Source of the DNA: Deltaproteobacteria bacterium
GTDB taxonomy: Bacteria > Desulfobacterota > Desulfuromonadia > Desulfuromonadales > JAAYDE01
Assembly: GCA_016926265.1 (NCBI GenBank)
Contig: JAFGOW010000051.1
Coordinates: forward strand, 1-35,855
DNA length: 35,855 nt
Direction of reading: 5' to 3'
Shown: in pieces, positions 1 through 35,855 of the stretch
Numbering within the stretch: position 1 is the first letter of the stretch
Layout: each line of letters starts with the position of its first letter
Made by a program: the position numbers and the translations under genes
The notes under the pieces: generated by a model
What the model saw: only the letters and a program-made list of their open reading frames with translations
Databases searched by the model: none
Told to the model about the DNA's origin: nothing

Positions 1-1036
1 CCCGCTCCAGGTTGTAGGAATCCTTGCTGAACTTGCCCCACGGCAGGATCGTGAGCCATTCCAGATAGTTGCGGCTGACGTTGTACTCCGGCGACGAGGA
101 TTCGATGAGCGACAGCTTCTCGATCTCCTCCCGGACGGTCTTCTCCGCCTCTTCGTTGAGCTTGAGCTTTTTGAGGCGCTCCTGGAACTTCTCCACCTCG
201 CTGGCCTTCCCCTCCTTCTCCAGCCCCAGTTCCTTCTTGATCGCCTTGAACTGTTCGCGGAGGAAGAACTCGCGCTGCTGCTGGGAAACCTTCTCCTCGA
301 TCTGCTTGGAGATCTTGCCCTGGAGCCGCGATACCTCCAGCTCCTTCTTGAGCAGCACCAGCACCCGGTCGATGCGCTTGCGGACATCGAAGGTCTCGAG
401 GATCTTCTGCAGCTCCGGTCCTTCCGAGGTGGTCAGGTTGGCGGCGAAATCAGCCAGCTTGCCGGGGTCCTCCATGCTGGAGCGGGTCAGGAAGGTCTTG
501 ATCTCCTCGGAGTAGAGGGGGTTGATCTGCACCAGCTCCTTGAGGGCGGCGATGATGGCCATGGAATAGGCCTTGAGTTCCTGGTTGACCGACAGCTCGG
601 CGGCGAAGTGGTACTTGACCTGGGCGTAGAAGCCTTCGGGGGTCTCGTGGATATCTTCGATGGTAAACCGCTCCAGGCAGTTGAAAAGAAAATTGGCGGT
701 CTCCTCGTCTACCTGGATCATCTTGAGGATGGTTCCGGCCACCCCCACGGAACAGAAGTTGTCGAGGGCATCCTCCGCCTCTGGATTCCGGGCCAGCACC
801 AGGCCGAGGGTTTTGGAAGGGGTGTTGATGGCGCGTTTTAAGGCCGCGATCTTATCCTTGCCGGTGATGGTGATGGGGATCAGCAGATTCGGGAACGCCG
901 GCCGCGGCCGGATCGGGATGACGGGGATGGCGGCCGGCAGCACCTGGGTCGCCACCACCAGACCTCCCTGGGGCGCCTCGGCAGGCTCTTCCGGGGAGAG
1001 CTGCTCGGGATCGAAAATTTTTTTGTCATCGGTCAT
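1..1036 (-). CDS. lon: ATP-dependent protease La (Lon), N-terminal part; gene runs off the left edge
   Basis: Reverse-strand translation starts MTDDKKIFDPEQLSPEEP... and contains PVIPIRPRPAFPNLLIPI, QQQREFFLREQFKAIKKELG and SSPEYNVSRNYLEWLTILPWGKFS, all typical of the Lon N-domain and linker. It is open at position 1, so it is absent from the ORF track. Confidence 0.93.
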   Translation of the reverse strand, partial: MTDDKKIFDPEQLSPEEPAEAPQGGLVVATQVLPAAIPVIPIRPRPAFPNLLIPITITGKDKIAALKRAINTPSKTLGLVLARNPEAEDALDNFCSVGVAGTILKMIQVDEETANFLFNCLERFTIEDIHETPEGFYAQVKYHFAAELSVNQELKAYSMAIIAALKELVQINPLYSEEIKTFLTRSSMEDPGKLADFAANLTTSEGPELQKILETFDVRKRIDRVLVLLKKELEVSRLQGKISKQIEEKVSQQQREFFLREQFKAIKKELGLEKEGKASEVEKFQERLKKLKLNEEAEKTVREEIEKLSLIESSSPEYNVSRNYLEWLTILPWGKFSKDSYNLER

Positions 1037-1143
1037 CGGGGATCTCCTGGCGGCGCCGGCGGCTCCCCCGCCGCAGCGGAGAAAAAACGACGGACCGGTT
1101 TCAATTTTGGGATAGTCGTCAATTGGGGTCGGGAACAAAACCA

Positions 1144-1172
1144 AAACTAATCATCCCCTGAGGGCTTGTCAA
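1144..1172 (-). promoter_or_regulatory. candidate sigma70-type promoter for lon (TTGACA-17-TAGTTT)
   Basis: Reverse strand reads TTGACA (1172-1167), a 17-nt spacer, then TAGTTT (1149-1144), about 110 nt upstream of the lon start. Confidence 0.4.
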
Positions 1173-1201
1173 CCGGTCGCCCCTCGGAAGACGCGGAGCT
1201 C

Positions 1202-2554
1202 TTACACCTGGCTGGTCCACTTCTTCAGCTCCGGCACCGCCTTGAGGGTCTTGTAGACGCCGTGGTTCCAGAAAAAGGAGATGCCGGTGCTGAAGCCGCT
1301 CCGGGTCTTGATGAGGGTTTTGAGCCCCCGCTTCAGGGAGGGGAGGAAGGAGGAGAGTTCCTTGTAGGCTCTGAACAGCTGAAGATAGAGTTCATCCTCC
1401 GTCAGCCGGGCCGGTTCGTAGGTCAGGGTGAACATGTTGTAGGCGTCCCAGTCGTGGGGGTAGTCGGTGAGGCGCAGCCGCCCTTCGTCGGCCAACTGTT
1501 TATAGAGGGCGGTTCCGGGGACCGGGGTCTGGATGCAGAGCTGCACGGCGTCGACCTCGGCCTCTCGGATGAAGTCGAGGGTCCGCTCCACGGCATCCGG
1601 GGAATCGTGGTCCTGACCGAAGATGAAGGAGCCGACGATGGCGATGCCGTGGTCGTGGAGCTTCCGGATCGATTCGAGATAGTAATCGCGGGAATTGAGG
1701 TACTTGAGGTTCACCCTCTTGTTCATGGAGTTGAGGGTGTCGGCGCTGATCGATTCGAGGCCGATCATGAAGAAACGCCCCCCGGAATCGTAGACCGATT
1801 TCAGAAGCTGGTCGTGGTGGGCGATATCGATGGTGGCCTGGGCCGCCCACTCCTTTTTCAGCGGCGCCAGGCCCTCGAAGAGGCGCATCGCCCGGCTCCG
1901 GGAGTCCTCGGTATAGCCGATGATATTGTCGTCCACGAAGAAGAGGTGCCGGTTCCGGATGGTCCGGATCTCCTCCAGCACCCGATCGATGTCCCGGTAG
2001 CGGATGCGGCTGCCGTTGAAGGCTGGCACCGAGCAGAAATGGCAGTTGTGGGGGCAGCCCCGGCTGGTCTGGACGGTATCGACGAAATACTTCCCCTTCA
2101 AAAAACGGCGTTGCAGCGGTTTCATGCCACGGATGTCGGGGCGCTCCGTGACCTGGTAGATCCGCTTCAGCGCCCCCTTTTCGAAATCCTCCAGCACCGT
2201 CCGCCAGATTTCGTCGGCCTCCCCGATGACGATGGCGTCGGCGTGCCGCAGCGCCTCCTCCGGCAAAAAGGAGACATGGACGCCCCCCATCACCACCGGC
2301 ACTCCCCGTTTGCGGAATTCGGCGGCGAAGCGGTAGGCCCGGGAGGCGACGTGGGAGACGCAGGTGATGCCGACCAGATCGACGGCGGCGTCGAAATCGA
2401 CCGGCTGGTAGGCCTCGTCGATGATCTCGACCTGGAAGCGCTCCGGGGTGTTGTTGGCCAGCACCAGCAGCCCCAGCGGCGGCAGCGCCAGCGGGTTGGC
2501 GTTCTTCATGGCGCTGATCTGGTAGACGGGGTTGATCAGCAGGATCTTTTTCAT
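1202..2554 (-). CDS. B12-binding domain radical SAM protein
   Basis: 450 aa. N-terminal KKILLINPVYQ...PPLGLLVLAN and VVMGGVHVSFLPEEAL (B12-binding-like), then TSRGCPHNCHFCSVPAFNG (CX3CX2C radical SAM motif). Confidence 0.9.
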   Translation of the reverse strand: MKKILLINPVYQISAMKNANPLALPPLGLLVLANNTPERFQVEIIDEAYQPVDFDAAVDLVGITCVSHVASRAYRFAAEFRKRGVPVVMGGVHVSFLPEEALRHADAIVIGEADEIWRTVLEDFEKGALKRIYQVTERPDIRGMKPLQRRFLKGKYFVDTVQTSRGCPHNCHFCSVPAFNGSRIRYRDIDRVLEEIRTIRNRHLFFVDDNIIGYTEDSRSRAMRLFEGLAPLKKEWAAQATIDIAHHDQLLKSVYDSGGRFFMIGLESISADTLNSMNKRVNLKYLNSRDYYLESIRKLHDHGIAIVGSFIFGQDHDSPDAVERTLDFIREAEVDAVQLCIQTPVPGTALYKQLADEGRLRLTDYPHDWDAYNMFTLTYEPARLTEDELYLQLFRAYKELSSFLPSLKRGLKTLIKTRSGFSTGISFFWNHGVYKTLKAVPELKKWTSQV

Positions 2555-2747
2555 GGCGTTGTTTTCCTTTGGGTTTCAAGGACGGGGCGCCGGGGCCGCC
2601 GCTGTCGGGGAAAAAGGGGCGGCGGGGGGTGCGCCATGCCGCCATGCTAGAGGATCGAGGCGGCAGCGGGCAAGGGGAAACCGCCAAGGAATCGAGCCAC
2701 TCCCGGCAATACTGAACAGACCTTATCCGCAAACGGTGGCCGCCGGG

Positions 2748-3539
2748 TCAGTTCCGCAGCCGGTAGCCGGTGGCGATGAGGAGGGCGGCCCAGAGGAAGA
2801 GGCCGCCGGCCATGGCGGCGGAAATCCCGAAGGAGAGCCAGAAGGGGTTGTCGCCGCTGCCGAGCAGTGCGAAGCGGAAGCCGTCGATGAGGTAGAAGAG
2901 CGGGTTGCAGCGGGAGAGCCCTTCCCAGAAAGGGGGCAGGATCGAGACCGGGTAGAAGACCCCGCCGAAATAGATCAGGGGCAGCAGCAGGAAGTTGGTG
3001 AACATGCTGAGGGCGTCGAAGGTGTTGGCATGGATGGCGGCGATGAGGCCGAACTGGGCGAAAAGAAAGCTGGAGAGCAGCGCCATCACCAGGCCGAGGC
3101 CGGGGTACACCCAGGGCAGCGGCGCGAAACCGAGCGCGATCAGGGTAATGACGGCGCCAACCAGCATCCCTCGGAGCATGGCGGCGAGGGTGTAGGCCAG
3201 AATCAGTTGCGGCGCGGTGATGGGGGCCACCAGCAGATCGACGATGTTTCCCAGGTAGCGGGACATGAACAGCGAGGTGGAGGTGTTGGCGAAGGAGTTG
3301 TTGATGATCCCCATCAGGATCAGGCCGGGGATCACGAACTGGGCGTAGCTGAACCCCTCCAGGACCGAGATCCGCTGGCCGAGGGTGGCGCCGAACACGA
3401 ACAGGTAGAGGGAAGCGGTGATGACCGGAGCCAGCAGCGTCTGGAAGGAGACCCGCAGGAACCGCAGGACTTCCCTTTTGAGGAGGGTGAGGAAGGGAAG
3501 CCAGGGCTGGAACGGCGGCAGCGGCAGGGGGCCGGTCAT
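2748..3539 (-). CDS. ABC-2 type transporter permease, YadH-like
   Basis: 263 aa hydrophobic protein. It resembles E. coli YadH from memory (FSYAQFVIPGLILMGIINNSFAN; GGVFYPVSILPPFWEGLSRCNPLFYLIDGFR). Its start overlaps the end of the ATPase gene. Confidence 0.88.
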   Translation of the reverse strand: MTGPLPLPPFQPWLPFLTLLKREVLRFLRVSFQTLLAPVITASLYLFVFGATLGQRISVLEGFSYAQFVIPGLILMGIINNSFANTSTSLFMSRYLGNIVDLLVAPITAPQLILAYTLAAMLRGMLVGAVITLIALGFAPLPWVYPGLGLVMALLSSFLFAQFGLIAAIHANTFDALSMFTNFLLLPLIYFGGVFYPVSILPPFWEGLSRCNPLFYLIDGFRFALLGSGDNPFWLSFGISAAMAGGLFLWAALLIATGYRLRN

Positions 3540-4486
3540 GGCTCTGCCGCCGGGTGGTGATTCCCGTTGCCGGTGAGCTGCAGGAAAACCTCCTCCAGGT
3601 CAGGCTTGCGCATGTCGAGATCGGCGATATGGAGTCCGCCGAGAGCGAGGCGGCGGAGCCGTTCGCCGACGGCGCCGGGGCCGGCGACGGCAAAGGTGAG
3701 GTGATCCGGGTCCCAGGAGAGCAGGGAGCGGTCTTCCGCCAGCGCTGCCGGCAGCGTGGCGAGGGGCTGCGCCAGGGTCACGATGAGGCGCCGCCCCCCC
3801 AGCCGGTTCAGCAGCGTTTCCTTCCCCTCCAGGGCGACCAGCCGTCCCCGGTTCATGATGGCGATCCGTCCGCACATCTTCTCGGCCTCTTCCAGATAAT
3901 GGGTGGTGAGGAGCACCGTGGTCCCCTGGCCATTGATCTCCCGCACGAATTCCCACAGCGAGCGGCGCAGCTCGATATCGACCCCGGCCGTCGGCTCGTC
4001 CAGGATCAGCAGCCGGGGCTTGTGGATCATCGCCTTGGCGATCATGAAGCGCCGCTTCATCCCCCCCGACAGTTCCCGCAGCGGTTTGGCGAGATGGGGG
4101 CCGAGCCCGAGCCGTTCGATCAGGGTGGCGCGCCAGCCGGGGTCGTCGGGCAGGCCGTAATAGCCGACATGGATGCGGATCGCCTGCCGGACCGTGAAGA
4201 AGTGGTCGATGACGATCTCCTGGTGCATGACCCCGACCAGCCGCCGGGCGATCAAAGCCTGGCGGCGGTTGTCGTAGCCGAAGACGGAGACCGAGCCCGT
4301 TTGGGGGCGGGTGACGCCGGTGATCATGTTGATGGTGGTGCTTTTGCCGGCGCCGTTGGGGCCGAGCAGCCCGAAGATCTCCCCCGGCGCGATCTCCAGC
4401 GAGAGATCGTCCACGGCGGCGGTGGCGCCGAATCGTTTGCCGAGATGATCGATTTTAAGGGCCGCGGCGGTCATGGTGAAGGGCAT
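3536..4486 (-). CDS. ABC transporter ATP-binding protein, YadG-like
   Basis: Walker A GPNGAGKST, signature LSGGMKRR, Walker B LLILDEPTAGVDIELRRS. Start chosen at MPFTMTAAALKIDHLG (4486) inside the long ORF 3536-6082; 4474 is an alternative start. Confidence 0.9.
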   Translation of the reverse strand: MPFTMTAAALKIDHLGKRFGATAAVDDLSLEIAPGEIFGLLGPNGAGKSTTINMITGVTRPQTGSVSVFGYDNRRQALIARRLVGVMHQEIVIDHFFTVRQAIRIHVGYYGLPDDPGWRATLIERLGLGPHLAKPLRELSGGMKRRFMIAKAMIHKPRLLILDEPTAGVDIELRRSLWEFVREINGQGTTVLLTTHYLEEAEKMCGRIAIMNRGRLVALEGKETLLNRLGGRRLIVTLAQPLATLPAALAEDRSLLSWDPDHLTFAVAGPGAVGERLRRLALGGLHIADLDMRKPDLEEVFLQLTGNGNHHPAAEP

Positions 4487-4539
4487 CAATGGGTTGTCCT
4501 GGGGGGCCGGCGGGAGGGCGGCGCCCGATTGCGGTGCGT

Positions 4540-6012
4540 TCAGCGCAGGAATTTGGTGACCATCAGAACCACGCTGACGCCGATGAAGAGCAGGCAGCTC
4601 CCCCAAGAAAAGAAGGTCGCGAAGGGAGAGGGGTACCATTCCCGATTGTTTTTGGGGATGATGGCAAAGCAGTAGTACAGATTCAGAAAGAAAATCACCG
4701 GCGCGATGACCACGGCCAGCAACGAGGCGGTCAGGACCAGGGCGGTCGGCTTGGGGCCGCCGAAAATGATGATGACCGAGGTGGTCAGGGAGAACAGCAT
4801 GGTCAGGCGGTAGATGTTGTATTCCGAATACCAGATGCGGCGCTTGGCCGGGGTCAGATTGGCCGAGGCGATGCCGGGCAGTTCCGCGGTTTTCCGGAAC
4901 AGGTTCCGGCAGCAGGCTCCCACCACCCGCGGCCAGCCGTCGAAGTAGTTGAAGGCGGTGGAGAAGGCGGCGGCGAAGGCGCCCAGCAGCAGCACGATCA
5001 TCATCCAGGGGCCGACGGAGAAGATCTGGGGGTAGTCGGCTCCGTTGCCCGCACCGGGGAAGATCCAGATGGCGGCGATCAGCAGAAAGATGCAGGCGGA
5101 CAGAAAGGAGACGATCTGCCCCGCCCGGTAGTCGTAGAGGCTGGTTTTCATCCAGCGCCGGCAATAGTCGGCGGCGTGGGGGGGGAGCCGTTCCAGGTTG
5201 ACGGCCAAGTCCTCCTTGGCGGGGGCGAAGGGGTCGAAACGGGGCGCCAGGTGGAGGTTTTCCAGCAGCGGGCGGATGCCGGCCACCCCTCCTTTTTTGG
5301 CCCGCACCCATTCGGAAGCCTGCAGGGAGACGTCCATCCCCGTTGGAAGCAGCCCCAGGAAAGCGCCGATGATGATCCAGGATCCTTCCGGGGTGGCCGG
5401 GATGGCGAAATGACGGAAGGCCGCGAGCGGCGCCGGCTCCACCAGGTAGATCATGAGCTGGGAGACGATCAGGAGCACCGCCAGCCACTTGCAGGTCGCT
5501 TCCACCGCCAGGTAGCCGCCCCGCAGGATGATGATGACGGACAGCAGGGCCAGCAGCAAGGCGTAGACACCCATCGACAGCGGCAGTTCGAAGTAGATGG
5601 TGAAGATATAGTAACTTACCGCGGCGGCGGCGATGAGACGGCCGGCCTGGCCGATGCAGCACTGGATCAGGGTGGTCGCCAGCAGGTACCAGAGCGGCCA
5701 TTTCATCCAGGCGGTGGCGTAGGCCTCCATGATGCTTTTCCCGGTGGCGTTGGTGAAGCGGATCGCCATTTCGTAGCCGTAGTATTTGAGGATGTAGGCG
5801 ACCGGGATGACCCACAGCAGTTCGTAGCCGAAGCGCCCCCCGGCGGTGGGGGCGGTGATGATGTGACTGGTGCCGATGCCGGTCATCATGAGGATGATGC
5901 CGGGACCGAAATTCCGCAGCAGGCCGCCGAAGGTCATGCTCGGCAGTTCGAGTGCCTCCAGCGCGGCGAACCCGTCGCCTTTGCTGCTCTCCTTTTTTTC
6001 TCTGGATGACAT
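4540..6012 (-). CDS. Nramp-like (divalent metal transporter family) membrane protein, non-canonical metal-site motifs
   Basis: 490 aa, about 11 hydrophobic segments. FGPGIILMMTGIGTSHIITAPTAGGRFGYELLWVI aligns with the MntH TM1 region, and NATGKSIMEAY with its ATGKNLAE. Confidence 0.82.
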   Translation of the reverse strand: MSSREKKESSKGDGFAALEALELPSMTFGGLLRNFGPGIILMMTGIGTSHIITAPTAGGRFGYELLWVIPVAYILKYYGYEMAIRFTNATGKSIMEAYATAWMKWPLWYLLATTLIQCCIGQAGRLIAAAAVSYYIFTIYFELPLSMGVYALLLALLSVIIILRGGYLAVEATCKWLAVLLIVSQLMIYLVEPAPLAAFRHFAIPATPEGSWIIIGAFLGLLPTGMDVSLQASEWVRAKKGGVAGIRPLLENLHLAPRFDPFAPAKEDLAVNLERLPPHAADYCRRWMKTSLYDYRAGQIVSFLSACIFLLIAAIWIFPGAGNGADYPQIFSVGPWMMIVLLLGAFAAAFSTAFNYFDGWPRVVGACCRNLFRKTAELPGIASANLTPAKRRIWYSEYNIYRLTMLFSLTTSVIIIFGGPKPTALVLTASLLAVVIAPVIFFLNLYYCFAIIPKNNREWYPSPFATFFSWGSCLLFIGVSVVLMVTKFLR

Positions 6013-6174
6013 GGTTCTCCTGACGGACCGTTGGAAAACCGGGCCTTGGGCCCGCGGGCGGGGTGGCTACCGGTTTCAGCACCGGCCTCGCCCTTCAAAT
6101 GCCGTGCGCCAGGGGCCAGGGAGCCGGTTGTCGCCTCCCGCGCCCTGGGTTAAGCCGGCCGGGGGCTTTGGCCT

Positions 6175-6202
6175 TTGAATTCCCTTTCCATTTCCCTATA
6201 AT
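6175..6202 (+). promoter_or_regulatory. sigma70-type promoter (TTGAAT-16-TATAAT) upstream of the helicase gene
   Basis: TTGAAT at 6175-6180, 16-nt spacer, perfect TATAAT at 6197-6202, about 30 nt before the ATG at 6232. Confidence 0.6.
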
Positions 6203-6231
6203 ACCAATTTTTTAAAGGGAATCGGGGTTTC

Positions 6232-8760
6232 ATGAACGAGGTTTTTTCGGAGTCGGCCCGCGATGGGATCCGGGCGGCGATCGCCGCGGCGCAGGGGAAC
6301 GAGGTCTTTCTGATCGGGGAGACGGAGGCCTCGCCGCGGGTGGAGCGGGTGGTGGTGGCGGCGCGCGGTTCCCGGGAGGCGGTGCCGGCGGTGACCTCCC
6401 GTTGCTCCTTTGGGGATGTGGTTATCCACAACCACCCTTCCGGCGATCTGCGGCCGTCGGCGCCGGACCTGGAGATTGCCGGACGCCTGGCCGGCCTCGG
6501 GGTGGCCTTCTACATTGTGGATAACCCTGTGGAAAATGTGTACAAGGTGGTGGAGCCCTTCCCCCCCCGCCGCACCCTTCCCATCGACTTCGCCGATCTG
6601 GAGCATATTTTGGCCCCCCACGGCCGCATGGCCGCCGTGCTGCCCAGTTTCGAGGAGCGGCCGGAACAGTTGCGAATGGCCTTTCTGGTGGCGGAGGCCT
6701 TCAATCAGGACAAGCTGGCGCTGGTGGAGGCGGGGACCGGGACCGGCAAGAGCCTCGCCTATCTGGCGCCGGCCATTCTCTGGGCGGCGGCCAACGGGGA
6801 GCGGGTCATCGTTTCCACCAACACCATCAATCTTCAGGAGCAGCTGCTCGGCAAGGACCTCCCCTTGCTGCGGCGCGCCACCGGCCGGTCCTTCAAAACC
6901 GCGCTGATCAAGGGACGCAGCCAGTATCTGTGCCGGCGCCGGCTGGAGGGGGCCCGTCAGGAGCCGGGCCTGTTCGAGGACCGCCAGCAGCAGGAATTGG
7001 CCCAGATCTGGGACTGGAGTCTGGAGACGGAAGAGGGGTCCCGCAGCGGGCTCCCCTTCGTTCCCAGCGATCCGGTCTGGGAGGAGGTCTGCTGCGAGGC
7101 CGATCAGTGCCTGCGGGTCCGCTGCCCGCATTTCGGCGCCTGTTTTTTCCACCGGGCGCGACGCCAGGCGGCCCAGGCCGACCTGCTGGTGGCCAACCAC
7201 GCGCTGGTGCTGACCGATCTTGCGATCCGGACCCAGACCGGCAACTTCTCCGCGGCGGCCATTCTCCCCCCCTGCGACCGCCTGATCCTGGACGAGGCCC
7301 ACCACCTGGAAGATGTGGCGACCCGGTTCTTTTCCATGGAGGTGACCCGGTTCTCCTTTGCCCGCCCTCTCCATCGGCTGCGCCACCCGAGGAAAACCGA
7401 CAAAGGTTTCCTCGCCCAGCTGCTGGTCAAGCTCGCGACTCTGCTGCCGGCCCATGAAAACGTCCTCTATGCCCGCCTGTTCGAAAAGGTTCAGGAGCTG
7501 GGGGCCGGCTGCCAGGAGTTGTACGGTCTGGCCGTCACCGAGCTGGAGGGGATTGCCGAAACGCTGCGGGCCTTTTCGGATCGCCGCGGCGGGGAGCCGG
7601 GAGAGCTCCGCTTCCGGATCACCGAGACCTTTGCCGCTTCCGACAGTTGGGAAACGATCCGGGGCCGGGTGGAAGGGCTGGCCGGGGAGACCCGTGCCCT
7701 GGTGAAAGGGGTGCGGGAGCTGCTCACCGAATGCGAGGCTCTGGAAGAGGGGTTTCAGGAGCAGCTGCTGGCGGCGATGACCGATATCGGGGCGGCCGCC
7801 GGACGGCTGGAGCGGCTGGCGGAGGCGCTGCGGGGGTTTGTGCTGCGGGAGGCGTCTCTCTGTGCCTGGATCGAGGTGGCGGAAGGGCGCATCGGCCGCG
7901 GCCGGGGGACCATCTGCCGGCTCTGCTCGGCGCCGCTGGAGGTCGCCACCCTGCTCCGCGAAGCCCTTTTTGACCGTCACCGGACCGTGATCATGACCAG
8001 CGCCACGCTGGCCGTGGGCTCTTCCTTCCGCTATCTCAAGGAGCGGGTTGGGCTCGATGCCGTCGAAACGGGTCGGCTGCTGGAGCTGCGGCTCCCCTCC
8101 CCTTTCGACTTTCAGCGCCAGGCCCTGGTGGCGGTGCCGCGGGATCTCCCCGAACCGGGCAGCGACGGCTACCCCCGCATGGTGAGGGATCTGTGCGAAC
8201 GGGCGATCATCGCCGCCGACGGCCGGACCTTCGTGCTCTTCACCGCCTATTCGCTGCTGAAAACGGTGTTCGCCGAAACCGCGCCGGTACTCGGCGCCCG
8301 CGGCTACCACTGCCTGCGCCAGGGGGATGACGATCGCCACCGGCTGCTGAAAAGCTTCACCGAGGATTCCACCAGCGTCCTGTTCGCCACCGACTCTTTC
8401 TGGGAGGGGGTGGACGTGCCGGGGCGTTCCCTGGAGCAGATCATCATCACCCGGCTGCCGTTTAGGGTGCCGACCGATCCGGTTCTGGAGGCGCGGGCCG
8501 AGGCTCTGGAACAGGCCGGCGGCGATCCGTTCCGGGAATACACGGTGCCGCAGGCGGTGATCCGCTTCAAGCAGGGCTTCGGGCGCCTGATCCGCAGCCG
8601 GACCGACCGCGGGGTGGTGCTGATCCTCGACAGCCGGGTGGTGAACAAGAACTACGGGCGGATTTTTCTCGACTCGCTGCCGGGACCCTGCCTGGTCAGC
8701 GGCGGCGTGGAGGAGGTGTTCGCCGCCGTGGAGCGTTTTTTCGCGGCGTCGAAGGATTGA
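6232..8760 (+). CDS. DinG/XPD-family ATP-dependent DNA helicase with N-terminal JAMM/RadC-like domain
   Basis: 842 aa. N-terminal VVIHNHPSGDLRPSAPDLEIA (HxHx7SxxD). Helicase motifs EAGTGTGKSLAYLAP, LILDEAHHLED, VIMTSATL, FWEGVDVPG, QGFGRLIRS. Fe-S-type cysteines in CCEADQCLRVRCPHFGAC. Confidence 0.9.
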   Translation: MNEVFSESARDGIRAAIAAAQGNEVFLIGETEASPRVERVVVAARGSREAVPAVTSRCSFGDVVIHNHPSGDLRPSAPDLEIAGRLAGLGVAFYIVDNPVENVYKVVEPFPPRRTLPIDFADLEHILAPHGRMAAVLPSFEERPEQLRMAFLVAEAFNQDKLALVEAGTGTGKSLAYLAPAILWAAANGERVIVSTNTINLQEQLLGKDLPLLRRATGRSFKTALIKGRSQYLCRRRLEGARQEPGLFEDRQQQELAQIWDWSLETEEGSRSGLPFVPSDPVWEEVCCEADQCLRVRCPHFGACFFHRARRQAAQADLLVANHALVLTDLAIRTQTGNFSAAAILPPCDRLILDEAHHLEDVATRFFSMEVTRFSFARPLHRLRHPRKTDKGFLAQLLVKLATLLPAHENVLYARLFEKVQELGAGCQELYGLAVTELEGIAETLRAFSDRRGGEPGELRFRITETFAASDSWETIRGRVEGLAGETRALVKGVRELLTECEALEEGFQEQLLAAMTDIGAAAGRLERLAEALRGFVLREASLCAWIEVAEGRIGRGRGTICRLCSAPLEVATLLREALFDRHRTVIMTSATLAVGSSFRYLKERVGLDAVETGRLLELRLPSPFDFQRQALVAVPRDLPEPGSDGYPRMVRDLCERAIIAADGRTFVLFTAYSLLKTVFAETAPVLGARGYHCLRQGDDDRHRLLKSFTEDSTSVLFATDSFWEGVDVPGRSLEQIIITRLPFRVPTDPVLEARAEALEQAGGDPFREYTVPQAVIRFKQGFGRLIRSRTDRGVVLILDSRVVNKNYGRIFLDSLPGPCLVSGGVEEVFAAVERFFAASKD

Positions 8761-8780
8761 CCGGAAAGGAAGCGGCAGGA

Positions 8781-9569
8781 TCAGGCCGCGAACAGACGCT
8801 CGCCGTTGGTCAGCAGCTCCGCCACTTCGGCATCGGAGAGCCGGAGCCGGATCTGCAGCAGCTTCATCTCGGCCAGGGGGTCGAAGAGCGGGTAGTCGCT
8901 GCCGAACAGGATCCGCTCGCGGGGGTGGTGGGCGAAGATGTCGAACAGCAGCCGGGAGGGGATGGCGTTGAGGGAGCTGGAGGTGTCAAGATAGAGGTCG
9001 CGGCCGGCCAGGTATTCGACCACGAAAGACCAGTGCTGGAAGCCGCCGAAATGGGGCGCGATGACTTTCAGCCTGGGGAAGCGGTCGAGCTGGGCCGCCA
9101 GCTTCTGGGGGCTGGAGGGGTTGAGTTCCGGCGGCAGCCGGTCGCCGATGTGGATCATCAGGTAAAAGCGCTCGCCGATCGCTTCCAGGATCGGATCGAG
9201 GCGCGGGTCGTCCAGCGCAAAACCCTGAAAATCGGGATGGAGCTTGATCCCCTTGATTCCCGCCGCCGCCAGGCGCTCCAGCTCCCGTTCCCACTCCGGG
9301 AAATCGGGGTGGAAGGTGCCGAAAGGGATCAGGCGGGGACAGGTTTCCTGGACCTGAAGCGCCCAGTTGTTGGCGGGGATGACCTGTTCCCGTTTGGTGG
9401 CCGCGCAATGCATCACGGCGCGGTCGATGCCGGCCCGATCGAGCCGCGGCAGCAGATCCTCCAGCAGGCCGTTGCCGACCGGGGCGATGCGGTAGTGTTC
9501 TTCCAGTTGGCGGACCACCTTGTCGGCGATCTTGGGGTGAAAGGCGTGGGTATGGATGTCGATGGCCAT
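8781..9569 (-). CDS. amidohydrolase family (amidohydrolase_2-like) metal-dependent hydrolase
   Basis: 262 aa starting MAIDIHTHAFHPK (HxH metal motif), with KLHPDFQGF, APHFGGFQHWSF and ILFGSDYPLFDP. Confidence 0.88.
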   Translation of the reverse strand: MAIDIHTHAFHPKIADKVVRQLEEHYRIAPVGNGLLEDLLPRLDRAGIDRAVMHCAATKREQVIPANNWALQVQETCPRLIPFGTFHPDFPEWERELERLAAAGIKGIKLHPDFQGFALDDPRLDPILEAIGERFYLMIHIGDRLPPELNPSSPQKLAAQLDRFPRLKVIAPHFGGFQHWSFVVEYLAGRDLYLDTSSSLNAIPSRLLFDIFAHHPRERILFGSDYPLFDPLAEMKLLQIRLRLSDAEVAELLTNGERLFAA

Positions 9570-9785
9570 GGAAAACCTCCGGCGGCTGGCGGCGAAATCG
9601 TAGCGTTGGCGCCAAGAAGCAGTTCCGGCAACCTTGGAGCAACGCAGCGGGGCGCTGGAAAAACGCGCCTTGCCAAAGAGACCCCGGGGTTGCTTTTCAA
9701 AAAAAGGAAATTGTTTTTTGACAAAATAGTCTATTAGAGGTTCTTGTCAAGGGAGAATCGGAGCCCGCGGAAGGAAAGGAAGGAG

Positions 9786-10442
9786 ATGGATTCCACCTTT
9801 AACCCGATCGTTCAAACCCTCGCCCTGACGATGGGGGTGGCCTGGGCCAGCGGCCTCAACCTCTACGCCGCGATCCTGCTGCTCGGCCTGCTCGGCGCCA
9901 CGGGCCACCTGACGTTGCCGGAGCAGCTCCAGATCCTCGCCAGTCCCCTGGTGATGCTGGCCGCCGCTTTCATGTATCTGGTGGAGTTTTTCGCCGACAA
10001 GACACCGGGTTTCGATTCGGGGTGGGACGCCGTCCATACCTTCATCCGCATTCCGGCCGGAGCGGCCCTGGCCGCGGGGGCGGTGGGGGAACTCAACCCG
10101 GCCGTTGCCATCGCGGCGGCCATCGTCGGCGGCGGGCTGACCGCCGGCGTGCATGCCACCAAGGCCGGCTCGCGGGTTCTCATCAACAGCTCTCCCGAGC
10201 CCTTTTCCAACTGGGTCGCCTCGGTGGCCGAGGATCTCCTCGTCATCGGCGGGCTGTTTGCCGCCCTCTACCATCCCTGGCTGTTCCTCGGCCTGCTGCT
10301 GCTCTTCATCCTGCTGATGATCTGGCTGCTTCCCCGGCTGTGGCGGGGGCTCAAGCGGCTGTTCGGCTACCTCGGGCGCCTGTTCGGAGGCCCGGCTCCG
10401 CCGCCGGCGGCAGGAACGGGAAGCGGGCCGCCACCGTCCTGA
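9786..10442 (+). CDS. DUF4126-family membrane protein
   Basis: ASGLNLYAAILLLGLLG...EFFADKTPGFDSGWDAVHTFIRIPAGAALAAGA...ATKAGSRVLINSSPEPFSNW is typical of DUF4126 proteins. Start at MDSTFNP with upstream AGGAG. Confidence 0.85.
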   Translation: MDSTFNPIVQTLALTMGVAWASGLNLYAAILLLGLLGATGHLTLPEQLQILASPLVMLAAAFMYLVEFFADKTPGFDSGWDAVHTFIRIPAGAALAAGAVGELNPAVAIAAAIVGGGLTAGVHATKAGSRVLINSSPEPFSNWVASVAEDLLVIGGLFAALYHPWLFLGLLLLFILLMIWLLPRLWRGLKRLFGYLGRLFGGPAPPPAAGTGSGPPPS

Positions 10443-10458
10443 AGGCGGGGGCGCTCCC

Positions 10459-10890
10459 TCAGAGCTGATAGATCTCCTCGCAACTCAATTTTTTGATCCC
10501 GGCCTCGTCGATCAGCTTTTCAACCTGGTCGATGTTTTCCGCGTCGATCACCAGGATCGCCGATCCTGGCTTGGGCATCAGGGTGGCGTAGGCGTTCTTG
10601 ATGTTGATGCCGGCCTTGGCCAAATGTTCGAGGAGATCGTGGAGGCCGCCGGGGCGGTCGGGCATCCGCACCGCGACGATCCTTCTCAGCACCGCGCTGT
10701 AGCCGGCCGCGGTCAGCACCTGGTGCCCCTGGTCCGGATGGTCGAGGAGCAAGTTGAGGATTCCCCAGCCATAGGAGCTGCTGGAGAGGGTCATGGCGCG
10801 GATGTTGATCCGATGCTGGCGCAGCACGCCGGTCACCTTTTCCAGATGGCCGGGCTGATTCTCCAGGAAGATCGAAACTTGACGGGGCAT
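10459..10890 (-). CDS. ACT domain-containing protein (two tandem ACT-like repeats)
   Basis: 143 aa: VSIFLENQPGHLEKVTGVLRQHRINIRAMTL and RIVAVRMPDRPGGLHDLLEHLAKAGINIKNAYA. Confidence 0.88.
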   Translation of the reverse strand: MPRQVSIFLENQPGHLEKVTGVLRQHRINIRAMTLSSSSYGWGILNLLLDHPDQGHQVLTAAGYSAVLRRIVAVRMPDRPGGLHDLLEHLAKAGINIKNAYATLMPKPGSAILVIDAENIDQVEKLIDEAGIKKLSCEEIYQL

Positions 10891-10892
10891 GG

Positions 10893-12206
10893 CTATTCTC
10901 CTTGTCGGTGGCGCAGGTCCTGGACGCGAACGGCTTTTCCTTCCGATTTGGGAAGGGCTCCCGGCTCCACCAGCCGCACCTCGGGGGTGACCAGCACCTC
11001 GTCGCGGATCTCTTCCTGGATTCGGCGCCGCAGGTTTTCCAGGGGCTCCATTTCGCCGGTGAAGAAGTGAGGGCTGATTTCCACCTTGATCAGCATCTCA
11101 TCCACCCCCTTGACCGTCTCCAGGACGATCAGATAATCGTTGCCGATTTCGGGGAAGCCCATGAGGATTTTCTCGACCTGCATCGGAAACACGTTGCACC
11201 CCTTGATGATGAACATGTCGTCGGTGCGGCCGGTGATGCGGTCGATGCGGCGATGGCTGCGGCCGCAGGGACAATCCCCCGGCACAAAGCGGGTCAGGTC
11301 GCGGGTCCGGTAGCGGATGATCGGCATCGCCTGGCGGTCGAGGGTGGTCATGACCAGTTCGCCGACCACCCCCTCGGGAACCGGTTGCAAGGTTTCCGGA
11401 TCGACGATTTCGGCGATGTAAGCGTCCTCCCAGAGATGGAGGCCGTTCTGGCATTCGCATTCGAAGGCGACGCCGGGGCCGTTCATCTCCGACAGGCCGT
11501 AGGAGTTGAAAGCCTTGACGCCATAGAGATCCTGAATCCGCCGGCGCTGGCCTTCGGTGTGGGGTTCGGCGCCGATGACCAGAATCCGCAGCCGGGTGTC
11601 GCGGCTGATATCGACCTTAAGCTCCCGGAAGGTTTCGTGAAGCCGCGCTAGGTAGCTGGGGATGGCGTGGATGACGGTGGTGCCGAAGTTGGTCATCAGC
11701 TGGATCTGGCGCCGGCTGTTGCCGGCGCCGGCCGGGATGGTCAGGGCGCCGAGGCGTTCGGCGCCGTACTGGAAGCCGAGGCCGCCGGTGAAGAGCCCGT
11801 AGCCGCAGATGTTCTGGAAGACGTCGCCGGGGCGCGCGCCGGCCGCGAACAGGGAGCGGGCGACCAGATTGGCCCAGGAATCGAGGTCATGGCGGTTGTG
11901 AAAGATCACCGTCGGGTTGCCGGTGGTGCCGCTGGAGCAGTGAAGGCGGATCACGGTGTCGAGCGGCGCCGAGAGCAGGCCGTAGGGGAAGTGTTCCCGC
12001 AGATCCTCCTTGGTGGTCATCGGCAGCTTGTCGAGATCCGACAGCGAGCGGATATCCTCCGGGGAGATCCCCCGCCGCGCCAGAACGGCGCCGTAAAAGG
12101 GGGAGCCGGCCGCCCGCCGGAGCGTCTCCCGGAGCCGTTCCAACTGGAATGTCGCCAGCCCTGAGCGGGGCATGGTTTCCAGTTCCTGTTGCCAATAGAT
12201 GGGCAT
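10893..12206 (-). CDS. paaK: phenylacetate-CoA ligase / AMP-dependent CoA ligase
   Basis: Start at MPIYWQQELETMPR. LHCSSGTTGNPTVIFHN (AMP-binding P-loop), SYGLSEMNGPGVAFEC, RTRDLTRFVPGDCPCGRSHRRIDRITGRTDDMFIIKGCNVFP. Confidence 0.92.
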   Translation of the reverse strand: MPIYWQQELETMPRSGLATFQLERLRETLRRAAGSPFYGAVLARRGISPEDIRSLSDLDKLPMTTKEDLREHFPYGLLSAPLDTVIRLHCSSGTTGNPTVIFHNRHDLDSWANLVARSLFAAGARPGDVFQNICGYGLFTGGLGFQYGAERLGALTIPAGAGNSRRQIQLMTNFGTTVIHAIPSYLARLHETFRELKVDISRDTRLRILVIGAEPHTEGQRRRIQDLYGVKAFNSYGLSEMNGPGVAFECECQNGLHLWEDAYIAEIVDPETLQPVPEGVVGELVMTTLDRQAMPIIRYRTRDLTRFVPGDCPCGRSHRRIDRITGRTDDMFIIKGCNVFPMQVEKILMGFPEIGNDYLIVLETVKGVDEMLIKVEISPHFFTGEMEPLENLRRRIQEEIRDEVLVTPEVRLVEPGALPKSEGKAVRVQDLRHRQGE

Positions 12207-12263
12207 CCTTTCCTTCTTTCCTGGGTATTTCCCAATGATTTCGAGCCTGCGAGAGGCTCCCTC

Positions 12264-12292
12264 TATATAGCACAATGGTTCTCGAAGCTCAA
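12264..12292 (-). promoter_or_regulatory. candidate sigma70-type promoter for the paaK/ACT operon (TTGAGC-17-TATATA)
   Basis: Reverse strand: TTGAGC (12292-12287), 17-nt spacer, TATATA (12269-12264), about 60 nt upstream of the start codon. Confidence 0.5.
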
Positions 12293-12463
12293 TCTTGACG
12301 GCTTCGGAGACGACCGCTCCTCTCCGGCTTCGGTTTTCATTCGTTGGCGCGGAGTTTATTAAGCTTGGATCCATTGGGAATCTTTGGTCGAAATCCAGGG
12401 CGATGGGGGCGGCTTGACGACCCTGTTTCTTTGAAGAGGAAAAAACGTCGCGGGAGGGTCTTT

Positions 12464-12541
12464 ATGACCCTTGTTATTTTATTAAAGAAGATTTGGATTA
12501 AAAAAATTGCAGAGATGGTTTTGAAAATTTTTGTCGGGTAG
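12464..12541 (+). CDS. putative 25-aa cationic amphipathic small peptide (hypothetical)
   Basis: Translation MTLVILLKKIWIKKIAEMVLKIFVG*, preceded by GGGAGGG five nt before the ATG. In frame at the 3' end of ORF 12344..12541. Confidence 0.35.
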   Translation: MTLVILLKKIWIKKIAEMVLKIFVG

Positions 12542-12703
12542 CGGCGAATAATATTCGGGATATTTCTTTTTTCTGGTGCTGTGGTATAGTTACACCCGGT
12601 TTAGCGATGACGGATATCCTTTTAAAGGGATCGAAAAGGAAGCGGATATTTTAAGAAAAAATTTTAATTTTAATTATTTTACACGATGGGAAGGGGGGAT
12701 AAA

Positions 12704-13357
12704 ATGAACGAAACGGAATGCTGCAAAGAGGCCGTTTTCCCGCGCCTTAATGAGCCGGCGCCGGATTTCGAGGCCGTCACCACCCACGGCACCAGGAAAT
12801 TGTCCGATTATCGGGGCAAATGGCTGATCCTTTTTTCCCATCCCGCCGACTTCACGCCGGTCTGCACCACTGAATTCATCGGTTTCGCCCGGCATTACGA
12901 AGAGTTCAAAAAGTTGGGATGCGAACTGCTCGGGCTTTCCATCGACGGCCGTGCCGCCCACATCGCCTGGGTGTTGGCCATCAAGGAGAAATTCGGGGTC
13001 GAAATTCCCTTCCCCATCATTGAGGATCTGTCGATGAAGGTGGCCCATGCCTACGGCATGATTCAGCCCGGCGCCAGCGATACCTCGGCGGTGCGGGCCA
13101 CCTTTTTCATCGATCCCAAGGGGATTCTGCGGGCGATGGTCTATTACCCGATGAGCAATGGGCGCTCCATCGCCGAATTCGTCCGGTTGCTGGCCGCGCT
13201 GCAGACCTCCGATAAACATGGCGTGGCGACCCCTGAAGGATGGCAGCCGGGGGAGATGGTCATCGTGCCGCCGCCGAAAACGGTGGCTGACGCGGAAAAA
13301 CGGGCCGGCGAAGGCTATGAATACACCGACTGGTTTTTCTGCAAGAAGAAGCTCTGA
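12704..13357 (+). CDS. peroxiredoxin (1-Cys / Prx6-type)
   Basis: HPADFTPVCTTEFIGFARHYEEF (peroxidatic Cys), DPKGILRAMVYYPMSNGRSIAEFVRLLAALQ. Start at MNETECC after GGGGGG-type SD; 12686 is an upstream alternative. Confidence 0.92.
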   Translation: MNETECCKEAVFPRLNEPAPDFEAVTTHGTRKLSDYRGKWLILFSHPADFTPVCTTEFIGFARHYEEFKKLGCELLGLSIDGRAAHIAWVLAIKEKFGVEIPFPIIEDLSMKVAHAYGMIQPGASDTSAVRATFFIDPKGILRAMVYYPMSNGRSIAEFVRLLAALQTSDKHGVATPEGWQPGEMVIVPPPKTVADAEKRAGEGYEYTDWFFCKKKL

Positions 13358-13536
13358 AGGGAATGGCTGACCCGGGCGCCCGCAAGGCGTCCGCTGAAAC
13401 GACGGCAAACGGTAAACGGTAATATGGTCGAAGGGAGATGGTGCCGAGAAGGAGGGGAAGAAAAATCAAGGTTGCTAACCGCTGTGGGTGAGAAGGCAGG
13501 CTTCAAAAAACTGGATCGTTTTCAAAGGAGAAAACC

Positions 13537-14088
13537 ATGAAAGGCGTTACTTTTTTTGTTGCGTTGTTGTTTGTGGTGGTTAGTTCGGTAGCATTCGCGG
13601 CTCCGGCCCCCCAGAAGGTTGTCGATCTGGGCAAGGGGAAATTGGCTGAACTCGGGAAGGACAAGGTCATCGTCAAGGCTGTGAGGGCCGACAATGCCGA
13701 AGGCTTGACCCTGGACCAGATCAAGAAAATGGACGAGGAGTGGATTGCCGCCAAGAAGGCCAAGCAGACCATTCCTCTGATGAAAGAGAAACTGGAAAAC
13801 GCCTGCGCCAAGTATCTCAAGGAAACGATAATGCCGGCGCATCCCTACATCACCGAGATTTTTGTCTGCAACAAGATGGGCGCCAACGTCTGCCAGACCG
13901 ACCTGACCGGCGACTACTGGCAGGGGGATGAGGCCAAACATAAGGATGTTTTCAAGAAAGATGTGCTGGTTTCCGAGGTGGAGCAGGAAGACGGCAAAAA
14001 CATCGCCCAGGTTTCCGTTCCGGTCATGATGGGGAAAATGCATGTCGGCACCATGACCATCGGTGTTGACGTCGACAAGGTTCCCTGA
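13537..14088 (+). CDS. periplasmic stand-alone PDC/cache-like sensor domain protein
   Basis: 183 aa with Sec signal peptide (MKGVTFFVALLFVVVSSVAFAAPAPQ). ITEIFVCNKMGANVCQTDLTGDYWQGDEAKHKDVF and QVSVPVMMGKMHVGTMTIGVDV resemble PDC domains. No transmembrane or output domain. Confidence 0.7.
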   Translation: MKGVTFFVALLFVVVSSVAFAAPAPQKVVDLGKGKLAELGKDKVIVKAVRADNAEGLTLDQIKKMDEEWIAAKKAKQTIPLMKEKLENACAKYLKETIMPAHPYITEIFVCNKMGANVCQTDLTGDYWQGDEAKHKDVFKKDVLVSEVEQEDGKNIAQVSVPVMMGKMHVGTMTIGVDVDKVP

Positions 14089-14135
14089 CCGGCCCTTCCC
14101 AAGAGCTGTTCATTATTTTTCGCCGGCCATCTCCG

Positions 14136-14175
14136 AAAAATCCCGGGAGCCTTCAAAGGCTCCCGGGATTTTTTT
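14136..14175 (+). terminator. Rho-independent terminator
   Basis: TCCCGGGAGCC (14141-14151) - TTCAAA - GGCTCCCGGGA (14158-14168): perfect 11-bp stem with A-run before and T-run after. Confidence 0.92.
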
Positions 14176-14303
14176 CGGCTGCCGCCAACCCTTGGCCCCC
14201 TGAGCCGGCGGCCCTGGAAGATGTTTCCGGCGATGGGTCTTCCCCTGGCCTGACAAAGGGTGATAGTATAATTACTTTCTAGGCCTTCTCGCCAGGACCA
14301 TCC

Positions 14304-16409
14304 ATGAAACGGTTGATTTTCCGGACTTTTTTCGTCTCCATCCTGTTATTCCTGTTTTCCTCTTCCTTCTCGCCGGCTGCCGAGGAACGTCCCGCCTCCT
14401 ACGAGGCCGAGCGGGTCAAGGTTTTGAGCTTCATCATCCGGCAGCATCTGTCCCGCCACCATTTCAGCCGCAAAACCTTCGATGACAGTCTGTCCCAGGC
14501 CGCCTTCTCCCTTTTCCTGGAGCAGATCGATTATCAGAAGAGGTTTCTGACCCAGTCCGATGTTCTTGAACTGAAGGCATTCGAAAATCTGATCGACGAT
14601 GAAATGGTCCTCGGCCAGGTCGATCTGCCCGTGGTTTCTCACCGGCTGATGAAAAAACGGGTCGAAAAGGCCGAGCAGATGGTGGACCGCCTGCTCCGCG
14701 CCGGTCTGGATTTCAACCTCCAGGAACAGCTGGAGACCGATCCGAAAAAACGCTCCTTTTGCGCCACGGCTTCGGAATTGGCGGAGCGATGGCGTAAACT
14801 TCTGAAATATCAGACGATTATTAATTATTTGGAGATTTCGGAGCAGCAGCGCGAAGAGGGGGGCCGCGGCGGCCAGGGGAAAGGCCATTCCGAGGAGGCG
14901 CTCTGGCAAAAGGCCCAGGAAAAGACCCGCAAGAGTTTTCAGCACCTCTTTTCCCGCTTGCGCCGGCAGGATATCCGGACCTACTACTCGCTTTATCTCA
15001 ACGCGGTGGCCCGGGCTTTCGACCCCCATACCAACTACCTGGATCCCAATACCGAAGAGGATTTCGACATCAGCATGAAGGGCTCTTTGGAAGGGATCGG
15101 CGCCAGTCTGCGCGAGGATGACGGTTTCATCAAGGTGGTCGAAATCATTCCCGGCAGCGCCGCGGCGCGTCAGGGGCAGCTGGCCAAGGAGGATACCATC
15201 CTCAAGGTCGCCCAGGGAGCGGGCGAGCCGGTCGATGTGTCGGAAATGCGCCTGCGGGATGCGGTCAGGCTGATCCGCGGCAAAAAGGGGACGGAGGTCC
15301 GGCTGACGGCCCAGAAACCGAACGGCGACATCCTGGTGGTGCCGATTGTGCGGGATGTGGTCAACATCGAAGCGACCTTCGTCAAAATGGCCTCCCTGGT
15401 GGACCCGAAAGGGGAGCGCCCCCGATTCGGCTATATCCACATTCCGGCCTTCTATCGCGATCTGAATGCCAACGGCAAGGGGGAGCGGGGACGGAACGCC
15501 ACCGATGATTTTCGGGCAGCGCTCGAGACGCTGCAGAAGGACGGGGTGCGCGGACTGATTATCGATCTGCGCAATGATGGGGGGGGCGCCTTGCAGGACG
15601 CCGTCAACATCGCCGGTCTGTTTATCGATAAGGGGCCCATCGTTCAGGTCAAAGACAGCCAGGGGCAGATGAAAACCCTTTCGGACCCCGAAGAGGGGGT
15701 GGTTTTCGGCGCTCCCGTCGTGGTGCTGGTCAACAAATTCAGTGCTTCGGCTTCGGAAATTCTGGCCGCCGCTCTCCAGGATTACGGTCGCGCCGTCATT
15801 CTGGGGGGGGAGCACACCCACGGCAAGGGGACGGTCCAGGCCCTGATCGATCTGGATCAGGGTTATTTTTCCCGGAAGATGGAAAAATACGGGCCGCTGG
15901 GGGCGCTCAAGGTGACGATCCAGAAGTTTTATCGGGTCAACGGCGACTCGACCCAATCCCGCGGGGTGATTCCGGATATCGTGCTTCCCGATCGCCTCGC
16001 CGTTCTGGAAAGCGGCGAGCGGTACCTGACCCATTCGCTGCCGTGGGACCGGGTGCCCCCCGTCCATTACGAGCCATGGCCGGCGGCGGCCGGCGGTCTT
16101 GACGGTCTGCGGCGGGAGAGTCTCGAACGGGTGGAGAAGAATAGCGCCTTCGCCCGTATTCTCCAAGAGACCGCTCTGGAACGTAAAAAAATCGCCAACA
16201 CCCTGCGGCCGCTGAGTTTGGACCAGATTCGGGCGGAGCGGAAGGCGCTGGAACAGATCCGCAACGGCAAGGAGCTCCGGTTCGAGGATTACCAGGTCAG
16301 GGAAGCGGGGCTTTCGGACCAGAAAGAAAGCGCCCTCTCGGAACAACTGGTACGGGATCCCTACGTACAGCAGGCGTTTCTGGTCCTTCGGGAGCTGGCC
16401 AAACGCTGA
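14304..16409 (+). CDS. prc: carboxy-terminal (tail-specific) processing protease
   Basis: 701 aa. Signal peptide, SLEGIGASLREDDGFIKVVEIIPGSAAARQGQL (PDZ), GLIIDLRNDGGGALQDAVNIAGLFI, VVLVNKFSASASEILAAALQDYGRAVILGGEHTHGKGTVQ (Ser/Lys catalytic region). Confidence 0.95.
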   Translation: MKRLIFRTFFVSILLFLFSSSFSPAAEERPASYEAERVKVLSFIIRQHLSRHHFSRKTFDDSLSQAAFSLFLEQIDYQKRFLTQSDVLELKAFENLIDDEMVLGQVDLPVVSHRLMKKRVEKAEQMVDRLLRAGLDFNLQEQLETDPKKRSFCATASELAERWRKLLKYQTIINYLEISEQQREEGGRGGQGKGHSEEALWQKAQEKTRKSFQHLFSRLRRQDIRTYYSLYLNAVARAFDPHTNYLDPNTEEDFDISMKGSLEGIGASLREDDGFIKVVEIIPGSAAARQGQLAKEDTILKVAQGAGEPVDVSEMRLRDAVRLIRGKKGTEVRLTAQKPNGDILVVPIVRDVVNIEATFVKMASLVDPKGERPRFGYIHIPAFYRDLNANGKGERGRNATDDFRAALETLQKDGVRGLIIDLRNDGGGALQDAVNIAGLFIDKGPIVQVKDSQGQMKTLSDPEEGVVFGAPVVVLVNKFSASASEILAAALQDYGRAVILGGEHTHGKGTVQALIDLDQGYFSRKMEKYGPLGALKVTIQKFYRVNGDSTQSRGVIPDIVLPDRLAVLESGERYLTHSLPWDRVPPVHYEPWPAAAGGLDGLRRESLERVEKNSAFARILQETALERKKIANTLRPLSLDQIRAERKALEQIRNGKELRFEDYQVREAGLSDQKESALSEQLVRDPYVQQAFLVLRELAKR

Positions 16410-16446
16410 AAGGGGGGACGGTGGGAGGGCCGATTGCCGGTGGCGG

Positions 16447-17178
16447 TCAGCTGTCGGGGAGCAGTTTTCGGCTTTTCGCCACGAAGGGGCTCTGAGGGAA
16501 TTCTTTGGCTAGCTGTTGAAAGGTTTCCACGGTTTTCGGCAGGTTGGCGCTGTGGAAGTAGGCTTGCCCCAGCAGAAAGTAGGCCTCATCCTTTCTTCCG
16601 AAATCGGGGAACTCCGCGAACAGCGCCTGAAAACGCCCGATGGCCGCCGGATATTCTTTGGTCCGCAGATAAAAACGGCCAACGTAGAATTCGTGTTCGG
16701 CCAATTCCTGGCGCAGCTCGGCGACCTTGGCGGCGGCATTGGCGGCCTGGGGATCGTCGGGAAACATCCGGATCAGGCTCTGGAAGGTGACCAGGGCGTT
16801 GAAAGTGGCGGTCTGATCCCTGTCGGGGGTGAGCCTCTGATGAAAATAGCAGAGGCCAAGCTTGTACATGACCTCGGGGGTTCTGCGGGCTTCGGGGTGG
16901 CGCTTGAGGAAGTTTTCGTAGGTGGCGGTGGCTTCGGGATATTCCTTGGCTTTGAAGTGGGCTTCGGCGATCTTTAATTCCGCCAGCATGTTGAGCTGGG
17001 GAGAGAGGTAGGCGTCAAGCACCTTCTGCCAGTTTTCAATGGCCTCCCGGTAATTCCCCTTTTCCATCTGCTGTTCCCCGCGCTGGAAATGCTCCTCCGG
17101 CGAGAAATAGGTCTGCTTTTTTTCCAGCAGGGAGCAGGCGGAAAGCAGGAGCAGCAGCAAAGGGACAAGCCATTTCAT
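16447..17178 (-). CDS. bamD: outer membrane protein assembly factor BamD
   Basis: Start at MKWLVPLLLLLLSACSLLEKK (lipobox LSAC), then TPR-type repeats with EYPEATATYENFLKRHPEARRTPEVMYKLGLCYF. Confidence 0.88.
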   Translation of the reverse strand: MKWLVPLLLLLLSACSLLEKKQTYFSPEEHFQRGEQQMEKGNYREAIENWQKVLDAYLSPQLNMLAELKIAEAHFKAKEYPEATATYENFLKRHPEARRTPEVMYKLGLCYFHQRLTPDRDQTATFNALVTFQSLIRMFPDDPQAANAAAKVAELRQELAEHEFYVGRFYLRTKEYPAAIGRFQALFAEFPDFGRKDEAYFLLGQAYFHSANLPKTVETFQQLAKEFPQSPFVAKSRKLLPDS

Positions 17179-17324
17179 AGGATGCACGCTGACCGGGAAA
17201 TTGGGCACAGGGACGACCGAGTGGACGGCACCAATGTATCCGGACCCTTTCCTCGCTGTCAATGGCGTTTTTGGGCCGCGTCAAGCAGCGCCGGTCGCTC
17301 CGGCCCGGCGGCCCGCCGCCGCCC

Positions 17325-18182
17325 TCAGGCCAGCAGCTGGGCGGCTTCGGGCTCCAGGATATTCCGCAACTTTTTCAAGGCGTTGCTTTCCAGTTGCCTG
17401 ATCCGTTCCCGGCTCAGCCGGTAGCGGTCCGCCAGATCCTGAAGAGTGGCGGGGCGCTCGGAAAGGATCCGCGCCTCGATGATGGCCCGTTCCCTGTCGT
17501 TGAGCTGCAGCAGCGCCCCATGGACCTGGCTGGCGACGGTTTCCTCCTGTTCCTGCTGGAGGTACTCCTGCTCCTGGTTGTCCCGCGGGTCGGGGAGGGT
17601 GTCCAGCAGCGTGTAGTCGCTTCCCTCCATCAGGGGGATGTCGATGGAGGCGTCGCGTCCGTTGACCCGGCACTCCATCTCCTCCAGCTCTTCCAGGGCC
17701 ACATCCAGCTCCCGCGCCGCTTCGATTCTCGGGTATTCGTCCCCCATCTGCCGGAAGGCGCGGCGGACCTGACCCAGTTTGAAGAACAGCTTTTTCTGGG
17801 CCTGGGTGGTGCCGATCTTGACCAGAGACCAACAGCGGATGATGAAGTTGTTGATGTAAGCCTTGATCCACCAGACCGCATAGGAGATGAGCCGCAGCCC
17901 TTTGTCCGGATCGAATTTCTTCACCGCCATCATCAGCCCGATGTTGCCCTCCTGGATCAGATCGAGGGTCTTCATGCCGTAACCCCGATATTCATGGGCG
18001 ATTTTGACCACGAAACGGAGATTGGAACAGATCAGCCGTTGCGCCGCCTCCAGGTCGCCGTGGCGCCGGTAGCGGGATGCCAGTTCCTGTTCTTCCTCCC
18101 GTGAAAGGAGTTTGAACTGTTTGATCTGGCTCATGTAGTATTCCAGGGAATCGGAAGCGGCAAGGGTCGAAAGATGGTTCAT
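17325..18182 (-). CDS. rpoH: RNA polymerase sigma factor RpoH (sigma-32 type)
   Basis: LICSNLRFVVKIAHEYRGYGMKTLDLIQEGNIGLMMAVKKFDPDKGLRLISYAVWWIKAYINNFIIRCWSLVKIGTTQAQKKLFFKL. Start chosen at MNHLSTLA (18182) because AAAGGAGG precedes it; the ORF-track ATG at 18212 lies inside the CIRCE-like element. Confidence 0.93.
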   Translation of the reverse strand: MNHLSTLAASDSLEYYMSQIKQFKLLSREEEQELASRYRRHGDLEAAQRLICSNLRFVVKIAHEYRGYGMKTLDLIQEGNIGLMMAVKKFDPDKGLRLISYAVWWIKAYINNFIIRCWSLVKIGTTQAQKKLFFKLGQVRRAFRQMGDEYPRIEAARELDVALEELEEMECRVNGRDASIDIPLMEGSDYTLLDTLPDPRDNQEQEYLQQEQEETVASQVHGALLQLNDRERAIIEARILSERPATLQDLADRYRLSRERIRQLESNALKKLRNILEPEAAQLLA

Positions 18183-18201
18183 GTCTTCGGGGCCTCCTTT
18201 T

Positions 18202-18228
18202 TTGGCACTCATCAGAAGGGAGTGCTAA
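18202..18228 (-). promoter_or_regulatory. CIRCE element (HrcA operator) in the rpoH leader
   Basis: TTGGCACTC (18202-18210) - 9 nt ATCAGAAGG - GAGTGCTAA (18220-18228). Consensus is TTAGCACTC-N9-GAGTGCTAA, so 17 of 18 positions match with the exact spacer length. Confidence 0.9.
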
Positions 18229-18237
18229 CAGCACTAT

Positions 18238-18266
18238 TTTATAGCAGAGACGGCCCCCGGTTTCAA
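18238..18266 (-). promoter_or_regulatory. sigma70-type promoter of rpoH (TTGAAA-17-TATAAA)
   Basis: Reverse strand: TTGAAA (18266-18261), 17-nt spacer, TATAAA (18243-18238). The CIRCE begins about 10 nt downstream of the -10. Confidence 0.75.
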
Positions 18267-18295
18267 GATAAAATCCGTTCCGCGTCCCCGGATGC

Positions 18296-18325
18296 TTGAC
18301 GCTGACGGGGCAGGGATTTCATAAT
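18296..18325 (+). promoter_or_regulatory. candidate sigma70-type promoter for the methyltransferase/mla operon (TTGACG-18-CATAAT)
   Basis: TTGACG at 18296-18301, 18-nt spacer, CATAAT at 18320-18325, about 35 nt before the ATG at 18360. Confidence 0.6.
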
Positions 18326-18359
18326 CGGCAGGTCGGAGGAAAAAACGGGGTGTAACATC

Positions 18360-18947
18360 ATGGACAGGATGGTGGGTCTCGCCCACAAGTTCTTGGGAGA
18401 GGTTTTGTCTTTCGGCGACCGAGCCGTGGACCTGACGGCGGGAGGGGGCCGGGACGCCCTCTTTCTGGCCGGAAGAACGGGATCGGCGGGCAGGGTCTAC
18501 GCCTTTGACATCCAGCAGGACGCCCTCCGCCGTACCGAGGCGTTGCTGCGGGAGCATGGCCTCATCTGCTGCTATCTCGGCTGCGGCGAGATCCCCCGCG
18601 GCAACGGGGTGTTTCTGGTGAATGACGGCCATCAGCGGGTCGGTAGCTATGTGCGGGAGCCGGTGCAGGCGGTAATCGCCAATCTGGGCTATCTGCCCCA
18701 AGGGGACAAACGCCTCGCTACCTGCTCGGAAACCACCCTCCAGGCCTTGCAGGACGCCTTGCCGCTGCTGTCCGCGGGCGGCCGGCTGGCGGTCATCGCC
18801 TATGTCGGTCATCCCGGCGGCCGCCAGGAGGCCGACCGGATTACGGATTTTTTTGGAGGCTTGCCGCCGGCCCGGTGGAAGACAATGCAAACCCGGATGC
18901 TGAACCGGGAGCAGGCGCCGTTGCTGCTGATGGCGGAAAAGCTGTAA
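18360..18947 (+). CDS. class I SAM-dependent methyltransferase (rRNA methylase-like family)
   Basis: 195 aa. AVDLTAGGGRDALFLAGRTGSAGRVYAFDIQQDALRRTEALL (SAM motif I/II), VQAVIANLGYLPQGDK, LSAGGRLAVIAYVGHPGG. Confidence 0.85.
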   Translation: MDRMVGLAHKFLGEVLSFGDRAVDLTAGGGRDALFLAGRTGSAGRVYAFDIQQDALRRTEALLREHGLICCYLGCGEIPRGNGVFLVNDGHQRVGSYVREPVQAVIANLGYLPQGDKRLATCSETTLQALQDALPLLSAGGRLAVIAYVGHPGGRQEADRITDFFGGLPPARWKTMQTRMLNREQAPLLLMAEKL

Positions 18948-18963
18948 AAGGAGCGGGAAATTC

Positions 18964-19752
18964 ATGCTGAAATTCATGGAGCGGGTGGGGGACGATTGCC
19001 TGTATTTCCTGGAACAGGCGGGACGGATGGGGATCTTTCTGTTCAACTGCCTGCTCGGCATCCTCCGTCCCCCCTACAAGCTGGGGCCCACCATCCGTCA
19101 GCTCCACTTCATCGGCGCCCGTTCCATCTTTGTCATTCTCTTTACCGGCGCCTTCACCGGCATGGTCCTCGCCCTCCAGGGCTATTACGCCCTGCGCAAG
19201 GTCGGCTCCGAGGGCTTTCTCGGCTCCGCCGTCGGTTTGAGCCTGATCCGGGAGCTCGGTCCGGTGCTGACCGCTCTCATGGTGGTCGGCCGGGCCGGCT
19301 CGGCGATCTGCGCCGAGATCGGCATCATGCGCAATTCCGAGCAGATCGACGCCCTGGAATGCATGGCCATCGACCCCCACAAATACCTGATGGCGCCGAA
19401 ATTCATCGCCGGCATTCTTTCCCTGCCGCTGCTCACCTTCATTTTCGACGTCATCGGGATTTTCGGGGGCTACGTGGTCGGGGTCGGCCTCTTCGGGGTC
19501 AACGAGGGGGCCTATTTTCAGGGGATGTATTCCAGCGTGGATTGGCCGGATATCCATATGGGGATCGTCAAATCGCTGGCATTCGGCCTGCTCATCATCT
19601 GGATCGCCGCCGCCAAAGGCTATTTTCTTCATTTTGAGCGCAGCGGCGGTTTCGGGGCCGAAGGGGTCAGCCGGACCACTACCAACGCGGTGGTACTCTC
19701 GTCGGTGACGATCCTGGTCTGGAATTACCTGATCACCGCCATTCTGCTGTGA
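18964..19752 (+). CDS. mlaE: MlaE-family lipid ABC transporter permease
   Basis: 262 aa. GAFTGMVLALQGYYALRKVGSEGFLGSAVGLSLIRELGPVLTALMVVGRAGSAICAEIGIMRNSEQIDALECMAIDPHKYL is characteristic of MlaE. Confidence 0.96.
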   Translation: MLKFMERVGDDCLYFLEQAGRMGIFLFNCLLGILRPPYKLGPTIRQLHFIGARSIFVILFTGAFTGMVLALQGYYALRKVGSEGFLGSAVGLSLIRELGPVLTALMVVGRAGSAICAEIGIMRNSEQIDALECMAIDPHKYLMAPKFIAGILSLPLLTFIFDVIGIFGGYVVGVGLFGVNEGAYFQGMYSSVDWPDIHMGIVKSLAFGLLIIWIAAAKGYFLHFERSGGFGAEGVSRTTTNAVVLSSVTILVWNYLITAILL

Positions 19753-19813
19753 CGGGAGGCGGCCGCTCCGGCCTCTGGGGGGGGCACGGTGCGGAATCGC
19801 CGGGGAAAAGACG

Positions 19814-20620
19814 ATGGTCGAAGACAACCGCAAGGCAATCATTGAACTGATCGATCTGGAAAAATCCTTCAAACAGCAGAAGGTTCTCGACGGGGTGAAC
19901 CTGACCATCCGGGAAGGAACCACCATGGTGATTGTCGGGGCCAGCGGCCAGGGGAAGAGCGTTCTGCTCAAGCATATGCTGGGGCTTCTGAAGCCGGATC
20001 GGGGCCGGGTACTGGTGTTCGGCCGGGATCTCTCCACAATCGGCGGCAAGGAACTCAAGGAGGTCCGCCAGGAGTATGGGGTGCTGTTCCAGAATGTGGC
20101 GCTCTTCGATTCCATGACCGTCTACGACAATGTGGCGCTGCCGTTGCGGGAGCGGACCAAATCCAGCGAAGCGGAAATCCGGAGCCGGGTCGAAGAGAAA
20201 CTGGCCCTGATGGACCTGCAGGGAACGGAAGATAAATTCCCGGCCCAGCTCAGCGGCGGCATGAAAAAAAGGGTGGGGCTGGCCCGGGCGCTGATGCTGA
20301 ATCCGAAGATCGTTTTTTTCGACGAACCGACCACTGGGCTCGATGTCAGCCGCAGCAACGAGATCTACCGGCTTTTTTACAAGACCCAGGCCCAGTTGAA
20401 GTATACGGCCGTGATCGTCAGCCACGACGTTCCCAAGATTTTCAAGCTGGCCGATTATGTCGCCCTGGTGGCGGGGGGCAAGGTTCAGGAGTGCCTCACC
20501 CCGGAAGATTTCCAGCTTTCTCAGAACCCGGCCATCAAAGCCTTTGTCAAGGAAACCATGGGTCCCATATACTCGAGCGAAGAGGAGGAAATGGGTTTTT
20601 ATGAAACGGATCAACGCTGA
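19814..20620 (+). CDS. mlaF: MlaF-family lipid ABC transporter ATP-binding protein
   Basis: 268 aa. GASGQGKSVLLKHMLGLLKPD (Walker A region), LSGGMKKRVGLARALMLNPKIVFFDEPTTGLD. Confidence 0.95.
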   Translation: MVEDNRKAIIELIDLEKSFKQQKVLDGVNLTIREGTTMVIVGASGQGKSVLLKHMLGLLKPDRGRVLVFGRDLSTIGGKELKEVRQEYGVLFQNVALFDSMTVYDNVALPLRERTKSSEAEIRSRVEEKLALMDLQGTEDKFPAQLSGGMKKRVGLARALMLNPKIVFFDEPTTGLDVSRSNEIYRLFYKTQAQLKYTAVIVSHDVPKIFKLADYVALVAGGKVQECLTPEDFQLSQNPAIKAFVKETMGPIYSSEEEEMGFYETDQR

Positions 20621-21047
20621 AACGGCGGTCGGCCTTTTTCTGGTGGCCGGTTTTTTGTGCTTTGCCTATCTTTCGGTCAAACTCGGCGACGTGAGCCTGT
20701 TCGGCGATAAAACCTATTCCGTTGTCGCCCGCTTCAATTCGATTTCCGGGCTCAAAGAGGGCGCCACGGTGGAAATTGCCGGGGTCAAGATCGGCAAGGT
20801 GGCGCGGATCACCCTGCTCCCGGAATCCTATCAGGCGCAGGTGGAGATGGGCATCAACCGCGGCGTCATTTTGCAGGAGGACAGCATCGCCTCCATTCGC
20901 ACCGCCGGCATCATCGGCGATAAATATGTGAACATCTCCCCCGGCGGCTCCCCGGAAATCATCAAGCCGGGCGGGCGGATCGTCGAAACCGAATCGGCCA
21001 TCAATCTGGAGGAGATGGTCAGCAAATACATCTTTGAAAAGAAATAG
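20601..21047 (+). CDS. mlaD: MlaD-family (MCE domain) protein
   Basis: Start at MKRINAETAVGLFLVAGFLCFAYLSVKLG, overlapping the mlaF 3' end. ARFNSISGLKEGATVEIAGVKIGKVARITL and AGIIGDKYVNISPGG are MCE signatures. Confidence 0.95.
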   Translation: MKRINAETAVGLFLVAGFLCFAYLSVKLGDVSLFGDKTYSVVARFNSISGLKEGATVEIAGVKIGKVARITLLPESYQAQVEMGINRGVILQEDSIASIRTAGIIGDKYVNISPGGSPEIIKPGGRIVETESAINLEEMVSKYIFEKK

Positions 21048-21064
21048 CCGGAGACTGCCCCTTC

Positions 21065-21850
21065 ATGAAAAATCGGGTTGTGTTTGCTGTTGTTTTGCTG
21101 TTCTGGGTTATCGCCGCGCCGGGCTGGAGCCAAAGCCGGGAAGGGTCCGAAAGCTCTCGGGAGGCGGTTTCAGGCCAATCGCCGGGGCAGGGGGAAGAAG
21201 AATTCGTCGATCCCTTTGAAAAGGACCCCTTTGATGACAAGCCTCAGGAGCTCCGCATCGCCGACCCCATTGAGCCGATCAACCGGGGGATTTTCTGGTT
21301 CAACGACAAGCTCTATTTCTATTGTTTGAAACCGGTGGCCAGGGTTTTCCGGGTCGTCCCCGAGCCGGCCCGGACGGCCGTGGACCGTTTCTTCTCGAAC
21401 CTCGGCACGCCGGTGCGTTTCGCCAACGCCCTGCTCCAGCTCAAGGTGAAGGATGCCGGCACCGAGGCAGGCCGCTTTGTCCTCAACACCACCGTCGGCA
21501 TGGGCGGCTTTCTCGATCCCGCCAAAACTATGGGGATGGCGAAGAAAGAAGAGGATTTCGGACAGACCCTGGGATATTATGGAGTCGGCCACGGTTGCTA
21601 TCTGGTGCTGCCGTTGTTCGGTTCCTCCAGCCTGCGGGACGGGACCGGGCGGGTGGCCGACAATTTTCTCGACCCTCAGACCTATCTGCTCACCCCATGG
21701 TGGCGGCTTGGAGGGCGAGCCCTGGACACGGTCAATTTCCTCTCCCTGGACAAGGACAGCTACGAAAGCATCAAAAAGGCCGCCCTGGATCCTTACCTGT
21801 TCCTCCGCAATGCCTATGCGCAGCGCCGCCAGGGCTTGATCAACAAATAA
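21065..21850 (+). CDS. mlaA: MlaA/VacJ-family protein
   Basis: 261 aa. DPIEPINRGIFWFNDKLYFYCLKPVARVFRVVPEPARTAVDRFFSNLGTPVRFANALLQLK and EDFGQTLGYYGVGHGCYLVLPLFGSSSLRDGTGRVAD. Confidence 0.94.
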   Translation: MKNRVVFAVVLLFWVIAAPGWSQSREGSESSREAVSGQSPGQGEEEFVDPFEKDPFDDKPQELRIADPIEPINRGIFWFNDKLYFYCLKPVARVFRVVPEPARTAVDRFFSNLGTPVRFANALLQLKVKDAGTEAGRFVLNTTVGMGGFLDPAKTMGMAKKEEDFGQTLGYYGVGHGCYLVLPLFGSSSLRDGTGRVADNFLDPQTYLLTPWWRLGGRALDTVNFLSLDKDSYESIKKAALDPYLFLRNAYAQRRQGLINK

Positions 21851-21871
21851 AAGAATTTTGGGTTGGTAGCC

Positions 21872-22495
21872 ATGAAAAAAATAAAGCTGTTGTTGCCGCT
21901 GGCCATGCTCCTGCTGTTTTTTCCAGCGCCGGGCGTTGCGGCCCCGAAGGCGACCGAGCAATTGCGCCTCGATGTCGACCGGATCATAGAAATCCTCAAC
22001 GACAAGGCCCTGGACCGTTCGAAGCGGGAGGATATGATCGTCGAAATCGTCCGCACCCGGTTCGACTTTCAGGTCATGTCCCAATGGATTCTGGGAATCC
22101 ACTGGCGCCGCGCCACAGCGGAAGAACGGGATAAATTCATCGATCTGTTCACCCGCCTGCTGGAAAACACCTACGCCGGGCGGATTGAAAGCTATACCGG
22201 CGGCTATGGCAAGGAAAATGTCCGCTACGTCCAGGAGCAGATCGAGCAGGACCGGGCCTTGGTTCAAACCTTCATCGCGACTCCCACTGCCGAAATCCCG
22301 GTTCATTACAAGATGATCGTCCGGAATGGGGAGTGGCGGGTCTATGACGTGGTGATCGAGGAGGTGAGTCTGGTCAGAAACTACCGGACCACCTATTCCG
22401 AGATCATCGCCAAGGAGGGTTTCCAGGGGCTGTTCTCAAAAATGGAACAGAAGCTGGCGGAGTTGAAGACCGCTCCTCCCCAGGGCGCCAAATGA
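21872..22495 (+). CDS. mlaC: MlaC-family periplasmic phospholipid-binding protein
   Basis: Start at MKKIKLLLPLAMLLLFFPAPGVAA (signal peptide). VMSQWILGIHWRRATAEERDKFIDLFTRLLENTYAGRIESYTG and NGEWRVYDVVIEEVSLVRNYRTTYSEIIAKEGFQGL. Confidence 0.94.
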   Translation: MKKIKLLLPLAMLLLFFPAPGVAAPKATEQLRLDVDRIIEILNDKALDRSKREDMIVEIVRTRFDFQVMSQWILGIHWRRATAEERDKFIDLFTRLLENTYAGRIESYTGGYGKENVRYVQEQIEQDRALVQTFIATPTAEIPVHYKMIVRNGEWRVYDVVIEEVSLVRNYRTTYSEIIAKEGFQGLFSKMEQKLAELKTAPPQGAK

Positions 22496-22962
22496 ACCGC
22501 CCGGTTTCCGAGGATCTGTGCCGCGGCATGAAGGAGGGGCTGTCGGCCTTCCGCTTTCTTTCCGGGGAGGCGATTGCTTCGCTCCGGGATCATATGGCGT
22601 GCCGGCTGCTGGCCGCCGGGGAGACTTTGTGGCGGGAGGGGGAACACTCCGATTTCATCTGCTTTATTCTTTCCGGCCGCATTCACATGAAAAAGCAGAC
22701 CGAGTTCCCCGGCAAGGAGGTCATCGTCGGCATTCACGGCAAAGGCTCCATCATCGGCGCGGCGAGTTTTCTGGACGGCAGTCCCCGTCCGCTTTCGGCG
22801 CGGGCCCTGGAAGAGACCTCCATCCTGATCCTCGATCGGAGTAATTTCGACGACATCGTGAACCACCATCCCCGCCTGGCCCTCGACCTTTTTCAGGGCA
22901 TGGTTCATAGCCTTTCCTCCCGGCTCAAGCAGTCCTTCGAGCGGCTGGCCTCCATTTTTTGA
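22492..22962 (+). CDS. cyclic nucleotide-binding (Crp/Fnr N-domain-like) protein without HTH
   Basis: 156 aa. LLAAGETLWREGEHSDFICFILSGRIHMKKQTEFPGKEVIVGIHGKGSIIGAASFLDGSPRPLSARALEETSILILDR fits a cNMP-binding fold. It ends after the C-helix with no DNA-binding domain. ATGA overlap with mlaC. Confidence 0.87.
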   Translation: MNRPVSEDLCRGMKEGLSAFRFLSGEAIASLRDHMACRLLAAGETLWREGEHSDFICFILSGRIHMKKQTEFPGKEVIVGIHGKGSIIGAASFLDGSPRPLSARALEETSILILDRSNFDDIVNHHPRLALDLFQGMVHSLSSRLKQSFERLASIF

Positions 22963-22984
22963 ATCCGGCTTCCCCGGTTTTCCC

Positions 22985-24712
22985 TCATTCCCCGCGGCGC
23001 GATTCTCCAGGGCACGGCAGCGGGATTTCCGCCACCGTCATTTTGGCTCCGGTCCGGGTGAAATAGAGGAACAGCACCACGGTGCGGGGGCGGAATTCGG
23101 GCCGCTGCGAAAACGCCGCCGCGAAGTGCTGCATCTTGATCCCCTGCCCCTTGATCCGCGCCAGTTCCTGCCCGACCCGGTCCTGTACGGCGGCCTTTTC
23201 CTCCGGGGTCAGGCTGGTGTCGAAAGGGAGCGGCGGCCGTGATTCCGCCGGGCGTTCCGAGCGGGCGCAATCCAGGGCCAGCAGTTCCATCAGGGGAGCG
23301 GCCTCGCCGGCCGGGAACCGATCCCCGATGAATTCGCCGAGCCTCCGAAAGATATCGCGCTGCTGCAAAGGGAACCGGAACAGGTCGCGATCCTTCCAGA
23401 ATTCACACAGCGCTTGCAGCGCCTCAGCGGCGGAGCCGCAGGAGCGGCTAAGCCCCTTCCAAGCCCTGGGGAAAACCCCGCTGTTGTAAATCAGGTCCAC
23501 GAGGCGACCGACTTTCCGCAGCAGTTCCAGTTCGGCGCAGGAGAGATCCGGGGTCGCCAGCACCGTGTAGGGTGGGTTGGGGTCGAAGCGAAGCCCTCGG
23601 TCGGCTGCTTCGCCCCGGAGCGGGGAGCCGGGGAGCAGTTTGACCGGCTCGATCTGGAGATGATGGGGTTCGAAGGCCAGCACCTGATCGATGGCGGCCA
23701 GAAACGGCCTCATTCCCTCGCCGGGAAGTCCGGCGATCAGATCGAGATGCAGGGTGATGCGGGTGTCGCGGCGCAGTTTCCGGAGCTGATCCCAGGTTTT
23801 TTCCGGGGAGACCCGGCGCCGGATGGCGGCCAGGGTTGCCGGGGAGAGGGACTGGATCCCGATTTCAAACTGGAACATTCCTTCGGGAACCTGGGAAAGC
23901 AATTGGAGGGTGGCGTCGTCAAGCCGTTCGGCGCCGATCTCGAAATGAAAGTGGCTGCCGCGGTTGTTTTCGAGGATAAAGGAGAAAATCTCCCGGGCCC
24001 GGTCCGGATCGTAATTGAAGGTGCGGTCCACCAGCTTGATCTTGGGAACCTCCCGCTCCATGAGGAAAAGGAGATCGGAGCGGATGCGCTCCATGGAGAA
24101 GGAGCGGACCATGGGGTCGAGGGAACTCATGCAGAAGGAACAGCGATAAGGACAGCCGCGGCTTGTTTCCAGATAGACGAAGCCGCGGTTGAGATCGACC
24201 CATCCCGCCGCAAACGGGGAGGGGATGTCGTCCAGACGGGAAAGGGGGGGGCTCCAGGCCCCTTCCGCCGGCCCTGATGCCGTTCTCCAAAGGGTCCGGG
24301 GGGTGCCGGCCGGGCTGGCGCCCGCCGTGAGGCGTTTCAGGATCTCCCGGAAGGGCGCCTCCCCTTCCCCTCTGACCAGACCGCGGATGCCGGGATGGCG
24401 CTCCAAAAGCTCTTCCCCATCGAAGGAGACCTCCGGCCCCCCCAGAATGATCGGGAGCTCCGGGACTGCGACCGCGACGGCGTCCACCAGTTCCAGGACC
24501 GCCCGCCGGTTCCAGATGTAAACGGAAAACGCCAGGAGATCGGGCTTTTGTTCCAGAATGGCGGCGAAGATCTGATCCTTGGGTTCGTGGACCGTGAATT
24601 CACGGAGCAGGATTTCGCAGTTCGTCACTTCCCCGCAAAAGGTGGCGAGATAGGGGAGCGCCAGGCTGGGGTGAATGAATTTGCTGTGCAGGGTGGCCAA
24701 TAAAACGCGCAT
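22985..24712 (-). CDS. B12-binding domain radical SAM protein (DUF4080-type)
   Basis: Start at MRVLLATLHSKFIHPSLALPYLATF. PIILGGPEVSFDGEELL, then LETSRGCPYRCSFCMSSLD (CX3CX2C). C-terminal region VDLIYNSGVFPRAW... is typical of DUF4080 proteins. Confidence 0.88.
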   Translation of the reverse strand: MRVLLATLHSKFIHPSLALPYLATFCGEVTNCEILLREFTVHEPKDQIFAAILEQKPDLLAFSVYIWNRRAVLELVDAVAVAVPELPIILGGPEVSFDGEELLERHPGIRGLVRGEGEAPFREILKRLTAGASPAGTPRTLWRTASGPAEGAWSPPLSRLDDIPSPFAAGWVDLNRGFVYLETSRGCPYRCSFCMSSLDPMVRSFSMERIRSDLLFLMEREVPKIKLVDRTFNYDPDRAREIFSFILENNRGSHFHFEIGAERLDDATLQLLSQVPEGMFQFEIGIQSLSPATLAAIRRRVSPEKTWDQLRKLRRDTRITLHLDLIAGLPGEGMRPFLAAIDQVLAFEPHHLQIEPVKLLPGSPLRGEAADRGLRFDPNPPYTVLATPDLSCAELELLRKVGRLVDLIYNSGVFPRAWKGLSRSCGSAAEALQALCEFWKDRDLFRFPLQQRDIFRRLGEFIGDRFPAGEAAPLMELLALDCARSERPAESRPPLPFDTSLTPEEKAAVQDRVGQELARIKGQGIKMQHFAAAFSQRPEFRPRTVVLFLYFTRTGAKMTVAEIPLPCPGESRRGE

Positions 24713-24769
24713 GGCGGATGACGGGGTTGGGGGCGGAGGCCGGCGCCGGGGAAGGAGTCCGGAGCCGCA

Positions 24770-24798
24770 TTGTCCACGGTTGCCGGTTATGTTATCAT
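24770..24798 (+). promoter_or_regulatory. candidate sigma70-type promoter (TTGTCC-17-TATCAT) for the downstream radical SAM gene
   Basis: TTGTCC at 24770-24775, 17-nt spacer, TATCAT at 24793-24798, about 30 nt before the ATG at 24829. Confidence 0.5.
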
Positions 24799-24828
24799 TG
24801 CCGGGCTTGAAATAGAACCCATGGAAAT

Positions 24829-26157
24829 ATGAGCAAAAACAAAACAATTCTGGCCGTGGCCGCCAACTGCCGGGGGGAGGTTTTCGAACACCCCGAACTC
24901 CTGGCGGCCGGCATGAACGGCGGCCGGGTCCGGCTTCCCCGGTCCGAGGAAATGATCCCCTTGCCCGCCGGAAGCCGGCTCTTCACGCTGCCCGGAAAGC
25001 CGTTGCGGGGGTTTGAACGGCGAACCGGCCGAGCCAGAACGGAGAGAGAGCTTCCCAGGCGCTGGGGGGGAGGAAAAATCCAAGCGGTTTCCGCGTTCGT
25101 GGCCCCGGCTTACATGCGTACCCTGCTTCCCGCCGCGGATTTTTCCCCCTCGGAGAGGAATCTGCCGCTGTGGGCCTATACGGCCGTGGGCTGGTGTCTG
25201 GAGGAAGCCCGTTTCTATGTCGCGGCGGTGAGAGTGGACCAAAGCCGCCAATGGGATCCGGATCAGTTCGACGATCGCCTGGTGGAGCCCAATACCCGGG
25301 CGGCGCTGAAAGAGCATCCCGACAACCGTTTAATCGAGCAATTGGCCCGCTGCGCCCTCGATTATCACTGCTTTGCGGCCAAAAACCTGTTTCTGGGGCG
25401 CTGGGAGGCGCCGCTTCCAACTTCCCCGGTCTGTAACGCCGAGTGCCTGGGATGCATCTCCCTCCAGGAATCGGAGTGCTGCCCGGCGAGCCAGGAGCGC
25501 ATCACCTTCGTCCCCACGGTGGAAGAGCTGTGCGGGGTGGCGGTGCCGCATCTGGAGCGGGCCGAGCACGCCATCGTCTCCTTCGGACAGGGCTGCGAGG
25601 GGGAGCCGATTCTGCAGGCCGATCGGATCTGCGAAGCGGTCCGGGAGATGCGGCGGCGGACCGGCCGCGGGACCATCAATTTCAACACCAACGGCTCCCT
25701 GCCGGAAGCGGTGGACCGGCTTGCCGCGGCGGGCATCGATTCGATGCGGATTTCCCTCAACTCGGTGCGGGAACCCTGTTACCAGGCCTATTACCGGCCG
25801 CGGTGCTATTCCTTCCGGGATGTCCTGGATTCCGTCCGCAGGGCCAAGCAAAACGGCTTGTTCACCATGCTCAACTACCTGGTTTTCCCGGGCCTCAGCG
25901 ATCTTCCCGAAGAGATTGACACGCTGCTGCGGCTGGTGGAGGAAACCGGCCTTGATATGATCCAGATGCGCAACCTCAGCATCGACCCCGGCCTTTACTC
26001 CCACGCCCTCTCTCTGGGCCGCGAAGGGGTTGGCATGAAAACCATGCTGGATCAGATCAAAACCCGGATACCCCGGATTCAGTTCGGTTACTTCAATCGG
26101 ACCAAGGAGGCGTTTTATCCGCCGGGGTTTGAGGCCGATTGGCCTTTGCCCGTCTAG
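24829..26157 (+). CDS. radical SAM protein of unknown function with about 190-aa N-terminal extension
   Basis: 442 aa. Central CNAECLGC (CX3CX2C) and INFNTNGSLPEAVDRLAAAGIDSMRISLNSV support the radical SAM call. The N-terminal ~190 aa is not a domain I recognise. Confidence 0.85.
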   Translation: MSKNKTILAVAANCRGEVFEHPELLAAGMNGGRVRLPRSEEMIPLPAGSRLFTLPGKPLRGFERRTGRARTERELPRRWGGGKIQAVSAFVAPAYMRTLLPAADFSPSERNLPLWAYTAVGWCLEEARFYVAAVRVDQSRQWDPDQFDDRLVEPNTRAALKEHPDNRLIEQLARCALDYHCFAAKNLFLGRWEAPLPTSPVCNAECLGCISLQESECCPASQERITFVPTVEELCGVAVPHLERAEHAIVSFGQGCEGEPILQADRICEAVREMRRRTGRGTINFNTNGSLPEAVDRLAAAGIDSMRISLNSVREPCYQAYYRPRCYSFRDVLDSVRRAKQNGLFTMLNYLVFPGLSDLPEEIDTLLRLVEETGLDMIQMRNLSIDPGLYSHALSLGREGVGMKTMLDQIKTRIPRIQFGYFNRTKEAFYPPGFEADWPLPV

Positions 26158-26335
26158 TTCCTTCAGACAGCCGTTGCCCCAGCGGTGTCTTGGGCCGTTT
26201 GCGCCCTGTCGTGGCGAGATCCTTTTGTGGTATTCTTAGCGACAGTGTTCATAAAATTCTTTTTAGCCTCCCGGTCGATCGGAGTTGGATGTCGCAGACC
26301 GGTTCCTCGGAGTTTTCGCCGTAACTGACGGGACC

Positions 26336-27781
26336 ATGCATTTTTTCTGGCCGAAATCGTTTCTTTTTTTGGTTCTGATCGGGTTTCTGGTGATTGCCCT
26401 GCCGCTTATCGCGGTTTTGGTCAGCGCTGAAATTTCCATGTATCGGCTGGCGGATCAGGGGGCCCGGACGGTTCTCAATTCGGTGTCCGTGACCCAGGAA
26501 AGCGCCAAACTGGTGGAGCAGGTCGTCAACCTGGAACGGATGGCGAGACAATACTCCGTTCTGAAGGATTCCCAGATCCTTTCCAATCTGGATGGAAAAC
26601 AAAAGGAGCTGTTGACCTCTCTCAATACCCTGGAACGGCTGATGGCGGCAACGAGCCAGAAGGAAAAACTGGCCGCCATCCTCCGCGGCGTGGAGGCCTT
26701 ATTCGGGGCCTTGCAGGACGCTCCTGGCGACGATCCGATGCTGAAGGGGGTTCTGGATGAATTTCCGTTATTGAATCAGCTGGCGCGGGGCATTCATCTG
26801 GAGAGCCAGAATCTGATCGTCCGGGACATCGGCCACATGATGGAGGCCTCCGAGGTAAAAAGGCGGGATCTCATTCTGCAGGCGTTTTTCTTTATTTGCC
26901 TGACGGTGGTTTCCATCATCGTTTTCTCCCGGCTGATTTCCCGCCCCATCGGGGAGATCGATCAGGGCATCCGCCGGCTTGGTGAAGGGGATTATGGAAA
27001 ACCCATCACCGTGACCGGCCCCAAGGATCTTGAGTTCCTGGGGAAACGTCTGGATTGGCTGCGGGAACGGCTGGGGGAGGTGGAAAAGGAAAAATCCAGG
27101 TTTTTGGCCCACGTCTCCCATGAACTCAAAACCCCGCTGGCCTCCATCCGCGAGGGATCCGAGCTGTTGTCGGAAGAATTGGTAGGGGATTTGAATGAAC
27201 AGCAGCGGGAGGTTTCCAAGATTCTTTGTAAAAACAGCATCCAGTTGCAGAAATTGATTGAAAATCTGCTCGGCTTCAGCGCCGAGCAGGCCAAACTTGC
27301 CTCCCTTTACTATCATCGTGTGAATCTGGAAGGAATAGTGGAGGAGGTACTGGAAGATCAGCATCCCGCGATTCTCAAAAAGGAGCTCAACGTCGAAACG
27401 GAACTGGAGGGGCCGGAGTTTCTGGGGGATCGGGACCGGGTCCGAATCGTGGTGGACAATCTGGTTTCCAATGCGGTTAAATTTACCCCGGCAGGAGGAA
27501 GCATCCTGCTGAAAAGCTTTCCCCAGGGCTCCATCGGCATCCTGGAAGTGGCCGATTCCGGGCCCGGAGTCCCCGAATCGGAGCGGGAAAAGATTTTTCA
27601 GCCTTTTTATCAGGGCGGTACCCCTTCCCATGGCTACATCAAAGGAACCGGCCTGGGTCTTTCCATCGTCAAGGAGTATGTTTCAGAACATGGCGGCCAG
27701 GTTTTCGTAGGCGAAAGCCAGTTGGGGGGCGCTTTGTTTCGGGTTTCTTTTCTTCTGGATCTGCAACAGCAATCGGTATGA
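26336..27781 (+). CDS. glrK: sensor histidine kinase GlrK/QseE-like
   Basis: Start at MHFFWPKSFLFLVLIGF. FLAHVSHELKTPLASIREGSELLSEELVGDLNEQQREVSKIL closely parallels E. coli GlrK (FLRHLSHELKTPLASMREGTELLADQVVGPLTPEQKEVVSIL). GTGLGLSIVKEYV HATPase motif. Confidence 0.92.
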   Translation: MHFFWPKSFLFLVLIGFLVIALPLIAVLVSAEISMYRLADQGARTVLNSVSVTQESAKLVEQVVNLERMARQYSVLKDSQILSNLDGKQKELLTSLNTLERLMAATSQKEKLAAILRGVEALFGALQDAPGDDPMLKGVLDEFPLLNQLARGIHLESQNLIVRDIGHMMEASEVKRRDLILQAFFFICLTVVSIIVFSRLISRPIGEIDQGIRRLGEGDYGKPITVTGPKDLEFLGKRLDWLRERLGEVEKEKSRFLAHVSHELKTPLASIREGSELLSEELVGDLNEQQREVSKILCKNSIQLQKLIENLLGFSAEQAKLASLYYHRVNLEGIVEEVLEDQHPAILKKELNVETELEGPEFLGDRDRVRIVVDNLVSNAVKFTPAGGSILLKSFPQGSIGILEVADSGPGVPESEREKIFQPFYQGGTPSHGYIKGTGLGLSIVKEYVSEHGGQVFVGESQLGGALFRVSFLLDLQQQSV

Positions 27782-28317
27782 CAAGAATACTGAAAATAGT
27801 GATTGGTTTGGCGCTGTCCTGGATGGTGGCAGGGTGCGGGATGTGGCGGGAATACATCCCCATGAAACCGGAAGCGGTGGAGTCCAGGGCTCATCAGGAA
27901 GAGTTGGGCCGCCTTCTGGCCCGCTTCGACCTCTTCATGACTCTGCCTCTGGAGAAACTATCCAGGGAATATGACGGCGCCCTTCTGGATCTGGCCGCCC
28001 ATCCGAATCCCGCGAACGGCCTGGAGGCGGCTTTTCTGCATGCTCTGCTGGGATGTCCCCAAAAAGGAGCCAAGCAGATCAAGGCAGCCATGAAGCAGTT
28101 TGAGGATCGGGGCTATGCGAACGATCGGAATGGGTTTCGGGGGGTGGCCGTCCTGGTGAACATGGCCCTGGGCCAGTTGCAGGAAAATGAGCGTCTCCGA
28201 ATCAAACTCAATGAAGAGAAAGAGTTTTCGGAAAGGTTGGCACACCAATTGAATGAACTCAAAAACATTGAAAAGATCATTTATGAACGTGAAAACCACA
28301 AACTCCAAAGTAAATGA
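27778..28317 (+). CDS. qseG: QseG/YfhG-like lipoprotein
   Basis: Lipobox LSWMVAGCG. C-terminal coiled-coil LNEEKEFSERLAHQLNELKNIEKIIYER resembles the YfhG C-terminus. Located between glrK and glrR, with ATGA overlap to glrK. Confidence 0.78.
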   Translation: MTRILKIVIGLALSWMVAGCGMWREYIPMKPEAVESRAHQEELGRLLARFDLFMTLPLEKLSREYDGALLDLAAHPNPANGLEAAFLHALLGCPQKGAKQIKAAMKQFEDRGYANDRNGFRGVAVLVNMALGQLQENERLRIKLNEEKEFSERLAHQLNELKNIEKIIYERENHKLQSK

Positions 28318-29695
28318 CGTGAAAAAACCCAGCTACCGGATTCTCCTGGTCGACGACGACACCGATATGCTGAGCCTGTTATCCATTCGGCTCAGCGGCG
28401 CGGGCTATGAGGTCAATGCCGTGGAGAGCGGCGAGGAGGCGCTGGCGAGGTTTTCTCTGTTCCGGCCTCATCTGGTGATCGCCGATCTGCGGATGGAAGG
28501 GATGGGCGGTTTGGCTCTGTTCGATGCCTTGCGGGAAACCAATTCCTCGGTGCCGGTCATCATCCTGACCGCACACGGTTCCATCCCCGAGGCGGTTCAA
28601 GCCACCCAGAAGGGGGTTTTTTCCTTCCTGACCAAACCCCTCAACAGCAAAAATCTGCTGCGGGACATCGAGAGGGCCATCGAATTGAGCGGGCACAACG
28701 GAGATGCTCCGTCTCTCAATGACGACAGTTGGAGAGCGGAGTTCATCACCCGCAGTCCCTTGATGGAAGATCTGCTCAGCAAGGTTTTTCTGACAGCCCA
28801 AAGTGGTTCCAGCGTTCTGATCCGGGGAGAGAGCGGCACCGGCAAGGAATTGCTTGCCAGGGCCATTCACCGCGCCAGCAACCGGGCCGGGAAACCATTT
28901 GTGGCCATCAACTGCGGCGCCATCCCGGACAGCCTTCTGGAATCCGAATTGTTCGGACACACCAAGGGCTCCTTTACCGGGGCGCTGCAGAACTATCCCG
29001 GCCTTTTCCGGTCGGCCAACGGCGGCACCCTGTTTCTGGACGAGATCGCTGACATGCCGCTTCAGCTTCAGGTCAAGCTGTTGAGGGTGCTGCAGGAAAA
29101 GCAGGTGCGCCCGATCGGCGCCACCGAGGCTTTTTCGGTGGATGTCCGGATCATCTCGGCCACGCATCGCAATATCGAGGATGAGATCAAGGCGGGGACT
29201 TTCCGCGAGGATCTGTACTACCGTCTCAATGTCGTCCAGTTGAATATTCCCTCCCTGGCTGAACGCCGCGAAGATATTCCCTTGTTGGCGACCCACTTTC
29301 TGAAGACGCTTTCCCGGAAAGCGGGGAAGACCATCAACGGCTTTTCCCCCGAGGCCATGGAACTGATGCTGCATGCTCCCTGGCCGGGCAATATCCGGCA
29401 GTTGCTGAATGTGGTGGAACAGGCGGTGGCTCTTTCGACCTCCGCTGTGGTGCCCGCCGATCTGCTGTCCAACGCCTTGGAGGAGAACAGCGAGAAGATT
29501 CCTCCGTTTTGCGAGGCGCGGAAGAAGTTCGAACAGGAATATCTGGTGCGTCTGCTGAAAATCACCAATGGCAAAGTCAGTCAGGCGGCGCGCTTGGCGG
29601 GAAGAAACCGGACGGAATTTTACAAGCTTTTGAATCGCCACCATATTGTTCCCAGCCTTTTCAAGGAGTTCGAAGGCCACGGATTCAATTTATAG
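28283..29695 (+). CDS. glrR: sigma54-dependent response regulator GlrR/QseF-like
   Basis: REC domain (VVIADLRMEGMGG; VIILTAHGSIPEAVQATQKGVFSFLTKPL), AAA+ (GESGTGKELLARAIH; GAFTGA-equivalent GSFTGALQN), HTH (VSQAARLAGRNRTEFYKLLNRHHI). Near-identical motif layout to E. coli GlrR. Exact start uncertain (28283 or GTG 28319). Confidence 0.93.
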   Translation: MNVKTTNSKVNDVKKPSYRILLVDDDTDMLSLLSIRLSGAGYEVNAVESGEEALARFSLFRPHLVIADLRMEGMGGLALFDALRETNSSVPVIILTAHGSIPEAVQATQKGVFSFLTKPLNSKNLLRDIERAIELSGHNGDAPSLNDDSWRAEFITRSPLMEDLLSKVFLTAQSGSSVLIRGESGTGKELLARAIHRASNRAGKPFVAINCGAIPDSLLESELFGHTKGSFTGALQNYPGLFRSANGGTLFLDEIADMPLQLQVKLLRVLQEKQVRPIGATEAFSVDVRIISATHRNIEDEIKAGTFREDLYYRLNVVQLNIPSLAERREDIPLLATHFLKTLSRKAGKTINGFSPEAMELMLHAPWPGNIRQLLNVVEQAVALSTSAVVPADLLSNALEENSEKIPPFCEARKKFEQEYLVRLLKITNGKVSQAARLAGRNRTEFYKLLNRHHIVPSLFKEFEGHGFNL

Positions 29696-29952
29696 GAATG
29701 GGGCGGAGCAACGGCGTGGTGTCAGGGAAAAAGATGGAAAAATTCTCCGGGTCTCCAATCGACGACTGAGATGGGGCCGGTTTTACGGGGAAAATAATCG
29801 AAAGGCGATATCTCTGTCTCCTTTTAACGACAAATCGAGGCAGGATAAAAAATTTATTTGAATTTTCGGCAGTTTTGATTAAGTTTCTGGGAGGGCCAGG
29901 TTGTTCCCTGTTTTAATGCGAAATTTTTTCCGATGAGGCTATTGCGGCAATC

Positions 29953-30465
29953 ATGATTCGCACCTTGATCGTTTTGGCCCTTGGGGTTTTCATGGCTTTG
30001 GTGGTTTATGCCGGCCAGACCGGCTTTGACGGCGAGAAGCGGGATGGCGCGCCGTCCCCAAGCCGCCGGATTCACGAAAGCCAGGTCAGAGGATACGATT
30101 TTTCCTACCGGATGGTTCAAACCCCCGGGCCGTCGGTATTTTATCAGCAGGTGCCCTACCAGTTGACTTCATCTCCCCAAATGGGTATTTCTAGGAACCG
30201 GGAAAAATCGCAACTGGTTCTTTTCATCACCGACTCGGATGGGAAAGAGGTCATGGACGCCAAGGTCAAATATCGGATCATGGGTCCTCGGAAGGAGACC
30301 CTCGAATCGGGAGGTTTTCCCCTTAAAGGGGGTTATGCCGCCGGCATCTATTGTACCGAGCCGGGAACCTATAAAATCGAAGCCGAGATTGAGCTGACCG
30401 ATAAACATAAGGTGCTGGTGGACCGTTTCGCTTTTTTCAATCAGCTCCAGACCACGGAACATTGA
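29953..30465 (+). CDS. secreted protein of unknown function, C-terminal Ig-like/YtkA-like fold suspected
   Basis: 170 aa with signal peptide (MIRTLIVLALGVFMALVVYAGQ). KSQLVLFITDSDGKEVMDAKVKYRIMGP...GTYKIEAEIELTDKHKVLVDRFAF has a beta-sandwich-like pattern. Confidence 0.7.
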   Translation: MIRTLIVLALGVFMALVVYAGQTGFDGEKRDGAPSPSRRIHESQVRGYDFSYRMVQTPGPSVFYQQVPYQLTSSPQMGISRNREKSQLVLFITDSDGKEVMDAKVKYRIMGPRKETLESGGFPLKGGYAAGIYCTEPGTYKIEAEIELTDKHKVLVDRFAFFNQLQTTEH

Positions 30466-30507
30466 CAATTCAGGGAAGAACGGTTGATCTAAGGGAGGGG
30501 CAGGGAA

Positions 30508-30768
30508 ATGGAGAAACTGGGAAGATACCTTTTGCTGGGAAGTTTGCTGCTGGCAGTATTCCTCGGCTACCAGGTCATCACCTATTTTGGCGTCAAACTC
30601 GGGGTGGGGGTGATTTCCTTCCTGTTCGTCGGAGGCATTGCCCTGAGTCTGGTGATGTCGGGCAACAACCCCACGGAAGACGATTATATTATCGATAACT
30701 TTATTGAGGATTCCCCTGATTGCCTGTTGGGAAAACAGGGGCGGCATCAAAAAAGAGACGTATTCTGA
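30508..30768 (+). CDS. small membrane protein, hypothetical
   Basis: 86 aa with two hydrophobic helices (LLLGSLLLAVFLGYQVITYFGVKLGVGVISFLFVGGIALSLVM). AGGGAGGGGCAGGG SD-like tract upstream. Confidence 0.65.
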   Translation: MEKLGRYLLLGSLLLAVFLGYQVITYFGVKLGVGVISFLFVGGIALSLVMSGNNPTEDDYIIDNFIEDSPDCLLGKQGRHQKRDVF

Positions 30769-31007
30769 TCGAACGCTCTTCGGTTTTATGGTTTGTGGAC
30801 ATCTTTTCGCCCCCCCCTGAGGACTGGTCTTTCGTGTGACGGGATCGGCCTTGATTTTCCCTCCCCCCCGGCGCCGAATCTCTCCCATGCCTCATTCCGG
30901 ATTTCGCTGACAACCCAGAAATGTTATAAGACCGGGGGGTATTGCTCCCCGTTGTTTTTCGCTGTTTCCTCGGAATTTAAATCCTTTCCAGGAAGGAGAA
31001 TCACTCC

Positions 31008-31697
31008 ATGCATTTCGCGCGACTCGGTTTAGGCATGGTTTTGGTGTTGGGCGCGGCGGCTCCGATCTTCGCCGGAACGGTCTATGTTTCCGATCAGATC
31101 CTTATCACCTTGCGAACCGGCCAAAGCACGGGATCCCAAATGATCCGCACCATCAAAACCGACACCCCGCTGGAGGTTTTGGAAAAAGGAAAGGACTATT
31201 TTCGGGTCCGGACTCCGGAAGGGGAGGAAGGGTATGTCCTGAGCCAATATGTCACCTATAACATTCCCAAATCGGCGGTCATAGCGCAACTGACCGGAAA
31301 AGTGACGCAACTCCAGAAAATGGTTGACAATCTTCAGAGTAAAGGGAATGATTTGGAACAGCGTTTAGGGGTGCTGAAAGGGCAGGAGGAGGTTTTGCGG
31401 GGGCAGCTTGCGGAGACCGAACGCCGGCGCCTGGAGACCCAGCGGGAACTGGAGAAGGTTAACACCGAATTCGCCGCTTTGCGGGCGTCATCCGAAAGCG
31501 TCGTGGAAGTGGTTTCGGAGCGGGACCGGCTGGCGGAGGAAAACCAGCGATTGGGCGCCAGCCTGAAGAAGGTCGAAGCCGAAAACGCCGATCTGTTCCG
31601 TTCCGCGGCTATCAAATGGTTTCTGGCCGGCGGCGGTGTTCTGGCCGGCGGATGGGTACTCGGAAAGATGTCCAGGAAGAAAAGGAGCCCCTACTGA
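31008..31697 (+). CDS. TIGR04211/YgiM-like SH3 domain protein with coiled-coil and C-terminal TM
   Basis: 229 aa. Signal peptide, VYVSDQILITLRTGQSTGSQMIRTIKTDTPLEVLEKGKDYFRVRTPEGEEGYVLSQYV (SH3), coiled-coil, then AIKWFLAGGGVLAGGWVLGKMSRKKRS. Confidence 0.9.
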   Translation: MHFARLGLGMVLVLGAAAPIFAGTVYVSDQILITLRTGQSTGSQMIRTIKTDTPLEVLEKGKDYFRVRTPEGEEGYVLSQYVTYNIPKSAVIAQLTGKVTQLQKMVDNLQSKGNDLEQRLGVLKGQEEVLRGQLAETERRRLETQRELEKVNTEFAALRASSESVVEVVSERDRLAEENQRLGASLKKVEAENADLFRSAAIKWFLAGGGVLAGGWVLGKMSRKKRSPY

Positions 31698-31733
31698 TGG
31701 TCCCTGCAGGTTCCCACTGTCGGCGCGTCGCTG

Positions 31734-31772
31734 AAAGGCCGCGCCTTGGGCTCTAGGGAGCCGGCCTTTTTT
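31734..31772 (+). terminator. Rho-independent terminator, compound hairpin
   Basis: AAAGGCCG (31734-31741) pairs with CGGCCTTT (31762-31769), followed by T-run. Internal hairpin GGCTC-TAGG-GAGCC. Confidence 0.8.
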
Positions 31773-31937
31773 AAATATTTTTGAAAAGCGAGTGTGCTCC
31801 AAAATCCTCGCGATTTTTCCAAGAAAACCGAATCCATGTTTTTCAGCGACCTTTTTGAGCCTTAAACGGCTATTCCCCTCCCAAGCTCACACCTGTTTCC
31901 CCTTGGCGAGACGGCAGCTGATTTTCTCAAGGCCATC

Positions 31938-33728
31938 ATGAAAAATTCCAGAAAAGACATGCTTTCCCAACGGCTCATTCCCCTCGGGTTGGTGGTCTTG
32001 TTGGGGATCACCTTTTCCGTGGCGGCTTTTGTGGTGGTCCGGGAAAAAGAGCTGGAGACGATTCGGGGCGATTTTGGCCTGGCCGCGAAAAACCTGACGA
32101 CGGATCTGCGCCGGCGGCTGGAAAACAACCTGGACACCCTTCCCCTGATTCGGGCTCTTTTCCATGGTTCCGAATTTGTGACCAGGGAGGAATTCGCCGA
32201 GTTCGTCAAACCGATTCTGTCCCGGAATCCCCATATCGTTTCGCTCGGCTGGATCCAGGCCGTCAGCCACAGCCAGTGGCCCGAATTTCTCCGCGCCATG
32301 GAAGGGGAGGGGTTTGTCGCCCAGAAAAACCTGGGCCAAAAACAGTCGGACCTCCCCGACCATTTTCCCATCTGCTATCTGGAGGGAAGATCCTGCTCCC
32401 GGCTGGTGCCGGGGGCTGATCTGGCCTTGCAGGCCGAAATCCTGGCAGCCTTGAAAAACGCCGCGGCGCAGGGGAAGGAAACCTCGGTCCCCTACCCTGG
32501 CGCCGACGAAGCCAATGGGGGCTCCTATCTGTTCTTTCTTCCCGTCTTTGGGAAAAATCTCTTTTCCGGGAGTTCCCCCGGTTCCGAGGATACCCTGGGG
32601 GGGGTCATTTTCGGACTGTTTCCCATGCAGGGGGTCGTCAAGGAGATCGTCTCCCGTTATGAGGGCTCAGGGGTTTCCGCCGTTCTTTACGATGGGGAGC
32701 GTTTCCAGCGGGAAGCCGACGCCAAGGCAATCGATAACGGCAAACGAAGAAGGCTTTCCAATGTGGAAACCTTCTCCCTGGCTGATCGGGAGTTGGTGGT
32801 TGTGGCTCAGACCCTGCCCGGCTTTATTGGCCGCAGGATGTCGTGGCATCCCGAGGCGACCCTGATTGTCGGGTTGCTGATGACGACCCTTCTTCTGACT
32901 TACCTGGTCACCACCTTCCGGCGCTCCTCCCAGGTGGAGCTGTTGGCGGAAAAACTCTCCGCCGAGGTGGCTGAACGCAAGCGGGTGGCCGAGGCCCGCG
33001 AGAGGCTGGTATTGGAGCTGGAAGCCAAGAACGCCGAACTGGAGCGTTTTACCTATACGGTTTCCCATGACCTCAAAAGCCCCCTGATCACCATCCGGGG
33101 CTTCACCGGCCTGCTCGCCAAGGACGCGGAAAAGGGGGACATGGTCCGGGTTTCCGGCGACGTCGATCAGATCAAGCGCGCCACCGACAAGATGCAGCAG
33201 CTTCTGGAGGAACTCCTTGAACTGTCGCGGATCGGGCGCCTGGTCAACCCGTCCAAAAATATCTCCCTCGCCGACCTTGCCCGGGAGGCTGTGGAGATGC
33301 TCTCCGGCAGGATTTCGAAGGGGAAGGTGGACGTGACGATACAGCCGGGCCTGCCGACGGTTTTCGGGGATCGGCCGCGGCTGTTGGAGGTCTTTCAGAA
33401 TCTAATCGACAACGCGGTCAAATTCATGGGGGATCAGCCGGCGCCCCACATCGAGATCGGGGTGGAAAACAGGGGGAAAGAGGTGCTCTGCTTTGTCCGG
33501 GACAACGGCATCGGCATCCATCCTCGCTACCAGAGCAAAGTTTTCGGCCTTTTCGAGCGGCTGGACCAGAATCTCGAAGGGACCGGCATCGGCCTGGCCT
33601 TGGTGCAGCGGATAATCAATTACCACGGCGGGCGGATCTGGATCGAATCCGAAGGAGAGGGTAAGGGATCGACTTTTATCTTCTCATTGCCATCAGAAAC
33701 GAAAGAGGACAAGGCAGATGAAAATTAA
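31938..33728 (+). CDS. CHASE-domain sensor histidine kinase
   Basis: 596 aa. TM, FVTREEFAEFVKPILSRNPHIVSLGWIQAVSHSQW...FPICYLEGR (CHASE), TM, ELERFTYTVSHDLKSPLITIRGF (HisKA), DNAVKF...GTGIGLALVQRII (HATPase). Confidence 0.92.
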   Translation: MKNSRKDMLSQRLIPLGLVVLLGITFSVAAFVVVREKELETIRGDFGLAAKNLTTDLRRRLENNLDTLPLIRALFHGSEFVTREEFAEFVKPILSRNPHIVSLGWIQAVSHSQWPEFLRAMEGEGFVAQKNLGQKQSDLPDHFPICYLEGRSCSRLVPGADLALQAEILAALKNAAAQGKETSVPYPGADEANGGSYLFFLPVFGKNLFSGSSPGSEDTLGGVIFGLFPMQGVVKEIVSRYEGSGVSAVLYDGERFQREADAKAIDNGKRRRLSNVETFSLADRELVVVAQTLPGFIGRRMSWHPEATLIVGLLMTTLLLTYLVTTFRRSSQVELLAEKLSAEVAERKRVAEARERLVLELEAKNAELERFTYTVSHDLKSPLITIRGFTGLLAKDAEKGDMVRVSGDVDQIKRATDKMQQLLEELLELSRIGRLVNPSKNISLADLAREAVEMLSGRISKGKVDVTIQPGLPTVFGDRPRLLEVFQNLIDNAVKFMGDQPAPHIEIGVENRGKEVLCFVRDNGIGIHPRYQSKVFGLFERLDQNLEGTGIGLALVQRIINYHGGRIWIESEGEGKGSTFIFSLPSETKEDKADEN

Positions 33729-34179
33729 TGGTGAAATCAAAGGGGAACCGCTGACTATATTGTTGGTGGAGGACAATCCGGCTCATGCCGAACTGGTGAT
33801 GCGCAGCTTTGAAAGCCAACGGGTCGCCAACAAGATTTTTCATGTCTGGGACGGAGAGGAGGCCCTCGACTATCTGTTTCGGCGCGGCAACTATGAAAAC
33901 CCCCAAAAATGCCCGCGCCCCAATGTCGTGCTGCTGGATCTCCGCCTGCCCAAAATCGATGGGCTCGAAGTACTCCGCGAGATCAAGAGCGCCGAAGGGC
34001 TGAAACGGATTCCGGTGGTGATTCTGACCACCTCCCAGGCGGAAATCGACGCCTCCCGCGCCTATGACTACCATGCCAACAGCTATCTGATCAAACCCCT
34101 TGATTTCGAGCTGTTCACCAAGCTGATGGAAGAATTGGGATTCTACTGGCTGGGGTGGAACTATAATCCCTGGTCATGA
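33718..34179 (+). CDS. Rcp1-type single-domain response regulator
   Basis: 153 aa. LLVEDNPAHAELVMRSFESQRVANKIFHVWDGEEALDYLFRRGNYENPQKCPRPNVVLLDLRLPKIDGLEVLREIK. Overlaps the HK 3' end. Confidence 0.93.
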   Translation: MKINGEIKGEPLTILLVEDNPAHAELVMRSFESQRVANKIFHVWDGEEALDYLFRRGNYENPQKCPRPNVVLLDLRLPKIDGLEVLREIKSAEGLKRIPVVILTTSQAEIDASRAYDYHANSYLIKPLDFELFTKLMEELGFYWLGWNYNPWS

Positions 34180-34207
34180 GGGACGTATTCAGGCTCTTTG
34201 AAAAAGC

Positions 34208-35698
34208 GTGTCCGTTGTGATGGATATCCTACTGGTTGAAGATGAACACGCCCATGTCGAGCTGATCCGGAGGGCTTTCGAGGACTGCGGCGACGCCTTC
34301 AGTTTGACGGTGGCCAACACCCTGAAGGATGCCTCCTGGTTGCTGACGGAGAAGCAATTCGACCTGGTGCTGTTCGACTTCCTGCTTCCCGACGGGAAGG
34401 GAACCGAGCTGCTGCGCGACGGCGAGCGGGCTTTTTCCTGCCCCTTCGTGCTCATGACCAGTCATGGGGACGAGAAGCTGGCCGTGGAAGCTCTGAAAGC
34501 AGGCGCCCTCGACTATGTGGTCAAGTCGGCGGAAACCTTTCTGACGATGCCGAAACTGGTGGAACGGGCGCTGCGGGAATGGAAGCTCGTCCAGGAACGC
34601 CGACAGGCCGAGGAGGCGTTGCGGCAGAGCGAGGAGAAATTCCGCGCCATTGCCGACTACAGCTTCGACCTCGGGGTCTGGTTCGGAGTCAACGGCGAGT
34701 TGTTGTGGGCCAATCGCGCCATCGAACGTTTTACCGGCCGCACCTTCGAGGAATGCCGGGAGCTGGCCGACCATCTGTTCGCATCCATCCATGATGAGGA
34801 CCGGGAAGCGATCAAGGAAGCGATGATGACGGCGCTGGCCGAGAAATCGTCGGGAAACAATGTCCCCTTCCGGATGCGGCACCGGCAGGGAAGCCAGCGC
34901 TGGGTTTCGGTTTCATGGCTGCCGATTTACAGCATGAAAAACGAATACCTGGGGATTCGCGCCAACATCCGGGACATCCATGAATTGAAAAGGGCTTTGG
35001 AAAACCTGGAGGAAGCCAACCATGAGCTGGATGCCTTCGTCTATACGGTCTCCCATGACCTGAGGACGCCGCTGACCCCCATCATCGGCTTCGCGCAGTT
35101 GCTGGAGGAGCGTTTCCTGGACCGGCTCGACGACAGCGGCCGGGAGATGATCTCCTGTATCGAGCAGCAGGGCAGGAATATGCTGGCCTTGCTGGAGGAT
35201 TTGCTGCGGCTGGCCCGCGCCGGCTATCTGGAGCGCCCGGCGGAGCCGGTCGATACCGGGGCGGTGGTGCGGGAGGTGATTCTGGAGTTTTGCCACCAGA
35301 TTCAGCAGGAGGGGATCGAGATCAAGCAGGTTCCCCTCCCCCACGCCCAGGTCCCCAAGACCCTGCTCAAGCAGGTCTTTGAGAACCTGATCCAGAATGC
35401 CATCCTCTACGCCGGCAAGACCGGGAGCCCCATCGAAATCGGCGGGGAAAAATCGAACGGCAAGCTCCGGTATTTTGTGCGCGATCATGGGCCGGGGGTT
35501 CCCGCTGCCGAGCGTAAGCGGATTTTCGACGTTTTTTCGAGAGGTTCGGGGGAAAAGAAAACCGGCGGCACCGGCGTCGGCCTCGCCACGGTCCGGAAAA
35601 TCGCCCGTCAATACGGAGGCTTCGCCTGGGTCGAGGAAACCCCCGGCGGGGGCGCCACCTTCTGGCTGACGGTGGATGAAACCGGTCCGCTGGATTGA
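34208..35698 (+). CDS. REC-PAS-histidine kinase hybrid
   Basis: 496 aa (GTG start 34208; ATG at 34220 possible). REC (ILLVEDEHAHVELIRRAF, LVLFDFLLPDGKG), PAS (EEKFRAIADYSFDLGVWFG), HisKA (DAFVYTVSHDLRTPLTPIIGFAQLLEE), HATPase (GTGVGLATVRKI). Confidence 0.92.
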   Translation: MSVVMDILLVEDEHAHVELIRRAFEDCGDAFSLTVANTLKDASWLLTEKQFDLVLFDFLLPDGKGTELLRDGERAFSCPFVLMTSHGDEKLAVEALKAGALDYVVKSAETFLTMPKLVERALREWKLVQERRQAEEALRQSEEKFRAIADYSFDLGVWFGVNGELLWANRAIERFTGRTFEECRELADHLFASIHDEDREAIKEAMMTALAEKSSGNNVPFRMRHRQGSQRWVSVSWLPIYSMKNEYLGIRANIRDIHELKRALENLEEANHELDAFVYTVSHDLRTPLTPIIGFAQLLEERFLDRLDDSGREMISCIEQQGRNMLALLEDLLRLARAGYLERPAEPVDTGAVVREVILEFCHQIQQEGIEIKQVPLPHAQVPKTLLKQVFENLIQNAILYAGKTGSPIEIGGEKSNGKLRYFVRDHGPGVPAAERKRIFDVFSRGSGEKKTGGTGVGLATVRKIARQYGGFAWVEETPGGGATFWLTVDETGPLD

Positions 35699-35749
35699 TT
35701 TTTTGAGTTCAGCCGGTTTAAAATTACACTGTTTCAAACATCCGGATCG

Positions 35750-35770
35750 CGGGCCTTGCGGCCCGTTTTT
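35750..35770 (+). terminator. Rho-independent terminator
   Basis: CGGGCC-TTGC-GGCCCG followed by TTTTT, between the REC-PAS-HK gene and prfC. Confidence 0.75.
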
Positions 35771-35796
35771 CGTTGCAAGGGGGAGCGGGAAAATCC

Positions 35797-35855
35797 GTGG
35801 ATAAAAACCAGCTCAAAGAGATCGAACGGCGCCGCACCTTCGGCATCATCAGCCA
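35797..35855 (+). CDS. prfC: peptide chain release factor 3 (5' end only; runs off the right edge)
   Basis: GTG start after AAGGGGGAGCGGG. Translation (V/M)DKNQLKEIERRRTFGIIS matches the RF3 N-terminus (E. coli ...VAKRRTFAIISHPDAGKTT). Confidence 0.75.
   Translation, partial: MDKNQLKEIERRRTFGIIS

What the first reader, a model, noticed from the sequence alone, without database searches (positions are those of the whole stretch)
18202..18266. rpoH under a CIRCE operator and a sigma70-type promoter
The rpoH leader carries TTGGCACTC-N9-GAGTGCTAA, one mismatch from the HrcA/CIRCE consensus with the exact 9-nt spacer. It sits just downstream of TTGAAA-17-TATAAA on the rpoH strand. CIRCE classically controls groESL/dnaK operons, so this places the positive heat-shock regulator (sigma32) under the negative one (HrcA) and implies a regulatory cascade. 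The element overlaps the ATG at 18212, so the true start is probably 18182, where AAAGGAGG precedes the codon. I recall HrcA/RpoH interplay being studied in Geobacter, so this may not be new for the clade.
Basis: partly seen in the sequence, partly recalled or inferred. Interest (0 to 1): 0.6.

Follow-up and report, generated by a model that had tools for sequence, protein, structure and literature searches.

The report
HrcA operator on heat-shock sigma gene
The gene for the heat-shock sigma factor RpoH carries, right at its predicted transcription start, a near-perfect binding site for the heat-shock repressor HrcA; this is real and was already predicted in Geobacter sulfurreducens in 2004, but here it proves to be conserved across nearly all sampled members of the bacterial class, so the two classic heat-shock circuits are probably wired in series there.

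Summary
A CIRCE element (17 of 18 consensus positions, exact 9-nt spacer) lies at 18202-18228, 9 nt downstream of an extended -10 promoter (TTGAAA-17-TATAAA with TG) and just before the Shine-Dalgarno of rpoH, whose true start is 18182. The same MAG encodes HrcA, under its own perfect CIRCE. These are the only two full-core CIRCEs in the assembly; groEL is not assembled. Relatives show it is not chance. CIRCE stands before rpoH in 33 of 34 assessable genomes of the order (21 families sampled), in 34 of 34 rpoH copies of a sister order, and in 16 of about 120 upstream regions from the rest of the phylum. Misses have 6 or more mismatches, so the split is clean. Distance to the -10 is tight (median 1 nt); distance to the start codon varies (2-51 nt). 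This fits a DNA operator over the start of a sigma70 promoter: HrcA represses rpoH, and heat derepresses it. Rodionov et al. 2004 already listed this site for G. sulfurreducens rpoH, but for no other species. New here is the breadth and the promoter geometry. HrcA binding and heat induction are inferred, not shown. Interest is modest.

The parts
18202..18228 (-). CIRCE operator, TTAGCACTC-N9-GAGTGCCAA on the rpoH strand
   Evidence: 1 mismatch of 18; 0 in 100 shuffles; conserved in relatives
18261..18266 (-). -35 element TTGAAA
   Evidence: the same hexamer and 17-nt spacing in the same-genus genome G001
18238..18246 (-). extended -10 element TG-C-TATAAA (TG at 18246-18245, TATAAA at 18243-18238)
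   Evidence: extended -10 called in 50 of 68 rpoH promoters with CIRCE
18231..18231 (-). inferred transcription start (7 nt after the -10); CIRCE would then lie at about +4 to +30
   Evidence: inference from promoter spacing; not mapped
18193..18200 (-). Shine-Dalgarno AAAGGAGG
17325..18182 (-). rpoH, heat-shock sigma factor sigma32, 285 aa, start ATG at 18182
   Evidence: TIGR02392 338.8 bits, cut-off 323.1; the start is conserved in G001 and the protein aligns from residue 1 at 81% identity
18360..18947 (+). divergent neighbour, putative rRNA methylase (PF06962); shares the intergenic region

Best explanation
The element is a working HrcA operator. HrcA binds CIRCE as a dimer over the start of transcription of a sigma70-type extended -10 promoter and blocks RNA polymerase, keeping rpoH low. 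When heat or misfolded protein draws GroEL away, HrcA loses activity; rpoH is then derepressed together with the other CIRCE operons (hrcA-grpE and, in relatives, groESL), and the extra sigma32 switches on its own regulon. Shown here: the operator, the promoter geometry, hrcA in the same genome, and deep conservation. Inferred: HrcA binding, repression, the GroEL link (established for HrcA in Bacillus) and heat induction.
For: CIRCE with 1 mismatch, unique in the window. HrcA in the same genome, with a perfect CIRCE behind its own TTGACA-17-TATTTT promoter. CIRCE before rpoH in 33 of 34 assessable genomes of the order and in 34 of 34 rpoH copies of the sister order. Among 68 sites the -10-to-CIRCE gap is tight (median 1, SD 3.1) while CIRCE-to-start varies (2-51, SD 10.9), so position is held relative to the promoter. 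The 99 distinct sites found all have 2 or fewer mismatches. CIRCE clusters on the RpoH tree: 4 changes against 21 in shuffles. 38 of 39 relatives encode HrcA.
Against: No binding, footprint, start-site or expression data. In this genus the site sits 6-8 nt further downstream of the -10 than in most relatives (9 and 7 nt against a median of 1), so occlusion might be less direct. The promoter is assigned by consensus only.
Confidence: 0.87

Rival explanations
1. CIRCE acts mainly as an RNA hairpin at the 5' end of rpoH mRNA, setting mRNA stability or ribosome access (a thermometer), instead of as a DNA operator.
For: The transcript would carry a 6-bp GC-rich stem a few nt before the Shine-Dalgarno, and E. 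coli rpoH is controlled by mRNA structure (general knowledge).
Against: The distance from CIRCE to the start codon is not conserved (2-51 nt) while the distance to the -10 is. 15 of 68 sites have an A.C combination at position 3/25, which breaks the RNA pair, against 1 with G.U. The 5' end is not clearly more stable than shuffles (z -1.6).
Confidence: 0.05
2. The promoter is also or instead read by sigma32 (autoregulation), with CIRCE as a second layer.
For: CTTGAAA equals the sigma32 -35 consensus in the window, in G001 and in 15 of 99 sites in all.
Against: No CCCCAT-like -10: the sigma70 pattern fits better (mean 3.3 of 12 mismatches, shuffled 4.7) than the sigma32 pattern (5.1 of 13, shuffled 5.8). 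In the window the sigma32 fit has 3 mismatches, the sigma70 fit 2. Rodionov et al. list no sigma32 promoter for G. sulfurreducens rpoH.
Confidence: 0.07
3. The match is a chance palindrome, or a site no longer used in this lineage.
For: The assembly is a MAG with 84.65% completeness, and the site has one mismatch.
Against: 0 in 100 shuffles; full-core CIRCE occurs only twice in 2.77 Mb, at hrcA and rpoH; it is conserved in nearly every relative while the surrounding sequence has diverged.
Confidence: 0.01

Closest known systems
CIRCE at rpoH of Geobacter sulfurreducens (Rodionov et al. 2004, PMC545781, Table 8)
   Same: Same operator, same gene, similar position (-51 there, -46 to -20 here), hrcA operon also under CIRCE.
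   Different: One distal-arm change here; different genus. The paper lists it for G. sulfurreducens only; here it is found throughout two orders of the class.
HrcA/CIRCE control of hrcA-grpE-dnaKJ and groESL
   Same: TTAGCACTC-N9-GAGTGCTAA at or just after the start of a sigma70 promoter; HrcA encoded in the genome.
   Different: The target is a regulator (sigma32), not a chaperone.
E. coli rpoH control
   Same: A sigma70-type promoter drives rpoH (general knowledge).
   Different: E. coli has no HrcA (it did not ring in the control genomes); its rpoH is set mainly by mRNA structure and DnaK/FtsH turnover (general knowledge).

Membership tests
CIRCE operator | TTAGCACTC-N9-GAGTGCTAA with exact 9-nt spacer | tested here: met
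   17 of 18 positions, spacer 9
CIRCE operator | hrcA in the genome | tested here: met
   G000:C210:955-1608, PF01628 219 bits, cut-off 22.2; N-terminal DNA-binding domain just over its cut-off
CIRCE operator | placed at the promoter/start of a heat-shock gene and conserved | tested here: met
CIRCE operator | HrcA binds and represses | not testable with these tools
   needs EMSA/footprint and an hrcA mutant
RpoH (sigma32) | TIGR02392 equivalog over cut-off | tested here: met
   338.8 against 323.1 bits; the only match over cut-off in the genome
sigma70-type promoter | TTGACA/TATAAT-like hexamers with 16-18 nt spacing | tested here: met
   2 mismatches of 12, spacing 17, TG extension
sigma32 promoter | CTTGAAA-N11/16-CCCCAT | tested here: inconclusive
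   -35 perfect, best fit 3 mismatches of 13, all in the -10

The most novel reading that the evidence does not exclude
HrcA control of sigma32 is an ancestral, near-obligatory trait of this whole class, not a quirk of G. sulfurreducens, so that in these bacteria the negative heat-shock system sits above the positive one.
Probability: 0.8. Interest if true: 0.42.

Novelty: new member of a known kind. Interest (0 to 1): 0.3.

Why it matters
HrcA/CIRCE and sigma32 are usually treated as parallel heat-shock systems. A conserved operator on rpoH would put them in series across a whole class of bacteria that includes the metal reducers. The wiring can be tested in Geobacter sulfurreducens. The prediction itself has been in print since 2004, so the added value is breadth and geometry.

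Tried and rejected
(1) A weaker, tuned rpoH operator compared with hrcA: over 25 paired genomes rpoH was worse in 8, hrcA in 5, 12 ties, p = 0.58; rejected as a general rule. (2) Loss of the groESL CIRCE in this genus: the window's assembly has no groEL, and in G001 the contig ends 311 nt before groEL, so nothing can be said. (3) RNA hairpin function: not supported by geometry or pairing. (4) sigma32 autoregulation: weak. (6) Ueki and Lovley 2007 on RpoH of G. sulfurreducens (cited in PMC2725144) is not held, so whether it tested HrcA on rpoH is unknown to me. (7) A first scan of relatives left minus-strand loci unturned and was redone.

Full report
WHAT IS THERE. The window holds rpoH on the minus strand (17325-18182). 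Its product passes the curated RpoH equivalog model (TIGR02392, 338.8 bits, cut-off 323.1) and is the only match over that cut-off in the genome. The in-frame ATG at 18212 lies inside the CIRCE spacer. The protein of the same-genus genome G001 aligns from the start at 18182 and its DNA aligns there too.

IS IT CHANCE. It is the only match with up to 3 mismatches in the window, and none appeared in 100 shuffles. In the whole 2.77-Mb assembly the 6+6 core with the 9-nt spacer occurs without mismatch only twice: here and before hrcA. Permuted inverted repeats of the same composition and spacer gave 6 hits for 40 motifs together, against 66 for CIRCE, in the same loci.

HRCA AND THE REST OF THE CIRCUIT. 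hrcA is present with a perfect CIRCE 8 nt after a TTGACA-17-TATTTT promoter, followed by grpE. The host is a MAG, 84.65% complete, and has no groEL in the assembly, so the groESL site cannot be checked here.

CONSERVATION. Among 39 genomes of the order (21 families), 34 gave a strong rpoH match and one more a partial match (G028). One of these (G011) is cut by the contig end. Of the 34 assessable, 33 have a CIRCE with 0-2 mismatches before rpoH; G019 alone lacks it. In a second order of the class all 27 loci plus 7 further upstream regions have it. In a sample of the whole phylum it occurs outside the class in 16 of about 120 upstream regions (counted by hand). The distribution is bimodal: 0-2 mismatches or 6 and more, the latter like the reversed-motif control. 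Named records show the same. On a quick RpoH tree the label needs 4 changes, against 21 when shuffled. Whether this is one origin or several is not settled; many deep branches are unresolved.

HOW IT WORKS. If CIRCE served as an RNA element its distance to the start codon should be held; if it is a DNA operator its distance to the promoter should be. Over 68 sites the gap to the -10 has median 1 and SD 3.1, the gap to the start codon ranges 2-51 with SD 10.9; both come from automatic calls, and some are probably misassigned. In addition 15 of 68 sites carry A and C at the third pair of the palindrome, which would break an RNA stem. The RNA fold of the window's leader is a 6-bp hairpin, not clearly beyond shuffles (z -1.6). 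So the best reading is a repressor operator over the transcription start of a sigma70-type promoter. The sigma70 pattern fits the promoters better than the sigma32 pattern, relative to shuffles, although the -35 CTTGAAA in this genus also equals the sigma32 consensus. That HrcA activity depends on GroEL is established knowledge from Bacillus, not tested here.

WHAT IS KNOWN. Rodionov et al. 2004 (PMC545781) searched delta-proteobacteria for CIRCE, reported a site at -51 of rpoH in G. sulfurreducens and named no other species for rpoH. RpoH of G. sulfurreducens was studied by Ueki and Lovley in 2007 (cited in PMC2725144); the text is not held. In the held library no other paper found here joined HrcA, CIRCE and rpoH in this group. 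The finding is thus a new member of a known kind; the new part is that the link is nearly universal in the sampled class.

VERDICT. Observation confirmed, interpretation supported at sequence level, mechanism likely but not shown. Interest modest.

Noticed in passing
L141, L145, L275-L277, L279, L281 and other family f22 genomes: The rpoH CIRCE has a core change in the promoter-proximal half (TTAGCAGTC), while other CIRCEs in the same genomes are mostly canonical in the core; this may mean an asymmetric or weaker operator.
   Followed up: partly
G009 and G029 (family f7): Both near-complete genomes of this family gave no RpoH match but keep HrcA and CIRCE at hrcA and groEL; sigma32 may have been lost and HrcA left alone.
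   Followed up: partly
L110 (G019): The only assessable genome in the order whose rpoH upstream lacks CIRCE, although hrcA is present.
   Followed up: no
rpoH versus hrcA operators in the order: Departures from consensus fall mostly in the distal arm at rpoH (18 against 6) and in the proximal arm at hrcA (13 against 4); counts are not corrected for relatedness.
   Followed up: partly
window 14304-16409 and 18964-21850: Tail-specific protease (S41/PDZ) and a run of Mla-type genes (MlaE, ABC ATPase, MlaA) near rpoH and bamD (16447-17262); an envelope-maintenance neighbourhood.
   Followed up: no
window 22985-24847 (-): B12-binding radical SAM protein, best match the KedN5 family but far below its cut-off.
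   Followed up: no
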